Shown in pieces: positions 1 through 64,000 of a stretch of 64,000 bases of DNA. The notes under the pieces were generated by a model. It ran no database searches. It was not told where the DNA came from and saw only the letters and a program-made list of their open reading frames with translations. Source of the DNA: Halobacillus kuroshimensis DSM 18393 (GTDB lineage: Bacteria; Bacillota; Bacilli; Bacillales; Halobacillaceae); NCBI RefSeq assembly GCF_000425705.1, contig NZ_AUDY01000016.1:1-64000 (forward strand), read 5' to 3'. The stretch's first letter is position 1; the number at the start of each line of letters is the position of its first letter. Both the position numbers and the translations under genes were made by a program.

Positions 1-473
1 GCCCGAGCTTCCTCGCAAAACCCACGCTCGGCGATCTCGGACCACTCGTTCTTCCGCAGGAGTGGAAGGGGCACCGCTCCTTGGGAGTTCTTTAAAATCG
101 AAAAAGACTCTCCTTCACCCTGCTCACCCTTGCTGGATGGAGGACAATCTTTTTCATATTCCGGCAGGCAGCCGTCATCAGCGCCTGTTCTTTCCCTTTT
201 TGTTTTCCACGCAAGCGGCCATGCCGTTCTTTTGAATCTGCGAATCTGCTTAGGGCACAATCTCTCTCCTATATTCTGACGTCGGCACGAGGAGCCTTCG
301 GTGGTGATGCCTGCGGGAACAGCACGGGCCGAAGATCCACTTGGTCAAATGGGTTTCTTGACCAAGTTAGCTGAGGCCGTGCCCGCGGCAAGCATCCACC
401 GATAAGCGGAAAGTGACCCTTCACACGACAAATGGACAACTCTAACTGGTTAACACAAGCTTTTTCTACAGCC
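1..473. repeat. Composite repeat element, copy 1 (left end outside window)
   Basis: Non-coding sequence matching the copies at 22899 and 29578. It contains the hairpin module ending in GGAAGGGGC at about 64-72, the AAAAAGACTCTCC module at 101-113, and the large hairpin at about 299-400 with apical arms at 340-348 (CTTGGTCAA) and 358-366 (TTGACCAAG). The right end, CTACAGCC at about 466-473, touches a 25-bp terminator palindrome at 474-498. By comparison with copy 2, about 90 bp of the left end lie outside the window. Short open frames inside are not conserved as protein between copies. Confidence 0.85.
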
Positions 474-498
474 AAAGGAGTCCACGATGGACTCCTTT
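474..498 (-). terminator. Terminator palindrome abutting repeat copy 1
   Basis: Perfect 11-bp arms (AAAGGAGTCCA/TGGACTCCTTT) around a 3-base loop, just past the stop of the leftward membrane-protein gene. In the leftward direction the T-tract is cut to TTT because the repeat begins there. This fits insertion of the element next to an existing terminator. Confidence 0.75.
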
Positions 499-499
499 T

Positions 500-1111
500 T
501 TATATGCGGTACAAATCCCGAAATCGTAAATGCCAGCCAAGGTGATACGACAACACTCGGCACAGGATGATCAGCAGAAAAATGCTGTATGTATGAAACG
601 GATTGTAAAGGTCGACCCATCCAAGACCAATCACCACGCCCGTTACCATCGCCCATACCGCGTAAATTTCCTGATGAAGCACCATTGGGCGGCGCTGGGC
701 CAGCACATCCCTTGTCACACCCCCGCCCACCCCTGTCAGGATAGCAGCGAAAACAATACCTCCCAGCGGGAAATCCTGCTGTACAGCAAAGGAAGCCCCT
801 TGTAGAGCGAATGCCGAGAGGCCTACAGCATCAGGGTAGATATTCCAGCGGTCCCAGGCCATCACCCATGTTTTCGGAAAGAAATACACAATGGCAATGG
901 TGATTAAAGCCACGTAAAATAAATATCCCTGTTCCCACACGTGAATCACCGGTACATCCAAAGCAATGTTCCGGATGATACCCCCGGCGAACGGTGTGGC
1001 GATTCCTAAAATAAACGTTCCGAATATATCATACCTCTCGTTCAGTGCGACAATAGCTCCACTAAAAGCAAATGCACTGACGGCGAGGATGTTCAAAATT
1101 TCCCAAGTCAT
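500..1111 (-). CDS. TRIC/UPF0126 family membrane protein
   Basis: A 203-residue polytopic membrane protein made of two homologous halves, each with three predicted membrane helices. Each half carries the family glycine signature: GGIIRN at about residues 43-48 and GGGVTRD at about 129-135. Family members resemble the trimeric intracellular cation channels, and some bacterial UPF0126 proteins have been linked to glycine transport, so the exact substrate cannot be stated. The start is preceded by a strong purine-rich site (GGGAGGGGAG). It is transcribed alone and ends at the palindrome beside repeat copy 1. Family assignment is secure; function is open. Confidence 0.88.
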   Translation of the reverse strand: MTWEILNILAVSAFAFSGAIVALNERYDIFGTFILGIATPFAGGIIRNIALDVPVIHVWEQGYLFYVALITIAIVYFFPKTWVMAWDRWNIYPDAVGLSAFALQGASFAVQQDFPLGGIVFAAILTGVGGGVTRDVLAQRRPMVLHQEIYAVWAMVTGVVIGLGWVDLYNPFHTYSIFLLIILCRVLSYHLGWHLRFRDLYRI

Positions 1112-1360
1112 GCCTCTCCCCTCCCTCTGCCGCTGACTGATATACGAATGTCATGCCGCATCGATTATATCAAATTCTTCAGTACCTCTATCGAAAAAAC
1201 TAAAAAAATGTTGAAAATGCGTAAAAAACGCTAGAACTAGTATGTTTTATTCTATACACTACCATATATAGTGATTTTTGTTGCAATATGCCACAAGGAA
1301 TTTTCTTCAACACGTAGAATTTATTATATAACTAAGCATTGTAGGATGTGATGATTCAGA

Positions 1361-1888
1361 ATGAGAAGCTGGCTGATCAATTTAAGAAAAGAACAGGAAC
1401 TCACCCAGCAGGAGATTGCAGAAGGGGCTCATATTGATAGAGCCTATTACGCACAAATAGAGAACGGTACCAGAAATCCCAGTATGACGGTTGCTTCTCA
1501 AATTGCGTCTTACCTGCACATCAACCCCTCTCTTTTTTACACCGAGCACTTGAGTGAACCTTTTGAAAAAGCGCTCGTAAATTCACCTATAGTCATTGCT
1601 CACTGTGATTTGAACCTCCGTTATACATGGATGTTCAACCCGCACCCGGACTTTAGAATGAATGTAGTCATGGGGAAAACAGATGAAGAACTGGACTTCA
1701 ATGAAGGTACAACTGCCTTGATGAATCTGAAGCAGCGTGTGATCGACGATGGAATGGCCAGAAGAGAGATCCTCGCCTTTCCCCTATCCGAAGGCTTAAC
1801 CAGATATGACGTATTTGCCCAGCCTCTTTATGATCAGCACGGACGTTTAACAGGTGCGGCAACAGTTTCTGTTGAAATGCTAACGTAA
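1361..1888 (+). CDS. XRE-family transcriptional regulator with PAS-like C-terminal domain
   Basis: A 175-residue protein. Residues about 3-60 form a lambda-repressor-type helix-turn-helix (LTQQEIAEGAHIDRAYYAQIENG). Residues about 70-170 look like a PAS-type sensory domain; the stretch IAHCDLNLRYTWM and the final TGAATVSVEM are typical of PAS folds. It probably binds DNA in response to an unknown signal. A 49-codon Sda-like gene begins 16 bases downstream and is probably co-transcribed, which suggests a link to sporulation or starvation control. The ribosome site is weak. No specific target is visible. Confidence 0.85.
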   Translation: MRSWLINLRKEQELTQQEIAEGAHIDRAYYAQIENGTRNPSMTVASQIASYLHINPSLFYTEHLSEPFEKALVNSPIVIAHCDLNLRYTWMFNPHPDFRMNVVMGKTDEELDFNEGTTALMNLKQRVIDDGMARREILAFPLSEGLTRYDVFAQPLYDQHGRLTGAATVSVEMLT

Positions 1889-1904
1889 TGAAGGAGGAGC
1901 TGTT

Positions 1905-2054
1905 ATGGCTTTTGATAAACTATCTCCCTTCCTCCTGAAAGATGCCATTCATAAAGCCGTGGAGTTGAAGCTGGAGGAGGAGTTCATCCAGATGCTGCTG
2001 AATGAGATGAGGAAGAGGGAAAGAGAAGCAGGGGAAATAGCTTCTTTCGAATGA
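1905..2054 (+). CDS. Sda-like small protein (sporulation histidine-kinase inhibitor family)
   Basis: A 49-codon gene with an excellent ribosome site (AAGGAGGAG at about 1891-1899). The product has the Sda helical-hairpin pattern: KLS..LL near residues 5-10, then KA.EL.L..EFI at about 17-28 and NEMRKRE at about 33-39. From memory, Bacillus subtilis Sda has KLSDELL, KATEMNL, RDFIELI and NEIKRR in the same order and spacing, in a 46-residue protein. Sda binds the sensor kinase KinA and blocks sporulation when replication is disturbed. The position directly behind an XRE-PAS regulator differs from the usual single-gene context, so this may be a paralogue rather than Sda itself. Confidence 0.72.
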   Translation: MAFDKLSPFLLKDAIHKAVELKLEEEFIQMLLNEMRKREREAGEIASFE

Positions 2055-2131
2055 CCGGAACAGCCGATTGAACACCTCTGGAATGTATGTTTCCACTCCG
2101 GGACGGGTAAAGCTAAACAGAGGTGATAATC

Positions 2132-2833
2132 ATGGATAAAAGCCGATGGATAATGCATCAGGATTGGGATGATTTATATTTTATACACTGGCCCGTCCCT
2201 GTAGATGAACTGCGGACTCATGTACCTGAGGAGCTCGATATAGATGAATTTGACGGCTCAGCCTGGATTGCTGTAGTCCCCTTCCGTATGAGGAATATCC
2301 GGTTCCGCGGCCTGCCAAGACTTCCGTTTGGAACGGATCTTCTGGAGCTGAATGTAAGAACGTACGTCTCCTACAAAGGCGAACCAGGGGTTTATTTCAT
2401 CACCCTCGACTCCGATCATCCTCTCGGGGTTTTTTTAGCGCGCACTGCTTTCGGACTCCCCTACGTACACGCCTCCATGCGGATGGATAACAGAGATTCA
2501 ATTACGCAATTTTCCAGCCGGCGTACTCATAAAGGATACCCGCCTGCCCACTTTCATGCGGAGTTCCAGACAATCAGTGAACCTATGCAGGCCCGTCCCG
2601 GCTCACTTTTATACTGGCTGACGGAAAGGTACGCCCTCTGGATGGTTCAGGGAAAGCGTGTATATAAAGGCCCCATCATTCATAATAACTGGAAGCTGCA
2701 GAAAGCTGAAACGACTGTAACGACGAATCACCTGTTGGACTTTCTCCCTGCTGAACATTTCCAGCATAGACCGATCACCTATTTTTCCAGATCCGTCCAG
2801 ACACGTATTTTTCCGTATGTACGTAAGTCATGA
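2132..2833 (+). CDS. DUF2071 (YqjF-like) protein
   Basis: About 233 residues, matching the DUF2071/YqjF family throughout: a W.DL.F.HWPV motif near residue 13, W.AVVPFRMRNIR near 45, an ELNVRTYV motif near 74, and a C-terminal part ending in a WYLTERY-like segment (YWLTERYALW). The biochemical role of the family is unknown. An upstream in-frame GTG at 2123 overlaps the ribosome site (GAGGTGAT), so the ATG at 2132 is the better start. It stands between the Sda-like gene and the dioxygenase, with no strong terminator on either side. Confidence 0.85.
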   Translation: MDKSRWIMHQDWDDLYFIHWPVPVDELRTHVPEELDIDEFDGSAWIAVVPFRMRNIRFRGLPRLPFGTDLLELNVRTYVSYKGEPGVYFITLDSDHPLGVFLARTAFGLPYVHASMRMDNRDSITQFSSRRTHKGYPPAHFHAEFQTISEPMQARPGSLLYWLTERYALWMVQGKRVYKGPIIHNNWKLQKAETTVTTNHLLDFLPAEHFQHRPITYFSRSVQTRIFPYVRKS

Positions 2834-2907
2834 GCGCCCTTGTTGAACCTCATAACTTCCTGCGGTATAATTATCTCGAATTCAAAGTAAAATGAGGAGG
2901 ATCAATC

Positions 2908-3861
2908 ATGGAGTTAAAAGGCATCCATCATGTTTCAGCCATAACAGCTTCCGCTGCCAAAAACTATGATTTTTACACGAACGTGCTGGGGATGCGGCTC
3001 GTTAAAAAGACGGTAAACCAGGATTCCCCTTCTATGTACCACCTCTTCTATGCGGATGAAAAGGGAAATCCCGGGACAGACCTGACCTTTTTCGAAATAC
3101 ACCGGGCCGGCCATACCTATCCAGGGACAAGGAGCATTTCCACGACATCTCTACGGGTTAAAGATGATGAAGCCCTGTTATACTGGCAGAAACGCTTGAT
3201 TGCTTACGACCTTGATGTAGATCGTGTACAGGAACGTTTGGGTAGAAAAACGCTTGCGTTCAGAGACCCGGAAGGCCAGCGGCTTATGCTTGTATCCGAT
3301 CAGAACAACTCCGGCGTACGTGCAGGAACCCCCTGGGAAAACTCCCCCGTTCCTCAAGACAGCGGTATTACTGGACTCGGCCCTGTCCATTTGACCGTTC
3401 ATGAAGCCGTTAAAACAGAAAAAGTCCTGACGGAAGTCCTTGGTTTCCGTAAAGTCGGCGCCTATGATCAATGGACGGTTTATGAGACTGGGGAAGGTGG
3501 GTCAGGAGCAGAAGTCCATGTGGAAGAAAAGCCGGACGAACAACCTGAAAAGCCTGGAAGGGGCAGTGTTCACCACGTCGCCTTCCGTGTTGAAAACGAA
3601 GAAGAATTAGCAAAATGGAAGACAATCATCGATGCCGCCGGTTATCCGAATTCAGGTCTTGTCGATCGCTTTTACTTCAAATCGCTGTATTTCAGAGAAG
3701 CCAATCACATTTTATTCGAACTGGCTACAGACGGACCTGGATTTGCCACTGATGAAGACCCGGCACACCTGGGTGAATCACTGGCTCTTCCACCGTTCCT
3801 AGAGCACGAACGCGAAAAAATCGAAAAAACCCTGACTCCACTGGATACTTCAAGAATATAA
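2908..3861 (+). CDS. Ring-cleaving dioxygenase, glyoxalase/VOC family (MhqO/MhqA-like)
   Basis: A 317-residue extradiol-type dioxygenase made of two vicinal-oxygen-chelate halves. Half one starts with GIHHVSAIT at about residues 5-13, and half two with LGPVHLTVH near 155. A further SVHHVAFRV near 220 and FELATD near 271 supply the usual His/Glu metal ligands. Relatives in Bacillus (MhqA/MhqO) belong to the MhqR regulon and detoxify quinones and catechols by ring opening. A strong site (GAGGAGG) precedes the ATG. It ends at a good bidirectional terminator and appears monocistronic or loosely linked to the DUF2071 gene. Confidence 0.88.
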   Translation: MELKGIHHVSAITASAAKNYDFYTNVLGMRLVKKTVNQDSPSMYHLFYADEKGNPGTDLTFFEIHRAGHTYPGTRSISTTSLRVKDDEALLYWQKRLIAYDLDVDRVQERLGRKTLAFRDPEGQRLMLVSDQNNSGVRAGTPWENSPVPQDSGITGLGPVHLTVHEAVKTEKVLTEVLGFRKVGAYDQWTVYETGEGGSGAEVHVEEKPDEQPEKPGRGSVHHVAFRVENEEELAKWKTIIDAAGYPNSGLVDRFYFKSLYFREANHILFELATDGPGFATDEDPAHLGESLALPPFLEHEREKIEKTLTPLDTSRI

Positions 3862-3880
3862 ATTGTGCTCTATTTTGGAT

Positions 3881-3918
3881 AAGCCACGTACGATCCACCA
3901 ACCGTACGTGGCTTTCTA
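3881..3918 (+). terminator. Intrinsic terminator after the dioxygenase gene
   Basis: Perfect 12-bp arms AAGCCACGTACG/CGTACGTGGCTT around a 10-base loop, followed by a short T-rich stretch. Confidence 0.85.
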
Positions 3919-3981
3919 TATTCAACTCATCTTCTCACTTCCACCCACGAAGAGCGAGGTTTGCAGGCTTCCAAAGCATGT

Positions 3982-4022
3982 AAAAAAGCTTGTAGAGAAA
4001 TAGATCCTTTCCCTACAAGCTG
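3982..4022 (-). terminator. Aconitase terminator, similar to the left end of the composite repeat
   Basis: Read leftward it is CAGCTTGTAGGGAAA, a short loop, TTTCTCTACAAGC, then a run of six T. The left-terminal hairpin of repeat copies 2 and 3 has almost the same arms (CAGCTTGTAGAGAAA and GTTTCTTTACAAGC) and also ends in a T-tract. Confidence 0.85.
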
Positions 4023-4045
4023 ATTTCGTTAAAATTGAATGTGTA

Positions 4046-5995
4046 TTACGATTCAAGCCGCGATTTAACCCAGTTGATCAAACCACCTTTTTCCATAATG
4101 TCAATCTGTCTGTCCGATAAGGCATGCTCCAACTTGATCGTTTGACCCCTGCCTTTAATTTCAGCTTCAACCACAGGCGATTTTTTGATCTGTTCTCTCA
4201 ATCCAGTGAAAACGAGAACGTCTCCCTGCTCAATCTCTTCTAATTGAGCCGGATCCTTGAATGTAAGCGGCAGCACGCCAAAGTTGGCCAGGTTCTGCCA
4301 GTGAATTCTGGCAAAATCTTCGACAACCGCTACTTTCATCCCTAAATACTTAGGAGCCAGAGCGGCATGTTCGCGGCTGGAACCCTGTCCGTAGTTGGCA
4401 CCTGCCACAACAACATGACCCCCCTTATCTCTCTGCTCCATCGCCCGGTCATAATACGTGTCATCTACGATCTCAAAGGTGAACTTACTAATTTCAGGCA
4501 GGTTGCTGCGGTATGGCAGCACTCGCGCTCCTCCTGCAAGAATCTCATCGGTGGAAATGTCATCACCCATTTTCAGGAGCACAGGGAGCTCCATTTCGTC
4601 TGGAAGTTCCTCCATCTCTGGAATCGAGGCGACATTTGGACCTTTGACTAATTCGACTTCCTTTGCCTCCTCGTAGGGCAGGGGTTCATCCAAAAGACGT
4701 GTGTCCACGGTCGGCTCATCCAAATCCTGCACGTCAGGATAGTCAAACCCGGATTTTCTCGGGTCCGTTATGACTCCTGTCAAAGCAGAAACAGCTGCGG
4801 TTTCTGGACTGCATAGAAAAACGCTGTCTTCTTTCGTCCCGGAACGGCCGGGGAAGTTTCTCGGCGTTGTACGCAGGCTGTTCCGTCCTGTGGCAGGTGC
4901 CTGTCCCATACCGATACATCCATTACACCCCGCTTGGTGGAGGCGTCCTCCAGATTGAAGAAAATTAGCGATATGCCCTTCCTGTGACAAGTCAATCAGC
5001 ATTTGTCTGGAGGTCGGATTTATATCAAAAGAAACCCCATCGGCTATATGTTTATTTTCAACAATTTTGGAAGCTATCGCAAAATCACGGAATCCAGGGT
5101 TCGCCGAGGAGCCGATATAAGACTGGTAAATTCCTTCTCCCTCCACTTCCTCTACAGGTACCACGTTGCCTGGGCTAGAGGGCTTGGCCACCATTGGTGT
5201 AATTTCTGAGAGATTCAATTCATCATGCACATCATACGCGGCGTCTTCATCCGGCGACAGTTCAATCCATTCGTCTTCCCTGCCTTGAAGCTTCATGAAT
5301 CGTTTCGTTTCCTCATCGGAAGGAAAGACTGTTCCAGTTGCCCCAAGTTCTGCTCCCATATTCGCAATGACATGCCTGTCCATGGCTGTGAGGTTTTTCA
5401 AGCCAGGTCCATAATATTCAAACACGTGGTTCACTCCGCCTTTCACCCCGTGCCTGCGCAGCATTTCCAGTATGGCATCCTTCGCACTGACCCAGTCTGG
5501 AAGGGAACCGGTCACTTTTACGCCCCATACTTTCGGCATCTTCACATAAAACGGTTCACCGGCAACAGCCATCGCGACATCAATGCCGCCGGCCCCCATG
5601 GCAAGCATGCCCATACTGCCGTTGGCACATGTGTGGCTGTCAGATCCGAGCAGTGTTTTCCCCGGCCTCGCCAGCCTCTGCATATGGACAGGATGACTGA
5701 CCCCATTTCCCGGCCGGCTGAAATAAAGCCCGAACCGTTTGGCGGCACTTTCTAAAAACAAATGGTCATCTGGATTTTTGCTGTCTTCCTGGATCAAGTT
5801 ATGGTCTACATACTGAGCAGAAACCTCTGTTTGAGCCTGCTCAATCCCCATAGCCTCCAGTTCAAGCATCACCATTGTCCCTGTAGCATCCTGTGTAAGG
5901 GTCTGATCAATTTTCAAACCGATTTCCGATCCAGGCGTCATCTCTCCCTCGACTAAGTGGTCCTGGATCAGCTTCTGTGTGACATTGTATCCCAC
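4046..5995 (-). CDS. Aconitate hydratase (short, aconitase/LeuC-like type)
   Basis: About 649 residues. It interconverts citrate and isocitrate in the TCA cycle using a [4Fe-4S] cluster. Cluster cysteines appear in SDSHTC (about residue 126) and GCNGC (about 360 and 363). The substrate-binding GQGSSREHAAL motif lies at about 540-550 in the C-terminal swivel domain. The protein is much shorter than the usual ~900-residue AcnA/CitB and matches the compact bacterial aconitase family of about 640 residues. An upstream GTG at 6004 sits directly on the ribosome site (GAGGAG), so the in-frame GTG at 5995 is preferred. Transcribed alone. Confidence 0.9.
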   Translation of the reverse strand: MGYNVTQKLIQDHLVEGEMTPGSEIGLKIDQTLTQDATGTMVMLELEAMGIEQAQTEVSAQYVDHNLIQEDSKNPDDHLFLESAAKRFGLYFSRPGNGVSHPVHMQRLARPGKTLLGSDSHTCANGSMGMLAMGAGGIDVAMAVAGEPFYVKMPKVWGVKVTGSLPDWVSAKDAILEMLRRHGVKGGVNHVFEYYGPGLKNLTAMDRHVIANMGAELGATGTVFPSDEETKRFMKLQGREDEWIELSPDEDAAYDVHDELNLSEITPMVAKPSSPGNVVPVEEVEGEGIYQSYIGSSANPGFRDFAIASKIVENKHIADGVSFDINPTSRQMLIDLSQEGHIANFLQSGGRLHQAGCNGCIGMGQAPATGRNSLRTTPRNFPGRSGTKEDSVFLCSPETAAVSALTGVITDPRKSGFDYPDVQDLDEPTVDTRLLDEPLPYEEAKEVELVKGPNVASIPEMEELPDEMELPVLLKMGDDISTDEILAGGARVLPYRSNLPEISKFTFEIVDDTYYDRAMEQRDKGGHVVVAGANYGQGSSREHAALAPKYLGMKVAVVEDFARIHWQNLANFGVLPLTFKDPAQLEEIEQGDVLVFTGLREQIKKSPVVEAEIKGRGQTIKLEHALSDRQIDIMEKGGLINWVKSRLES

Positions 5996-6214
5996 ACGAA
6001 TCACTCCTCCTCACTGATTGGTCGATATTTCAAGAATAGATGAAATTTTCCTATACCTTTTATACCCTTTCTCATGTATCATTACTCCTAAACCCATAAT
6101 TTCCCTTGAAAAACATCTAATAGACACCCATTTTGTCCCTTCTATGAAAGTCCCCTCTAAAAACCACCTCTTAAGTACCATTTTTTCTGCGACTTGGGAA
6201 ACTGCCGAAATTTA

Positions 6215-6243
6215 TTGAAAATGATGAAACGAACATGTATTCT
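6215..6243 (+). promoter_or_regulatory. Likely sigma-A promoter of the RRNPP regulator
   Basis: TTGAAA (6215-6220), a 17-bp spacer, then TATTCT (6238-6243). The predicted start near 6250 excludes translation from the upstream ATG at 6194 and supports the start at 6308. Confidence 0.6.
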
Positions 6244-6307
6244 AAAAATAGATTTGAAAGAGATCTTTTCTCCCAAATCAACAGTTGATCAACTAGGTGT
6301 GTGGAAA

Positions 6308-7591
6308 ATGGAATATGGAAAAGTACTTCGGTTCCATCGGGTGAAACAAGGGTTAACACAAAACCAGCTTGCTGATGGAATTATTTCCCCAGCGTATTTA
6401 TCCAAGATTGAGAACGATCAGACCGTTCCTGCTATTGAGGTGCTCGAACTTTTGTATGAACGCCTCGGCCTTGATCTTCACGACTCATCCTATAATCATC
6501 CTTCCAAAGAAAAGCTGAAGGAATGGTATGAGACAATCGTCTTTAAAAGGAAAGAGGAAGCGGAGATGTTAAAGGAGGAACTTTCTCATCAAAAGGATAC
6601 GCTGAACAATCATCATCTGTATATATTTTTCGAGCTCTTCCGCATTCGCCATCTTTTATTAGAAAACAAGGTGGAGAAGGCTTATGAGGCATGGAAAGAT
6701 ATTAAACAACATGAAGATACATTCGATGATGAAATGAAGTACTATTTTCATTTAAGTTCCGGCCTGCTTGAATATTATCGAGGAAATTTTGATGAATCTT
6801 TTCAACAGTTAATGGAAGCTAAGAACTACAGTAGTCCAGCAGGCATCGAAAAGTGGGAAATCAGCGACTTGTATTACCACTTATCCTTAAGCGCCAGCCA
6901 GGCCCATCATGTTTCTGCCTCTGTTTTCTATGCAGATCAGGCCTTGGAAATTTATAAAAGTCAGTATGACCTTGCCAAAAGTGCGGACTGCCACATTATT
7001 CTGGGCATCAGTTACAGCCGGTTGAAAAACTATACGAAATCTCTTGAAAATTATAATCTGGCCAAAAAAATCGCATCCCAGACCAAAGATAATCAACAGC
7101 TCAAACTGGTTTATATCAACATTGCGGTGTTGGAGTCGAGAATTGAAAATCATGACTCCGCCATACTCAACTACAAGAAAAGTCTAAACTACGTTTTCGA
7201 GTCAAAATCCACGTATGATTACCAGGAATATCTGAATATCGTCCACGGGCTGATCATTGAACATTACCGTCTGGATGATAAATCCGGGTGTCTTGAATGG
7301 ATTGAAAAAGGCTTATCGGAAGTCGAAAAAACTGCTTCTGAAAGCCACTACCTGCACTTTAAGGTGTATTACAATTTACTGAAAGAACTGCCTGAAACAC
7401 TCCCTTTCATTGAGGAAACTGTCCTTCCTTATTTTCAAAAAAAGAAGGACCATGTTTATGTGATCAGGTATTCTAAGTTCTTAGCCGATCTTTTTGAAAG
7501 GCAGAGAATGTATAAACGCTCATCCGAATATTTAAGGTTAGCAATGCAATTGTTAAATAAACATTCTCACTTAGGAGGTATAATGTTATGA
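6308..7591 (+). CDS. RRNPP-family regulator: N-terminal HTH plus TPR peptide-receptor domain (NprR/PlcR-like)
   Basis: About 427 residues from the ATG at 6308. Residues about 5-58 are an XRE-type helix-turn-helix (GLTQNQLADG...AYLSKIEND). The remaining ~370 residues are helical tetratricopeptide repeats, for example AYEAWKDIKQHE, ASVFYADQALEIY and YTKSLENYNLAKK. This is the layout of quorum-sensing receptors that bind small imported peptides and switch gene expression. The stop codon overlaps the start of a 39-codon secreted-peptide gene (ATGTTATGA), the classic receptor-pheromone arrangement. Targets are unknown. A paralogue with no peptide gene lies at 21605. Confidence 0.9.
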   Translation: MEYGKVLRFHRVKQGLTQNQLADGIISPAYLSKIENDQTVPAIEVLELLYERLGLDLHDSSYNHPSKEKLKEWYETIVFKRKEEAEMLKEELSHQKDTLNNHHLYIFFELFRIRHLLLENKVEKAYEAWKDIKQHEDTFDDEMKYYFHLSSGLLEYYRGNFDESFQQLMEAKNYSSPAGIEKWEISDLYYHLSLSASQAHHVSASVFYADQALEIYKSQYDLAKSADCHIILGISYSRLKNYTKSLENYNLAKKIASQTKDNQQLKLVYINIAVLESRIENHDSAILNYKKSLNYVFESKSTYDYQEYLNIVHGLIIEHYRLDDKSGCLEWIEKGLSEVEKTASESHYLHFKVYYNLLKELPETLPFIEETVLPYFQKKKDHVYVIRYSKFLADLFERQRMYKRSSEYLRLAMQLLNKHSHLGGIML

Positions 7592-7707
7592 AAAAAATCA
7601 TTGCATTTGTCGCTGTTCTAGGTCTGGCTGTATCTATCGCTGCGCCATTGACTACAGATAGTGCAGTTGAAACCCACCCTAGACCATTAGTTTCTGAGCA
7701 AGTTTAA
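7588..7707 (+). CDS. Phr/NprX-like secreted signalling peptide precursor
   Basis: A 39-codon gene whose ATG overlaps the receptor stop codon, with a perfect ribosome site (AGGAGG at 7573-7578). The product starts MKKIIAFVAVLGLAVSIAAP, a positively charged start followed by a hydrophobic signal sequence, and ends ETHPRPLVSEQV. In Rap/Phr and NprR/NprX systems the mature pheromone is cut from the C-terminal 5-10 residues after export and is re-imported by oligopeptide permease. By analogy, the signal should come from PRPLVSEQV. Coupling to the receptor gene and the signal peptide make this assignment fairly strong, although no sequence match to a known pheromone is claimed. Confidence 0.8.
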   Translation: MKKIIAFVAVLGLAVSIAAPLTTDSAVETHPRPLVSEQV

Positions 7708-7774
7708 TTTACGTGTTAATTTAATTTCTATATAATTAACACCTCCCCTAATCCTATACCTATACAAACTTTCG

Positions 7775-7807
7775 CCTCTACTTTTCTTGAGTAGGGGTCT
7801 TTTTTTG
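7775..7807 (+). terminator. Terminator of the receptor-pheromone operon
   Basis: CCTCTACT/AGTAGGGG stem with one G-U pair, followed by a run of T to 7806. Confidence 0.8.
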
Positions 7808-7808
7808 C

Positions 7809-7844
7809 AAAAAAACACGACCTTGTTTCCAAGATCGTGTTTTT
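7809..7844 (-). terminator. Terminator of the persulfide dioxygenase gene
   Basis: Read leftward: AAACACGATCTTGG, a short loop, then a nearly complementary arm and a run of seven T. It lies back-to-back with the terminator of the convergent operon. Confidence 0.85.
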
Positions 7845-7846
7845 CA

Positions 7847-9247
7847 TCAGGATTTATCCCATTGTTGTTCCCAGGCCGCATATCCACCCTTCAAGTTGAT
7901 GGTGTCCTTAAAGCCGTTGGCCTGCAGCAGGCTGACGGCGATCGCGGAGCGGACGCCGGATTGGCAGTGGACGATCGGTGTCCGGTCGTTCGGAATTTCA
8001 TCAAGGCTTTCTTTCAAATGCCCAAGCATGAAATGATGGGCATGATCCATGTGACCTGCTTCCCATTCACCTGGATTACGTACATCGATGACCACATATC
8101 GATCATCCTGTTTATAGTGATTCTCCAATTCCTCCGGGGTAATGGACGTATAGGTTTCAAGTCCCCCGATCTGACTGAGATCCGATTGTGCAACATAAGC
8201 TGTAACTTCATCCAGACCGATGGCTTCCAGTGATTTTTTCATTTCACCTAAGCGGCTTTCTTCACCGATTAATACGATGGACTGGTCATAGTCGACGAGC
8301 CAGCCGGCCCAGTTTGAGAATGATCGATTGTAAGGGATATTGATTGTTCCTGGAAGGTGGCCTGCCGCAAAGGTCCACTTGTCTCTCGTATCAATGATGA
8401 CCGCATCATTTCCTCGATAATCTTCCAGTTGATCCACCGTCAGTTTCTGCACATCTCTTCCTTTATTCAAAGACGGGCCTTCTTTATTCAGCTTTTTCAT
8501 CATCCCAAAATATTTCGGTGGTTCCGGCTGACCATCAATCAATTCATCTGTAAATTCATCGATATCCGTGTGCTGAAGCGCCCAGTTATTCGCTTTTTCA
8601 TAACCGACCGTAGAAGCAGGGACTGCCCCTAATGATTTCCCACACGCACTGCCAGCGCCATGGCCCGGCCAGACTTGAAGATAATCAGGGAGATCCTTGA
8701 AGGCTTCAAGGGATTGGAACATCTGGCGCGCTCCCTGCCTGGACGTCCCTTCTGAACCTGCAGCCTTTTCCAGCAGATCCGGACGGCCGACATCTCCTAC
8801 AAATACGAAGTCTCCTGTGAAAATCCCCATAGGAACCTTGGAGCCCCCTCCTTCATCGGTTAGGACAAATGAAATACTTTCAGGGGTATGTCCGGGGGTG
8901 TGAAGAACATCAAATTTAATATTTCCAACGTAAAACTGATCTCCCCCGGTCAGTAACACGTGATTCAATTCATTTAAATACTCGTATTTCCAGTCATTGT
9001 CTCCCTCATTGGACAAATACAGAACTGCTCCGGTATGCTGAGCCAATTCTCTGGCACCAGAGAGAAAGTCCGCATGAATGTGTGTTTCCGTTACTTTCGT
9101 AATTGTAAATCCTTCTTTTTCAGCTGTTTCAAGATAAGGATTGATATCACGTGCGGGATCAATTACCATAGCTTCACCCGTTCGCTGGCATCCTGTCATA
9201 TAAGACATCTGGGCTAATTCTTCATCAAAAAATGATTTAAAAAACAT
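7847..9247 (-). CDS. CstB-like persulfide dioxygenase-rhodanese fusion
   Basis: About 466 residues in three parts. Residues about 1-250 are a metallo-beta-lactamase persulfide dioxygenase (THIHADFLSG near 58, HTPGHTPES near 117, TGDFVFVGDVGRPD near 145). Residues about 270-360 are a rhodanese-like domain lacking the active cysteine (LIGEESRLGE in its place). A C-terminal rhodanese has the active loop HCQSGVRSA. This is the domain order of staphylococcal CstB, which oxidises persulfides to thiosulfate and sulfite during sulfide stress. The start at 9247 is spaced correctly from AAGGAGG; the ATG nine bases upstream touches that site. The promoter carries a CstR-like palindrome. Confidence 0.88.
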   Translation of the reverse strand: MFFKSFFDEELAQMSYMTGCQRTGEAMVIDPARDINPYLETAEKEGFTITKVTETHIHADFLSGARELAQHTGAVLYLSNEGDNDWKYEYLNELNHVLLTGGDQFYVGNIKFDVLHTPGHTPESISFVLTDEGGGSKVPMGIFTGDFVFVGDVGRPDLLEKAAGSEGTSRQGARQMFQSLEAFKDLPDYLQVWPGHGAGSACGKSLGAVPASTVGYEKANNWALQHTDIDEFTDELIDGQPEPPKYFGMMKKLNKEGPSLNKGRDVQKLTVDQLEDYRGNDAVIIDTRDKWTFAAGHLPGTINIPYNRSFSNWAGWLVDYDQSIVLIGEESRLGEMKKSLEAIGLDEVTAYVAQSDLSQIGGLETYTSITPEELENHYKQDDRYVVIDVRNPGEWEAGHMDHAHHFMLGHLKESLDEIPNDRTPIVHCQSGVRSAIAVSLLQANGFKDTINLKGGYAAWEQQWDKS

Positions 9248-9280
9248 CGTTCGCATCCTCCTTAAAAAGCTTATATTGAA

Positions 9281-9309
9281 TTTATAACATACCCCTAACC
9301 GTATGTAAA
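9281..9309 (-). promoter_or_regulatory. Promoter with palindromic operator in the spacer (CstR/CsoR-like)
   Basis: On the minus strand: TTTACA (9304-9309), a 17-bp spacer, then TATAAA (9281-9286). The spacer holds ACATAC-N8-GTATGT (9287-9306), in a GC-rich ATACCCC context. CstR, the persulfide sensor that controls cst genes in Firmicutes, binds sites of this general ATACCC/GGGTAT type. The promoter is seen in the sequence; the regulator identity is inferred. Confidence 0.55.
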
Positions 9310-9389
9310 ACCAAGAAGCTTATATATACCTGGACCATTTTGAGCAAAGAAAAACAAGGAACTTTCCAGTGAAGAACCGGCTTACTTAT

Positions 9390-9418
9390 AAAAAAAAGCA
9401 CACGAAAACCGTGTGCGC
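9390..9418 (-). terminator. Terminator of the DUF6933 gene
   Basis: GCACACG/CGTGTGC stem followed leftward by a run of eight T, starting directly at the stop codon. Confidence 0.85.
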
Positions 9419-9922
9419 TTACTCTTCAAAGTATTTGTTTAAAGTGGTGACGGGATCCAGGTGCTTCAGAGGGCTCATAGGGAATACATTATTATCCTTA
9501 TTCAACGCTACGGCGTCGATTTCCTCATAAGACAGGTCGCGGACGGTATGATCGATTCTTGCTTTTGTTTCATTCATCATACCCATGACACTGCGGTTAT
9601 CCGTTTTGGTATAAACGATTTCATCAGTGGCATCAAGGATATAGTAGGCTGCCTTCTTATCAACATCCAGCAGTTGAAACAGCTGCTGAAGGGAACCTTT
9701 AATCACATTATCCAGATGCTCAAATTGTTCTTTCTGCAACCCGAAGAGCGTCAAATTAATACCCGTTTCATTGTTCATAAGCATCAGGCACTTTCTACCT
9801 TTCACGGTAATCATATTTGCATGCCATTTATATAAATCGGGAACATCCTGATATTCATTCAAATCACGAACAGGGGATTTCAATTCATTCTGCAGTTTTT
9901 TTGTAGCACCAATGACGAACAT
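9419..9922 (-). CDS. Hypothetical protein, DUF6933-like
   Basis: A 167-residue cytoplasmic protein that starts MFVIGATKKLQNEL and contains LYKWHANMITV near residue 30 and KCLMLMNNET near 43. This pattern resembles the DUF6933 family, recalled from memory. No catalytic motif, signal peptide or membrane segment is visible. The gene has its own terminator and stands alone between the persulfide dioxygenase and the trehalose operon, so context gives no functional hint. The reading frame is long, well started (GGTGG-type site) and clearly real. Confidence 0.75.
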   Translation of the reverse strand: MFVIGATKKLQNELKSPVRDLNEYQDVPDLYKWHANMITVKGRKCLMLMNNETGINLTLFGLQKEQFEHLDNVIKGSLQQLFQLLDVDKKAAYYILDATDEIVYTKTDNRSVMGMMNETKARIDHTVRDLSYEEIDAVALNKDNNVFPMSPLKHLDPVTTLNKYFEE

Positions 9923-9974
9923 CTTTCCACCTCTTTCATTTCTTTAGCTACACCTATTTTACCTTTTTCAATAT

Positions 9975-10010
9975 AAAAAACAAAGGAGAACCATTACGGC
10001 CCTCCTTTGT
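9975..10010 (-). terminator. Terminator of the trehalose operon
   Basis: ACAAAGGAG/CTCCTTTGT arms with a 13-base loop, followed leftward by a run of six T, overlapping the end of treR. Confidence 0.85.
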
Positions 10011-10727
10011 TCAAGCTTTCGTCCGCCTGGCGAAGTCTACAAATTGAAACTTGTCAGGACGGTGTCTGGATTCTGTAAATTGGAAGGCTGTCGTATCAGC
10101 AAGATAGACATAACTACGAATAACGACCACCTGCTGATGACCATTCAAGTCAAGCAGTTCCCTGTCTTCATCCGTGATATCTTCGACGACGATTTCCTTT
10201 TTGGCAAAACTGATTTCAAGCCCCAGCTCTTCTTCTATATAGTGATAGAGAGACTGTTCAGCTGTTTCCTTCGTAATATCCGGGATTAAATCTTCACGGA
10301 TATAGTCTTTATCGAGAATGATCCGTTCTCCATCAATTTCTCTTGAGCGGATCAGCCTCCAAAGTTTCGCATCTTCCGGACATCCCAGCTGCCTGCGTAT
10401 GTGGGAGGCCTGTGTGACGATGGTCAATTCATGCACAGACGTTTTCACTTCCTGTCCCATCTGGTCAGCCAGCTCTTTAAAGCTGGTCAGACCAGAAACA
10501 GGGAATTTGAATTTGTTCCGTTCCAGAACGACCGATCCCTTCCCACGCACTTTTTGGATATAACCATTTTGAGCAAGTAAATTCAGCGCCTTTCTGATCG
10601 TTTCCCGGGATGTATCAAACTGAGCAGTCAGCTCATGTTCAGATGGAAGTGTCTCACCGGCAGAAAAGACCCCCTGCTGTATCTTTTTCACGAGTTTATT
10701 AAAGATGACTACGTATTTGTTCTTCAA
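10011..10727 (-). CDS. treR: Trehalose operon repressor (GntR family)
   Basis: A 238-residue regulator with an N-terminal winged helix-turn-helix (GETLPSEHELTAQFDTSRETIRKAL near residues 22-47) and a C-terminal UTRA effector domain. In Bacillus, TreR represses treP-treA-treR and is released by trehalose 6-phosphate. It is the last gene of the operon, 21 bases after treA. The two operator-like palindromes upstream of treP (TTGTATATACAA type) fit TreR sites known from Bacillus. Length and order match the Bacillus subtilis operon. Confidence 0.93.
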   Translation of the reverse strand: MKNKYVVIFNKLVKKIQQGVFSAGETLPSEHELTAQFDTSRETIRKALNLLAQNGYIQKVRGKGSVVLERNKFKFPVSGLTSFKELADQMGQEVKTSVHELTIVTQASHIRRQLGCPEDAKLWRLIRSREIDGERIILDKDYIREDLIPDITKETAEQSLYHYIEEELGLEISFAKKEIVVEDITDEDRELLDLNGHQQVVVIRSYVYLADTTAFQFTESRHRPDKFQFVDFARRTKA

Positions 10728-10748
10728 GGTTTATCCCCCTCTTCCATT

Positions 10749-12434
10749 TTACCTGCCTGGGAAATGATAAACCACAGATTCGTAAGGACGAAGAGAGATT
10801 TCTTTACTGATCGATGGTGCGTCCTCATAGTTGCTGATCAAGACGTCCATTTCTTCCTGACTGTTCATGGATGATGGCAGCTCGAACGTCGCAGCTTCTC
10901 CGTAAAAGTTATTGATGACCAGCAGCTTTTCTCCATTCCACTCCCGAAGATAGGCAAACACCTGTGGATGTTCAGGCGTAAGAAGCTGGTAATCCCCGAA
11001 CGTAATGATATCGTAGGACTTCCTCAACTGAATCAGCCTGCGGTAATGATGAAAAATCGAGTTTTCCTTATTCATGACGTTTTCAGCATTGATGGTTTTG
11101 TAGTTATCTGCAGGCTCGATCCACGGCGTCCCATCTGTAAAACCAGCATTCGAGTTATCATTCCACTGGACAGGTGTTCGTGAATTATCTCTCGATTTCT
11201 GCTTGAGAATAGCAAGGATCTGCTCATCATCAAAGCCTTTTTCTTTGAATTCTTCGTACATATTCAAAGACTCCACATCACGATACTGTTCAATATGATT
11301 GAACTTAGGGTTGGTCATCCCGAATTCTTCACCTTGATAAATATAAGGCGTTCCCTGCATCATATGAATGACAGTCGCAAGCATCTTGCCGGATTCATCC
11401 GGATAGTTCACGTCATCCCCGAACCTTGAAAGAACACGGGGCTGGTCATGGTTGCACCAAAAGAGAGCATTCCATCCGCCGCCTTCATTCATTTCCTTCT
11501 GCCATTTCGATAGGATGGCTTTCAGTTCATGAAAATCAAAGTCGGCTACGGTCCATTTCTCTCCACCCGGATAATCCACCTTCAAGTGATGGAAGTTAAA
11601 GGTCATGCTGAGTTCCCTGCGTTCAGGAGCTGTATATTGAATACAATGGTCAATCGTGGTTGAGGACATTTCCCCAACCGTCATCAAATCATAAGGCTGG
11701 AAAACTTCCCGGTTCATTTCCTGCATGAATTCATGGACTCTTGGACCATCCGTATAGAATTTACGGCCGTCTCCGGGCGCTTTGGAGCCATCATCATCAG
11801 GAAATTCCTGGTCCTTGGATATCAGGTTAATGACATCCAGACGAAAACCATCGACACCTTTTTCTCCCCAGAACCGCATCATTTCATAAATATCCCCGCG
11901 CACCTGTTCATTTTCCCAATTCAGGTCGGCCTGAGTAATATCAAAAAGATGAAGGTAATATTGACCGGACGTTTCATCATAGGCCCAGGCACTCCCCCCA
12001 AACTTGGATTTCCAGTTGGAAGGCGCACCGCCGTTTACAGGATCTTTCCAGATGTAATAATCCCTGTACGGACTTTCCTTGGACTGAAGAGCTTCCTGGA
12101 ACCACTGATGTTCGGTCGATGTATGGTTCACAACAATATCCATAATCAGCTTCATGTCTCGTTTATGCGTTTCATCAAGCAGTCGTTCAAAATCTTCCAT
12201 TGTTCCGTACTCATCATGAATATCGTAATAATCACTGATGTCATACCCATTATCATTCTGAGGGGATTTATACATCGGAGTCAGCCAGAGAACATCCACT
12301 CCAAGTTCATTCAAATAATCCAGTTTCTCAATGATCCCCTGGATATCTCCGACTCCATTTCCCGTTGTATCGTTAAAGCTTTTCGGATAGATCTGATAGA
12401 CAACCGCTTTTTTCCACCAGGGCTGTTCATTCAT
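10749..12434 (-). CDS. treA: Alpha,alpha-phosphotrehalase (trehalose-6-phosphate hydrolase)
   Basis: A 561-residue GH13 enzyme that splits imported trehalose 6-phosphate into glucose and glucose 6-phosphate. Visible family motifs are MDIVVNHTS near residue 99, GFRLDVINL with the nucleophile Asp near 200, TVGEMSS with the acid/base Glu near 255, and WCNHDQPR with the third catalytic Asp near 330. It sits between treP (24 bases upstream) and treR (21 bases downstream). Also called treC in some genomes. Length matches the family. Confidence 0.94.
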   Translation of the reverse strand: MNEQPWWKKAVVYQIYPKSFNDTTGNGVGDIQGIIEKLDYLNELGVDVLWLTPMYKSPQNDNGYDISDYYDIHDEYGTMEDFERLLDETHKRDMKLIMDIVVNHTSTEHQWFQEALQSKESPYRDYYIWKDPVNGGAPSNWKSKFGGSAWAYDETSGQYYLHLFDITQADLNWENEQVRGDIYEMMRFWGEKGVDGFRLDVINLISKDQEFPDDDGSKAPGDGRKFYTDGPRVHEFMQEMNREVFQPYDLMTVGEMSSTTIDHCIQYTAPERRELSMTFNFHHLKVDYPGGEKWTVADFDFHELKAILSKWQKEMNEGGGWNALFWCNHDQPRVLSRFGDDVNYPDESGKMLATVIHMMQGTPYIYQGEEFGMTNPKFNHIEQYRDVESLNMYEEFKEKGFDDEQILAILKQKSRDNSRTPVQWNDNSNAGFTDGTPWIEPADNYKTINAENVMNKENSIFHHYRRLIQLRKSYDIITFGDYQLLTPEHPQVFAYLREWNGEKLLVINNFYGEAATFELPSSMNSQEEMDVLISNYEDAPSISKEISLRPYESVVYHFPGR

Positions 12435-12457
12435 GACCTCACCACCATTTCATAGTT

Positions 12458-13867
12458 TTATACGTCTTTTTTACGTTTTGCATAGAGATAGGTTCCTACA
12501 AGAGGAAGCACGATGACGATAGCCATCCCTATCATGAAGTCAAGCCAATAATCGCTGACGATGGAGAAAATTCCCGGCACACCGCCGACTCCAATCGAAT
12601 TAGCCAGCACGCCTTGGGCTGAGATATACAATCCGGCAATGGCGGATGAACTAATGGCTATAATGAATGGATATTTGAAACGCAGGTTCACACCGAATAA
12701 GGCAGGCTCTGTAATTCCCAGCCATGCGGAAACTCCTGACGATACGCCAAGACCCTTCAGTTTTTCATCCTTCGATGCAAGCCAGATCGCGAACGCCGCT
12801 GATCCCTGAGCAATGTTGGACAAAGCGAGCATCGGCCACAGGAATGTTGTGCCTGTGGAACCGACCAGCTGGATATCTACAGCCAGGAACGTATGGTGCA
12901 TCCCGGTAATGACGAGCACGCCGTACAGGCCGCCGTAAATCAGTCCTCCAAGCCAGGAGAACGTATCAAATACGGCAACAAGGCCATCTGTAATCCAGTT
13001 TCCAACCGCAAATGTAATCGGTCCAATGATAATAAAGGTTAAAAAGCCTGTAACAAGTAAAGCAATCGGCCCTACGAAAAGCAGTTGAATGCTGTCAGGA
13101 ATCCGCTTGCGCAGGAAAAGTTCAATCTTCGTAAGTAGATAAGCGGCAGCCAGGACCGGCAGCACTTGACCCTGATAGCCGATTTTCTCGACCGTCATAC
13201 CAAATAAATTCCACGTTGGCACGGACCCTTCGGAAACAGCTTCCCCATAAGACCATGCATTCAATAAGTCCGGGTGAACGAGAACCAGTCCAATAACAAT
13301 CCCCAAAATTGGACTTCCTCCAAATTTCTTAACAGCAGACCACCCGATCAATCCAGGCAGGAACACGAATGCCGTATTGGCGATAATAATAATCATGTTT
13401 GCGATATCTGACCACTGAGGATACACATCAATTAAGGCCTGATCATCAAAGAAAATATCGGGTGCTGTAAGCAGGTTGTTGATTCCCAAAAGCAGACCAG
13501 CAGTTACGATCGCCGGCAGAATCGGTATGAAAATATCAGCCAATGTTTTGATGGCTCGTTGAAGCGGATTCATTTTTTCACTTGACGCTTGCTTCACTTC
13601 TTCTTTTGTAGACTCTCCAATACCGGCCAGCGCTACAAATTCCTTATACACTTTGTCAACCGTTCCCTGGCCTACGACAACCTGGAACTGACCATTCGTC
13701 GAAAAGGAACCTTTGACCGCTTCAATCTGATTCAGTTTCTCCTGATCGACAATCCCTTCATCGTGCAGGGCCAGCCGCAGCCGAGTGACACAGTGCGTCG
13801 CAGCCGACAGGTTTTCCTTTCCACCAATGGCTTCTAAAATTTCTTCAGCCTGTTTTTTGTGATTCAT
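12458..13867 (-). CDS. treP: PTS trehalose transporter subunit IIBC
   Basis: About 469 residues. The EIIB domain is N-terminal, with the phosphorylated cysteine in ATHCVTRLRL (about residue 26). The EIIC membrane domain follows, with about ten helices (for example LPAIVTAGLLLGINNLL and WLGITEPALFGVNLR). It takes up and phosphorylates trehalose; there is no fused EIIA, as in Bacillus subtilis TreP, so a glucose-type EIIA must act in trans. Frames upstream of 13867 are open, but the ATG at 13867 has GGAGG at the right distance. First gene of the operon. Confidence 0.94.
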   Translation of the reverse strand: MNHKKQAEEILEAIGGKENLSAATHCVTRLRLALHDEGIVDQEKLNQIEAVKGSFSTNGQFQVVVGQGTVDKVYKEFVALAGIGESTKEEVKQASSEKMNPLQRAIKTLADIFIPILPAIVTAGLLLGINNLLTAPDIFFDDQALIDVYPQWSDIANMIIIIANTAFVFLPGLIGWSAVKKFGGSPILGIVIGLVLVHPDLLNAWSYGEAVSEGSVPTWNLFGMTVEKIGYQGQVLPVLAAAYLLTKIELFLRKRIPDSIQLLFVGPIALLVTGFLTFIIIGPITFAVGNWITDGLVAVFDTFSWLGGLIYGGLYGVLVITGMHHTFLAVDIQLVGSTGTTFLWPMLALSNIAQGSAAFAIWLASKDEKLKGLGVSSGVSAWLGITEPALFGVNLRFKYPFIIAISSSAIAGLYISAQGVLANSIGVGGVPGIFSIVSDYWLDFMIGMAIVIVLPLVGTYLYAKRKKDV

Positions 13868-13939
13868 ATCCTTACCTCCAGATGTTATTTTTTTGTTCCC
13901 AAACAACGAGGTTCATCTACGGGTTTCCAAGCGATAATC

Positions 13940-13953
13940 TTAAACGCTTTCAA
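13940..13953 (-). promoter_or_regulatory. Putative cre (CcpA) site in the tre leader
   Basis: On the minus strand the site reads TTGAAAGCGTTTAA, close to the catabolite-responsive consensus (TGWNANCGNTNWCA), with mismatches at the last two positions. It lies downstream of the start point, as in roadblock-type control. Confidence 0.5.
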
Positions 13954-13969
13954 CTACCTTTGAACTAAA

Positions 13970-13983
13970 CTTGTATATACACG
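13970..13983. promoter_or_regulatory. Second TreR operator-like palindrome
   Basis: CTTGTATATACACG, one imperfect half of the TTGTATATACAA operator, in the untranslated leader. A GntR-type repressor bound here and at 14002 could co-operate. Confidence 0.6.
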
Positions 13984-13993
13984 ATTTAAATTC

Positions 13994-14022
13994 ATTATAA
14001 TTTGTATATACAAGTTATGCAA
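13994..14022 (-). promoter_or_regulatory. tre promoter with TreR operator in the spacer
   Basis: On the minus strand: TTGCAT (14017-14022), a 17-bp spacer, then a perfect TATAAT (13994-13999). The spacer holds the palindrome TTGTATATACAA (14002-14013). Repressor binding there would block RNA polymerase directly. Confidence 0.75.
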
Positions 14023-14179
14023 CCGTTAACATCAACATTTCCGTATGGAATTCCCTTCCATGAAAAGGGAGCAAAAATCCGTTAGAAAGAACCTTATTAT
14101 ATGAGCAGATTGTTTTTTTATCCCTTTCTGTTATGGTATATATTTAGGGTGTCGAAATAAACAGGAAGAAGGGATAAGC

Positions 14180-15409
14180 ATGCAGACCAGCAAAGCAGAA
14201 GCCCGGAAAAATGTGTGGGTCATGTGGTTTGCAAATTTCTTTATTGCAGGAAGCATCACGATGGTTCTTCCTTTTTTGTCGTTGTATATTGAAACATTCG
14301 GAAACTTTTCAGATGCCTACGTCCAGACATGGTCAGGATGGGTGTTCGGCGTCACATTCGTAACTGCTTTTATATGTTCACCGATATGGGGCAAGATTGG
14401 AGACCGATATGGACGAAAGAAAATTCTCGTCATGTCTGCGCTCGGATTAGCCTTATCGGTCTACTTCATGGGGCATGCCACTTCTGTATGGCAGCTCTTT
14501 TTCCTGCGTTTATTTATGGGCGTATTTACCGGATTCATCCCCATGTCCCAGGCACTCATCTCTACGCAGACACCTAAGGAGATGGCCGGACGGGTACTGG
14601 GAACGCTCCAGACCGGGAGTATTACCGGCAGTCTCCTCGGACCGCTGCTCGGGGGATGGATTGCAGATTCCATTGGTTACGCCGCTACATTCCAATACGT
14701 TTCCTTCGCCGTAGCCCTTTCCGCCATCATCGTCTTTCTCGGTGTCCACGAACAACAAGTGCAGAAAGAAAGCGAGGGTGAGAAATCCAGCTACAATACG
14801 AAAGAAGTGCTCAGCCATATTGTTCACCATCCACTGCTGCTAATGGTCATGGTGGTGTCCTTGTTTGTCCAGATCGCACACTTTAGTATTCAACCGATTC
14901 TTTCCTTGTTTGTCGGGGAACTCCACGGCCCGGAAAACCTGGCCTTGTTTTCGGGAATTGCATTTTCCGCTGCCGGACTGGGTAATTTAATGATGGCTAG
15001 AAGATGGGGGGAAATTGCAGACCGGGTCGGTTATATAAAAATTCTCATCTTCCTTCTGATTATGGCAGGTGTCGTATACCTGCCGGCTGCCTTCGTTACG
15101 AACATATGGGAGCTTGTTCTATTAAGGTTCCTTCTCGGTGTTTCCATCGGAGGCATTATCCCTGTTCGAACCGCTTACATTAGACAGGAAGCCCCTCTAG
15201 CCATGCAGGGAGAAGTCCTTGGTTACAACACGAGTCTCCGCTTCCTTGGAAACATCATCGGCCCTGCCATGGGCGGTATGGTTGCAGGTGCATATGGATT
15301 TTCGATGGTCTTTTTCGTTACCAGTGGATTGCTTCTTCTCTCCGGAGGCATGTTGTTTTTGGTCCTTCGCAGACGTAAACCCGTTTTCAATCACGCATCC
15401 AGTCACTAA
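14180..15409 (+). CDS. MFS multidrug exporter (12-helix type)
   Basis: A 409-residue major facilitator with 12 predicted membrane helices. The family A-loop motif is present as GKIGDRYGRKKIL at about residues 72-84, and motif C-like glycines appear in GSLLGPLLGGWIAD near 154. Overall it resembles Bacillus MdtG/YttB-type drug efflux pumps. Substrate cannot be predicted. Good site (GAAGAAGGG) before the ATG. The stop codon lies in a short perfect palindrome ahead of the nicotinamidase gene, so read-through into that gene is possible. Confidence 0.88.
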   Translation: MQTSKAEARKNVWVMWFANFFIAGSITMVLPFLSLYIETFGNFSDAYVQTWSGWVFGVTFVTAFICSPIWGKIGDRYGRKKILVMSALGLALSVYFMGHATSVWQLFFLRLFMGVFTGFIPMSQALISTQTPKEMAGRVLGTLQTGSITGSLLGPLLGGWIADSIGYAATFQYVSFAVALSAIIVFLGVHEQQVQKESEGEKSSYNTKEVLSHIVHHPLLLMVMVVSLFVQIAHFSIQPILSLFVGELHGPENLALFSGIAFSAAGLGNLMMARRWGEIADRVGYIKILIFLLIMAGVVYLPAAFVTNIWELVLLRFLLGVSIGGIIPVRTAYIRQEAPLAMQGEVLGYNTSLRFLGNIIGPAMGGMVAGAYGFSMVFFVTSGLLLLSGGMLFLVLRRRKPVFNHASSH

Positions 15410-15425
15410 CAGATTTTATCTGTTA
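15407..15425. repeat. Short perfect palindrome between the MFS and nicotinamidase genes
   Basis: TAACAGAT-TTT-ATCTGTTA, overlapping the MFS stop codon and 34 bases before the next start. There is no T-tract, so it is more likely an operator or RNA hairpin than a terminator. Confidence 0.5.
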
Positions 15426-15458
15426 ATATAGGTGTAAAGACATTCCGGGAGGGATTCG

Positions 15459-16007
15459 ATGAATCGTGCACTACTAGTCATTGATTACACGAACGATTTT
15501 GTGGCGGATGAAGGGGCATTGACCTGTGGAAAAGCAGCTCAGGCGCTCGACCCATTCCTTACCAAGTTGAGCAGGGATTTTGTTGAGCAGGGGCAGACCC
15601 TCGTTTACGGGGTTGATGTTCATGAGCAAGACGATCCTTATCATCCGGAAACGAAGCTGTTTCCTCCTCACAATATAAGAGGATCAGAAGGAAGACATCT
15701 ATATGGAAAAACAGGGAAAGTCTATTCGGCTAATGCCACCCGCTCCTCGGTTTTATACATGGATAAGACACGTTACAGCGCTTTCGCCGGAACCAACCTT
15801 GATCTGAAATTACGCGAACGGGGCGTTACCGACATTCATCTTACAGGGGTATGTACAGACATCTGTGTGCTTCATACAGCAGTGGATGCTTATAATCTCG
15901 GATATTCCCTCACGATTTATAAGGAAGGGACCGCAAGCTTCAATGAAACTGGTCATGCATGGGCACTGTCCCATTTTGAAACCGTCCTTGGTGCCAAAGT
16001 TATATGA
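15459..16007 (+). CDS. pncA: Nicotinamidase (isochorismatase-like cysteine hydrolase)
   Basis: A 182-residue enzyme expected to convert nicotinamide to nicotinate in NAD salvage. The catalytic triad is visible as Asp9 (VIDYTNDF), Lys103 (MDKTRYSAF) and Cys136 (GVCTDICVLHTA). Metal ligands fit Asp53 and His55 (GVDVHEQD) and His71. The whole protein matches Bacillus PncA/YueJ. It lies downstream of an MFS gene with only a hairpin between, and is followed by its own terminator. Confidence 0.9.
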   Translation: MNRALLVIDYTNDFVADEGALTCGKAAQALDPFLTKLSRDFVEQGQTLVYGVDVHEQDDPYHPETKLFPPHNIRGSEGRHLYGKTGKVYSANATRSSVLYMDKTRYSAFAGTNLDLKLRERGVTDIHLTGVCTDICVLHTAVDAYNLGYSLTIYKEGTASFNETGHAWALSHFETVLGAKVI

Positions 16008-16014
16008 AAGGCGC

Positions 16015-16051
16015 AGCTTTCGTTTCCCGGTGTGGAAGCGAAAGCTTTTCT
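16015..16051 (+). terminator. Terminator after pncA
   Basis: AGCTTTCG with inner TTCC pairs to GGAA and CGAAAGCT, followed by TTTTC. Confidence 0.75.
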
Positions 16052-16087
16052 TATGGCCCGGCATAACAGAACTAAATGGAAGGAGTG

Positions 16088-17452
16088 ATGAGGTTGTCAC
16101 CATCACCAGAACCATCTATGAAATATTTCAAAACCGTATTTATATTAAGTGCTGCTGTTCTCATTGTTGTCATGAATACAACAATGTTTAACATAGCACT
16201 TCCGAGCATTCTGCGGGAGTTTTCATTAGAACCTTCCGAAGGAGCCTGGATTGTTTCCGGGTATTCCATTGTCCTGGCTGTCTTTACGATTACCTACACG
16301 CGTTTAACGGATTATATCCCCATCCGTCATCTGTTGACGATCGGAATCACCATTTTCAGTTTATCTTCCATTCTGGGATTCTTTGCAGATTCCTACCTAT
16401 GGCTGCTGACTGCCCGTCTTTTACAGGCGTCAGGGGCCGCTGCTATCCCAGGCTTGTCCATGGTATTCGCCGGAAGGTATATTCCGCCGGCACGCCGGGG
16501 AAGTGCTTATGCATTAATCGCTTCCTCCTCTTCCCTCGGTTTTGGTCTCGGGCCTGTTGCCGGCGGGTTTATTACGGACTACGTCGATTGGAATTTCTTA
16601 TTTGTTGTCACCGTTATGGTTCTATTCATCGTTCCTCTCCTTTACAGGGTCATGCCGGCTGAAACAACGAAACGTGGAAGCTTTGATGTGTGGGGCGCTG
16701 TATGGTCTGGAGGTACGGCTACCTTTTTCCTTTTATACTTTTCCACCTTTACGCCGTGGTATTTAGCCGGGGGCATTCTGGCCGCCCTGTTATTATGGAG
16801 AAGAATCAATCATACAGCTGTACCGTTCATTCAACCTGAGATTTTAAAGAATGCTCAGTACCGGAAAATCTTATATATGAGTTTTCTCGGTTTCACGCTT
16901 CACTTTGCTGTTCTATTCCTGATGCCGATTATGCTTGAGCAGGTGTATGAAAAAGGAGCGGCAGCCATCGGCCTGATTATTTTCCCGGGAGCTATGCTTT
17001 CAGCTGTCGCTGCTGTGTATATCGGACGGCTGATTGACAGCTACGGAAACATCAGAATCCTATTATTGTCGCAGGTATTACTAATTATTGCCGGCGTTAT
17101 CTTTTACACGTTCTCCGGGGTAAGCGCCTATTTCATTATGATCGGGTATATGTTTACAAGCTTCGGATTTTCCAGCTTGTCGTCCAGTTCCACGAATGAA
17201 GTATCCAATATTCTCCCCAATGAGCAGATTGGAGCCGGAATCGGGCTTAAACAGCAGATCCAGTTTATCGGCAGTGCGTCCGGTTCTGTTTTTGCTGGGA
17301 TTCTCCTGGATTTCAGGAAGCAGCCGTACACAGTGTCTGACTTCTCCCTTCCCTTCGGAATATTAATTGTGTTTATGGCTCTGTCCATTCTGACACTGGC
17401 GCTTTATACAAGAAAGCCGGCTGTTCCAAACGTTCAAAAAACTGACATTTGA
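16088..17452 (+). CDS. MFS transporter, 14-helix DHA2-like
   Basis: About 454 residues with about 14 predicted membrane helices. The N-terminal part shows MNTTMFNIALPSI near helix 1 and GAWIVSGYSIVLAVFT near helix 2, both typical of drug:H+ antiporter family 2 and of Tet(L)-like exporters. Motif C-like GLGPVAGGFITDYVDW sits near residue 155. Substrate is unknown. Several starts are possible: ATG 16076 lies upstream of the AGGAG site, ATG 16088 is close to it, and TTG 16094 has the best spacing. Proteins of this family also act as Na+/H+ antiporters in some bacilli. Confidence 0.85.
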   Translation: MRLSPSPEPSMKYFKTVFILSAAVLIVVMNTTMFNIALPSILREFSLEPSEGAWIVSGYSIVLAVFTITYTRLTDYIPIRHLLTIGITIFSLSSILGFFADSYLWLLTARLLQASGAAAIPGLSMVFAGRYIPPARRGSAYALIASSSSLGFGLGPVAGGFITDYVDWNFLFVVTVMVLFIVPLLYRVMPAETTKRGSFDVWGAVWSGGTATFFLLYFSTFTPWYLAGGILAALLLWRRINHTAVPFIQPEILKNAQYRKILYMSFLGFTLHFAVLFLMPIMLEQVYEKGAAAIGLIIFPGAMLSAVAAVYIGRLIDSYGNIRILLLSQVLLIIAGVIFYTFSGVSAYFIMIGYMFTSFGFSSLSSSSTNEVSNILPNEQIGAGIGLKQQIQFIGSASGSVFAGILLDFRKQPYTVSDFSLPFGILIVFMALSILTLALYTRKPAVPNVQKTDI

Positions 17453-17540
17453 ATTTTACCGTAGAATCGAATATGATGGAGAATGGAAAAATTTTAATTA
17501 ACCCAAACTGATATAGATAGAACAATAGGAGGAATCACTT

Positions 17541-18482
17541 ATGAGCTCAAAAGATTATCGAGTTCTGCTGTATTATAAGTATGTTGACCTTCCTGATTAC
17601 GAAGAGTATTGCCAAAACCACCTGAAATTCTGCAAGGATCTCGGGCTGAAAGGACGAATCATTGTTTCTCATGAAGGAATCAATGGAACCGTCTCAGGTA
17701 CAGTAGAACAGGTCGAGGAATATATGAACTACGTCCGCTCCGATGAGCGCTTCGCAGACATCCACTTCAAGATGGATGAGCATGAAGGGCACGCATTTAA
17801 GAAAATGCACTGCCGTGTGAAGCCGGAGCTTGTCAACTGGAGTATCGATGAAGATGATATCGATCCTAAAACCTTCGGTGGGAAGCACCTGAAGCCAAAG
17901 GAATTCAATGAAATGCTGAAAGATGAAGATACGATTGTCATCGACGGCAGGAACGAATATGAATACAGGATCGGCCATTTCCGTAATGCTATTCAGCCGG
18001 ACGTCAACCACTCCCGCGAATTCCCTGAATGGATTGCTGAAAATGCAGACCAGTGGAAGGGCAAGAAAGTCCTGACTTACTGCACAGGAGGCATCCGCTG
18101 TGAAAAGCTGACCGGCATTCTTAAGAAAAACGGTGTTGAGGATGTGTACCAGCTCGAAGGCGGGATCACTACGTACAGTAAGGATCCGGAAGTGAAAGGT
18201 GAGTTGTTCGACGGAAAGATGTACGTCTTTGATGAGCGTATCTCTATTCCTGTCAATCATGTAGAAGAAAAAGTCATTGCTGAATGTGAGCACTGTGGAA
18301 AAGCAGAAGACCGTATGATCAACTGCAGCAACCCAGTCTGCAACCGTCAGTATGTCTGCTGTGAAGCTTGTGAAGAAGAGCACCACGCAGCCTGCACAGC
18401 TGAATGTAAAGAGCACCCGGAAAACCGCTGGGATGCTGTACAGAAAAAGCAGATTGATAAATACGACCGTATTCACGGATAA
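17541..18482 (+). CDS. trhO: tRNA uridine(34) hydroxylase, rhodanese-like
   Basis: A 313-residue protein of the UPF0176/YbfQ family. It has an N-terminal ferredoxin-like domain (YRVLLYYKYVDLPD near residue 6) and a central rhodanese domain with the active loop YCTGGIRCEK (Cys181). The C-terminal region is cysteine-rich: CEHCGKAEDRMINCSN and further paired cysteines suggest zinc binding. TrhO makes 5-hydroxyuridine at position 34 of tRNAs, using oxygen. Good AGGAGG site. Monocistronic with a strong terminator. Confidence 0.93.
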   Translation: MSSKDYRVLLYYKYVDLPDYEEYCQNHLKFCKDLGLKGRIIVSHEGINGTVSGTVEQVEEYMNYVRSDERFADIHFKMDEHEGHAFKKMHCRVKPELVNWSIDEDDIDPKTFGGKHLKPKEFNEMLKDEDTIVIDGRNEYEYRIGHFRNAIQPDVNHSREFPEWIAENADQWKGKKVLTYCTGGIRCEKLTGILKKNGVEDVYQLEGGITTYSKDPEVKGELFDGKMYVFDERISIPVNHVEEKVIAECEHCGKAEDRMINCSNPVCNRQYVCCEACEEEHHAACTAECKEHPENRWDAVQKKQIDKYDRIHG

Positions 18483-18484
18483 AC

Positions 18485-18523
18485 AAAAAGGCTTGTTCCC
18501 TCCTTGGGAACAAGCCTTTTATT
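18485..18523 (+). terminator. Terminator after trhO
   Basis: AAAAGGCTTGTTCCC/GGGAACAAGCCTTTT stem, usable in both directions. Confidence 0.9.
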
Positions 18524-18548
18524 ATTCTGCACTCCATCAGGCCTGGAC

Positions 18549-19355
18549 TTATCCTTTAAGCCGGTGGGCGGCATGATAAGTGGAACCGATACCGCGGTCA
18601 AAGGATAACGCATGCTGGATGGCTGTCGTAACGAAAGACTTAGCCCGCCTGACAGAGTCCTCCACACTGTTACCTTTGGCCAGTTCAGCGGTGATGGCTG
18701 CAGAATACGTACAACCCGCTCCGCTCGTATGAATCGTCTGGACACGTTCTGATTCCAGTTCCATCATCCCACTTCCATCATAGAGCATGTCAACGGCTGG
18801 ATAATCCTTTAATGCTCCCCCTTTAATCAATACATACTCTGGACCAAGATGATAGAGATCCCGCGCAGCTGCCTTCATATCCTCAGGGGTTTCCGGTACT
18901 GGAACACCAAGCATATGGGCCGCCTCCTGTAGATTGGGGGTAATGATTTTCGCTAATGGCAGCAGCTCGTTCATAAGTGTCTCAACAGCCTCATCCTTCA
19001 GCAGCTGTGATCCCATTTTCCCGACCATAACAGGGTCCACCACTACATTCTCCACCTGAGACTCCTCAATGATTTCAGCCGTCCGCTTAATGATTTCTTC
19101 TGTAAACAGCATTCCTGTTTTTAATGCATCAACGCCTACATGCTCAAGTGATGCGTATATTTGAGCTTCAATAGACACCAGCGGCTGTGTAAAAATGCCC
19201 TGCTCTGTTTTTCTATTATTTGCAACAAGAGCTGTTACAGCGCTCATTCCGTAAACATCAAATTCTTGAAATGTCTTCAAGTCCGCCTGAATGCCTGCAC
19301 TTCCCTGTGAGGCTGAACCAGCGATACTTAAGACTCTTGGTATTTGTCCCATCAT
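18549..19355 (-). CDS. pdxK: Pyridoxine/pyridoxal kinase (ThiD-like PdxK)
   Basis: A 268-residue ribokinase-fold enzyme. It has the N-terminal signature IAGSASQGSAGIQADLKTF at about residues 11-29, PVMVGKMGSQLL near 108, and the C-terminal anion hole HTSGAGCTYSAAI near 208. The cysteine in GAGCT is characteristic of the Bacillus ThiD-like pyridoxine kinases rather than classical HMP kinases, so the first choice is PdxK for B6 salvage. An HMP-kinase role in thiamine synthesis cannot be excluded. Two adjacent ATGs are possible starts after GAGGAGG. Transcribed alone, convergent with trhO. Confidence 0.85.
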   Translation of the reverse strand: MMGQIPRVLSIAGSASQGSAGIQADLKTFQEFDVYGMSAVTALVANNRKTEQGIFTQPLVSIEAQIYASLEHVGVDALKTGMLFTEEIIKRTAEIIEESQVENVVVDPVMVGKMGSQLLKDEAVETLMNELLPLAKIITPNLQEAAHMLGVPVPETPEDMKAAARDLYHLGPEYVLIKGGALKDYPAVDMLYDGSGMMELESERVQTIHTSGAGCTYSAAITAELAKGNSVEDSVRRAKSFVTTAIQHALSFDRGIGSTYHAAHRLKG

Positions 19356-19462
19356 GGACCTCCTCTTTCTTCTCTGTTTATAAATTGTAACAAAAACAAA
19401 AGGTCCAAAGCTATCCAGTCCCCTTTTCTATCCTGTAGAATAAAGACAAAGGAGACGTGAAG

Positions 19463-19786
19463 ATGAAACCGTTCACCGAAAGAACCATAACCATCATTAA
19501 ACAGATCCCTGAAGGACACATCATGACCTATGGACAGGTCGCCCGTACAGCCGGTAACCCACGCGCAGCCCGGCAGGTTTCACGTATCCTTCACAGTATG
19601 AGCTCCAAATACCAGCTCCCATGGCATCGTGTCGTGAATGCCCAGGGACGGATCGCTTTTCAAGATGAAGAAAAAGCGGCTGTTCAGCAGAACCTTTTAG
19701 AGAATGAAGGAGTTTTGGTGCTTCATAATAAGGTGTCGTTGGAGACCTATCAATACGTGAATCATGAGCCTTATGAATCCATATAG
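19463..19786 (+). CDS. Alkyltransferase-like protein (ATL, MGMT-family without active cysteine)
   Basis: A 107-residue protein matching the DNA-binding domain of O6-alkylguanine-DNA alkyltransferases: MTYGQVARTAGNPRAARQV near residues 21-39 includes the helix-turn-helix and the Arg finger. The reactive PCHRV motif is replaced by PWHRVV (Trp54). Such ATL proteins bind and flip alkylated guanines without repairing them, and flag the lesion for nucleotide excision repair. The ATG at 19463 is best spaced from AAAGGAG. The next gene, a RecB-like nuclease with Fe-S cysteines, starts 30 bases downstream, so the two are likely co-transcribed. Confidence 0.92.
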   Translation: MKPFTERTITIIKQIPEGHIMTYGQVARTAGNPRAARQVSRILHSMSSKYQLPWHRVVNAQGRIAFQDEEKAAVQQNLLENEGVLVLHNKVSLETYQYVNHEPYESI

Positions 19787-19815
19787 CTGAATGTGTGAAA
19801 AAAGGATGTTTTTCA

Positions 19816-20766
19816 ATGTTTGAAATCAAACCGTATCCCGAGTTGTCCTGGTCTCTTTCGCGGCATAAGACCATGCTGACCTGTTCCAGGAAATACGCCT
19901 ATGATTACTACGTTTCCCATAATGGATGGCTGCGTCAGGCTGATTCGCTGGCCCGACAGTCGTATCGTTTAAAGAAAATCACCAATCTGGAAATGCTGTT
20001 CGGAAGCATTGTCCACGACTTGATTTATCAAACCCTGCAAAAAGTGCGCAGGGATGAGCCCCTGCCGGGCGAGGATCATCTTTTGGATGATATCCGTCAC
20101 CATCTGAACCGTGGCTTTGTTGAATCCACAAAAAAAGAACACTTGTGGATGAACAGACCAAAGCACTACACCATGCTTCATGAAATATACTACAGCCAGT
20201 CCAATATTCTGCCGGCAGCCAAGGTGGAGAAAATCACAGGAAGGCTGCAGCAGGTGGTCAGACACTTCTTTAACAGCCGGACGTTCAAGGATGTTCAGAA
20301 TAAAGAAGTGATGGAATTCATCGAATCGGAAACCTTTCGTTTCATGAAAGCGGATGGCGTGAAAATTTTCGTTGTCATGGACCTGGTCTACAAAGACGTC
20401 ACAAGAAATAAATGGATCATCGTAGACTGGAAAACGGGAAAGTCTTCCGAAGAGGATCGCAGTCAGCTTTCTCTCTACGCCCTTTACCTGCTTCAAAAGT
20501 ACGATATTCCATCTTTGGACGACATCATCATCCGAAACGAATATCTCCTTGATGGAACACATGTGGAGCATCAATTGGACGAGCAGGATTTGATCAATGT
20601 CCAGCACCTCTATCAAATCAGCATGGAGCAGATGAAGAGTTACCTGGCCGATCCAGATAAAAATGAGCCCCTCCCCCTTCAGCAGTTCCCGATGCAGAGC
20701 AACCCTTCCATCTGTTCACGGTGCAATTACCAGGAACTCTGCTTCCCTTCAGATTCGAATGTTTGA
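19816..20766 (+). CDS. PD-(D/E)XK nuclease with AddB/Cas4-type iron-sulfur cysteines
   Basis: About 316 residues of RecB-like nuclease fold. The active site shows GSIVHDLI (His67), FVVMDLVY (an Asp near 192) and IIVDWKTGK (Asp...Lys near 205-209), followed by QLSLYALYL. Cys23 plus Cys300, Cys303 and Cys309 (ICSRCNYQELC) form the one-plus-three arrangement that holds a [4Fe-4S] cluster in AddB and Cas4. No helicase domain or cas genes are nearby, so this is a stand-alone exonuclease-like protein. It directly follows the ATL gene, which suggests a DNA-damage role. ATG 19816 is preferred over 19806 on spacing from AAAAAAGGA. Confidence 0.88.
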   Translation: MFEIKPYPELSWSLSRHKTMLTCSRKYAYDYYVSHNGWLRQADSLARQSYRLKKITNLEMLFGSIVHDLIYQTLQKVRRDEPLPGEDHLLDDIRHHLNRGFVESTKKEHLWMNRPKHYTMLHEIYYSQSNILPAAKVEKITGRLQQVVRHFFNSRTFKDVQNKEVMEFIESETFRFMKADGVKIFVVMDLVYKDVTRNKWIIVDWKTGKSSEEDRSQLSLYALYLLQKYDIPSLDDIIIRNEYLLDGTHVEHQLDEQDLINVQHLYQISMEQMKSYLADPDKNEPLPLQQFPMQSNPSICSRCNYQELCFPSDSNV

Positions 20767-20826
20767 GAAAGATAAGAAAAGGCTAAACAAATAGCAGAAA
20801 ACATTCTAGAAGGAGCTGTATACGAC

Positions 20827-21462
20827 ATGAAAGTACTTGTAGCAGGAGCAAACGGACATACCGGACGTCTATTAGTAGAATATTTAAAAGCTGACGGCCA
20901 TGAGCCTTATGGCCTGATTCGTAAAGAAGAACAAAAAGCAGTAGTCGAGAAGCTTGGAGGAACCCCCGTCCTTGCCGATGTAACCAAAAGTGATGTAGGC
21001 TATGCGGTTAAAGGAATGGATGCGGTTATTTTCGCAGCAGGTTCAGGATCCAGCACCGGTGCTGACCAGACAGAAGCTGTTGACCGTGATGGTGCGATCA
21101 ACCTCGTCAAAGCAACCGAAAACCTCGGCATTAAGAAATTCATTATGCTGAGCAGTATGGCCGCAGGTGAACCTGAGCGCGGGCCCGAGGAACTGAAGCA
21201 TTACATGAAAATGAAGGGCGAAGCGGATGATTATCTTAAATCTACAGAACTTGACTATACCATCGTCCGTCCCGGCGGTCTGACCAATGAGTCCGGCAGC
21301 AGTAAAATCCAGGTCGGGGAAAAAGTAGACGCTGGAACGATTTCCAGAGAAGATGTTGCGAAAACAATGATTGCCTGCCTTCAAGAACAGAACTGCTATC
21401 ACAAGACATTTGAAATGATTTCCGGTGACCAGCAGATTGAAGAGGCATTAAAAACATTATAA
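20827..21462 (+). CDS. NAD(P)-binding SDR-like protein (YhfK family)
   Basis: A 211-residue atypical short-chain dehydrogenase. The Rossmann nucleotide loop is GANGHTG at about residues 7-13, and downstream motifs AVIFAAGSGS, KFIMLSSMAA and YTIVRPGGLTNE match the NmrA/YhfK-type family. Catalytic Tyr-Lys is degenerate, so the protein may be a reductase or an NADPH sensor. AGAAGGAGC precedes the ATG. Followed by its own terminator. Confidence 0.85.
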   Translation: MKVLVAGANGHTGRLLVEYLKADGHEPYGLIRKEEQKAVVEKLGGTPVLADVTKSDVGYAVKGMDAVIFAAGSGSSTGADQTEAVDRDGAINLVKATENLGIKKFIMLSSMAAGEPERGPEELKHYMKMKGEADDYLKSTELDYTIVRPGGLTNESGSSKIQVGEKVDAGTISREDVAKTMIACLQEQNCYHKTFEMISGDQQIEEALKTL

Positions 21463-21466
21463 TCAT

Positions 21467-21497
21467 AAAAAACCAGGCCGCGTGCCTGGTTTTTTTA
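21467..21497 (+). terminator. Terminator after the YhfK-like gene
   Basis: AACCAGGC/GCCTGGTT stem with a run of T to 21497; also A-rich upstream. Confidence 0.88.
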
Positions 21498-21565
21498 TAC
21501 ATACTCCACAGGTATAGGCATAAAGTCATTTCATAGGACAAAAGTATTGAAAAATATAATTCTCT

Positions 21566-21574
21566 GCTATAATG
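21566..21574 (+). promoter_or_regulatory. Extended -10 promoter of the second RRNPP gene
   Basis: TGCTATAAT, a TGn-extended perfect -10 box 31 bases before the start codon. The TTGAAA upstream is only 15 bp away, so the extended element probably carries the promoter. Confidence 0.55.
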
Positions 21575-21604
21575 TTAACAGCTGATGCGTTAAAGGAGTA
21601 GTGA

Positions 21605-22870
21605 ATGATGAAAGGCTCATTAATAAAGCAACATCGGAAATTTAAAAATATGACCTTGGAAGAACTTGCATCAGGAATCTGCTCAGTCTCTTATTTGAGT
21701 AAGATTGAGCACGATACAATCAATGCCAGCGAAGAAATTTACCGCCTCCTCGGTGAGCGCTTAAAAATTAAACTGATTGATATTAACGAAGAGTTCGACG
21801 AGGCAATATACAACAACCTGCACGCCTGGCACGAGGCTTCCCAGATGAGGGATTTCACCCTTATGGACGAACTCCATGAAGAGTGTACTAACCAATTGAA
21901 CGATAACCAGAATATTGAGTTGACCAACTTATATAAAATTGTTCACACCCGTCATCAAATGACTAAAATCGGAAAAACCCTGTCGGATGACGTCATGAAG
22001 GAACTTTCGAATATTTATGATGGTGCAAATCCAGAATATCGATTTTTCTTCCATAAAACCATTGGCGTTCATTATCTGTTATCAGCGGAATTGAAGAAAT
22101 CCCTGAAGCATTTTATGGAAGCCGAACAACTCATGAATAAACTTCCCATCCACGAGGGGGAGGTTTATTTCCATTTAGCTTTAGCTTATTCAAAGATCCG
22201 ATCGTTTGTTGAATCCACCTACTATGCCTACCAGGCTTTAGAGATTTATGAGGATCACCTTTATTATCAACGCATGGTTGACAACTATATTATTATTGCG
22301 ATTAATTACAACTCCCTCGGCGTGCACCAAATTGCTGAAAGGTTCCTCTTAAAAGTTCTGAAGGTTGCTAAGTATCAGCTGCCTGTTACAGAAAAAAGAA
22401 GGATCTATCACAACCTCGGGATCAACTATATTAATCAGGAGAGATACTCAGATGCCTATCACTACCTTCAACAAGCCTACGAAATCGATACGAAGGAAAC
22501 TATGTTCAGATCCAGCACCATATACCTGCTCGCTTTAACCAGTTACTATAGTGATGATTTATCCCAATGCTGGAAGTATATTGCGGATGGAGAGGCTGAG
22601 TCGGAAAAAGAAAATCTCCTGAAATACAAACACAAGTTTTACATCTTAAGGAATATGGTGAGTGAAACAACACTCGAAGATTCCTTCATGGAGAAGCTCG
22701 AGAATACAATTATTCCTGACTTCCGACGGTTGAATGAATACAAAGACTATAAAGAATTTGTAGAAATGCTCGGAAACCTCTATTACGAAAAACGCATGTA
22801 CAAAAAAGCAGCGATGTACTACAAAGAAGCCAACCATTACAGAGAAACCCAAAAAAAAGATTTACTATAA
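21605..22870 (+). CDS. RRNPP-family regulator without an adjacent peptide gene
   Basis: A 421-residue paralogue of the protein at 6308. Residues about 4-55 are a helix-turn-helix (MTLEELASGICSVSYLSKIEH). The rest is tetratricopeptide-like, for example STYYAYQALEIYEDHLYYQ, VHQIAERFLLKVLKVAK and AYHYLQQAYEIDTKE. It should be a peptide-responsive DNA-binding regulator. Unlike the first copy, no small secreted peptide follows: the stop is five bases before the terminator palindrome duplicated around repeat copy 2. The cognate signal is therefore either encoded elsewhere or shared with the first system. An ATG at 21608 is an equally good start. Confidence 0.88.
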   Translation: MMKGSLIKQHRKFKNMTLEELASGICSVSYLSKIEHDTINASEEIYRLLGERLKIKLIDINEEFDEAIYNNLHAWHEASQMRDFTLMDELHEECTNQLNDNQNIELTNLYKIVHTRHQMTKIGKTLSDDVMKELSNIYDGANPEYRFFFHKTIGVHYLLSAELKKSLKHFMEAEQLMNKLPIHEGEVYFHLALAYSKIRSFVESTYYAYQALEIYEDHLYYQRMVDNYIIIAINYNSLGVHQIAERFLLKVLKVAKYQLPVTEKRRIYHNLGINYINQERYSDAYHYLQQAYEIDTKETMFRSSTIYLLALTSYYSDDLSQCWKYIADGEAESEKENLLKYKHKFYILRNMVSETTLEDSFMEKLENTIIPDFRRLNEYKDYKEFVEMLGNLYYEKRMYKKAAMYYKEANHYRETQKKDLL

Positions 22871-22874
22871 AAAA

Positions 22875-22898
22875 AGGAGAAAGCATCCGCTTCCTCCT
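22875..22898. repeat. Left 24-bp direct repeat (terminator palindrome) flanking copy 2
   Basis: A hairpin with 10-bp arms and loop ATCC: AGGAGAAAGC/GCTTCCTCCT, one mismatch. It lies five bases after the RRNPP gene stop. It is identical over 24 bp to 23477-23500 on the other side of the repeat element. It acts as terminator sequence and reads as a target-site duplication. Confidence 0.9.
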
Positions 22899-23476
22899 CA
22901 GCTTGTAGAGAAACCCCTGTTTCTTTACAAGCTTTTTTTGTTTCTTACCGCCAGGAGCGAAAGCCCCTTCCCTTTCCGCGGACGAGCGCCCGAGCTTCCT
23001 CGCAAAACCCACGCTCGGTGATCTCGGCCCACTCGTTCTTCCGCAGGAGTGGAAGGGGCACCGATCCTTGGGTGTTCTATAAAATTGAAAAAGACTCTCC
23101 TTCACTTAGCTCAACCTTGCTGGCTGGAGGACAATCTTTTTCATATTCCGGCAGGCAGCCGTCATCAACGCCTGTTCTTTCCCTTACTCTTTTCCACGCA
23201 AGAGGCCATAGCGCAGCCCATGCCGTTCTTTTAAATCTGCGAATCTGCATAGGGCACAATCTCTCTCCTCTATATTCTAACGTCGCCACGAGGAGCGTTC
23301 GGTGGTGACGCCTGCGGGAACAGCGCGAGCCGAAGATCCACTTGGTCAAATGGGTTTCTTGACCAAGTTAGCTGAGGCCGTGCCCGCGGCAAGCATCCAC
23401 CGATAAGCGGAACGCTTCCCCTCAACACGACATGCGGAGAACTCGGACTGGATAACAAGGATTTTTCTAGAGCCTG
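22899..23476. mobile_element. Composite repeat element, copy 2 (complete, about 578 bp)
   Basis: A non-coding element bounded by a perfect 24-bp direct repeat. Its ends are imperfect inverted repeats: CAGCTTGTAGAGAAA on the left, and on the right the complement reads CAGGCTCTAGAAAAA. From left to right it holds a terminator-like hairpin with T-tract (22899-22939), a GCCCCTTCC...GGAAGGGGC hairpin (about 22963-23058), an AAAAAGACTCTCC hairpin (about 23088-23142), and a large hairpin (about 23301-23401) with apical arms at 23341-23349 and 23359-23367. No transposase is encoded, so any movement would need one in trans. It separates two convergent genes. Confidence 0.85.
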
Positions 23477-23505
23477 AGGAGAAAGCATCCGCTTCCTCCT
23501 TTTCC
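23477..23505 (-). terminator. Right direct repeat and terminator beside copy 2
   Basis: Second copy (23477-23500) of the 24-bp terminator palindrome, here followed by TTTTCC. It begins three bases after the stop of the leftward exonuclease gene. Before insertion, a single copy probably served both convergent genes. Confidence 0.85.
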
Positions 23506-23507
23506 TT

Positions 23508-24380
23508 TTACATCCCGGTAATGTTTTTCTTCCAGTTCTTAAATTCCAGCTCATCGAATTTGGCACCCATTTTCTCCTCATCGATATAAAACAGCGCATC
23601 ATCAAGAGAACAGTCGACAGCTGCTTCACAATGAATCGCAGCAAGCTTCCGTGATAAATGAAGCATATCCAGGTTCTCTTCTATTTTGGAGCGCTGCCCT
23701 TTCGTCAATTCCTCGATATTTTCAAGGATGCCTTCAATAGTTCCATACTTCAGGAGAAGTTTCAGGGCTGTTTTTTCGCCAATCCCTTTCACCCCTGGAT
23801 AGTTATCACTTGTATCCCCCATCAAAGCCTTTAAATCAATCATCTGGGATGGTGTAATGCCTTTTTCCTCATAAAAGCTGTCTTCATGATACTCAGCATA
23901 GTTTCCATATCCCTTTTTCAATAGGACGACATTCACATTCGGTTTCAATAGCTGGAGGAGGTCCTGATCTCCTGTCAGCAGGAAAACCTGGGAATCTTCA
24001 CTATACACGCGGCTGAGCGTCCCCATACAGTCATCTGCTTCATACCCGACCTGCCCAACATTCGGTATATCCAAGGCGGCCACGGTTTCTTTAGCCAGTT
24101 CAAACTGGGGAATCAGCTCAACAGGCGGCTCCCCACGGTTTGCTTTATAATCCGGATATAAATCGTTACGGAAGGTTTTACTCCCCATATCCCAGCAGCA
24201 GATGACGTGCGTCGGCTGATATGTGTCCAACGCGGTGAATAAATGCTTCATCATCCCATAGACAGCATTCGTCGGCGTCCCTTTGCTGTTGATCATATAA
24301 TAATTACTCATAGCCGTGGCGTAAAAAGCGCGGAATAATAGCGCCATGCCATCGACAAGAAGTACACGGTTGGTTGTCAT
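23508..24380 (-). CDS. ypcP: 5'-3' exonuclease (YpcP/polymerase I N-terminal domain family)
   Basis: A 290-residue protein homologous to the 5' nuclease domain of DNA polymerase I. Acidic metal ligands are visible in LLVDGMALLFRAF (Asp near residue 9), GYEADDCMGTL (near 118) and LLTGDQDLLQLL (near 138). The helix-three-turn-helix DNA-binding motif NYPGVKGIGEKTALKLL lies near 193. It likely removes RNA primers or flaps and overlaps in function with PolA and RnhC. Single gene, with its terminator now bordering the composite repeat. Confidence 0.92.
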   Translation of the reverse strand: MTTNRVLLVDGMALLFRAFYATAMSNYYMINSKGTPTNAVYGMMKHLFTALDTYQPTHVICCWDMGSKTFRNDLYPDYKANRGEPPVELIPQFELAKETVAALDIPNVGQVGYEADDCMGTLSRVYSEDSQVFLLTGDQDLLQLLKPNVNVVLLKKGYGNYAEYHEDSFYEEKGITPSQMIDLKALMGDTSDNYPGVKGIGEKTALKLLLKYGTIEGILENIEELTKGQRSKIEENLDMLHLSRKLAAIHCEAAVDCSLDDALFYIDEEKMGAKFDELEFKNWKKNITGM

Positions 24381-24513
24381 ACATAAGCTCCTTTTTCACT
24401 AGATACTCTTATTATAACAAGAATGTCTACAGCATCGAGCGCTGTTTTACGGTTTTGTTTTCTGTAAATTGACAATTTTCCATCTTAATGGTAGTTTCAA
24501 ATTGAAGGTTTAT

Positions 24514-24527
24514 GTAAACGCTTGCAA
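24514..24527 (+). promoter_or_regulatory. Putative cre (CcpA) site upstream of the aldehyde dehydrogenase
   Basis: TGTAAACGCTTGCA matches the catabolite-responsive consensus except at one position. It lies about 30 bases before the start codon, so binding would repress during growth on preferred sugars. Confidence 0.65.
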
Positions 24528-24554
24528 AATAATTTTAAATAGGAGGATGGATCT

Positions 24555-26075
24555 ATGGTTTATGCTTTTCCGAACACAGCAGGGTCGGACGTTCAGTTTA
24601 AGGACCGCTATGATAATTTCATTGGTGGGGAATGGACAGCTCCCGTGAAGGGGCAGTACTTTGAAAATGTGACACCTGTTACCGGCCGTACCTTCTGTCA
24701 GGTCGCACGATCCACAGAAGAGGATATTGAACTGGCTCTGGATGCAGCTCATAAAGCGAAAGACTCGTGGGGGACAACCTCCGTCACGGAACGATCGCTG
24801 ATTCTCAACCGGATTGCAGACCGTATGGAGGAAAATGCTGAAAAGCTTGCCATCGCTGAAACATGGGAAAACGGAAAAGCCGTACGCGAAACCCTGAATG
24901 CAGACATCCCTCTTGCTGTAGACCACTTCCGATATTTCGCTTCTGTTATTCGATCGGAGGAAGGAAGCATTGGGGAGATCGATCAGGATACGGTCGCCTA
25001 CCATTTTAAAGAACCACTGGGCGTTGTCGGTCAGATCATCCCTTGGAACTTCCCGCTTTTAATGGGCGTTTGGAAAATCGCACCTGCTCTGGCTGCAGGA
25101 AATACGATTGTCCTGAAGCCGGCCGAGCAGACACCTGCGTCCATCCTTTATTTCATGGAGATGGTGCAGGATCTTCTTCCTGCAGGCGTCTTGAATATCG
25201 TAAACGGATTCGGTCTGGAAGCTGGTAAGCCTCTGGCGCAGAGCCCCCGCATCAACAAGGTGGCCTTCACCGGAGAAACGACGACAGGCCGTATGATTAT
25301 GCAGTACGCTTCTCAAAATATCATCCCTGTCACGCTTGAACTTGGTGGTAAATCACCGAACATAATCTTTGAAGATGTGATGCGCGAAGATGACGATTTT
25401 CTTGATAAAACGATCGAAGGCATGGTCATGTTCGCCTTGAACCAGGGTGAGGTCTGTACATGTCCATCCCGTGCCCTCATCCAGGAGTCCATTTATGATG
25501 AATTCATGGAGCGTGCGATTAAGCGGGTAAAAGAAATCAAAACCGGAAACCCGTTGGACCCTGAAGTGATGATGGGTGCTCAGGCTTCTTCTGAACAGCT
25601 GGAAAAAATCCTCTCCTATCTTGAAATCGGTAAGGATGAGGGAGCGGAATGCCTGACGGGTGGAGCACGCAACCAGTTGGACGGTGACTTTAAGGATGGC
25701 TATTATGTCCAGCCTACAGTCTTTAAAGGAAATAACAGTATGCGGATTTTCCAGGAAGAAATCTTTGGACCCGTCTTGTCTGTGACCACATTCAAAGATC
25801 ACGACGAAGCCATGAAAATTGCCAACGATACCCTTTACGGCCTCGGAGCTGGTGTATGGACGCGCGACATGAATACCGCCTATCGTTTCGGACGCGGCAT
25901 TGAAGCCGGGCGTGTCTGGACAAACTGCTACCACGCCTACCCCGCCCATGCAGCCTTCGGTGGATACAAAATGTCCGGCGTCGGCCGTGAGAATCATAAA
26001 ATGATGCTCGATCACTATCAGCAGACGAAAAACATGCTGGTCAGCTACAGCCCTAAAAAGCTTGGATTCTTTTGA
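24555..26075 (+). CDS. Aldehyde dehydrogenase (acetaldehyde dehydrogenase ExaC/AcoD type)
   Basis: A 506-residue NAD-dependent aldehyde dehydrogenase. It has [20 protein letters not shown] near residue 163, the general base Glu in [10 protein letters not shown] near 265, and the nucleophile Cys in [11 protein letters not shown] near 300. The GEVCTCPSR form and the following DUF779 gene are typical of acetaldehyde dehydrogenases used in ethanol or acetoin breakdown. AGGAGG precedes the ATG. A near-consensus cre site upstream suggests CcpA control. Length matches the family. Confidence 0.92.
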
Positions 26076-26115
26076 TCCCCTCTCACATTCCTAAAAGAAA
26101 GGAGACCTCTTTAAG

Positions 26116-26487
26116 ATGGTGGAACGTGTAAAAGCAACCGATGCTGCCCTGGATCTCATCGACCGTCTGAAGAATAAGCACGGTCCCCTTCTCTTTCACC
26201 AATCGGGCGGATGCTGCGATGGCAGCTCACCGATGTGTTATGAAGAAGGCGATCTGATGATTGGCAGTCAGGATGTCCGGCTCGGGGAAATTGGAGAGAC
26301 CCCCTTCTATATGAATAAGCGGCAGTTTGATTACTGGAAGCACACCCAGCTGATCATAGATGTAGTGGACGGCCGGGGAGGCATGTTCTCTCTTGAAGGA
26401 GTGGAAGGGAAAAGATTTCTTACGAGGTCCCGAGCCTTCACAGATGAAGAGTATCAGCAGTTGAAAGAAGCAGAAGTGAAGAAGTAA
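26116..26487 (+). CDS. DUF779 protein, partner of the aldehyde dehydrogenase
   Basis: A 123-residue protein with the family motifs LLFHQSGGCCDGSSPMCY at about residues 25-42 and QLIIDVVDGRGGMFSLEG near 78. Cysteines in GGCCDG and MCY could bind metal. DUF779 genes are regularly found just behind acetaldehyde dehydrogenase genes, and here the gap is 40 bases, so co-transcription is likely. Its biochemical function is unknown. AAAGGAG site present; terminator follows. Confidence 0.9.
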   Translation: MVERVKATDAALDLIDRLKNKHGPLLFHQSGGCCDGSSPMCYEEGDLMIGSQDVRLGEIGETPFYMNKRQFDYWKHTQLIIDVVDGRGGMFSLEGVEGKRFLTRSRAFTDEEYQQLKEAEVKK

Positions 26488-26503
26488 AAGGACTCTCTAC
26501 CGG

Positions 26504-26532
26504 CTGCCGGGTAAATTCCCGGCAGTCTTTTT
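26504..26532 (+). terminator. Terminator after the DUF779 gene
   Basis: CTGCCGGG/CCCGGCAG stem, then TCTTTTT. Confidence 0.9.
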
Positions 26533-26550
26533 CGATCCCCGGCGGTCCAT

Positions 26551-27264
26551 TCACTTTCGTTTCTTGTAAGCCGTCGTGACTCTTTCTTGTACACCACCTG
26601 CTTTTTCAAACAGCCTCAGCATCGCTTTATTATGGATGCTTGTCGAACCTATATGGGAGGAGGCGCCGAAGTCATGCTTCAGCCTGCGGAGAGCATCAAA
26701 AAACAACAGTGTACCCTTTCCTCTTGCACGCTCTTCAGGCACCAGTCCGAAATAAAAAATTCGTCCCTCCTTCTCTGTTCCAGGTTCAATATGAGGCATA
26801 ACAATCCCAATCGGCCGGCTTTCCTCAAAAACGGTCAGGCAGGAAGATTCATACCCTTTGCCTAATTCCTGTTTGACGCTTTCCATATGATCGTCCATCG
26901 TCAGCGTTGATCTTCCGTTTGGAGAATCATTCATCGACTGCTCCCAGACTTTCTTAAATAAAGGTTCCCCTATCTCTGAGACTGTCTTCCATGTGTATGA
27001 AGAGGAAACAGAACGCAGAGACTTTAAAGAGTTCCGGTAAAAAACGGTCGTGTTATGCCTGGTAAAGCCGTTGTTCAGCAGGTACACCGCTGCTTCAGGT
27101 TGATTTTCCAGCATAAGCGTAATGACCTGCCCCGGGGAAGCGTCCTGTTCAAGGATATCTGCCAATGAGCAGATATCCGGTGCAGACAATCTCCCTGTAT
27201 CTTCAATGGTGATATACTTTTCACCTTCAATTCGTTTGATGGAACCTTCTTCTGCAGGCATCAT
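26551..27264 (-). CDS. GNAT-family N-acetyltransferase
   Basis: About 237 residues. The C-terminal half (about 130-235) is a GNAT domain, with the acetyl-CoA loop region seen in FYFGLVPEERARGKGTLLFFDAL and a closing LRLFEKAG. The N-terminal half (IEGEKYITIEDTGRLSAPDICSL and so on) resembles a degenerate second GNAT domain. Substrate is unknown. ATG 27264 is spaced correctly behind GGAAGGGG; the farther ATGs upstream are less well placed. Divergent from the MDR oxidoreductase gene. Confidence 0.82.
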   Translation of the reverse strand: MMPAEEGSIKRIEGEKYITIEDTGRLSAPDICSLADILEQDASPGQVITLMLENQPEAAVYLLNNGFTRHNTTVFYRNSLKSLRSVSSSYTWKTVSEIGEPLFKKVWEQSMNDSPNGRSTLTMDDHMESVKQELGKGYESSCLTVFEESRPIGIVMPHIEPGTEKEGRIFYFGLVPEERARGKGTLLFFDALRRLKHDFGASSHIGSTSIHNKAMLRLFEKAGGVQERVTTAYKKRK

Positions 27265-27371
27265 ACATGTATCCCCTTCCATTGAATGAATGTTCATTAC
27301 GCAGACCCTATTACTTTTCAGCAGGGTTTAAAAAGCGTTACGATAAAATAGAAACAAAGGAGGATGATCAA

Positions 27372-28382
27372 ATGAGTAATCGAGAAATCCAGCTGGTAGA
27401 AAGACCTGTAGGCGCGCCTACCCATGAGCATATCAACATCGCTGAAACAGAAAGACCTGAACCAAAGCAGGGAGAAGTCCTTGTGAAACTTCTTTACGTA
27501 TCTGTAGATCCTTATATGCGTGGACGTATGAGTGATGCGAAGTCTTACGTGGCCCCTTTCCAACTAAATGAACCGATGGAGGGCGGCGTTGTTGCTGAAG
27601 TTGTGGAATCTAAATCAGAAGCGCTTGCATCGGGAGATATCGTAACCGGCATGCTTCCGTGGCAGGAATTCACAACGGCAGATCCAACTACTCTGAGAAA
27701 AATCGATCCAAGCCTCGGTCCTGTAACCACCTCGCTCGGTATCCTGGGTATGCCGGGACTGACAGCTTATTTCGGATTGATGGATATCGGTCAGCCGAAA
27801 CAAGGAGAGACGCTCGTCGTTTCCGGCGCGGCTGGAGCTGTTGGTTCAGCTGTCGTTCAAATCGGGAAAATTGAAGGCTGCCATGTCGTCGGTATCGCCG
27901 GATCTGATGAAAAGCTCGCGTATTTAAAAGATGAGCTGGGTGTCGATGAAGTCATCAACTATAAAACGGATGACGTTCCTGCCCGTCTTGATGAAGCCTG
28001 CCCGAACGGAATCGATATCTACTTTGATAACGTTGGCGGTGAAATTTCCGATGCGGTTTATCCACGCCTGAATAAATTTGCCCGGATTTCCCAGTGTGGA
28101 GCGATTTCCACTTACAATACGCCAAATGCCCAGGGGCCTCGCATGCAGTCCCACCTTATTAAAGCAAGCGCCCTAGTTAAAGGATTTACTGTAGGCGATT
28201 ATCAGGATCGTTTCAGTGAAGGCTTCCAATACTTGTCTCAGAAACTTCAGGAAGGCCGGCTGACGTATGAAGAAACGATCATCGAAGGTTTTGAAAACGT
28301 CCCGGACGCTTTCTTTGGACTGTTTGAAGGGACCAACCTCGGAAAACAGCTCGTCAAAGTAGCTGAACCTTCCCATTCCTAA
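27372..28382 (+). CDS. NADP-dependent MDR oxidoreductase (YfmJ/CurA-like)
   Basis: A 336-residue zinc-free medium-chain reductase. It shows SVDPYMRGRMSD near residue 48, the NADPH loop VVSGAAGAVGSAVVQIGK near 152 and FDNVGGEISDAV near 220, all typical of the prostaglandin/leukotriene B4 reductase-like group that reduces alpha,beta-unsaturated ketones. Bacillus subtilis YfmJ is the nearest name I recognise. It probably detoxifies reactive carbonyls. Start at 27372 behind AAAGGAGGATGATCAA; frames upstream overlap the divergent GNAT start. Confidence 0.88.
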   Translation: MSNREIQLVERPVGAPTHEHINIAETERPEPKQGEVLVKLLYVSVDPYMRGRMSDAKSYVAPFQLNEPMEGGVVAEVVESKSEALASGDIVTGMLPWQEFTTADPTTLRKIDPSLGPVTTSLGILGMPGLTAYFGLMDIGQPKQGETLVVSGAAGAVGSAVVQIGKIEGCHVVGIAGSDEKLAYLKDELGVDEVINYKTDDVPARLDEACPNGIDIYFDNVGGEISDAVYPRLNKFARISQCGAISTYNTPNAQGPRMQSHLIKASALVKGFTVGDYQDRFSEGFQYLSQKLQEGRLTYEETIIEGFENVPDAFFGLFEGTNLGKQLVKVAEPSHS

Positions 28383-28385
28383 TTT

Positions 28386-28424
28386 TTAAAAAACCTGTAG
28401 AAGGAAGCCTTCTACAGGTTTTTT
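28386..28424. terminator. Bidirectional terminator between the MDR and RsbR genes
   Basis: Perfect 13-bp arms AACCTGTAGAAGG/CCTTCTACAGGTT with A-tract before and T-tract after, serving two convergent genes. Confidence 0.9.
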
Positions 28425-29253
28425 ACGTTTCAAGCGATGTGGAAGGGCGCTGGATGCCCAGATCACTAAGCGCCTGTTCAAGGCCGCCTTTCGTATGGAT
28501 CCGTTTAAAGTTGACCCCAAGGTCCACCATTGTTTTTGCCATTTCCGGTCTCAGCCCTGTCAATGTCGTTTTCACACCGACAAGCTCCAATGCATGAAAG
28601 ATTTGATAAATGTAATTGGCTACATACGTATCTATGATCGGGACCCCGGACACATCGATGAACAGCTCATCAAGATCCAGTTCCGTACTCCGGCGCAGAG
28701 ACGTATCCATCACCATTCTTGCCCTTGGGGGATCGACCTCTCCTATAAGGGGCAGAACCGCCACCCCTTCAACGATGGTAACCACCGGCACAGATAATTC
28801 CGCGAGTCTGGTTTCTTTCCGGTCTGCCTCCTGCTGGATGCTCCTTGAATAACATTCGCTGAAATGCCGGGTAACTTCATCAAGGATGGAACTGATCGTT
28901 TTACTTACTTTTATAATCACTGAAGAAGAAAAAACGTCCTGTTCCACCTCTTCCTGAAAGTGATCCCAAAGGACCCGTCGGACGAAATGTACAGCTCGCA
29001 GCGACTGAGATAACTCCCCACCCTGGTTGATTTTGCTTTCCACTTCTTTCTCCGACCAGTTCTTCACTTTTTCATGAATTTCCAACGTCTCTTCTTCCAG
29101 GCTCTGGGCAATATAAATGAACAACTGCTCCCAGTCAGCAGTCATGAGGGCTTGTACCCCATATTCTTTTTTCTTCAACGCCTTGACTTGTTCACCCAGC
29201 GTCTCCTTGCTGGATAAAATCTTTTCTTTTATGTAGGACAGCTCATTATTCAT
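28423..29253 (-). CDS. RsbR-family stressosome protein (STAS domain)
   Basis: About 276 residues. The N-terminal ~150 form a variable helical sensor region and residues about 155-265 a STAS domain. The STAS part matches RsbR paralogues: DVSGVPIIDTYVANYIYQ contains the conserved Thr after Asp, and MAKTMVDLGVNF contains the second Thr phosphorylated by RsbT. Such proteins form the stressosome that releases RsbT to activate sigma-B. No rsbS, rsbT or rsbU lies nearby, so this is an orphan sensor copy like the YkoB/YojH/YqhA group. ATG 29253 fits GGGAG better than the upstream TTG. Confidence 0.88.
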   Translation of the reverse strand: MNNELSYIKEKILSSKETLGEQVKALKKKEYGVQALMTADWEQLFIYIAQSLEEETLEIHEKVKNWSEKEVESKINQGGELSQSLRAVHFVRRVLWDHFQEEVEQDVFSSSVIIKVSKTISSILDEVTRHFSECYSRSIQQEADRKETRLAELSVPVVTIVEGVAVLPLIGEVDPPRARMVMDTSLRRSTELDLDELFIDVSGVPIIDTYVANYIYQIFHALELVGVKTTLTGLRPEMAKTMVDLGVNFKRIHTKGGLEQALSDLGIQRPSTSLET

Positions 29254-29393
29254 CTGCAACCGTCTCCCTGTTTAAAGTATTCTTTTGTCCTAACCATACC
29301 ATAAACTATTTTTTGAAAGAATAACTATGCCTATTCTTCTTTGTTCGATTTTTGTATGATGAGAAAGAAATAGTTTATCCTTGGAGGATCAAT

Positions 29394-29555
29394 ATGAATA
29401 AAGCGACTTTGATTGTTTTTCTTGTACTCTGTCTTCTCTTCCTGACCAGGGGGATCTACATTGGTGTTTCCCACGGGGAATGGACCTCTCTGTTCATTGC
29501 CCTGCTGATCATTGCATTTGGATCCTACCGCCTTTATAAGAAAAACCAAAAATAA
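29394..29555 (+). CDS. Small two-helix membrane protein
   Basis: A 53-residue protein. It has an N-terminal hydrophobic segment (TLIVFLVLCLLFLTRGIYIGV), a short polar loop (SHGEWTS) and a second hydrophobic segment (LFIALLIIAFGSY), ending in a basic tail (RLYKKNQK). Strong site TTGGAGGATC. No family recognised. Its terminator is the 24-bp palindrome that repeat copy 3 abuts. Confidence 0.72.
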   Translation: MNKATLIVFLVLCLLFLTRGIYIGVSHGEWTSLFIALLIIAFGSYRLYKKNQK

Positions 29556-29577
29556 AGCCTTCTGTAAAGAAGGCTTT
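29554..29577 (+). terminator. 24-bp terminator palindrome abutting repeat copy 3
   Basis: Perfect 9-bp arms AAAGCCTTC/GAAGGCTTT around TGTAAA. It overlaps the stop codon of the small membrane protein and runs directly into the left end of the repeat, so its own T-tract is only TTT. Confidence 0.8.
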
Positions 29578-30028
29578 CAGCTTGTAGAGGAACCTCTGTT
29601 TCTTTATAAGCTTTTTTCTTTCTTGCCGCCAGGAGCGAAAGCCCCTTCCCTTTCCGCGGACGAGCGCCCGAGCTTCCTCGCAAAACCCAGGCTCGGCGAT
29701 CTCGGGGCCACTCGTTCTTCCGCAGGAGTGGAAGGGGCACCGCTCCTTGGGCATTCTTTAACATCGAAAAAGACTCTCCTTCACTTAGCTCACCCTTGCT
29801 GGATGGAGGAGAGTCTTTTTCATATTCCGGCAGGCAGCTGTCATCAGTGCCTGTTCTTTCCCTTTTTCTTTTCCACGCAAGCGGGAACAGCACGGGCCGA
29901 AGATCCACTTGGGCAGGCGACCTTCCTGACCAAGTCAGCTGAGGGCGTGCCCGCGGTATTCATCCACCAACAAGCGGTGTGACTCTTTACACGACAAATG
30001 GACAACTCTAACTGGTTAACACAGGCTT
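29578..30028. mobile_element. Composite repeat element, copy 3 (internally deleted)
   Basis: It starts at the same base as copy 2 (CAGCTTGTAGAGG) and keeps the terminator-like hairpin, the GCCCCTTCC hairpin and a perfect AAAAAGACTCTCC/GGAGAGTCTTTTT hairpin (about 29767-29820). About 100 bp present in copies 1 and 2 are missing after 29881; the join falls on a GCGG shared by both edges. That removes the outer left arm of the large hairpin, while the apical arms at 29908-29916 and 29926-29934 remain. The right end stops at ACACAGGCTTTT inside the stop codon of the next gene, without the right terminal repeat or a second terminator. Confidence 0.85.
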
Positions 30029-30397
30029 TTATGCATATCTGGGAAGATCGTATCTCCCGAACCACTGGTGCCTGTGGGCGGAAAACCAACGGTATAATGG
30101 TGACCCGATCCGGGAGGCGCCAGGGAGGGATAAGAGGACGCCCAGGGCTGCAAAAAAAGGCAGGGCAAGCATCAGCCGCCGAATCGTCTCAAATCCCTGA
30201 GTGATTTCTCCCTGCTTTGTCAGCATATGAATCTCGTCGAGGACATTTCGATCCTCTAAGTAAGGGTAGTTCCCATTTTTCTCTGTTTCCTGTACAGCTA
30301 CCCATTTAATCTGCCCCATCCAGTCAAACTTTCTCAATACTTTTTTTACATAGAAGCAGAAAGGACACTGCGCATCGTAAAACACGATATGCTTCAC
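30029..30397 (-). CDS. DCC-family thiol-disulfide oxidoreductase (DUF393)
   Basis: A 122-residue protein with the family signature FYDAQCPFCFYVKK: the DxxCPxC motif gives Cys11 and Cys14. A central hydrophobic stretch (ALPFFAALGVLLSLPG) may contact the membrane. DUF393 proteins are predicted thioredoxin-like oxidoreductases. It lies 12 bases after the PabB-PabC gene and is probably co-transcribed. Its stop codon coincides with the right border of repeat copy 3, so the native downstream sequence, including any terminator, has been replaced. Confidence 0.88.
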   Translation of the reverse strand: MKHIVFYDAQCPFCFYVKKVLRKFDWMGQIKWVAVQETEKNGNYPYLEDRNVLDEIHMLTKQGEITQGFETIRRLMLALPFFAALGVLLSLPGASRIGSPLYRWFSAHRHQWFGRYDLPRYA

Positions 30398-30409
30398 TGG
30401 ATCACTCCT

Positions 30410-32143
30410 TTATGAAAACTCCACCTTCACCCATCCGCGCAGGGCGTTCACCATCCAGATTTCATCGAATTCTCCAAGCTGATCCTTGTAGAGAATTTGT
30501 TCCTTTATCCGTGACTCATCCAACAGGTACTGCCGGTATGTCCCTCCGAGAAGACCACTGGTTACTGGTGGGGTGAGATACTCTCCTTGGTATTTAACGA
30601 CAAGGTTCGCTATTGTGAATTCTGTCAGTTCCCCCCGTTCGTTCCAAAGCAGAACAGCCGCTTTACCGGGGGTCTTGTGTCTCTCATACACTTCCCTGTG
30701 GGTGGTTTTATGAAACAAAAAAGGATTCTGGTCGGACACAGGAGTGTCGGCAAGAGCGGTCTGAACCAGAGAAGCAGGCGGATCCATCGGTGTGACCTGA
30801 ACTTCCTCCCGACCCTTTTCACCCGTGAGCAGCCTTACTTTGTACAGCCCCTCCGGCCGCTGAGCCGCTTCATCCAGTAAACGCGTCTTCAATCGGGATT
30901 TATTTAAAGAGAATCGGAAATACCGGGCCGATCGTTCCAGCCTCTCCAGGTGGTAATCCATTAGGTGAAGGTGCCCCTCCTCCAGCTTCATCGTCTCCAG
31001 AAGATGAAAATCGGGACGGTTTTCAGTGAGAAGACGCGCTTTGGTGAATACCTCCTGATATTCCCCTTCTGATGTCGAATCCCATGTTACTCCGCCTCCG
31101 GTTCCATATACCGCTCTTCCGCTGTCATGATTGATCATGATCGTCCGGATCGGGACGTTAAAAACGGCTTCCCTCCGGGGAGTGATAAAGCCGATCGCTC
31201 CGCAGTACACGTCACGGGGAGAATCTTCAAGCTTTTGGATGTATTCCATTGTCCGCACCTTAGGCGCTCCCGTAATCGACCCACACGGAAACAACGCTTC
31301 AAATACCTGATACATCGTAAAAGAGGCAGGAAGCTCTCCTGTGACGGTGGAAGTCATTTGATGGACCGTAGGATAGGTTTCTATTTCGAACAGAGCCGGT
31401 ACACGCACAGACCCGGGTACGGCAAGCCGGCCGAGGTCATTCCTTAAAAGGTCGACAATCATCAGATTTTCTGATTTTTCTTTTTCAGAGACTTGAAGAT
31501 GTCTGTACTGCTCTTCATCTTCCCGGTGAAACCTTCCACGCGCAGCCGTCCCTTTCATCGGCTTTGCTGTAATCGTGTCGTTGTCCATCCGGAAAAAAAG
31601 TTCAGGAGACGCGGATAAAAGACTTTGTCCTCCTATATTTATATAAGCACCATAATCAGGCTTCTGATTTTTAATCAAACGCTTATACAACGAATAGGCA
31701 TCCCCGGAAAACGCTGCTTCCAGTCTTGTCGTATAATTGACCTGGTACGTGTCCCCCTCTTCTATACCCTTCTTTACTTGCTCGATGCCTTTTTGGTAGT
31801 GCTCATAGCTGCCCTTCATTTTCCACTGGGACACATGAAAAGGCAGGTCCGAGGAAGGCTCAGGAGCGTCTATCGCCTGCTCAAAGATACCGAACCAGAC
31901 GAGCGGCCATTCCGGTGAATCATGAACAGCGAACGCCTCATCAAAAGCCGGTGCTGCCTCATAGGAGACAAATCCTGCCGCATAATACCCTTCATCGAGA
32001 ACATGCTCCAGCCGATCGAAAATCCCCTTCACTTCCCGGTGATCGTCGGTGGTTAAGATTTCGACCGGTTTTTCAAATCGGCTGTTCTCCTTTTCCCCGT
32101 ACTCGTTCACAAACTCAAAATGCAGGAAAGGCGTTTCGTTCAT
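30410..32143 (-). CDS. pabB: Aminodeoxychorismate synthase component I fused to aminodeoxychorismate lyase
   Basis: About 577 residues. Residues about 1-370 are a chorismate-binding PabB domain (FPCGSITGAPKVRTMEYI near 300, CGAIGFITPRREAVFNVPIRT near 330). Residues about 385-577 are a class IV PLP enzyme like PabC: HKTTHREVYE holds the probable PLP lysine, and FTIANLVVKY...SGLLGGTYRQYL is the typical C-terminal part. With PabA it makes p-aminobenzoate from chorismate for folate. The fusion covers both synthesis steps. ATG 32143 overlaps the pabA stop (ATGA) behind GGAAAGGGG. Confidence 0.92.
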   Translation of the reverse strand: MNETPFLHFEFVNEYGEKENSRFEKPVEILTTDDHREVKGIFDRLEHVLDEGYYAAGFVSYEAAPAFDEAFAVHDSPEWPLVWFGIFEQAIDAPEPSSDLPFHVSQWKMKGSYEHYQKGIEQVKKGIEEGDTYQVNYTTRLEAAFSGDAYSLYKRLIKNQKPDYGAYINIGGQSLLSASPELFFRMDNDTITAKPMKGTAARGRFHREDEEQYRHLQVSEKEKSENLMIVDLLRNDLGRLAVPGSVRVPALFEIETYPTVHQMTSTVTGELPASFTMYQVFEALFPCGSITGAPKVRTMEYIQKLEDSPRDVYCGAIGFITPRREAVFNVPIRTIMINHDSGRAVYGTGGGVTWDSTSEGEYQEVFTKARLLTENRPDFHLLETMKLEEGHLHLMDYHLERLERSARYFRFSLNKSRLKTRLLDEAAQRPEGLYKVRLLTGEKGREEVQVTPMDPPASLVQTALADTPVSDQNPFLFHKTTHREVYERHKTPGKAAVLLWNERGELTEFTIANLVVKYQGEYLTPPVTSGLLGGTYRQYLLDESRIKEQILYKDQLGEFDEIWMVNALRGWVKVEFS

Positions 32144-32742
32144 ACAACCGCCCCTTTCCTGCCGGCTTGGTAGTGCAGAGCCTGCTGATACTTGTTCCAC
32201 AGCATCGTAAAACCGTATTCAGTGAGAATCGATTCCGGGTGGAACTGGATCCCTTCCACTGGATAGTCTTTGTGCCGGACCCCCATAATGCTTCCATCTT
32301 CAGATGTAGCTGTCCGTTTAAGCTGCTCCGGAAGCTGGTGCTTATCGGCCTCAAGGGAATGGTACCGTGTGACCTGAACCTTTTCCGGAAGCCCTTCATA
32401 CACGTGTGCCCCGTCATGGGTGATCGCTGTTACTTTTCCATGCATCGGCTTCCTCCCTTTACGGACCAAGCCTCCATAAGCTTCTACGATCAGCTGGTGG
32501 CCGAGACAAATACCGAGGATAGGGATGTCGGCTTCAAAGGTCCGGAGCACCTCCAGACAGACGCCGGACTCTGATGGTTTACCAGGCCCTGGGGATAACA
32601 CAATCAGGTTTGGTGCAAGCAGGGAAATTTCCTCTACCGATACGGCATCATTTTTCCTGACGATGACATCTGTGTCCATCTGCCGAAAATACTGTACTAA
32701 GTTATACGTAAAAGAATCATAGTTATCAATAACGATGATCAT
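32140..32742 (-). CDS. pabA: Aminodeoxychorismate/anthranilate synthase glutamine amidotransferase
   Basis: About 200 residues of class I glutamine amidotransferase. The nucleophile Cys is in ILGICLGHQ near residue 79, and the His-Glu pair in IQFHPESILTEYG near 168. It supplies ammonia to PabB; in Bacillus the same subunit can also serve anthranilate synthase (trpG), so a dual role is possible. Start ATG 32742 (MIIVIDNYDSFTYNL) fits AAAGGTGA; a GTG at 32754 lies within that site. First gene of pabA-pabBC-DUF393. Confidence 0.92.
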   Translation of the reverse strand: MIIVIDNYDSFTYNLVQYFRQMDTDVIVRKNDAVSVEEISLLAPNLIVLSPGPGKPSESGVCLEVLRTFEADIPILGICLGHQLIVEAYGGLVRKGRKPMHGKVTAITHDGAHVYEGLPEKVQVTRYHSLEADKHQLPEQLKRTATSEDGSIMGVRHKDYPVEGIQFHPESILTEYGFTMLWNKYQQALHYQAGRKGAVV

Positions 32743-32916
32743 AGCTTCGTTCACCTTTCGTCCGTAATCATAATGCTTTCATTATACTACCCTTTGAGGT
32801 CCTCCTCATAGGAAGAACTGCTGGTAAAATCCATCAGCTCAGGAAAAAACAATCGAAAATGCCTGATGGATATATTAGAATGTATAAAAAGATGCGCTCC
32901 AGTGAGGATGAATCAA

Positions 32917-34272
32917 ATGTGGAAACAACTGCTTTATTCAAAAAGCATATGGATCAAAATCGCCTGTATCGTAATCGGTATTACGATGCCGTTGTGGCTG
33001 AGTATTGAACGGACAGGCATTGATGAATGGATGGGAACCCTCCAAACCGACCCCGATGGAAGCACCCTGATGCTTGCTGCCTTCGGCCTTGTCATGCTGA
33101 ACACCATCCGGGCGCTGCCCCATTATATCGGTGCCCTCCTTCTTGGTGATGAATTAGGCAGACGCCTGGAACGGCCCTGGCTGAAGATTGCTGTACCGTT
33201 TGTCATCATTCCTCTTGTCTATGCCATCATCAACGGGTATAATTCGATCAACTATCATTTTGGCGGACCCGCCATCATTCTATTATTGTCCATAGCTGTT
33301 CTTCACCTGTTAGGAAAAGGGCAGCTCCGCCCGATTTACAAAGCCTTTATTCTCGCCCAGCTTTTATTCGGATTCCAGTGGCTGGACACGATCACATACC
33401 TGACAGCATTCGGATTCGGGGGCGGAGAACTTTCCATGCTGGTGAAAACTACGGCAGAACTGCTCGGATTTGAACAGGCGATCAGCCTTTACAGCTTCCT
33501 TTTCTTCGCCTTCTTTATTAGTAACGCTACCGTCCTTGCTGTCTACCTGACTATGGCAGAACAGAAAACACGAATGAGGCAGGACCTCGATATTGCCCGT
33601 CTCGACATGGTGGAATCCAGATCCGGCCGGGAAGCTCTGCACCTCGTTCATGATTTGAAAACACCACTCTCTTTAATGGAAGGGCTCAACTCCCTCATCC
33701 AGATGAAGACAGAAGACAGGGAAATCCTGCAGTACACCAATAAAATATCCTCATCCATCCAAGCCACCAGCGATATGGTTTCCGAAATCCTCTATCATGA
33801 AAAAAAGAACTGGTGTTCATTAAAGACTTTCATCGAATATGTCAGGGCCAATAAACTGTCAGAATCGGAGACGATGTACACGTTTGACCTGGCTGCGGAT
33901 GAAGAACTGGAAATCAACATCAACAAAATCCGTATGACAAGAGCGCTTGTCAACTTAATTGATAATGCCGGAGATGCGGTCGAAGGAAAAGCAGATGCTA
34001 AAGTTACGATTGCTACGAAAGAGAGCAGGCAGGGCGTATCCGTCGGTGTCCAGGATAACGGCCATGGTATCAGCAAAGAGAACATCAATAAAATATGGAA
34101 TGCAGGCTACAGTACGAAATCCCATCCGGGCGTCGGCCTGACATTTGTGAAAAACGTCGTGAAAGAGCATGGCGCTGAAATGACGATTGAAAGTAAGAAA
34201 GGCATAGGAACTACGTTCTGGATTCACTTACCGAAGGAGAGAGTACGAGATGAAAATATTAATCATGGATAA
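32917..34272 (+). CDS. Membrane sensor histidine kinase
   Basis: About 451 residues. The N-terminal ~215 carry about six membrane helices without a large outside loop, so the signal is probably sensed in or near the membrane. The phosphorylated His is in LVHDLKTPLSLMEG, the N-box is NLIDNAGDAV, and the G-boxes are VQDNGHGI and HPGVGLTFVKNVVKEHG, followed by GIGTTFWIHLP. It overlaps the response regulator gene by 23 bases. This pair resembles the CitA/DcuS or GlnK-type class, judging mainly from the partner. ATG 32917 sits behind TGAGGA. Confidence 0.88.
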   Translation: MWKQLLYSKSIWIKIACIVIGITMPLWLSIERTGIDEWMGTLQTDPDGSTLMLAAFGLVMLNTIRALPHYIGALLLGDELGRRLERPWLKIAVPFVIIPLVYAIINGYNSINYHFGGPAIILLLSIAVLHLLGKGQLRPIYKAFILAQLLFGFQWLDTITYLTAFGFGGGELSMLVKTTAELLGFEQAISLYSFLFFAFFISNATVLAVYLTMAEQKTRMRQDLDIARLDMVESRSGREALHLVHDLKTPLSLMEGLNSLIQMKTEDREILQYTNKISSSIQATSDMVSEILYHEKKNWCSLKTFIEYVRANKLSESETMYTFDLAADEELEININKIRMTRALVNLIDNAGDAVEGKADAKVTIATKESRQGVSVGVQDNGHGISKENINKIWNAGYSTKSHPGVGLTFVKNVVKEHGAEMTIESKKGIGTTFWIHLPKERVRDENINHG

Positions 34273-34870
34273 TGACGAATCTCTTAGATATATGCTTACG
34301 GAATTCTGCCGCCATGCCCAATGGGAGTCCGATACGGCTGCCAATGGCCGTGAAGGCGTGGACCTGTTCCTGAAAGGAAGCTATGATGTGATTCTTGTAG
34401 ACTACCATATGCCTGAGATGGACGGTTTACAGACGGTCAAGGAAATCCGCCGGCATAACTCGATCGTGCCTATCCTTGTCCTGACCGTCGACGAAAGGCA
34501 GGAGGTCGCCGACCGTTTCCTCGAAGAAGGGGCGACGGATTTCGCATTAAAGCCTGTGAAAGCTCCTGATCTTATTTCGCGGATCAAGCTTCACGCCCAG
34601 ATTGCGAATATGAAACATGTTCAGGAAGAAGAGGAAGATGTCTTTACCGCCAAAGGAATCAGCAAAGGCACGCTCCATTCCATCGCTCAATACTTACAGG
34701 AAAACCGGGAAGCCTTCCCTGTCGACGTGATTTCTAAGGAAATCGGCCTTGCCTACCCAACGGTCTACCGTTACTTAATGCACCTGCTGGAAGAAGGAAA
34801 AGTAAAACAGGTGGTGAGCCACCAGCGCATCGGCCGTCCGAAGAAATTATATAAATGGTATGCTCACTAA
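34250..34870 (+). CDS. Response regulator with DcuR/CitT-type DNA-binding domain
   Basis: A 206-residue regulator. The receiver domain (about 1-120) has the acidic pocket MDNDE, phospho-acceptor Asp51 (VILVDYHMPEMDG) and conserved Lys in FALKPVK. The C-terminal ~70 residues hold a helix-turn-helix of the citrate/fumarate type: ISKGTLHSIAQYL, then TVYRYLMHLLEEGKV and the closing GRPKKLYKWY. These systems usually respond to C4- or C6-carboxylates or to amino acids; the target is unknown. A Bax-inhibitor-like gene follows after 60 bases. Confidence 0.9.
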   Translation: MKILIMDNDESLRYMLTEFCRHAQWESDTAANGREGVDLFLKGSYDVILVDYHMPEMDGLQTVKEIRRHNSIVPILVLTVDERQEVADRFLEEGATDFALKPVKAPDLISRIKLHAQIANMKHVQEEEEDVFTAKGISKGTLHSIAQYLQENREAFPVDVISKEIGLAYPTVYRYLMHLLEEGKVKQVVSHQRIGRPKKLYKWYAH

Positions 34871-34930
34871 CATACATCCCCCGCCATCAGGGTACAGGGG
34901 TATCGAACGATTTATAAAGGAGGCTCTCTA

Positions 34931-35653
34931 TTGAGAACCAGCAACCCGATATTGAAAACAGAAGCGTTCCAGCGATCCCGCGAACAGGGGAAAACGATGA
35001 CACTGGGCGGAACGATCGCCAAAATAGCCGTTTTGTTCCTGTTCCTGCTTGGAACTGCCGGATATACATGGTACCAGTACGCCCAGGGTACCGACGTGAC
35101 GATGATGATGTTGATCGGAGCGGTCGGAGGTTTGATTTTCGCTCTGGTTACCGCTTTTATACCTAAAGCCGCTCCCATTACCGCTCCCATCTATGCGGCG
35201 TTGGAAGGGTTTTTGATCGGCGGTCTTTCTGCTTATGCGGAAGGTGCTTATTCCGGGATTGTCATTCAAGCGGTCAGTTTAACACTGGCGGTCATGGCTG
35301 CACTGCTTTTTCTATATGCCGCCCGAATCATTAAGGTAACGAGGAACTTCCGTTTGATGGTTGTTTCCGCTACCCTCGGAATATTACTCGTCTATCTTGT
35401 GCAGTTCATCCTGCAGTTTTTCGGCATGGAAGTGCCCTATCTCCATTCAAGCGGCCCCATCGGCATCGGCATCAGTTTATTTATTACCGCCATCGCTGCG
35501 TTGAATCTCGTCCTTGATTTTGACTTTATCGAACAGGGAGTGGAACGCGGTGCACCTAAGCATATGGAATGGTACGGTGCCTTCGGTTTGATTGTCACGC
35601 TGGTCTGGCTGTACATTGAGATTCTCAGACTCTTACAGAAGATTCGGCGCTGA
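34931..35653 (+). CDS. Bax inhibitor-1/YccA-like membrane protein
   Basis: A 240-residue protein with seven predicted membrane helices. The soluble N-terminus is followed by a hydrophobic core and the motif LNLVLDFDFIEQGVERGAPKHMEWYGAFGL near residues 192-221, which is diagnostic of bacterial Bax inhibitor-1-like (DUF4117/YccA) proteins. Some homologues are pH-gated calcium leak channels. It starts with TTG behind AAAGGAGG. It may share the transcript of the two-component system and has a strong terminator. Confidence 0.88.
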   Translation: MRTSNPILKTEAFQRSREQGKTMTLGGTIAKIAVLFLFLLGTAGYTWYQYAQGTDVTMMMLIGAVGGLIFALVTAFIPKAAPITAPIYAALEGFLIGGLSAYAEGAYSGIVIQAVSLTLAVMAALLFLYAARIIKVTRNFRLMVVSATLGILLVYLVQFILQFFGMEVPYLHSSGPIGIGISLFITAIAALNLVLDFDFIEQGVERGAPKHMEWYGAFGLIVTLVWLYIEILRLLQKIRR

Positions 35654-35659
35654 AACACT

Positions 35660-35702
35660 AAAAGCATGGAAGGAACCTCAAGGTTCCCTCCATGCTTTTT
35701 TC
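35660..35702 (+). terminator. Terminator after the Bax inhibitor-like gene
   Basis: Long stem AAAGCATGGA plus GGAACCT pairing with AGGTTCC and TCCATGCTTT, then T-tract. Confidence 0.9.
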
Positions 35703-35783
35703 ATAGACAACACTTCCCTTTCTGTACATCCTCTTCCATATCTAATAAAATTTACGCTTGATTGCAAAAAGAGGAGGGGAAGA

Positions 35784-36038
35784 ATGAAAAAAGGAGCATG
35801 GTCCATTTCCATCCTATGTTTTTCTCTTTCCATCATTTTATGGATTCCCAACGTTTTTTTAAGCATCTCCAGTGGTGCCTGGATATTCACCTTTATTGCA
35901 GGACCTCCAGGAGCTGCTTCCGCCCTGATTGCTAAAAGCAAATGGTTGATCATTGGAAACCTCCTCATGTCCATAAGCTTTTTCTGGTTGATGGCCATTT
36001 TCCAAGTGATCGAGGGCATTGGCTATTACTTCTTTTAA
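35784..36038 (+). CDS. Small hydrophobic membrane protein
   Basis: An 84-residue protein with about three hydrophobic segments: SILCFSLSIILWIPNVFL near residue 9, WIFTFIAGPPGAASALI near 33, and WLIIGNLLMSISFFWLMAIF near 54. A strong site (GAGGAGGGGAAG) precedes the ATG. No family recognised. A terminator follows, and it stands alone between the Bax inhibitor-like gene and a convergent lipoprotein gene. Confidence 0.72.
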   Translation: MKKGAWSISILCFSLSIILWIPNVFLSISSGAWIFTFIAGPPGAASALIAKSKWLIIGNLLMSISFFWLMAIFQVIEGIGYYFF

Positions 36039-36049
36039 AAGCGCTGAAG

Positions 36050-36087
36050 AAGGGCAGCCCCTGAAGATTCAGAGGCTGCCCTTTTTA
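36050..36087 (+). terminator. Terminator after the small membrane protein
   Basis: AAGGGCAGCC/GGCTGCCCTT with inner CTGAA/TTCAG, then TTTTT. Confidence 0.88.
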
Positions 36088-36098
36088 TAACAAGATCA

Positions 36099-37385
36099 CT
36101 AAAAACCGTTGGTCTGTAAAAATGTGATCAGTGGCTCCGTGAGAGTCTCCGGCAGTGGAAGGTCCGGATCAGCATACGTTTCCAGATTTCCTTCGCGGTC
36201 TTCAGGGGCTTCCTTCAATACATGATTCATCCCTTCCACGAGAAGAAGCTCCGACTCCGGCGCCGCTTCCTTCAACCGTTCAGCTTCCTCTACTGGAATC
36301 TGAATATCATGGGTTCCGTTCACAAGTAAAACCGGCATATCCAGCTCCCTCAACTGGGCAGATGGATTGTAGCTCATCCACGAACGGAGAAACGGCTGCA
36401 GGTCAGAAGCAAATAAGCTCTGGAGGGGAGGGCTGACGCTTCCTGTATCCTCTCCGTTCCTCAGTTTCTCCAATACGTCCAGGCTTTCCTCATACAAATC
36501 CTCGGTCAAACTCTCCTCAAGCTGGGCTTCAAGTACTCGATCAATCGGCTGTCCAGCGCCGGCAAGGGAGACATAAGCATCCACAGCATGGCCTTCAGCG
36601 GCCATCATGCCGACAAGCGATCCCTGACTGTGCCCGATGACAGCTGTTTTCGTAAATCTGTCATCCCTGGAGAGTTTGTCGATCCATTGGCTGGCATCAT
36701 GAACGAACACTTCAAACCTCATGTTTTGATTATCCATAACAGCCTCACGGTTCTTCCCCGCGCCCCGCTTATCATAGCGAACAGAAGCGATGCCGGATTG
36801 CGCAAGTTTCCCAGCAAGCATTTTCAGGCTGTCATTCCTCCCCTGCACACCCTGCGAATTTCCGTTACGATCCGTCGGGCCTGATCCGGGGATGAGCAGG
36901 GCGACCGGCGCCTGTTCCAGCCCTTCAGGCATCATCAATTCCCCGTAGAGGGTGGCTGAATCCGTCTCTATACTCAGAAACTCCCCCACTTCTTCAGGGG
37001 CCGCTTCTTTTTTCTGCATTTGGAAACGATAGGACTGTCCTTCCTGGGTAAATGTCCCCGCAAGCTCCCCGTTTGTTAATTGTCCATGGAATTGAATGGA
37101 TTGACCCGGTACCGGCATCGTAAAAGCGACTTCCTCCCCGCCTGCCGCAATATCCGACAAGACGAAATCTTCCACGTTTTGTGCGGGGATGCTGATGGTT
37201 CCCTTCCATTCTTCTTGTTTATCCATATGTATAATAATGCCAAGCGGCTGTCCCGGCACTTCAATGGAACCTTCCCATCTTCCTTCCAGCATTTCAACAC
37301 TCCTTTCGCCTTCTCCACTTTCTCCCGTTTGACACCCAGCTAAGAAAAGAACGACCAGGAAGATGCCCCGTATCCACTTATCCAT
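36099..37385 (-). CDS. Alpha/beta hydrolase lipoprotein
   Basis: A 428-residue exported lipoprotein. The signal peptide ends in the lipobox LFLAGC (Cys18). Residues about 30-130 form a beta-rich N-terminal domain. The C-terminal ~280 are an alpha/beta hydrolase: LIPGSGPTDRNGNS near 163, the nucleophile Ser in VIGHSQGSLVGM near 248, an Asp in LLVNGTHDIQIP near 357 and the catalytic His in GMNHVLKEA near 387. Probably an esterase or peptidase on the outer face of the membrane. Monocistronic. Confidence 0.88.
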   Translation of the reverse strand: MDKWIRGIFLVVLFLAGCQTGESGEGERSVEMLEGRWEGSIEVPGQPLGIIIHMDKQEEWKGTISIPAQNVEDFVLSDIAAGGEEVAFTMPVPGQSIQFHGQLTNGELAGTFTQEGQSYRFQMQKKEAAPEEVGEFLSIETDSATLYGELMMPEGLEQAPVALLIPGSGPTDRNGNSQGVQGRNDSLKMLAGKLAQSGIASVRYDKRGAGKNREAVMDNQNMRFEVFVHDASQWIDKLSRDDRFTKTAVIGHSQGSLVGMMAAEGHAVDAYVSLAGAGQPIDRVLEAQLEESLTEDLYEESLDVLEKLRNGEDTGSVSPPLQSLFASDLQPFLRSWMSYNPSAQLRELDMPVLLVNGTHDIQIPVEEAERLKEAAPESELLLVEGMNHVLKEAPEDREGNLETYADPDLPLPETLTEPLITFLQTNGF

Positions 37386-37448
37386 CGATTCCCCACCCTT
37401 TCCTTTCTTAAATTTTACAGGAAATCCAGGTGAATATCACAACTTCAA

Positions 37449-37482
37449 TAAAAAAACTCCGCCTCTTCAAGGAGACGGAGTA
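37449..37482 (-). terminator. Terminator of the MFS gene at 37487
   Basis: Read leftward, ACTCCGTCTCC pairs with GGCGGAGT-type bases and is followed by a run of seven T. Confidence 0.85.
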
Positions 37483-37486
37483 AACA

Positions 37487-38659
37487 TCAAGCCTGCTGCT
37501 GACGGGATTTGCTGCTGTTCATAAAGAAGGTCATGAGCAGCATAAGGGCGAGGAATACAAGCACGATGCTGAATCCACCAGCCATTCCGAAAATTTCAGA
37601 GGCCAGGCCTACGATGTAACCGGCAATACCCCCGCCAATACCGGCGGCAATATAAATCAGCCCTAAGGCAGAGCCGCTTGTTTTAGACATCTGCGTCCCA
37701 AACGCTGTCGCTGTCGGGAACAATGCTGAGAAGAATAGACCGGCTCCTGCGAAAAGATACGGGAAGCTTTCCGCTACAAGGAAACTGATACCGACCATAA
37801 GCAGCGCCCCTGCCGAAAAGCTGATCAGGATCACCCGCTCGTTCACCCATTTTGTAATATAGGCGGCTGCGAGTCTTCCAACCATAAAGAAGACAGAGAA
37901 AATCGATAGAATAGCGGCTACCAGATCTTCTTTTTCTGCTGATGCCATGCCTCCTAAATCAAGCGATTTGAGGTAAACCGGGAAGAAGTTTGTAAAGGAA
38001 ACCTCCGCCGATACTTGAAAGACGAGAAAGATCATAAGGAAAACGAATTGAGCATCCTTCAACATCGGAATAAAAGCCTTCAAATCGACTTTTTCTGCTT
38101 TCCCTGAAGGGAAGGCTACACTTGTGATATAGATAATGACAGCGACCAGTGAAACCGCAATGCCTATATAAAAATATCTCCAGGACGCGAATTGGAAAAG
38201 GAAGTTCAATACTTGTGGAAAGATGACCATCCCAAGACCATAAACACCCATCGCGAGGTTGAACATCTGGTTCTGCTTTTCTGGATAAGCTGCGGGAACG
38301 ATCGCGTTGGAAGCTACCCCGAGCGCTCCAAGACCAAAACCGACAATCATATAAAAACCGAGGAAAAACATAATATTGGGGGCAAGGCCTGTACCCAGGA
38401 ATCCAAGACCCATAATAATCGAACCGATGATGGTCATCGTACGCAGACCTTTTTTGTCTGTGTAATATCCAATGATGACACTGGCAAGCGTAAAGCCAAG
38501 CTGGAAGATTAAAACGACAAGACCAAACTGGCTCATGTCCAGACCCAGATCATTTTCCACCTGGTCAAGGACAATCCCTTTGGTGTTGGTCACCCCGCCT
38601 GATATAAATTGAGTAAACATTAAAATGATTAAAGCGTGTAAACTTTTCCCTTTCTTCAT
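37487..38659 (-). CDS. MFS transporter, substrate unknown
   Basis: A 390-residue major facilitator with 12 predicted membrane helices. The loop 2-3 motif is degenerate (GYYTDKKGLRTMTIIGS near residue 64), and SALGLIYIAAGIGGGIAGY lies in the second half. It is not close to the drug exporters at 14180 and 16088; family members of this kind take up sugars or organic acids. AGGAGGTACC precedes the ATG. Transcribed alone, with about 270 bases upstream that show no further gene. Confidence 0.82.
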   Translation of the reverse strand: MKKGKSLHALIILMFTQFISGGVTNTKGIVLDQVENDLGLDMSQFGLVVLIFQLGFTLASVIIGYYTDKKGLRTMTIIGSIIMGLGFLGTGLAPNIMFFLGFYMIVGFGLGALGVASNAIVPAAYPEKQNQMFNLAMGVYGLGMVIFPQVLNFLFQFASWRYFYIGIAVSLVAVIIYITSVAFPSGKAEKVDLKAFIPMLKDAQFVFLMIFLVFQVSAEVSFTNFFPVYLKSLDLGGMASAEKEDLVAAILSIFSVFFMVGRLAAAYITKWVNERVILISFSAGALLMVGISFLVAESFPYLFAGAGLFFSALFPTATAFGTQMSKTSGSALGLIYIAAGIGGGIAGYIVGLASEIFGMAGGFSIVLVFLALMLLMTFFMNSSKSRQQQA

Positions 38660-38887
38660 GTATGGTACCTCCTGATCGTCTTTTGTATGGGAACATTTTC
38701 AGGAAATACCCCGGTTTTTTTTCAGTAAAACTCCATTCTTCTATGTAACCGTTTTTTTATAAGTATTTTTACTATTATTCCAGAAAAATGATCCCCTCTT
38801 CCTGCGGATATCCTTTATTTTCCCGGTTACCCACCACTAATAAAATCTTAAAACACGGCATGCAGAGACGGAGATGACCTGATCTAT

Positions 38888-38929
38888 GAAAAAAAATAAG
38901 GCTGGCGGGAGAACCCACCAGCCTTCATT
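38888..38929 (-). terminator. Terminator of the amidase gene
   Basis: AAGGCTGGTGGG/CCCGCCAGCCTT stem (one G-U) followed leftward by a T-rich tract. Confidence 0.88.
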
Positions 38930-38930
38930 A

Positions 38931-40322
38931 TTATATTAATGTTTCATAACGGTGGAACCATGGCTCCGCCTCCTCCAGCTGCGCCGCCAGTTTAAAGAGC
39001 GTCTTTTCATCTCCGAACCGACCTGTGAAGTGGGAACCGACAGGCACATGGTTCTCTTTCCAATACAGAGGCACACTCATCGCAGGGAGCCCCGTCACAT
39101 TGGCTGCCGGGGCAAGGTGGGCATAGGCCGCTGAAACAGCAAGGATTTCATCAATCGTCTTCTCTTCCCCGTTATAACAGCCGAGCGGAAGTGCTGAAGA
39201 AGCATTGACCGGGTGAAGGAGAACATCGTACTTCTCAAAGAACGCATGGAATTTCGCACTTTCAGCCGCCAGATAAAGACGTGCTTTTTCATAATCTAAA
39301 GCTGAATAGCCTTCTGCTTTTTCAATAAGTGTAGAAAGCATCCGTTCTACGCTGTGACGGTCTGCCGTTTTCCCATTCATCCGTGCCGCTTCTTTCACGG
39401 CCAAGGCGCCTCCTACGACCCACACCACGACAAAAGCGTCCATAAACCGGTTCAAATCAATGTCCGGATACGCCTGCTCGACGTGATGACCGAGCGATTC
39501 ACACAGCCGTGCCGTTTTATTTACGGCTTTCTGAACATCTTGACTGATCGGCATAACGTCGCCGAAATCAGCCATATATCCGATTTTCAACGAGCCCAGA
39601 TCGCGATGATCCAGGCCGGCATAAGGTTTTCCCTGCGCAGGAGTGGCAAATAGATCCCCTTTTTGCGGGCCTTCTAAAATATCAAGCAGGGCTGCACTGT
39701 CCCTGACAGATTTAGTCACCCCATGACTCACCGCAAAACTGTTCAAGTGCATGGAGAATGGCGTCCGACCCCTTGTGGGCTTAAATCCGAACAACCCGGT
39801 GTTGGAAGCAGGAATCCGGATAGAGCCTCCACCGTCACTGGCGTGGGCGAAAGGAACCATCCCTGATGCGACGGCCGCTGCAGCTCCACCACTCGATCCG
39901 CCGGGTGAGAAATCTCTGTTCCACGGATTTTTTGTAAACCCGAGATGTACAGACTCTGTCGCTGGTGTAAAGCCGAATTCCGGGGTGTTGGATTTTCCAA
40001 TAATGGTCAAGCCTCCTTTTCTAAAGCGCTTGACGAATTCATCATCCCACCCAGCCTTGAATCCTTCCATCACTTTAGAGCCATATGTTAAAGGATGGCC
40101 TTTCACAGCATTCAAATCTTTAATCAAGAAGGGCAGACCCATAAATGGACCATCGGTGTTCACAGGCTCTTCAATTTGATGAACAACCGCATTGAGATCC
40201 GGGTTTTTCCGGTTGATTACAGCCCGGTAATGATCGATCACTTCTTCAATTTTCCATTCTTTTTGAAGGAGTTTCATTCGAAGCTCCCACGCATCATAAC
40301 GGTAAAGTTCACGGTGTTCCAT
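38931..40322 (-). CDS. Amidase-signature family hydrolase
   Basis: A 463-residue amidase. The Ser-cisSer-Lys triad is visible: Lys in FLIKDLNAVKG near residue 68, and the two serines in the signature SPGGSSGGAAAAVASG near 138-153, followed by DGGGSIRIPASNTGLFGFKPTRGR. It is not accompanied by gatC or gatB, so it is an independent amidase of unknown substrate rather than the GatA subunit. Site AAGGAGG before the ATG. Single gene. Confidence 0.9.
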   Translation of the reverse strand: MEHRELYRYDAWELRMKLLQKEWKIEEVIDHYRAVINRKNPDLNAVVHQIEEPVNTDGPFMGLPFLIKDLNAVKGHPLTYGSKVMEGFKAGWDDEFVKRFRKGGLTIIGKSNTPEFGFTPATESVHLGFTKNPWNRDFSPGGSSGGAAAAVASGMVPFAHASDGGGSIRIPASNTGLFGFKPTRGRTPFSMHLNSFAVSHGVTKSVRDSAALLDILEGPQKGDLFATPAQGKPYAGLDHRDLGSLKIGYMADFGDVMPISQDVQKAVNKTARLCESLGHHVEQAYPDIDLNRFMDAFVVVWVVGGALAVKEAARMNGKTADRHSVERMLSTLIEKAEGYSALDYEKARLYLAAESAKFHAFFEKYDVLLHPVNASSALPLGCYNGEEKTIDEILAVSAAYAHLAPAANVTGLPAMSVPLYWKENHVPVGSHFTGRFGDEKTLFKLAAQLEEAEPWFHRYETLI

Positions 40323-40414
40323 TATGTTTCCTCCTTTATACTTTCCTGAATATGTACAGGTTTGTCCCCTTTATACCAGGGTAAAGTAAAACAAACAAAA
40401 GAGGGGGAAAAGGT

Positions 40415-41032
40415 GTGCACCCTAATATCTTCTGGGCGGCGTATGCGGCCGCTCTCATGACTTTGTCCTTGTTTATCAGTGCCGCCCATCAGGAAGGACT
40501 GCTTCAGCTGACCCGGACGTTTCTCTGTTTTGGTGCAGCTCCGTCTTTGATTGGATACAGTACAAGAAGGGGCTGCTGGTTCCGCTGTTCCTGGAAACGA
40601 CTGCTTCCTACGGTCTCCTGCCTGCCGGTAACTGCAGCGGTTTTTCTGGCAGGCACCACCGCCGCATACGACTTCCCGGCCGGAGAGACGCTGTCACCCG
40701 TTTGGATGGGCATCCATCTGACTCTATCGTTTTGGTCGGCGCTGCTTTTCTGGTCTCCTCTTTTGATTCCGGCTCCTTTTTTACGGAGACGAACCTCTAT
40801 GAAAAAGTTCGCCTATTTGATTGTTACAGGCATGCTTTTCTACTTTTATCACCAAGCCGCCGGTTATGTACAGGGAGAACCTGTATCCATCACGTTTATG
40901 ACCACAGGCACCACCGCATTGATCATGTACCTTTTCTATTTCATCCATACATGGGCAGCTGCAGAAGAACAAACGGACCGTCCAACGGTTAAAGGACAGT
41001 TCCACCGTTTCCAACGCAATGAGCCCTCATGA
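40415..41032 (+). CDS. Unrecognised polytopic membrane protein
   Basis: A 205-residue protein starting at GTG behind GGGGGAAAAG. About five hydrophobic segments are visible: IFWAAYAAALMTLSLFIS near residue 5, LPTVSCLPVTAAVFLAGTTAA near 64, IHLTLSFWSALLFWSPLLI near 99, FAYLIVTGMLFYFYHQAAGYV near 132 and FMTTGTTALIMYLFYFIHTWA near 160, with a polar C-terminal tail. The outline loosely recalls CtaG-like cytochrome oxidase assembly proteins, but I see no diagnostic motif and do not assign it. Confidence 0.68.
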   Translation: MHPNIFWAAYAAALMTLSLFISAAHQEGLLQLTRTFLCFGAAPSLIGYSTRRGCWFRCSWKRLLPTVSCLPVTAAVFLAGTTAAYDFPAGETLSPVWMGIHLTLSFWSALLFWSPLLIPAPFLRRRTSMKKFAYLIVTGMLFYFYHQAAGYVQGEPVSITFMTTGTTALIMYLFYFIHTWAAAEEQTDRPTVKGQFHRFQRNEPS

Positions 41033-41083
41033 TTCCATACTTACAGGGTAACAAGTACACATCTATTTTCACCACCGTAGACG

Positions 41084-41116
41084 AAAAAAAGCTGCCGGGA
41101 ACTTCCCCGGCAGCCT
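41084..41116 (-). terminator. Terminator of the CAP-domain gene
   Basis: GCTGCCGGG/CCCGGCAGC stem followed leftward by a run of seven T. Confidence 0.9.
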
Positions 41117-41123
41117 TTCCTGT

Positions 41124-41879
41124 TCACGTCGATCTCGGCTTCATGAACAACTGGGTCCAATACGTACCGAACCGGCCCTGTCCTTCTACGTAACCCACTC
41201 CGATATGAGTGAAATCCTCATGAAGAATGTTGGCCCGGTGACCATCACTGTTCATCCAGCCTTCCACTACTTCCTCCGGTGTCCGCTGTCCGGCTGCAAT
41301 ATTTTCACCAGCAGCAAGATAGGAGAAGTCAAACTGATCCATCATATCAAACGGACTTCCATAAGTGGGCGATTCATGACTGAAATAATTCTTATCCGCC
41401 ATATCCTGTGACTTCACATCGGCCATGCCGCTCAATCGATCATGCATTTCTAAAGGCGGCAGACCTTCTTCAGCCCGCTCTTTATTGACAAGGACAACGA
41501 CTTCCCGCTCATATTCACCGGGGGTGTAACTGTCCAGTGCCTGTACCTCCGCTGTCGGCTCGGCTCCGTCCTTTACATCTGGTTGAGAAGAGGAGGAAGA
41601 CTCAGCTGAAGGTTGTTCCCCTTCCTGTTCCGAGGGGGATTCATCTGGATAGGTCCATTGTATTTGATCTATAGAAGTAAAGAAGTCCTGAAGGTCCGAC
41701 CGGAATCCTTCCACTTCTTTTTTAAAATTGGTTTCCTGTACCCATCCCTGAATATGCTGGCTCACTTTTTCATAAGAAGCTTTCGGCCCTTCTTTAAAAA
41801 GGTCCTGAGCAGAGACAGGAGTAGCTGCAACAATAATGACAAACAAGGCGGCTGAAAAGAGGACAAATTTCTTTATCAT
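41124..41879 (-). CDS. Secreted CAP-domain (SCP/PR1-like) protein
   Basis: A 251-residue exported protein. A signal peptide (KKFVLFSAALFVIIVAATPVSA, cut near residue 25) leads to an acidic, Ser/Glu-rich linker (about 75-115). A C-terminal CAP domain (about 120-251) is recognisable by LVNKERAEEGLPPL, YFSHESP, AGENIAAG and WMNSDGHRANILHEDFTHIGVGY. It resembles Bacillus YkwD. The function of bacterial CAP proteins is uncertain; roles in the cell wall or spore surface are proposed. Monocistronic. Confidence 0.9.
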   Translation of the reverse strand: MIKKFVLFSAALFVIIVAATPVSAQDLFKEGPKASYEKVSQHIQGWVQETNFKKEVEGFRSDLQDFFTSIDQIQWTYPDESPSEQEGEQPSAESSSSSQPDVKDGAEPTAEVQALDSYTPGEYEREVVVLVNKERAEEGLPPLEMHDRLSGMADVKSQDMADKNYFSHESPTYGSPFDMMDQFDFSYLAAGENIAAGQRTPEEVVEGWMNSDGHRANILHEDFTHIGVGYVEGQGRFGTYWTQLFMKPRST

Positions 41880-41965
41880 GATGATTCTCTCCTTGGTTTG
41901 TGAAGGTATGATTCTATCTCCAGTATTCCATGCTCCCCTTCAAAAGGCAACTGTCCCGCTGTCTG

Positions 41966-43105
41966 CTACCGGGTCTGCAGACGGCCTTTATAGATGATAC
42001 TTTCCTCTAACGGAATATCAAGGTCTTTAGCCATCTTTTTCAAACGCTTCTCTTCCACAGGGTTGACGATGGAAACGACACGTCCTTCCACTGCCCCGAT
42101 GCGGCCGGTCCTTCCTGCTCTATGCACATAAGAGCTCGGGTCCTTCGGAATATCCAGATTGACGACGTAATTGATTTCGTGGATATCCAGTCCTCTCGCG
42201 GCCACATCTGTCGCCATCAACAATGGATAAGTCCCGTTACGGAACTCCTTGACCGCTTTTGCTCGCTGCTCTTTTTTCGCATCACTGTGAAGGAGACCAA
42301 GGTCCAGCTTTTTGTAAACCAGTTTTTCAGCCATCACATTCAGTTTGGCGATATCCTGCATGAAGGCTAGTCCTGTGAACCCTTCGGTGTGGGCCAGCTT
42401 CCGGACCATTTCAATTTTTTCCCGATCTTCACTCACGATATAATGGTGGGTCACTTGTGGCTTTTTCATCTCTTCATCAATGCGGATGACTTCAGCATTC
42501 TCATCCATGAATGTCTGCGCCAGGTCGATGACTTCATCTGGAAGAGTCGCAGAGAACAACAGCTTCTGCGTATCACGCTGGACGCTTTTTAAAATATGGT
42601 TGATCGTTTCTTTGTGTTCAGGGACGAGAAGCTGATCCGCTTCATCAAGAACGACAGCCTTTACTTCATGGGCTTTTAATTTCTTTTTCTGGATGAGCTC
42701 ATGGACACGCCCCGGCGTCCCTGCCACCATATGCGGTTTCTTTTTCAATTTATCGATTTGACGTTTCACATTTGCCCCGCCAATCAACGTTGTGCTCGTA
42801 ATCCCGCTTCCCTTCGTCCACTTTTGAATTTCCTGGTGAATCTGCATCACCAGCTCATGGGAAGAAGCAAGGAGAAGGACCTGGGTATGCTTTTGGCTGC
42901 TGTCGATTTTCTCAATCAGTGGAAGAAGATAGGCAAGGGTTTTCCCACTTCCTGTCGGTGCTTCTGCCAGCACATCCTCCCCCGCTGAAATAGGAGGAAG
43001 AGACGCTTCCTGCACAGCTGTCCACGAATCAAAGCCGGATTCCTCCCATGCCTGTTTCGTAGAGGAAGATAAGCTCTCCAGCCATTCCTGTTGTTTATCT
43101 GTCAT
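41966..43105 (-). CDS. DEAD-box RNA helicase (YfmL-like)
   Basis: A 379-residue minimal DEAD-box helicase with all core motifs and no C-terminal RNA-binding extension: Walker A APTGSGKT near residue 49, DEAD in VLDEADQLL near 152, SAT in LLFSATLPDE near 184, and ATDVAARGLD with HRAGRTGRIG near 291-325. Bacillus subtilis YfmL has this compact form and acts in ribosome assembly, especially in the cold. Single gene with AAAGGAACG site. Confidence 0.9.
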   Translation of the reverse strand: MTDKQQEWLESLSSSTKQAWEESGFDSWTAVQEASLPPISAGEDVLAEAPTGSGKTLAYLLPLIEKIDSSQKHTQVLLLASSHELVMQIHQEIQKWTKGSGITSTTLIGGANVKRQIDKLKKKPHMVAGTPGRVHELIQKKKLKAHEVKAVVLDEADQLLVPEHKETINHILKSVQRDTQKLLFSATLPDEVIDLAQTFMDENAEVIRIDEEMKKPQVTHHYIVSEDREKIEMVRKLAHTEGFTGLAFMQDIAKLNVMAEKLVYKKLDLGLLHSDAKKEQRAKAVKEFRNGTYPLLMATDVAARGLDIHEINYVVNLDIPKDPSSYVHRAGRTGRIGAVEGRVVSIVNPVEEKRLKKMAKDLDIPLEESIIYKGRLQTR

Positions 43106-43156
43106 GATTTATTCGTTCCTTTCTATCTGAAAAACATAGTATATGATCCACGGTAT

Positions 43157-43199
43157 AAAAAATAGGCCTCTTCCCATTTCGTTTGATGGAGAGGCCTTC
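43157..43199 (-). terminator. Terminator of the SRPBCC gene
   Basis: GAAGGCCTCTCC/GGGAAGAGGCCT-type stem followed leftward by ATTTTTTA. Confidence 0.75.
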
Positions 43200-43241
43200 A
43201 TGTGTGATCCACAGCTTACTTCCAGTATAGCATGATTGGGT

Positions 43242-43676
43242 TTAAGATTCGATAAACTTCTTCAAGTGCTGCAGGTGATCCTGGTCTTCTTTTTTTATGA
43301 TCTGTTTGATTAACGGGCGGGTCAGCGTATTGCGAAGTCCCTGTGTGAACAATTCACCCTTGAAGACCACCTTCGTTCCTCCCGGTGCCGGTTCAAACTG
43401 ATAATGGTAACGAAGGTCAAGACCACTCTGCACACTCTTCACCGAATACGACCGGTTTTCTTCCAAGGCGGTGACCTCAATGACCGCCGAGACCTTCCTG
43501 CCTCTAATCTCTCTCGTCTCTTTGAATTTATACCCTTCCCTTACAGGGCCATCACTCAGCAGTTCCACCGCAACGACCGCTTCCATAATCTGCGGACTGT
43601 TGGAAAAATCCACAGCAGCTTGGAATACTTCTTCTACCGGCCGTTCAATCAGGACCGTCTGGGTCATAAAACTCAT
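43242..43676 (-). CDS. SRPBCC-family ligand-binding protein
   Basis: A 144-residue START/polyketide-cyclase-like protein. Family features are VLIERPVEEVFQAAVDF near residue 8 and the repeating beta-strand pattern through TKVVFKGELF near 101, followed by the C-terminal helix. Such proteins bind hydrophobic ligands. ATG 43676 sits behind a strong GAGGAGG; the longer upstream frame has no ribosome site. Divergent from the NhaC antiporter gene. Confidence 0.85.
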   Translation of the reverse strand: MSFMTQTVLIERPVEEVFQAAVDFSNSPQIMEAVVAVELLSDGPVREGYKFKETREIRGRKVSAVIEVTALEENRSYSVKSVQSGLDLRYHYQFEPAPGGTKVVFKGELFTQGLRNTLTRPLIKQIIKKEDQDHLQHLKKFIES

Positions 43677-43828
43677 AGTCTTCCTCCTCTCTCTCCTTTT
43701 CCTATTCTCCACAAAAGGCCCTTCCCCCTTTTTCCAGATGATGATTCCATTTCTCCCGATCCTGGAGGTATAACACGTGCGGAAACACACAACCTACGAA
43801 AAATAGAGGTATGAAAGGGGGACCGATT

Positions 43829-45235
43829 ATGGACTGGTTATCCGTCCTTCCATTTATCGTTGTCATCTTCGCAGCCATATGGACCAGGCAGGTCGTTCCA
43901 AGTCTCCTCTTCGCGGTTGTTGTTGCCGGATATATTATGGATTTCCACTGGCTTGGAGGGATGTTGACGGCTCTCGGTTTTATTATTGACGGCCTGAAGG
44001 ATGAAAGCAACATTAAAATCATCCTGTTTTTATATGCTTTTTCTGCTTTGATCGGTCTGATTAAAATGTCCGGCGGGATTAAAGGGTTTGTGCAGGAAGC
44101 GGCCGAACGGATTGAACATAAGCGGGGAGCTTTTATGCTGACCTGGATTTCCTCTGTCGGAACCTTCAGCGCCCCAAGCTTCCGGATCGTCACGATTGGA
44201 CCTGTCATGAAAGCGCTAAGAAAATCCATCCCTATGACGAAACAGGAGCTTGGATTTGTCATCGAGACGACCGCCTCCCCCCTCGTCGTCCTGATTCCGA
44301 TTGCTACAGCCTTCGTCGGCTACATGACCTCCGTCATCGAATTATCACTTAAACAGGCAGGACTGGAGGGAGACTCCTACAGCCTTTACATTCAAAGCAT
44401 TCCCTACAACTTTTTCGCTTTTGCAATGCTCGGGGTAGGCTTCTATCTAAGTTTTTTCCATAAAAATAAGACGCCTGCCACCGATGCTGAAAATCATGGG
44501 GAGCAGACGGAGGATGATCATTGGGAGGACTGCCACCCGGCCGTAACGAAAGATCTTCCTGCCAAACCGTGGCATTTGATTGTCCCTTTGATCAGCGTCA
44601 TTTTCCTGACTTTTCTACTCATGTACAGTCTCGGCGTTCAAGCCGGACGCCAAGGACTCGATGCTCTGATCAACGCCAATGTGCTTGATGCCATGGTCCT
44701 TGCGGTTGTGCTTACGTTAACAGCCTTTGTCATCTACCTGAAGCTGCGGTCGGAATCCTTGAAAAAAATGATGGACAGCTTAATTGCCGGCGGGAATGAT
44801 ATGATGGGCGTCATCCTTCTCCTTGCGATGGTATGGGGGCTGAGCACCGGATCGGAAGCGCTTGGTTTTGCGGAGACGATCTCCTCCTCCTTTTCCTGGG
44901 TCCCTGCAGGATTTGTCGCCGTGATTACTTTTATTGCAGGTTGCGGCATCTCCTACTTCATCGGGTCCTCCTGGGGGACTTGGGGCATCCTGATGCCTGT
45001 CGGAGTATCCATTGCAGCTGCCGCCGACAGTTCCCTTCCTATGGTAATCGGAGCTGTTTTTGCAAGTGGTACGTTCGGAGCTTTCGCTTCTCCTTTAAGT
45101 GACGATACGAATACGACGGCCGGAATTCTGGATTTGAATCCTATGAAGTACGCCCGGTTCAAGCTCCGGCCCGCTCTCATTGCCGCCGGTGCTGCCGCTG
45201 TTCTCTATTTCATGCTTTCCTTCTTCCTTACTTGA
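43829..45235 (+). CDS. Na+/H+ antiporter, NhaC family
   Basis: About 468 residues with about 11-12 membrane helices. Family motifs include SVGTFSAPSFRIVTIGPVM near residue 116, ETTASPLVVLIPIATAF near 150 and GTFGAFASPLSDDTNTTAGI near 417. It probably exports Na+ in exchange for H+, which suits a salt-adapted organism. A hydrophilic, acidic loop rich in His/Asp/Glu (about 220-245) could bind cations. ATG 43829 is correctly spaced from AAAGGGGG. Monocistronic. Confidence 0.9.
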   Translation: MDWLSVLPFIVVIFAAIWTRQVVPSLLFAVVVAGYIMDFHWLGGMLTALGFIIDGLKDESNIKIILFLYAFSALIGLIKMSGGIKGFVQEAAERIEHKRGAFMLTWISSVGTFSAPSFRIVTIGPVMKALRKSIPMTKQELGFVIETTASPLVVLIPIATAFVGYMTSVIELSLKQAGLEGDSYSLYIQSIPYNFFAFAMLGVGFYLSFFHKNKTPATDAENHGEQTEDDHWEDCHPAVTKDLPAKPWHLIVPLISVIFLTFLLMYSLGVQAGRQGLDALINANVLDAMVLAVVLTLTAFVIYLKLRSESLKKMMDSLIAGGNDMMGVILLLAMVWGLSTGSEALGFAETISSSFSWVPAGFVAVITFIAGCGISYFIGSSWGTWGILMPVGVSIAAAADSSLPMVIGAVFASGTFGAFASPLSDDTNTTAGILDLNPMKYARFKLRPALIAAGAAAVLYFMLSFFLT

Positions 45236-45247
45236 ACATTGAAGCAC

Positions 45248-45290
45248 AAAAAAGGAGCTGATCCGCTTAAACAGATCAGCTCCTTTTTTC
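45248..45290 (+). terminator. Terminator after the NhaC gene
   Basis: Perfect arms AAAGGAGCTGATC/GATCAGCTCCTTT with T-tract; A-tract on the left allows use in both directions. Confidence 0.92.
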
Positions 45291-45303
45291 AGAGTCTCAT
45301 TTG

Positions 45304-45318
45304 GTGACGCCTGCGGCA
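45304..45318. repeat. Short match to the composite-repeat hairpin arm
   Basis: GGTGACGCCTGCGG matches the outer left arm of the large hairpin in copy 2 (from about 23304). It again lies just behind an intrinsic terminator. The remainder of the element is absent, so it may be a remnant or chance. Confidence 0.4.
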
Positions 45319-45385
45319 GAAAGCCGAGCGGTAATCCACATTTTATCCAGCTTGAACACCGGGGAGCCGGAGTGGTTTTCCAGCC

Positions 45386-45871
45386 TCATTTGATTGGCAG
45401 ATAGAGACAGTATCTTGTTTCCTGTCCTGTGTAAGGATGATACTCCTCAAAGCCGAATCCTTCCACCTGCTGATATCCATTTTCTACAATCCATTGATGA
45501 AGAAACGTATACGGGTCAAAGTCATGAATAGAAGGGTCATAATCGATCATGGCGTACGTGTGAGCAGGGACGGTTTTTGTAATCATATCCTGTGGAATCT
45601 TTTCAAAACTCTCGACTTCCACGGCAGCAATCCAATAAAAAGCATCTCTGGATTCATTCCAATTCGGCGGGTCTACAAACATTCCGATCGAACGGGGGGC
45701 GTGGACACGGTTCTTCACTTTCGGCAGTTTCATCGTATGAAACTGCTCCATCAGCCTCGGCACCTTGATGGACCGTTCATCCATCATCGTTTGACAAGAG
45801 ACACCGACCACCTTGAAATGGGGCTTTTGAACGACCTTAGGTTCCACTGCTGTTGTCACTTGCTCACTCAT
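45386..45871 (-). CDS. GyrI-like/effector-binding domain protein
   Basis: A 161-residue protein formed by a single effector-binding (AraC_E_bind/GyrI-like) domain: FKVVGVSCQTMMDER near residue 18, a central FYWIAAVEVESFEKIP and the closing GFGFEEYHPYTGQETRYCLYLPIK. It has no DNA-binding domain of its own. Stand-alone members may bind hydrophobic drugs. ATG 45871 follows AAAGGAG at 10 bases; the longer upstream frame lacks a site. Confidence 0.85.
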   Translation of the reverse strand: MSEQVTTAVEPKVVQKPHFKVVGVSCQTMMDERSIKVPRLMEQFHTMKLPKVKNRVHAPRSIGMFVDPPNWNESRDAFYWIAAVEVESFEKIPQDMITKTVPAHTYAMIDYDPSIHDFDPYTFLHQWIVENGYQQVEGFGFEEYHPYTGQETRYCLYLPIK

Positions 45872-45998
45872 TGCATGGCCACTCCTTTTGATTTTGATCT
45901 CTCTTTGACTACTTCCACATGAAACCTTGTAATCCCTTGTAGAAATATCGCGTTCGATGATATTCGCAGCCATTCGACTATCTTTTTATGCACCCTGG

Positions 45999-46037
45999 CG
46001 TAAGATAAAGTATAAAGTTCCATTCCTTTATCTTACG
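45999..46037. repeat. Perfect 12-bp inverted repeat downstream of argF
   Basis: CGTAAGATAAAG (45999-46010) and CTTTATCTTACG (46026-46037) with a 15-base loop. There is no T-tract on either side, so it is either a weak or factor-dependent terminator for the arginine operon or an operator upstream of the effector-binding gene. Confidence 0.6.
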
Positions 46038-46064
46038 GTGGAGGGAGGAGCATTTATGTCACTT

Positions 46065-47021
46065 TTATTTCCAGCCGATAACCGCCTGGAGAACAGCCTT
46101 CTGCACGTGCATACGATTTTCAGCCTGTTGAAAAACGACCGAATGGGTTCCATCAATGACGTCGGCCGTCACTTCCTCTCCCCGGTGGGCAGGAAGACAG
46201 TGGAGGAAGGTGACATCGTCAGCCGCCTGCTCCAACAATGCACCATTGACCTGGTAACCGTTGAAGTCCCGAAGGCGGGCCTCCGCTTCGTCCTCCTGCC
46301 CCATACTCGCCCAGACATCTGTATAAATGACATCAGCCTTCCATGAGGCACGCGTGGGGTCGGATTCGATCGTCACTTTCCCGTCATATTTGCCGGCAAG
46401 CCCGCGGGCCCGTTCTGTCAGCTCCGTGTCCGGTTCATAGCCTTCCGGTGTACAGATGACCACTTCCATCCCCATCATAGCGGATAGGATCATCAAGGAG
46501 TGGGCCACATTGTTGCCATCGCCGATATAGACCACTTTCAATCCAGAAAGACGGCCCTTGATTTCAAGAATCGTAAAGATGTCCGCAAGAGCCTGACACG
46601 GATGGTAGCGATCACACAACCCGTTGATGACCGGGACAGAAGCATGAGCAGCCAGTTCCTCGAGTTTCTCATAGGAGGTGGTCCGGTACATAAGCGCATC
46701 CACATACCCTGACAGAACCTGTGCCGTATCGGCAATCGTTTCACCACGACCAATTTGAATATCCCTTGAATTCAAGTAAAGGGCGTGCCCTCCCATCTGG
46801 ACCATTCCGACTTCGAAGGACACCCGGGTTCTTGTGGAAGATTTCTCAAAGATCATGCCGAGCGTCTTCCCTTTCATGGACTGCGAGTAAGGATTCTCCT
46901 TCACATACTGGGCGGCCGCCAGAAGCCGGGAGACATCCGACTGGGTATAATCAAGCCACGTCAGCAGGTGACGGCCGTGCAGGGATTCATTGGCTGCGTG
47001 CATTTGTTCCATTAAATTCAT
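46065..47021 (-). CDS. argF: Ornithine carbamoyltransferase
   Basis: A 318-residue enzyme joining carbamoyl phosphate and ornithine to citrulline. Visible signatures are the carbamoyl phosphate loop SSTRTRVSFEVG near residue 60, HPCQALADIFTI near 141, DGNNVAHS near 163 and the ornithine-binding HCLPAHRGEEV near 273. It is the last gene of the cluster; its ATG overlaps the carB stop (ATGA), with AAGGAG upstream. Confidence 0.95.
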   Translation of the reverse strand: MNLMEQMHAANESLHGRHLLTWLDYTQSDVSRLLAAAQYVKENPYSQSMKGKTLGMIFEKSSTRTRVSFEVGMVQMGGHALYLNSRDIQIGRGETIADTAQVLSGYVDALMYRTTSYEKLEELAAHASVPVINGLCDRYHPCQALADIFTILEIKGRLSGLKVVYIGDGNNVAHSLMILSAMMGMEVVICTPEGYEPDTELTERARGLAGKYDGKVTIESDPTRASWKADVIYTDVWASMGQEDEAEARLRDFNGYQVNGALLEQAADDVTFLHCLPAHRGEEVTADVIDGTHSVVFQQAENRMHVQKAVLQAVIGWK

Positions 47022-50000
47022 AGGGATTTCACTCCTTCAAGGGATTGTTGCGGCAGAGGGACAGGGACAGGATCTTTGCATTCCAATCCTTTTACATACG
47101 CATCAAAGGTCGCTGCCTCGCTCATGACGGTCAGGCCGTTTTTGACAGCTGTAATTCTGCGTTTTTCTGCTTCCTCACCCGATTGGTCATTGACATAAAC
47201 AGCAGCATCTTCTTTCGTAATCCATTCCTTAAAGGGCAGGTCAGAAGCTTCCGGGACGTGTCTTCCTTCCAGTTCCACTAAACACGCTTCCTTTACGTCA
47301 TACAGATCAGGGAGGTGAGCGAATACCTTGGCAAGAGCTTCCTCGACCGTTTCGCCTAGACACATGCCTTCACCCGTCGATTTCATGTTCGGGCCAAGCT
47401 TATGATCCAGGTCCGTCATGGCATAGGAGGAGAAAAGCGGATATTTGACAGCTGTCTCCTGAAAAACGGGATCCGGCTGTTGGGATAGACTGAATTCAGC
47501 GTCGTCGGTCAGGATCCGGACGGCCCAGTCCACCATCGGGATATCTGCGACCTTACTGACGATCGGAACCGTACGGCTTGCCCGCGGATTGACTTCCAGG
47601 ACGTACACGTCATCCTGCTGAATGAGAAATTGAATGTTCATTAAGCCGCAATAGGTGAATTCCACCGCAATTTTTTCACTATACGTGCGGATTTTCTGCT
47701 TCAATGAATCTGTCAGTGTGGATGGAAATACAGCCATACTGTCGCCTGAATGAACTCCACCAGGTTCGATATGTTCGATGATGTCCGGCAGGTAGATCGA
47801 ATGGCCGTCCGACACGAGATCCACCTCTACTTCCGCTCCTTGAAGCAGAGAGTCCAAAACGATCGGATAATGACGATCATCCGATTCAGCGAGCGCCTGC
47901 TCCAGCTCCTGTTTATCCTGTACAATGACCATTCCCTGACCACCAATGACATACGAGGGGCGGCAGAGAAGCGGGAAGGTATAAGAATCCGCAGCTTCCA
48001 GCGCTTCTTGCTTGGAATGACAGGTCGTTCCGGCCACATGCGGGATACCGAGTTTTTTCAGCGCTGCGTAAAATTTATCACGGTCCTCCAGGGCATCAAG
48101 CACATCGGCGCGGACCCCAGCTAACGGAAGGCCCGCTTTCTCCAAGTCTTCGGCCAGATTAATCGCCGTCTGTCCTCCAAACTGAGGGAAGACAAGGTCA
48201 ATGCTTTCGTGTTCCACAATGGAAGCGATGATTTCTTTTTGGATCGGTTCAAAATAAAGGCGGTCGGCGGTTTCATAATCGGTACTGACCGTTTCCGGAT
48301 TATTATTGATCATGATCGTCGTCCATCCCTGCTTCTGAAGGCTTTCAATCGCCTTAACTGCACTGTAGTCGAATTCAACACCCTGACCAATTCGAATGGG
48401 CCCGGAACCAAGAATCAACGCCTTCTTCCCTTTTGAAGGAAGCGGTGCAATTTCATTCATACCGGCAAAAGTACTGTATACGTAGTTTGTTGCGGCTTCA
48501 AATTCGGCCGCACATGTATCGACAAGTTTAAAGGAACGCTGGATATCATACTCTCTGCGTGCCTCTTCCACATCGGCTGTTGTGCACCCGGCGAGTGCTG
48601 CGATATGGTCGTCCAAAAACCCGTAGACTTTTGCCTGATGAAGCAGCGGCTGTGACAGTCCTTCCGTACCAAGAGCCATTTCTGTATCGACTAAATGACG
48701 GATGACTTGAAGGAACAAAGGATCGATTTGTGTCTCCTGATGGATTTTATCCATCGACGTCCCTTTCCGAATCAAGTCATAGATGGCAAAAAAGCGCAGG
48801 TCCGTCGGCTGGTACAGATGGTACCAATGATTGTCCACTTCAGGAATTTTCGTATCGAGCGATTGTACAGCCTTCTGGAACGCTCCCTCCATCGTACGGT
48901 CGATCGCCATCACTTCGCCGGTCGCCCGCATTTTTGTGCCAAGCGAACGGTCCGCCTGTGGAAACTTATCAAACGGCCATCTTGGGAATTTGACGACAAC
49001 ATAGTCAAGAGCAGGCTCGAAACTTGCGTACGTATATCCTGTTAATGGATTCTCCAGCTCATCCAGTGTGTATCCAAGTGCAATCTTGGCAGCCATTTTA
49101 GCAATCGGGTAGCCCGTCGCCTTTGAAGCAAGGGCGGAGGAGCGGCTGACACGCGGATTGACTTCAATGACGTAATACTGCTTGCTTACAGGATCGAGGG
49201 CCAGCTGGACATTGCATCCTCCAATGACTTCAAGCGCTGATACGATTTTTATTGAAGCGGAACGAAGCATTTGATAGTCATCATCTGTCAAAGATTGAGA
49301 AGGCGCGACGACGATGGAATCCCCCGTATGCACACCGACGGGATCGAAGTTTTCCATATTGCAAACCGAAATACACGTCCCCTTATGGTCCCGCATGATT
49401 TCATATTCGATTTCTTTAAAGCCGGCAATGCTTTTTTCGACGATGACCTGATGAATCGGACTCGCCTTTAAACCTGTAGCTATCAATTCATCCAGGTCTG
49501 CCTCATCGTGAACGATTCCACCACCGCGTCCCCCAAGGGTGTAGGCCGGGCGGCTGATGATTGGATAACCGACCTCAGCAGCGAACACGCGCGCTTGTTC
49601 CGTCGTAGTGATGACCTCACTTTCCGGTACCGGCTGATCAAGGTCGTTCATCAAGGCACGGAACAATTCACGGTCTTCTCCCTGCATAATCGAGGAGATT
49701 CCTGTCCCCAGAAGAGTGAGGTCATATTTTTTCAACACTTCTTCCTTTTCCAGTTCGACGGCGAGGTTCAGTGCCGTCTGCCCGCCCAGCCCCGCTAAAA
49801 GGGAATCCGGGCGCTCCATCGCAATGATTTTTTCCAGACTCGCTACCGTCAGTGGTTCGCAGTAGACTTTATCCGCAATATCATAATCCGTCATGATGGT
49901 CGCCGGGTTATTGTTGACGAGGATGACTTCATGACCTTCTTCTTTCAGCGCCAGACATCCCTGTGTTCCGGAATAATCAAACTCTGCGGCTTGACCGATC

Positions 50001-50038
50001 ATGATCGGACCTGATCCGATAACCAATACTTTAGACAT
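47018..50038 (-). CDS. carB: Carbamoyl-phosphate synthase large chain, arginine-specific
   Basis: A 1006-residue protein with two homologous ATP-grasp halves (about 1-400 and 545-930). Each half has glycine-rich nucleotide motifs (GSGPIMIGQAAEFDYSG near residue 8, GSGPIRIGQGVEFDYS near 552) and an EVNPRVSRSSALASK/EVNPRASRTVPIVSK signature. The C-terminal MGS-like regulatory domain is short (about 75 residues), as in arginine-dedicated Bacillus enzymes, so UMP/ornithine-type allostery may be weak. It works with CarA. The start overlaps the carA end by 8 bases. Confidence 0.95.
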   Translation of the reverse strand: MSKVLVIGSGPIMIGQAAEFDYSGTQGCLALKEEGHEVILVNNNPATIMTDYDIADKVYCEPLTVASLEKIIAMERPDSLLAGLGGQTALNLAVELEKEEVLKKYDLTLLGTGISSIMQGEDRELFRALMNDLDQPVPESEVITTTEQARVFAAEVGYPIISRPAYTLGGRGGGIVHDEADLDELIATGLKASPIHQVIVEKSIAGFKEIEYEIMRDHKGTCISVCNMENFDPVGVHTGDSIVVAPSQSLTDDDYQMLRSASIKIVSALEVIGGCNVQLALDPVSKQYYVIEVNPRVSRSSALASKATGYPIAKMAAKIALGYTLDELENPLTGYTYASFEPALDYVVVKFPRWPFDKFPQADRSLGTKMRATGEVMAIDRTMEGAFQKAVQSLDTKIPEVDNHWYHLYQPTDLRFFAIYDLIRKGTSMDKIHQETQIDPLFLQVIRHLVDTEMALGTEGLSQPLLHQAKVYGFLDDHIAALAGCTTADVEEARREYDIQRSFKLVDTCAAEFEAATNYVYSTFAGMNEIAPLPSKGKKALILGSGPIRIGQGVEFDYSAVKAIESLQKQGWTTIMINNNPETVSTDYETADRLYFEPIQKEIIASIVEHESIDLVFPQFGGQTAINLAEDLEKAGLPLAGVRADVLDALEDRDKFYAALKKLGIPHVAGTTCHSKQEALEAADSYTFPLLCRPSYVIGGQGMVIVQDKQELEQALAESDDRHYPIVLDSLLQGAEVEVDLVSDGHSIYLPDIIEHIEPGGVHSGDSMAVFPSTLTDSLKQKIRTYSEKIAVEFTYCGLMNIQFLIQQDDVYVLEVNPRASRTVPIVSKVADIPMVDWAVRILTDDAEFSLSQQPDPVFQETAVKYPLFSSYAMTDLDHKLGPNMKSTGEGMCLGETVEEALAKVFAHLPDLYDVKEACLVELEGRHVPEASDLPFKEWITKEDAAVYVNDQSGEEAEKRRITAVKNGLTVMSEAATFDAYVKGLECKDPVPVPLPQQSLEGVKSL

Positions 50039-51092
50039 GTTCCTTCACTCCTTTGCTGCCTACAAGACTAATGAAATCATCAAACAACCATTCCGCATCC
50101 TGTGGACCAGGGTGGGCTTCAGGGTGGAACTGAGCCGACATCAACTGTCCTGAATCATGCATCAACCCTTCAATCGAACGATCATTCACATTAAAGAAAC
50201 GCTCTGACAGCGGCGTCTTTGATAAACTGTCTTTTTTCACAACGTAGTTATGATTCTGGGACGTTAGAAAAACCTTCCCTGTTACGGCGTCTTTGACAGG
50301 GTGATTGGCACCGCGGTGACCAAATGGAAGCTTCTCCGTATCCGCTCCGTAGGCCAGTGCAATAACCTGATGTCCCATGCAGATTCCGAAGGACGGATAC
50401 TCGTCGAGAACGGATTTGATTTGTTCAATCTTCGGTAAAGCATCTTTCGGGTCTCCAGGACCGTTGGACAAAATAATGGCATCTGGTTTCACCTTATGAA
50501 CCGCTTCAACCTGTGTAAAAGGAATAACCGACACTTTCACTTGGCGCTTCAGCAAAGCCTGCAGGATGGATTTTTTCCAGCCAAAATCGATTAAAGCGAC
50601 ATGAAGACTTCCTTCACCATACGTCTCTACCGTCTCCCCCTGTACAGCGAATATCTGCTGATCAGACGGTTCGGAAAAGTCGTGATGATTCTGATGACTC
50701 ATGACTGCCTGTTGTGTCCCATGAGCCCGTATCGCTTTCGTCACTTCCCTTGTATCTACGCCCGTAAGATAGGGCACCTGCTGCCCATCCAAATACGCCC
50801 CGAGCGACTGGGTCGACTGGTAGTGAGAAGGCTGCTGTGTGCATTGGTACATGACCACTCCGCTCACTTGAATTTCGCTGCTTTCTTCATCCGTATCATT
50901 AATGCCGTAGTTACCAATGAGTGGATACGTGAAAACGACAATCTGATCTTTGTAGGAGGGATCTGTGAGAACTTCCTGATATCCGGTCATTCCGGTAAAG
51001 AAAACAATCTCCCCCTGCATGGGTTCTTGTAACGTCGAAGAAGCCTTTCCTGTAAATGTCCGGCCGTCTTGTAAATGTAGATAACTTTTCAT
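50031..51092 (-). CDS. carA: Carbamoyl-phosphate synthase small chain, arginine-specific
   Basis: About 353 residues. The N-terminal CarA-specific domain (about 1-170) is followed by a class I glutamine amidotransferase domain with the nucleophile Cys in FGICMGHQVIAL near residue 235 and the His-Glu pair in QFHPEAHPGPQDAE near 325. It delivers ammonia to CarB. ATG 51092 fits the AGGTGA site; the GTG at 51101 lies inside it. It has its own ARG-box promoter after the argD terminator. Confidence 0.94.
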   Translation of the reverse strand: MKSYLHLQDGRTFTGKASSTLQEPMQGEIVFFTGMTGYQEVLTDPSYKDQIVVFTYPLIGNYGINDTDEESSEIQVSGVVMYQCTQQPSHYQSTQSLGAYLDGQQVPYLTGVDTREVTKAIRAHGTQQAVMSHQNHHDFSEPSDQQIFAVQGETVETYGEGSLHVALIDFGWKKSILQALLKRQVKVSVIPFTQVEAVHKVKPDAIILSNGPGDPKDALPKIEQIKSVLDEYPSFGICMGHQVIALAYGADTEKLPFGHRGANHPVKDAVTGKVFLTSQNHNYVVKKDSLSKTPLSERFFNVNDRSIEGLMHDSGQLMSAQFHPEAHPGPQDAEWLFDDFISLVGSKGVKEHV

Positions 51093-51108
51093 GACCTTCA
51101 CCTCGCTG

Positions 51109-51146
51109 AATGAATATTTATTATATATACTGAATTTTTATACATT
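51109..51146 (-). promoter_or_regulatory. carA promoter with two ARG-box-like operators
   Basis: On the minus strand a perfect TATAAT (complement of 51120-51125) is preceded at 17 bp by a weak -35. The spacer holds AATGTATAAAAATTCAGT (complement of 51129-51146), which fits 15 of 18 positions of the Bacillus ArgR/AhrC box as I recall it. A second, weaker box (51109-51126) covers the -10 region. Confidence 0.7.
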
Positions 51147-51158
51147 GAGTGTCTGGAA

Positions 51159-51188
51159 AAGACGGTGCTTAAAAGTCACCGTCTTATC
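51159..51188 (-). terminator. Terminator between argD and carA
   Basis: Perfect 9-bp arms AAGACGGTG/CACCGTCTT, followed leftward by TTCC after TTTT. The T-tract is short, so partial read-through into carA is likely. Confidence 0.7.
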
Positions 51189-51190
51189 TT

Positions 51191-52351
51191 TTAGGCGTTC
51201 TGCAGGTTTTTTTCCTGTTCCACAAGGGATGCCTTGATCAAAGCGGCAGCCCGCTGTAGTTCCTCCGTTTCCACCGTTAATGGCGGAAGCAGTCTCAGGA
51301 CATTCGGTCCGGCTACAACAGCCAGCAGTCCTCTGCCTCTGAGGGAGTGGACGAGCTCAATGGCCGGCGTGTCCACCTCCACTCCGATCATCAATCCTTT
51401 TCCACGGATATCCTTGACGCTGTTTAGAGAGCTAAGCTCTTCTTGGAGCGCTTGAACGAACGTGTGCCCCTTTTCCTCTACGTCGGTTAAGAAGGAAGAA
51501 ACAAAAATCTCTTCCAGCGTCGCCTGCACAGCGGCAGAAGCCAGCGGATTTCCGCCAAATGTAGAGCCGTGGGCCCCGGCTGAAAAGGAAGGGGCCAGTT
51601 TTTCTTTTCCAATCATCGCTCCGACTGGAAACCCACTGCCAAGCCCTTTCGCTGTCGTTACGATATCCGGGTTCAGACCATGATGCTGGTAGGCGAACGG
51701 TTTTCCTGTCCTGCCGATCCCTGTCTGTACTTCATCAATGATCATGAGTGCTCCGAGTTCGTCGCACTTGGCTTCAACTGCCTGAAGAAATTCTGTCGTA
51801 CCGGGGATGACGCCCCCTTCTCCTTGAATCACCTCAACCATAATGGCGGCAACAGAACCATCATGAACGCGCTCAATGGCTTCCTTGTCATTGTAAGGAA
51901 AGTATTCGAACGTCTGCAGCAGACTTCCAAATCCTTCCTGAATTTTCGCCTGGCCTGTTGCACTCATCGTCGCAAAGGTCCGTCCATGGAAGGACTGTTT
52001 GAAGGAAATAATCTTTTCCCTTCCTGTATGCTTTCGAGCCAGTTTAATAGCCGCTTCATTAGCTTCCGCCCCGCTGTTGCAGAAGAATGCATAATCCAGA
52101 CCGGATCCTTCACATAAAAGCTCCGCCGCTTTCTGTTGAGCAGGAATTTCGTAGAGGTTGGATACGTGCCATACCTGATCGAGCTGCTTCTGAAGGGCTT
52201 CCTGGACCTTCGGTGGACGGTGTCCGAGATTACAGACAGCGATCCCTGATACAAAATCGAGGTATTCCTTTCCTTGATCGTCCGTCACTTTTGTACCTTC
52301 TCCAGATACAATCGTTAACGGAAAACGGTTATATGTCGGAAATAAACTCAT
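51191..52351 (-). CDS. argD: Acetylornithine aminotransferase
   Basis: A 386-residue class III PLP aminotransferase converting N-acetylglutamate semialdehyde to N-acetylornithine. Family motifs are CNSGAEANEAAIKLAR near residue 92, the PLP-binding Asp in LMIIDEVQTGIGRTG near 207 and the PLP lysine in TTAKGLGSGFPVGAM near 236. The start overlaps the argB stop codon. It is followed by a terminator and a separate ARG-box promoter. Confidence 0.95.
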   Translation of the reverse strand: MSLFPTYNRFPLTIVSGEGTKVTDDQGKEYLDFVSGIAVCNLGHRPPKVQEALQKQLDQVWHVSNLYEIPAQQKAAELLCEGSGLDYAFFCNSGAEANEAAIKLARKHTGREKIISFKQSFHGRTFATMSATGQAKIQEGFGSLLQTFEYFPYNDKEAIERVHDGSVAAIMVEVIQGEGGVIPGTTEFLQAVEAKCDELGALMIIDEVQTGIGRTGKPFAYQHHGLNPDIVTTAKGLGSGFPVGAMIGKEKLAPSFSAGAHGSTFGGNPLASAAVQATLEEIFVSSFLTDVEEKGHTFVQALQEELSSLNSVKDIRGKGLMIGVEVDTPAIELVHSLRGRGLLAVVAGPNVLRLLPPLTVETEELQRAAALIKASLVEQEKNLQNA

Positions 52352-53157
52352 AATACGGTCTCCTTTCGGCCAGAACGGATGGAGGTTCCTTTCAGGTGGC
52401 TACCCTGTACAAGACGATCCCCGCCGCTTACAATCCACACTTCCTGAAGCCGGTCGGATAAGGCTTCGACGGCGGACTGCACCTTTGGAATCATCCCCCC
52501 ATAAATGATACCTTCCTGGATGTACTGATTAATTTCCTCCGGGGTCGTACCCTCAACCAGCTTCCCATCGACTAAAATACCGGGAACATCTGTGACAAAG
52601 AGGAGCTTTTCTGCTTGAACAGCTCTTGCTACTGCGGCGGCGGCGGTATCGGCATTGATGTTTACCGTGCGTCCGTCTGTCGTTTTTCCAAATGGAGCGA
52701 CGACCGGTACGTATCCACCCTCAAGCAGGTGATCGAGCACGGATGGATCGACCTCTTTAACTTTTCCAACGAAACCAAGCTGCGCTTCGTCCACAAAGCC
52801 AGCGGTCAACAATTCGGCTTCAGAGCCTTTCACACCGAGAGCTTTTACCCCTCGTCCGGAAAGTCTTCCTGTAATTTGACTGCTCACGGTACCACCAAGG
52901 GCCATCTCAACAGCTTCCATCGTATCTGCTGTCGTTTTCCTCAATCCTTCAATAAACTCCCCTTTGATCTGCAGACGATCAAGCAGCCGGCTGATAGCAG
53001 GTCCTCCACCGTGCACGATGATGCAGCGGTAATGGGTAAGGAGTTCCTGGAAACTGTCATAAAAATCGTCTGTCAACTTATCGAGCATACTGCCGCCGAG
53101 TTTGATGACAATGGTTGGTTTATGTTCGGTAGCTGGCGTTGATTTTGACGTAGTCAT
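52348..53157 (-). CDS. argB: Acetylglutamate kinase
   Basis: A 269-residue amino acid kinase phosphorylating N-acetylglutamate. Signatures are IVIKLGGSML near residue 16, IIVHGGGPAISRLL near 46, NINADTAAAAVARA near 166 and the GGMIPKVQSAVEAL segment near 221 typical of bacterial enzymes. It lacks the long N-terminal helix of arginine-inhibited hexameric forms. The coding region overlaps argJ by 38 bases, suggesting translational coupling. Confidence 0.94.
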   Translation of the reverse strand: MTTSKSTPATEHKPTIVIKLGGSMLDKLTDDFYDSFQELLTHYRCIIVHGGGPAISRLLDRLQIKGEFIEGLRKTTADTMEAVEMALGGTVSSQITGRLSGRGVKALGVKGSEAELLTAGFVDEAQLGFVGKVKEVDPSVLDHLLEGGYVPVVAPFGKTTDGRTVNINADTAAAAVARAVQAEKLLFVTDVPGILVDGKLVEGTTPEEINQYIQEGIIYGGMIPKVQSAVEALSDRLQEVWIVSGGDRLVQGSHLKGTSIRSGRKETVL

Positions 53158-54346
53158 ACGTTAAGTCACACCCCCAGGCCGTTCCAGCTCCATACCCTTC
53201 ATCAAGATGGATGGAAATATGCACTTCTTCATTGTCCAGGTCCTCCGTTGCCTGCTCTTCTGAAAACGGACACGGCGTCCCTTTGCTGAAGACGAGCTGA
53301 TCCTCAATGTAAATGTCACACGCTTCCGCGTTCACTTCAGCTTCACTGTGACCAATCGCACCGACAATCCGACCCCAGTTGGCATCCAGCCCGTAGACGG
53401 CCGTCTTCACAAGACTTGAGCCGACTACCTTTTTGGCAATGATCCGTGCCTCTTCATCTGAACGAGCACCGGAAACGTTCACTTCGATGAGCTTGGTAGC
53501 CCCTTCCCCGTCTTTAGCGATCTGCTTGGCCAGATCCTCGCACACCAGTTGAAGGGTCGTTTGGAATGCATCCCAGTCTTCGTGATCCTCATCAAGCGGT
53601 TCATTATCCGCATGGCCGTTGGCAAGAGTCAAAACCATATCATTCGTGGAGGTTTCCCCGTCCACAGTAATCTGATTGAACGATTTATCTATCGATTGGC
53701 CGAGAGCGCGTTGGAGCGCTGCTGGTTCAATAGCCGCATCGGTCGTAATGAAACCAAGCATTGTCGCCATATTTGGGTGAATCATCCCTGAACCCTTGGA
53801 CGCGCCGCCGATGGTCACGGTTTTCCCATCAATGACTACCTGGTAGCAGGCGGATTTCTGACAGGTATCTGTCGTTAAAATCGCCTGTTGAAAATCGCTG
53901 TACCCCTCTTCCGATACTTCAACGGTTTCACACCCGTAGGATATTTTCTCCATAGGAAGCTGCTGTCCAATTACACCGGTTGAAGCGACGGCTACGAAAT
54001 GTTCAGGCAGACCAAAGCGTCCGGCGATCATTTTTCTCATTTCATAGGCGTTCTGCAAACCTTCTTCTCCTGTACAGGCGTTCGCTACGGCACTGTTAAT
54101 GACGACCCCCTGGAGTTTTCCTTCTTCATTGACACTCTCTTGAGTCACCTTCAATGGAGGAGCCTGGAAATGACTCTGTGTATAAACGGCTGCAGCAGAA
54201 GCTGGTGTTTCACTGAGCAGAAGGGCAAAGTCTTTTTTACGGTAGCGGAGGCCGCTGTGAATCCCGCCTGCACGGTACCCTTTTGGAGACAAAATGGAGC
54301 CTCCCGTTACTTTTTCCATCTGCTTTGATTTATCCACTTGTATCAA
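53120..54346 (-). CDS. argJ: Bifunctional ornithine acetyltransferase/N-acetylglutamate synthase
   Basis: A 408-residue Ntn-type enzyme that cuts itself before Thr195 in GMIHPNMATMLGFITTD and then transfers acetyl between acetylornithine and glutamate, sparing a separate ArgA. Other features are NSAVANACTG near residue 84, the oxyanion TG pair in VASTGVIGQQLPM near 121 and a C-terminal NASYRT ending. It starts with TTG behind AAGGAG. Confidence 0.94.
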   Translation of the reverse strand: MIQVDKSKQMEKVTGGSILSPKGYRAGGIHSGLRYRKKDFALLLSETPASAAAVYTQSHFQAPPLKVTQESVNEEGKLQGVVINSAVANACTGEEGLQNAYEMRKMIAGRFGLPEHFVAVASTGVIGQQLPMEKISYGCETVEVSEEGYSDFQQAILTTDTCQKSACYQVVIDGKTVTIGGASKGSGMIHPNMATMLGFITTDAAIEPAALQRALGQSIDKSFNQITVDGETSTNDMVLTLANGHADNEPLDEDHEDWDAFQTTLQLVCEDLAKQIAKDGEGATKLIEVNVSGARSDEEARIIAKKVVGSSLVKTAVYGLDANWGRIVGAIGHSEAEVNAEACDIYIEDQLVFSKGTPCPFSEEQATEDLDNEEVHISIHLDEGYGAGTAWGCDLTYDYVKINASYRT

Positions 54347-54367
54347 ATCATTTCTCTCCTTCTTTAG

Positions 54368-55405
54368 TTAGGGATAGACAGGATGTGGCGCAAGTCCTGT
54401 TCTTTCGTCAAGCTGGAATAATAGATTCATATTTTGAACGGCCTGACTGGCTGCACCTTTCATTAGGTTATCAATGACACTGACGATGGTCACCCGGTTC
54501 GTTCTTGGGTCGACCGTTACACCAATATCACAATAATTGGACCCGTATACGTCTTTCGTAGCTGGAAATTCTCCCGGCCTTCGCACACGGACGAATGGTT
54601 TGGATTCATAGTATTTGAGAAAAAGAGAATGCAGTTCTTCGGCTGTCTTTTCTTCTTTTAATGTTACATAGATCGTAGCCATGATTCCTTTCGTCATCGG
54701 AACCAGATGGGTGGAAAACGTCACCGGACGCGTGTCTCCACTCCATACGGAAAGCTGCTGCTCAATCTCCGGGATATGCTGATGCTGATTCACTTTATAA
54801 ATCTGGAAATTTTCCTGGGCATGAGCGAAATGCGTCAATGGATTGGCATTTTTACCTGCTCCGGAAACACCCGATTTCGCATCGATGACAATAGATGATG
54901 GGTCTGCAAGGTTTTCGGATATCACTGGACCGAGTCCGAGCAGAGAAGCCGTCGGGTAACAACCCGGATTAGCGATCACTCCGGCTGCACGAATAGCTTC
55001 TGAATTCCATTCAGGAAGTCCGTAAACAGCTTCCTGAAGGGTTTCAACAGGAGCCGGCGGCTTTTTGTACCATTGCTGATAAGCTTCAGGATCCCGCAGG
55101 CGCAGATCTCCGGATACATCGATAATTTTAGCCTTTCCTCCAAGCAGTTCAGGTGTAAGTTCCGACGACACTCCTGAGGGTGCTGCGAGGAACAGGACAT
55201 CCTGCTCTTCCTTCATCTTTTCAGGGTCAAGATCCTGTAATTCATGTCGGCTCCCCCCCGCAAACCGGGGAAACATTTCCTCATAAACTTCTCCTGCCCT
55301 TGATGAGGAGTACAGCGTTATTTGACTGATCTGCGGGTGGGTGCTGAGGATCCGGAACAGTTCCATGCCTCCGTATCCTGTCGCCCCTACAATTCCTGCT
55401 TTCAA
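54368..55405 (-). CDS. argC: N-acetyl-gamma-glutamyl-phosphate reductase
   Basis: About 345 residues, NADP-dependent. The Rossmann loop is GIVGATGYGGMEL near residue 4, the catalytic Cys lies in VIANPGCYPTASLLGL near 144, and a KSGVSGAGKN motif near 177 is typical of ArgC. First gene of argC-argJ-argB-argD. The best start is TTG 55405, eight bases after AAAGGTGG; the GTG at 55417 is within that site. Confidence 0.93.
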   Translation of the reverse strand: MKAGIVGATGYGGMELFRILSTHPQISQITLYSSSRAGEVYEEMFPRFAGGSRHELQDLDPEKMKEEQDVLFLAAPSGVSSELTPELLGGKAKIIDVSGDLRLRDPEAYQQWYKKPPAPVETLQEAVYGLPEWNSEAIRAAGVIANPGCYPTASLLGLGPVISENLADPSSIVIDAKSGVSGAGKNANPLTHFAHAQENFQIYKVNQHQHIPEIEQQLSVWSGDTRPVTFSTHLVPMTKGIMATIYVTLKEEKTAEELHSLFLKYYESKPFVRVRRPGEFPATKDVYGSNYCDIGVTVDPRTNRVTIVSVIDNLMKGAASQAVQNMNLLFQLDERTGLAPHPVYP

Positions 55406-55420
55406 CGAAAAAACCACCTT

Positions 55421-55485
55421 TATGTATAAATATGATAAGGTCTGTATATTTACAATATTATTAACCCTTAGCAGTCATCTGTCAA
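55421..55485 (-). promoter_or_regulatory. argC promoter with ARG-box-like sequence
   Basis: On the minus strand: TTGACA (complement of 55480-55485), a 17-bp spacer, then AATAAT (complement of 55457-55462). Downstream, about 55422-55439, lies TATGTATAAATATGATAA, a weaker ArgR/AhrC-like match (about 12 of 18). Repression by arginine is inferred. Confidence 0.65.
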
Positions 55486-55574
55486 TAGGCAGCTGCCACA
55501 TTCTGACGATTTTACAAAGTCGTAATCTCATAGACTGCGGTTGTTGCAATCCACCCAGCTTTTCAAGCTCATAG

Positions 55575-55650
55575 TTATCCACATGTGCATAACTGACACC
55601 TATCCCTGAAAACTTCTGTTTTTATTCACATATACACACATTTATACACA
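55575..55650. promoter_or_regulatory. Cluster of four DnaA boxes (TTATNCACA)
   Basis: TTATCCACA (55575-55583) directly abuts TTATGCACA on the opposite strand (55584-55592), followed by TTATTCACA (55622-55630) and TTATACACA (55642-55650). A further one-mismatch box lies at about 55630-55638. All four match the DnaA consensus exactly. The cluster lies about 90-170 bp upstream of the argC promoter, in a gene-free stretch (55418-56063) that otherwise holds only the promoter, a repeat module and a terminator. Confidence 0.75.
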
Positions 55651-55731
55651 AAAACCACAATCAAAGTCTTATATGCCCCTCCCTATCTAAGAAAAGGTAA
55701 GGATCTTTCCACATAAAAGGTTTGACGGTCA

Positions 55732-55858
55732 CGTTCCGCTTATCGGTGGATGCTTGCCGCGGGCACGACCTCAGCTAACTTGGACAGGAAAACCATCTGT
55801 CCAAGTGGATCTTCGGTCCGTGCTGTTCCCGCAGGCGTCACCACCGAACGCTTCTCGA
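55732..55858. repeat. Lone large-hairpin module of the composite repeat (inverted)
   Basis: Reverse complement of the large hairpin module of copies 1 and 2, including the outer arms GGTGGATGC and GGCGTCACCACC. The apical arms are CTTGGACAG (55779-55787) and CTGTCCAAG (55797-55805). Relative to copies 1 and 2, two arm positions have changed, each with its matching partner. The other modules are absent. A terminator lies about 23 bases to the right. Confidence 0.8.
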
Positions 55859-55880
55859 GACCTCACCTTATGACGGAATG

Positions 55881-55923
55881 AAAAAGAGGAGTTTTTCTGT
55901 TGACCAGAAAAACTCCTCTCTTA
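55881..55923 (-). terminator. Strong terminator downstream of the lysine hydroxylase gene
   Basis: AGAGGAGTTTTTCTG/CAGAAAAACTCCTCT arms (15 bp, perfect) followed leftward by TTTTTC. The stretch between here and the stop at 56064 shows no gene. Confidence 0.9.
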
Positions 55924-56063
55924 TCCTATAAAGTCATAGGTGCGAAAAAATGTGCTTCCCCTTCACCGGAAAACCATCCGTATGGATCATAACAGCCAAA
56001 GCAGAAATCACAGGGTTGTCTATACAATGAAATGGTCCAGTATGTGCCACATCGTTTCGGTTA

Positions 56064-57371
56064 TTAGACGTCAAAGGTTTGGAAAACGTTTGTCTCATTC
56101 AGAGGATAAACGTTTCTCTTCGTCAGGTGGTTAATAATCACCTTATTCCGGTGTACCGACAACCCGAGATTCGTGGAACCAACGCCATGGGTGTGGGAAA
56201 TGCCGCTGTGGACATAAATATGATTGGAGTTCGGTTTCTGCTGCACCAGACGGTAATCCTCTGTCACTTTATAACGACCCTCATCATCCCACACCAATAG
56301 ATCGGTGAGTTCCGTGACAAAGTCCGGAACATACGGCTGATAACCTGTAGCTGCAATAATCACTTCAGAATCATGGCTGAATGTTTCATCCTTCTGAATA
56401 TGACGGCCTTCAAGGGTATAACCCCCCGCTTCATTTCTTTCTACTCCATTGATTTCACTGAGCACTTTCAATCCGACGTTCAATGTCTCCCGACCGACCG
56501 AATGCTCGTATAACAAATTATAGATATCATTAATGGTATGATTGCTGATTCCTTTGTAATACAATCCCTGTCCGGCAAAAATATCATCTTTCTGCTTTTG
56601 GGGAAGCTGATAAAAGTAATCCACATAATCCGGAGAAAAATGCTCCAGACTCAACTTTGATTCTTCCATCGATTCAAATCCGGCAGAGCGGGTGATCCAA
56701 TCCAGCCGGTAGCCCCCGCTCCTCTGCTCTTTCAGAAGTTCACGAAACGTTTCGGCAGCACTCTGTCCTGAACCGACAACTGTGATCGATTCCGCATTCC
56801 TGCAGTCGTCATAGTGTGATAGAAATTCTGACGTATGAAAAACTCCTCCGCCCTCCACTTTTCGGAACGAGGCCGGCATCACAGGGACACTGCCTGTACC
56901 GAGCACGAGATTTTCTGCGAAATACGTGCGGATCTCCTGTGTTCCTACATCCCGGACTTCAACCACATACAACGACTTTTCTTCCTCAAGCGTCAATCCC
57001 ACAACCTCTTTTCCAAACACACAGCTGGTCAACTGTTCAGCCGCCCATTGGCAGTAATCGTTATACTCCCTCCTCGGGATATCCAGGCGCTGCAGAAAAT
57101 AAAAAGGATACATCCGACCATTTTTATTGATGTAATTCAAAAAGCTGTATGGGTTTGTCGGATCCGCCATCGTTACTAAGTCGGCGAGAAACGGGACCTG
57201 CATTTTCGTCCCTTCGATCAACATGCCTGGGTGCCATTCAAAGGCGGGCTGTTTTTCAAAAAACAGGGCCTCTACATCTTCAAGCGGCTCAGAAAGCGCT
57301 GCTAAACTGAGATTGAATGGTCCTACCCCTACACCGATTAAGTCATAAACCTTTTCTCGTTGCTCCATCAT
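56064..57371 (-). CDS. L-lysine N6-monooxygenase-like flavoprotein (siderophore type)
   Basis: A 435-residue N-hydroxylating monooxygenase of the IucD/PvdA/SidA family. The FAD loop is GVGVGPFNLSLAAL near residue 13, the substrate region contains MQVPFLADLVTMADPTNPYSFLNYI near 57, the NADPH loop is VVGSGQSAAETF near 200, and the ATGYQP motif lies near 328. It should hydroxylate lysine or ornithine side chains as a first step to hydroxamate siderophores. No siderophore synthetase or transporter lies beside it. Two adjacent ATGs are possible starts after AAGGAG. Confidence 0.88.
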   Translation of the reverse strand: MMEQREKVYDLIGVGVGPFNLSLAALSEPLEDVEALFFEKQPAFEWHPGMLIEGTKMQVPFLADLVTMADPTNPYSFLNYINKNGRMYPFYFLQRLDIPRREYNDYCQWAAEQLTSCVFGKEVVGLTLEEEKSLYVVEVRDVGTQEIRTYFAENLVLGTGSVPVMPASFRKVEGGGVFHTSEFLSHYDDCRNAESITVVGSGQSAAETFRELLKEQRSGGYRLDWITRSAGFESMEESKLSLEHFSPDYVDYFYQLPQKQKDDIFAGQGLYYKGISNHTINDIYNLLYEHSVGRETLNVGLKVLSEINGVERNEAGGYTLEGRHIQKDETFSHDSEVIIAATGYQPYVPDFVTELTDLLVWDDEGRYKVTEDYRLVQQKPNSNHIYVHSGISHTHGVGSTNLGLSVHRNKVIINHLTKRNVYPLNETNVFQTFDV

Positions 57372-57470
57372 CCACGACTCCTTATCTGAAAAGTAATAGA
57401 TTTCAGAATTTGATCTGCTAGTCTTATGTTATCATATGCTCAGCATGTTCGTAGAGAGGAGCAGATATAC

Positions 57471-57927
57471 TTGAACGATGAAGTGATGATCCATAAAAGG
57501 GAACCCGCTGCTTACATGGATGTCCTTCTGCTGGCTGATGAAAGCGAAGAGCTGATCCGGTCGTATATGAAGGAGGGCGATTTCTATGCGATTACAGTAG
57601 ACGGCAGAACAGCAGGGGGATGTGTGTGTACCTCCCCGGATGAATCTACAATCGAAATTAAGAATATTGCTTTAAAGGAAGCTTTTCGCAGGCAGGGGAT
57701 CGGGAAAGCGGCGATTAAAAAAGATTGAAGCCCTTTACAGGAACAAAGGAAAAACAGATGTGATCGCCGGAACATCCAACTCCAGCATTGAAAACCTCTT
57801 GTTTTATCAGAAAGCCGGCTTCCGCTTTCATTCTATAAAAAAAGACTTCTTCCTGTCCTATCCGGAACCGTTCTATGAAAACGGCATCCGCGGGATCGAC
57901 ATGGTCGTCTTTCATAAGAAGCTTTGA
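57471..57927 (+). pseudogene. GNAT acetyltransferase gene interrupted by a frameshift
   Basis: Translation from TTG 57471 (behind GAGGAG) gives an N-terminal GNAT half ending in IALKEAFRRQGIGKAAIKKD, which includes the acetyl-CoA loop, and then stops at 57726-57728. The next frame continues without a gap as IEALYRNKGKTDVIAG...NLLFYQKAGFRFHS and ends at 57927; this is the missing C-terminal half. The shift lies at a run of six A (57717-57722). Removing one A restores about 151 codons. Either a recent mutation, a phase-variable tract or a sequencing error. Confidence 0.82.
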
Positions 57928-57986
57928 CAAATCAAAGAACTCCCGGAGACCCGTTCACAAAGAGAGGAGAACAAGCTTCGTCCATC

Positions 57987-58016
57987 AAAAAACTGCCGGG
58001 AACCTTCCCGGCAGTC
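57987..58016 (-). terminator. Terminator of the LysE-cupredoxin unit
   Basis: Perfect CTGCCGGG/CCCGGCAG stem followed leftward by a run of six T. Confidence 0.9.
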
Positions 58017-58045
58017 TTAAGGATCTGTTTATATATATCCGTCTG

Positions 58046-58699
58046 CTACAGCCACCCGGACTTTCCAATGAGAAGACATGCTTCAAATCCGAATTTCACT
58101 CCATAATAAAGGAGAACAAGACCGGCCGTTCTCTGAATCCATTTCAGGAGGGTAAAGGTCATGATGGATCTGCTGAAATGGACAATAAAAGCGAGATTCA
58201 TGTTCCATAATCCGATTCCAATAAAGACCATGGAGCTGATCAAAAAAGAGTGAAGGACGTCCTCTTTCTGCAGCGCACCGCTTAGCACAGATCCATAAAT
58301 GCTTACCCAGAAAAGAATATTCATGGGATTGGTGCCGGCGATCAGCACGCCGCGGGCATAGGAAACCAAAGAGGCACCCCTGCTTCTCCTGTTTCCTTCC
58401 GCTGCGTCCCATTCCGATACGACAGGTTTACGGAAGCTTGTCCAGCCGGCATGCGTTAAAACCAAACATCCAAGAAGCATTAAAGTAATCTGCACCCAAG
58501 ACCATGACAGCACAATGCCTGCTCCTAAAAACATCACAAACATCAGCAGTAAGTCGGAAGACATCCCCCCCAGCCCTACACAAAGCGCCGGCCAGAAACC
58601 AAAGGTCAGCCCTCTCCGGATAATTTCTATGTTAATGGGTCCGACAGGCGCTGCTATGGACAATCCCAGGACAATGGAACCTGCAAGAAGAGTAACCAT
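58046..58699 (-). CDS. LysE-family amino acid exporter
   Basis: A 217-residue protein with six predicted membrane helices. The family N-terminus LGLSIAAPVGPINIEIIRRGLTFGF (about residues 12-36) and the NPMNILFWVSIYGS segment near 126 are typical of LysE/RhtB exporters. Substrate is unknown; amino acids or small amines are likely. It lies 20 bases after the cupredoxin gene and is probably co-transcribed with it. Confidence 0.88.
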   Translation of the reverse strand: MVTLLAGSIVLGLSIAAPVGPINIEIIRRGLTFGFWPALCVGLGGMSSDLLLMFVMFLGAGIVLSWSWVQITLMLLGCLVLTHAGWTSFRKPVVSEWDAAEGNRRSRGASLVSYARGVLIAGTNPMNILFWVSIYGSVLSGALQKEDVLHSFLISSMVFIGIGLWNMNLAFIVHFSRSIMTFTLLKWIQRTAGLVLLYYGVKFGFEACLLIGKSGWL

Positions 58700-58719
58700 C
58701 CATTCTCCTCCCTGCAGAT

Positions 58720-59175
58720 TTAATCAACGACAATGTAGGCAATCATAGGTCCGTCGGTATCAATCCCTGCGTGCGTTGTGCAGATCAGCCGGTAGATGCC
58801 TTCCTTATCAAATTTCAAATCCACCACCGTTTCCTTGCCCTGCTCCACCATTCCTTTGATGTCTGTACCTTCAATATAGAAAGGATGCTCTTTCCCATTC
58901 ACTCCATAAATGGATAATTGAACATCCTCTCCCTTTTCAATAAAAATCGTTCCAGGGTCCCATCGGTAGGCTTCAATTTCTGTGCCATCCGCTTTTTCCG
59001 CCTTGAATTCCCCTGTTACAAGCTGGACAACCCGTGGTTCTTCACCTGCCGGGGCTGTCGTTGTCGAGACGGCGCCTTTCCAAAAAAATGAACCGATAAA
59101 ATAAGCGGCCAGTGCAATAACAAGGGCTCCCCCGATCAGACCGATTTTCTTTGCCGACCATATCCACGCTTCCAT
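58720..59175 (-). CDS. Membrane-anchored cupredoxin-domain protein
   Basis: A 151-residue protein. An N-terminal membrane anchor (IGLIGGALVIALAAYFIGSFFW, about 12-33) leads to an outward-facing cupredoxin domain (about 50-151). Likely copper ligands are His in GKEHPFYIEG, Cys and His in ICTTHAGIDTDGPM, and the final Met. This resembles a single-copper plastocyanin or a stand-alone cytochrome oxidase subunit II-like fold, though a second CuA cysteine is lacking. It may carry electrons or copper at the cell surface. Confidence 0.83.
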   Translation of the reverse strand: MEAWIWSAKKIGLIGGALVIALAAYFIGSFFWKGAVSTTTAPAGEEPRVVQLVTGEFKAEKADGTEIEAYRWDPGTIFIEKGEDVQLSIYGVNGKEHPFYIEGTDIKGMVEQGKETVVDLKFDKEGIYRLICTTHAGIDTDGPMIAYIVVD

Positions 59176-59250
59176 GTTTATCCCTCCTGTAGATGTTCCT
59201 TACATATATATGCAGGTCCACCGGGGGAACTTGTCTCTTTTTTCCCATAC

Positions 59251-59278
59251 AAAAAGAACAGCCGCCCGGCTGTTCTCT
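59251..59278 (-). terminator. Terminator of the PAP2/haloperoxidase gene
   Basis: GAACAGCC/GGCTGTTC stem followed leftward by TTTTTG. Confidence 0.88.
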
Positions 59279-59288
59279 CTCATCCGTA

Positions 59289-60185
59289 TTAGAAAAAGAG
59301 CTTTGGATCAATCCATTCCGTATAGGACGAAGATTCATCGTCTTCGCTGAGAAGCAGGGACCGGCACCGCTGATCATAATCAAATGGTATAGCCTGCGTA
59401 TAATCCGCAGGGTACACGTCCGCATTTCTATACTGGGTGAAAGGTCGATCGAGCGGGACACCCCGGACTTGATCCTTCTTCAATTCTTCAACAACGATGC
59501 CGCCGATCTGGCGCCCCAGCCGAAGGCCCTGATCGTTGTCGACAGGATAGTGAACACCAGCGAGCAGCCGTGACCGGGCATTTTCCTCCGCGAGCTCCCT
59601 GATTTTTTTCCTTTCTGCCGGAAAGAAGTAGCTTAATATGGCTTCTGCGGCTCCGGATATGGTTGCGTGGCCGGACGGATACGAAGGATGGTCCGGTGTG
59701 CAGATGACGGTGGCCAGAGATGGATCAAGCTGGTTCGGACGCGGCACAAGCCACTTATACTTCAAAGACCAGCAGACAACGAACGCATCATTCATCCCGC
59801 TGAACAAGGCTCCTAACATGCGGGCAGCCCGTGGAGCTTCCACCCCGTAAGTGTCGATCAAACGATCAGCAATCGGAAGCCACTGCTTGGAAGCCGGTCC
59901 CTCCCCCCAATATTTTGCTACACGGATGTCATGGTCTGTCAAACCAGCTAGTACGTTCTTCACTTTCTTTAACTCTTCCTGCCAGTGAATCGTTTCCGGG
60001 TCCTGGATCATTAAACGGATTGGATGTCCATCGAGCCGTTTGAACCCATGTCGGCGGCTGTGGTGAATAAAATAAGTTTTCCATTCGCCTGCCTCCACTT
60101 CAACACCGGAATCGAGCGTCGGAGGATGATCTTCTCCTGCGTAAGGCAGTTCCGTCCAAAGTGGATAGTTGTGATTACGGGACAT
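59289..60185 (-). CDS. Vanadium-type haloperoxidase/PAP2 superfamily protein
   Basis: A 298-residue soluble protein with the three phosphate/vanadate-binding motifs: KYKWLVPRPNQ near residue 143, SYPSGHATISGAAE near 168 and SRLLAGVHYPVDNDQG near 204. Lack of membrane helices and the large N-terminal helical region favour the vanadium-dependent haloperoxidase-like branch over membrane lipid phosphatases. Bacterial relatives may act as acid phosphatases or haloperoxidases; sequence alone does not decide. A perfect palindrome lies just upstream. Confidence 0.87.
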   Translation of the reverse strand: MSRNHNYPLWTELPYAGEDHPPTLDSGVEVEAGEWKTYFIHHSRRHGFKRLDGHPIRLMIQDPETIHWQEELKKVKNVLAGLTDHDIRVAKYWGEGPASKQWLPIADRLIDTYGVEAPRAARMLGALFSGMNDAFVVCWSLKYKWLVPRPNQLDPSLATVICTPDHPSYPSGHATISGAAEAILSYFFPAERKKIRELAEENARSRLLAGVHYPVDNDQGLRLGRQIGGIVVEELKKDQVRGVPLDRPFTQYRNADVYPADYTQAIPFDYDQRCRSLLLSEDDESSSYTEWIDPKLFF

Positions 60186-60202
60186 ACGCTTCCCCTCCCT
60201 TA

Positions 60203-60219
60203 TGTCATACCATATGACA
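60203..60219. promoter_or_regulatory. Palindrome upstream of the PAP2/haloperoxidase gene
   Basis: TGTCATA-CCA-TATGACA, perfect 7-bp arms, 18 bases before the start codon. It could be an operator or a leader hairpin; no regulator is adjacent. Confidence 0.45.
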
Positions 60220-60242
60220 CAGGGACCCGGGTGGTGTATTTT

Positions 60243-62048
60243 TCACCGAGCTGATGAACGCTGAGTCCCGGACTGAGCATGAATCAATCCCGCATATCTG
60301 CCGCCCTGTTTCATTAAGGACGTATGGGTCCCCTGCTCTACAATGGCCCCTTTCTCCATAACAAGAATCACATCCGCCGATCGAATTGTATGCAGACGGT
60401 GGGCGATGACAAAACTTGTCCTGTCTCTCATCAATTCCGTCAGTCCCGCATTGATTTTCATTTCCGTCACTGTATCAATACTGCTTGTCGCTTCATCAAG
60501 GATCAATAGTGCGGGGTCAGCGATCATGGCCCGAGCGATAGAAAGGAGCTGGCGCTGCCCGTGACTGACCCCTTTCCCATCCGAATCGAGTTTCGTATCA
60601 TAGCCGTCCGGAAGCCGGACAATAAAATCATGAGCATGCGCAGAAATGGCGGCTTGTTCCACCTCTTCATCCGAAGCACGAAGACGTCCGTACCGGATGT
60701 TTTCCCGAATCGTCGTGTTAAACATGACAGCGTCCTGGAGAACGACTCCCATCTGACTGCGCAGACTGTCCCGGCGGATATCGCTCAAAGCTGTACCATC
60801 CAGCAGGATGCTTCCTCGATCAGGTTCAAAATAGCGGGATAACAAGGAGATCACAGTGGTCTTTCCTGCCCCCGTCGGTCCTACAAGGGCCACCGTCTGC
60901 CCTTGTTTCACCTTAAAGCTGATGTCCTTCAATGTATCCTGACCTTCCTTGTAGGCGAACGAGACATTCTGGAACTCCACTTCCCCTTGCAGGGGAATCG
61001 ATACAGCCCCGGATTCATCCTCCGTTTCCACCCGTTCGTCCATCACTTGAAAAACCCTTTCCGCTCCTGCAGCAGCCGACAGGATCATATTGAATTGGTT
61101 GGCAAGATCATTAAGGGGACGGGTGAACTGACGGGAATAAGTTGTGAAAGTCACAATAATTCCGATGGAGATGAATCCGTTGACCGCCAGAAGACCGCCT
61201 GCTCCTACAATAATGGCAAAGCTGACGTTATTCAGCATGTTCATCAGTTTGGGGATAAACCCGGTATACACCTGTGCGTAATAGCCGGACTCTCTCAATG
61301 CCTTATTTTTTTCAGCAAAGTCCTCAATGACGTGTTGTTCTCTTGAAAACATTTTTACGATGAACTGACCAGTGAACATTTCCTCCACATACCCATTCAC
61401 ATCACCGAGATTTCGCTGCTGTTTCTTGAAAAAAGGACCTGTCCGATTCGTAATCCATTTCATACCCGCATACATGACCGGAACGATCGTCAATGTCAAA
61501 AGAGTCAGCACCGGGCTCAGCCAAAGCATCATTCCGATTGTACCCACAATGGTCAACACGCTCGTAACGAATTGAACAACCGCTGTGTTCAGCGTCCGAC
61601 TTACATTTTCAATATCGTTGGTCAGACGGCTCATCAACTCCCCCTGCGGCATCGTTTGAAAATAGAGGACAGGCAGCTGCTGGACATGGGCAAATAACTG
61701 GTCCCGCATTCCCTGGACGGCCTCCTGGGCAATCCCGATCATCCAGTAATTTTGGAGCCATAAAAAGACAGAGTGCAGCAGATACACACCAAACAGGAGC
61801 CCAAGCATGATGAGCAGCTGTCCTCTACCCGGACTCTCAATGACGGTATCTACTGTTCTTCCGAGCAGGTATGGTCCAAGAAGAGAAAGGCCCGCACTTA
61901 GTACAATGGCTGTTATAACGAGGAAAAAAGCCCATTTGTGTCCACTCATATAGCTCCAAATCCGTCGTAAAGTCGAACCAAATTGATCCGCCTTCTGTCC
62001 TGACATTCCGATCGAGTGATGGCCTCCTCCTGCTTCCCGGCGCTTCAT
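60243..62048 (-). CDS. ABC exporter half, canonical ATPase subunit (BmrD/YheH-like)
   Basis: A 601-residue fusion of six membrane helices (about 30-330) and an ATPase domain. Walker A is GPTGAGKTT near residue 392, the signature is degenerate (VSHGQRQLLSIARA), and Walker B ends in the canonical catalytic Glu (LLILDEATSSID). Together with the next gene it should form a heterodimeric multidrug exporter like BmrC/BmrD, in which only one of the two ATP sites is fully active. Its ATG overlaps the stop of the partner. Confidence 0.9.
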   Translation of the reverse strand: MKRREAGGGHHSIGMSGQKADQFGSTLRRIWSYMSGHKWAFFLVITAIVLSAGLSLLGPYLLGRTVDTVIESPGRGQLLIMLGLLFGVYLLHSVFLWLQNYWMIGIAQEAVQGMRDQLFAHVQQLPVLYFQTMPQGELMSRLTNDIENVSRTLNTAVVQFVTSVLTIVGTIGMMLWLSPVLTLLTLTIVPVMYAGMKWITNRTGPFFKKQQRNLGDVNGYVEEMFTGQFIVKMFSREQHVIEDFAEKNKALRESGYYAQVYTGFIPKLMNMLNNVSFAIIVGAGGLLAVNGFISIGIIVTFTTYSRQFTRPLNDLANQFNMILSAAAGAERVFQVMDERVETEDESGAVSIPLQGEVEFQNVSFAYKEGQDTLKDISFKVKQGQTVALVGPTGAGKTTVISLLSRYFEPDRGSILLDGTALSDIRRDSLRSQMGVVLQDAVMFNTTIRENIRYGRLRASDEEVEQAAISAHAHDFIVRLPDGYDTKLDSDGKGVSHGQRQLLSIARAMIADPALLILDEATSSIDTVTEMKINAGLTELMRDRTSFVIAHRLHTIRSADVILVMEKGAIVEQGTHTSLMKQGGRYAGLIHAQSGTQRSSAR

Positions 62049-63757
62049 GACATCACCCCTTCCTTTTGTGACTCAAACACCCGCCTGTAGTAGGCATTTG
62101 TTTCAAGCAGTTCCTCATGCGTCCCTTTCGCAGCCATCCTCCCCTGATCAAGCAGCAGAATCAGATCCGCCTGCTGGATGGAACTGATCTTCTGCGCTGT
62201 AATGAAGACCGTACAGGACTGATCATCCAGACTTTTCAACAGCTGCTTTTCGGTATGGGCATCGAGGGCGCTGGTGCTGTCATCCAGCAGCAGAACAGAC
62301 GGATTCCGCACTAAGGCCCGGGCAATAGACAACCGTTGTTTCTGCCCGCCGGAAAAAACGACGCCCTTCTGCCCGATTTGTGTATCATAACCACCAGGAA
62401 GTGATTCAATGAATTCGGCTATCTGCGCTTGAGCGGCCGCCTCCCTGATTTCTGCTTCGTCCGCCCCCGGTCTGCCCCAGCTGATATTTTCACGAACCGT
62501 TCCTGAGAAAAGCTGGACCTCCTGAGGAACAAGACTGACGGACTGCCTTAACACCTTCAGGGAGTAATCCTCCATATCTTTTCCATCCAAAAGAATTTGA
62601 CCGGATTCTTTTTCGTATAATCGGGGTATTAAATGAAGGAGAGACGTTTTACCTGAGCCTGTTTCTCCTATAATTCCCACGGTGCTTCCGTTCTCAGCTT
62701 CAAAGGAAATGTTGTTTAAAATACGATGACCGCCCCGACGGAAAGAAACATCTGAGAAATATATTCCACCTTCGACATGTTCAATAGCAGAAGAACCGGC
62801 AGCACGGTCGGTCTCCACAGATGACAAAAGAACCTCTTCCACCCTCGCGGCAGAAGCCTGGCCGCGGGAAACCATCATAATGAGGAAGGTGAACACAGAG
62901 AATGTGAAAAGAATTCTAGTCGCATAATTGATAATGGCGACGAGTTCTCCCGGCTGCAGATTTCCGAAGGCCAGGAAACCGGAGCCCGTCCATAACAGAA
63001 CGAGAATGACCGCGTTCATGCCGAGCATGACCATCGGCATAGCGGTTTCCATCAACCAGAGCGCCTTTTTATTCTCAGCGACGAGCCCCGCATTTGCCGT
63101 GCGGAACTGCTCTTCCTCGTAATCTTTGCGATTGAATCCCTTCACAAGGCGGACGGCAGATAAATTCTGTCTGATTACATTATTCAAAGCATCGAGCTTT
63201 TCCTGCACTTTTTTAAAGTACCGGACCCCTTTCATTAAAATGAAAAATAAGAATACGAGAAATACGGGAACACCCCCGATTAATATCATTGAAAGCCGGA
63301 CATCAATGGTCAGCGCCATAATAAGGGCAGAAATAATGAAAAGAGGGGCGCGAAGCCCGATTCTCACAAGCATGAAAAGCAGGGACTGCAGCTGTATGAC
63401 ATCGTTTGTAATTCTTGTGACGAGACTCGGTGTCGAGATCCTTTGAAATTGATCACCTGTAAAATACTGGACCATTTCAAACAAGTCACGACGCAGGTCA
63501 TGCCCCACCCCTTGACTGAAATCGGCGGCATAAAAGGAATTTGTTATCCCGGCAGCAAAGGCGGTGAACGATAACCCGAGCAGAACAAGTCCCCATATCG
63601 TGACCGTCGATAAATCACCCGTGACAATTCCATCATCGATAATCTTCGCCATAAGGATGGGCTGAGTCAGTTCGACGATCAACTCAACCACCATTAGCAG
63701 TAAAGCGATAACTACAGATTTCTTATATGGAGTGGCATAAGAAAATATTCGTTTCAT
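62045..63757 (-). CDS. ABC exporter half, degenerate ATPase subunit (BmrC/YheI-like)
   Basis: About 570 residues: six membrane helices, then an ATPase domain with Walker A GETGSGKTS and signature FSGGQKQRLSIARA. Walker B ends LLLDDSTSALD, so Asp replaces the catalytic Glu, the hallmark of BmrC-type subunits. It pairs with the downstream half, which has Glu but a degenerate signature; the two defects complement each other. ATG 63757 follows AAAGGAAG; the longer upstream frame lacks a site. Confidence 0.9.
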   Translation of the reverse strand: MKRIFSYATPYKKSVVIALLLMVVELIVELTQPILMAKIIDDGIVTGDLSTVTIWGLVLLGLSFTAFAAGITNSFYAADFSQGVGHDLRRDLFEMVQYFTGDQFQRISTPSLVTRITNDVIQLQSLLFMLVRIGLRAPLFIISALIMALTIDVRLSMILIGGVPVFLVFLFFILMKGVRYFKKVQEKLDALNNVIRQNLSAVRLVKGFNRKDYEEEQFRTANAGLVAENKKALWLMETAMPMVMLGMNAVILVLLWTGSGFLAFGNLQPGELVAIINYATRILFTFSVFTFLIMMVSRGQASAARVEEVLLSSVETDRAAGSSAIEHVEGGIYFSDVSFRRGGHRILNNISFEAENGSTVGIIGETGSGKTSLLHLIPRLYEKESGQILLDGKDMEDYSLKVLRQSVSLVPQEVQLFSGTVRENISWGRPGADEAEIREAAAQAQIAEFIESLPGGYDTQIGQKGVVFSGGQKQRLSIARALVRNPSVLLLDDSTSALDAHTEKQLLKSLDDQSCTVFITAQKISSIQQADLILLLDQGRMAAKGTHEELLETNAYYRRVFESQKEGVMS

Positions 63758-63782
63758 ATTTCTTCCTTTCCGGCTGTGCCCA

Positions 63783-63917
63783 CTGTACAAGATGTTCCGT
63801 ATACAGCCCCTATGTTATGTATGGTTCGACGCATGCACTTATACAAAAATCCTGAAATTTATTATATAAGTATAACTTTTGTATAACCTGTACAACCCTT
63901 TCCAATAGGCTGTACAA
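63783..63917. promoter_or_regulatory. Putative operator region of the ABC exporter operon
   Basis: CTGTACAA occurs three times (63783-63790, 63888-63895, 63910-63917). A perfect 10-bp inverted repeat, TTATACAAAA (63839-63848) and TTTTGTATAA (63877-63886), brackets an AT-rich stretch that contains a minus-strand TATAAT. No bmrB-like leader peptide could be identified with confidence. The rest of the sequence to 64000 shows no gene. Confidence 0.5.
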
Positions 63918-64000
63918 ACCAAAAACACGGACTTAGTTGTTGCTTAACCAACTATTTTTAGTTCATAATGGTCTATGTTGAAACTAACCTTTTTGTAACT

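Follow-up and report, generated by a model that had tools for sequence, protein, structure and literature searches.

In the 64,000-nt stretch of the Halobacillus kuroshimensis DSM 18393 genome analysed here (hereafter the window), a short element without an intact gene separates two convergent genes and is bordered on both sides by the same terminator hairpin. How a whole hairpin came to stand on either side of an insertion, and which enzyme placed it there, are the questions raised by this locus. The element spans 578 bp (22899-23476, + strand). As stated in the preliminary description, it lies between perfect 24-bp direct repeats, AGGAGAAAGCATCCGCTTCCTCCT, at 22875-22898 and 23477-23500 (24/24 identical letters). 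Each repeat represents a whole terminator hairpin; the left copy folds with -11.2 kcal/mol (z -3.2, 0 of 200 shuffles as good) and the right copy with -12.3 kcal/mol (z -2.1, 9 of 200 shuffles as good). The upstream gene (21605-22870, + strand) codes for an HTH/TPR regulator (Pfam HTH_3 and TPR_12) and the downstream gene (23508-24380, - strand) for a 5'-3' exonuclease (Pfam 5_3_exonuc_N and 5_3_exonuc), which bears out the claim that the repeat is located between convergent genes.

The ends of the element are imperfect inverted repeats as initially described, CAGCTTGTAGAGAAA on the left and CAGGCTCTAGAAAAA on the right (23462-23476, - strand). The left end (22899-22939, + strand) harbours an inward-reading, terminator-like hairpin with a 15-bp stem followed by a T-run, which folds with -19.8 kcal/mol (z -7.3). 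On the - strand, positions 23115-23243 carry a remnant of the C-terminal part of a transposase gene, with 43 aligned residues and one stop (tblastn, 70% identity, E 4e-16). The element is short, has no intact gene, possesses terminal inverted repeats and is present in many copies, as is the case for MITEs. Prokaryotic MITEs, which share these features and are likewise moved in trans, usually generate short duplications of fixed length, in contrast with the hairpin-length duplication found here.

Two other copies are present in the window, each with only one border left. Copy 1 (1-475, + strand) is cut by the contig start and adjoins a terminator hairpin at 476-496 on its right; the palindrome previously placed at 474-498 includes two extra outer A:T pairs per side. 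Copy 3 (29578-30030, + strand) is internally deleted and devoid of a right terminus and of a second hairpin. It directly follows a terminator hairpin at 29554-29577, in agreement with the earlier reading of this border. A 124-bp structured repeat module (23286-23409, MFE -54.9 kcal/mol) is nested in the complete element. This module is also found free-standing, at 94-96% identity, in the relatives G015, G010 and G024, with inverted ends GTTGCTTCCACGA / TCGTGAGAAGCAAC or close variants in most copies read. Rfam searches of the whole window returned no family at gathering score, group II introns included, and a group II intron or another known RNA was discarded on these grounds. Group IIC introns also insert at terminator hairpins, but they are RNA-based and do not duplicate their target. 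Five sub-gathering matches were obtained, all weak, the best one being that of positions 23298-23405 to the Staphylococcus aureus sRNA family tsr24 (28 bits, with 50 needed).

We then looked for the origin of the element. Its positions 1-348 align in one stretch, at 88.5% identity, with an IS of Halobacillus hunanensis (L125, L159), and its right end matches the IS right end over a shorter, imperfect stretch. The terminal inverted repeats of the autonomous ISs are CAGGCTGTCGAGAAA / CAGCTTGTAGAGAAA or close variants, and some borders placed with this motif look misplaced. The transposase family profile was scored on a relative of the parent IS, from genome G032, whose product gave 351 bits with NF033551 (cut-off 270), the window element itself having only the 43-residue remnant. 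The G032 transposase harbours PF05598 and, in its C-terminal piece, PF13751. Thus, the link to IS1182, which the preliminary description had marked as unverified, is supported by the remnant, by the match of positions 1-348 to an IS of the clade and by the family score of the related copy. The window element appears to be a MITE derived by internal deletion from an IS1182-family IS.

Three residues, D151, D281 and E408, do not vary among the 14 transposases aligned and are candidates for the D-D-E catalytic triad. The structure model of the transposase is weak (mean pLDDT of 68), and a fold search with this model identified no solved structure at an E value of 0.001 or better. When solved structures were searched by sequence, nothing matched at E values up to 0.1.

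In the genome of H. kuroshimensis, we found no match to the 400-residue reading frame of the G032 transposase, and a search with PF05598 gave nothing. Matches to that frame were detected in 15 of 41 genomes searched, some of which are congeners with broken copies. As no transposase match was found in their own genome, the MITEs look orphaned. The window element is thus probably an orphan, probably moved in trans by a transposase found in related bacteria. A full-length partner may have been missed through an assembly gap, which is conceivable because some contigs end inside MITE copies. The contig of the window starts inside one (1-475), and the end of contig C2 and the start of contig C12 of this genome also break in copies.

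Next, we analysed the insertion site in congeners. The exonuclease gene is present in all 21 congeners searched, and in 20 of them the site was found, by eye, to have no element and one hairpin. The regulator gene is also part of the locus in 19 of these 20 genomes. The single hairpin of the element-free congeners indicates that the hairpin was duplicated on insertion. In the sister genome G014, a copy of the element (L216, near 1250-1515) is present at the same terminator. It is inverted relative to the window copy, has an internal deletion and is accompanied by a single host hairpin, and it represents either a second insertion at this terminator or a rearrangement.

Eight further insertion sites of the H. 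kuroshimensis genome were searched in six congeners. Four of them (L005, L007, L009 and L010) are empty in G014, each with one contiguous match across the join. Three others (L016, L019 and L042) yielded split matches in that genome, as expected if they are occupied, and L002 gave a match to one half only. Among the other congeners, G007 has an empty L016 site, and an empty L042 site is present in G002, G007 and G009. A single hairpin is present in all the empty-site alignments that were read, namely those of L005 and L009 in G014, L016 in G007 and L042 in G002. A direct repeat in the absence of the element, which the preliminary description had put forward as contrary evidence, was not seen at the empty sites examined. 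For an insertion of the G032 IS, comparison with the one congener showed, by eye, a lone hairpin downstream of the same gene, different from that in G032.

We determined how general the duplication is among the MITE copies of the same genome. A search with the element, in which 40 of 139 first-look candidates were scored, yielded 60 matching pieces. These were joined manually into 41 places, of which at least three consist of the inner module only. Both borders could be scored in 22 places, the other 19 being located at contig ends, truncated, reduced to the inner module, or with a missing or rearranged border. A border-anchored repeat (score of at least 10) was found in 18 of the 22 copies and in none of 462 mismatched flank pairs. 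Below that score, L006 and L041 have the same terminator on both sides by eye, with an indel, and the flanks of L003 and L045 differ, with different hairpins on the two sides of L003. Different hairpins were also seen by eye on the two sides of L040, one of the 19 unscored places. The hairpins vary from copy to copy. The genome also contains a second MITE subfamily of approximately 370 bp, with similar ends and a different middle.

From the sister genome G014 we took 14 copies. Both borders are present in 10 of them, and a score of at least 10 was reached by 5 of the 10. Among the others, L255 scores 8.5, and L248, L253, L254 and L259 have no convincing repeat. The copies without a repeat could be explained by recombination between copies or by later loss. 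L253 is bordered by two different terminator hairpins, one of which resembles the hairpin of L034 in the H. kuroshimensis genome, and recombination between copies is possible in this case. Duplication is thus common in old MITE copies and not universal. Full-length copies without duplications, which the preliminary description would have counted against its reading, do occur as a minority (L003 and L045 in this genome and the five sub-threshold copies in G014).

We extended the analyses to the autonomous ISs. A scan of named genomes gave 138 relatives, of which 80 were kept and 71 analysed, nine having been dropped because their gene is cut by a contig end. Both ends were identified for 54 of these ISs, one end for 16 and neither for one. 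Border-anchored repeats flank 45 of the 54 copies, compared with 2 of 2862 mismatched pairs. For 41 of the 54, the repeat itself served to place the border, which favours this result. In some of the nine copies without a repeat, the failure is due to runs of N, to a nested copy or to a border placed wrongly. L135 and L153 have different hairpins on their two sides.

A second set, free of this bias, was collected by searching 398 genomes of the class with the right-end motif alone, which identified 38 places in 13 genomes. Twenty places were taken, of which five are cut by contig ends and 15 are usable. Repeats were found at 13 of the 15 (all nine in G360, one in G335 and three in G110), and at neither of the two sites of G201. 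All 13 repeats match without mismatch over 16 bases; the best match among 210 mismatched pairs has three mismatches, a control that covers the scan for long elements and not the rescan that yielded the three G110 copies. The latter (L322, L324 and L325) are 168- or 169-bp MITEs of the clade, and the hairpin is duplicated in all three testable copies. In G034, whose transposase is 42% identical to that of G032, repeats flank nine of the ten copies taken from 13 matches, and the tenth copy has a broken left end. In G032 they flank four of the five copies taken, the fifth being cut by the limits of the stretch. Eleven loci of other IS1182 relatives (L300-L308, L213 and L214) are mostly cut by contig ends or without a clear border. 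L300 and L302 belong to another IS1182 branch, with ends GAGGCCACTGAAAAA, and are found inside GC-rich repeats that may fold. Read inwards, the ends of the autonomous ISs consist of a hairpin followed by a T-run in 41 of 41 right ends and 37 of 41 left ends, as counted without a shuffle control.

DNA transposons normally duplicate a constant number of target bases, which is determined by the distance between the two active sites. To define the geometry of the repeats, we pooled 89 copies (54 ISs, 22 MITEs of the H. kuroshimensis genome, 4 copies of G032 and 9 of G034), with those of G014, G360, G110 and G335 kept outside the pool. Repeats flank 76 of the 89 copies. When the empty sites are rebuilt, the midpoint of the repeat coincides to within 1.5 bp with that of the best hairpin in 70 of these 76. 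An earlier way of scoring hairpins gave agreement to within 1 bp for 41 of 42 repeats, compared with 2% of 396 random places. The lengths of the repeats at the 70 centred sites range from 18 to 33 bp and are correlated with those of the G:C stems (Spearman 0.72, n=70). The correlation is 0.75 (n=66) when a subclade with long repeats is left out, and none of 10000 shuffles of the 66 lengths fits as well as the real ones. The repeat end is most often located 1 bp outside the outermost G:C pair. In a five-copy subclade, all repeats are 31-33 bp long, and those of four copies extend 4-7 bp beyond this pair. The nine copies of the 1558-bp IS of G360 differ from one another at two positions at most, and their duplications, each of which is a hairpin, are 19, 20, 20, 23, 23, 23, 26, 28 and 29 bp long. 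The length of the copied target thus seems to be set by the shape of that target rather than by a fixed number of bases. Judging from these alignments, duplication length varies with the hairpin, which refines the earlier notion of a terminator duplication.

We consider it very likely that the window element is a MITE of an IS1182 clade found in Bacillaceae and Paenibacillaceae, and that the transposase of this clade targets hairpins, mainly those of intrinsic terminators, leaving the entire hairpin on either side of the insertion. The picture first drawn of a non-autonomous element that aims at terminators, duplicates them and is served by an enzyme in trans is supported as far as sequence can show. 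The transposase would attack both feet of the extruded hairpin and so copy the structure exactly, and the duplication likely arises in this manner. The terminators at the IS ends would replace the T-tract cut off from the host hairpin and would restore termination for the genes on both sides. Insertion between genes would be nearly harmless, and the transposase gene would be shielded from read-through. As to what is measured, we lean with some reserve towards a DDE transposase that reads the duplication length from its target, at the feet of the extruded hairpin, so that within one transposase family joining at the 5' feet would give duplication and joining at the 3' feet the replacement that has been proposed for IS1272. 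Recognition of the IS ends, which are hairpins too, may follow the same principle as that of the target.

Among other readings, a transposase dimer might recognise, on double-stranded DNA and without extrusion, two opposite boundaries between an A/T-tract and a G:C stem at varying distance. An A- or T-tract indeed lies beside the hairpin on at least one side at 65 of the 70 sites, and 53 of the 70 repeats begin with A and end with T. Nevertheless, the tract is present on one side only at 27 of the 70 sites and on neither side at five, and three G360 repeats (L311, L313 and L317) end at the foot of the hairpin although one side has no tract. In addition, the stagger between the cuts made by DDE enzymes is generally constant. 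This makes recognition of such boundaries unlikely. Because five sites have no tract, the hairpin, and not termination as such, seems to be the target, terminators being the usual one. This refines the proposal that the element targets terminators.

Somewhat less probable again is that the transposase acts on a hairpin of single-stranded DNA, in the lagging-strand template or a transcription bubble, rather than on a duplex cruciform. Hairpins form easily on single strands, and both the targets and the IS ends are hairpins. However, a full repeat on both sides requires that both strands be joined at a stagger, which would be reached more directly from the two arms of a cruciform. An ordinary fixed-length duplication combined with a preference for palindromic targets would fit the uniform five-copy subclade, but it is very improbable, as it is contradicted by the 19-29-bp range of the near-identical G360 copies and by the dependence of length on the stem. 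Least credible is the absence of any duplication: convergent genes could each own a terminator and some copies do have different hairpins per side, but pre-existing double terminators are ruled out by the single hairpins of congeners (20 at the window site, and the four G014 sites contiguous across the join, two of which were read), and hairpins carried along as part of the element are ruled out by their differences between copies.

Hairpins are known as targets in the same family. IS1272 is reported to target hairpins, which it deletes or replaces without any duplication (Furi 2016, PMC4923244; Wan 2017, PMC5678879). Like the present clade, IS1272 and TnSha1 of staphylococci belong to the IS1182 family, and these papers describe hairpin targets, often terminators, with little or no sequence consensus (PMC4923244, PMC5678879). 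In contrast with IS1272 as depicted there, our clade keeps the hairpin and duplicates it, with repeats on both sides of 76 of the 89 pooled copies and 5 of 10 in G014. In the model proposed by Wan 2017, joining at the 5' feet duplicates the whole stem-loop, a hypothetical 'pathway b' (PMC5678879). The Bacillaceae clade behaves as its 5'-feet branch predicts and provides natural evidence for a branch previously drawn only as a model.

According to another report, IS1182-related elements of Thermoanaerobacter kivui act with or without target duplication or deletion (PMC12056078). IS1182 is one of the families that a survey found to be over-represented between convergent genes (PMC9208149). Both IS1272 studies cite a review according to which palindromes are targeted by some IS1182 members (PMC4923244, PMC5678879). 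In the literature searched, no IS was described as duplicating a whole hairpin, and that review may already cover part of the matter. Thus, the IS1182 family is known, and duplication of hairpin length is apparently undescribed in the literature searched.

A distant relative in G036, an IS1182-family IS whose transposase is 21-22% identical to that of G032, differs from this clade. Of its 16 listed copies, eight were read, and none of these eight has a direct repeat at its borders. An A-rich and a T-rich stretch flank six of the eight by eye, as though a terminator hairpin had once stood between them, and this IS looks as though it uses the replacing mode.

By its anatomy, the window element is an ordinary MITE, which comes from an IS clade with an unusual choice of target and an unusual way of copying it. 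As G360 provides duplications of 19-29 bp that match each hairpin, structure-guided transposition is directly testable. Since the elements aim at terminators and the IS ends look like terminators, they also suggest a way to insert DNA beside genes with little harm. Lastly, in Siminovitchia fordii, contigs are broken inside ISs, and the hairpins next to these breaks can be matched in pairs (L117 with L119 and L118 with L120). Hairpin duplications could thus serve to join draft contigs.
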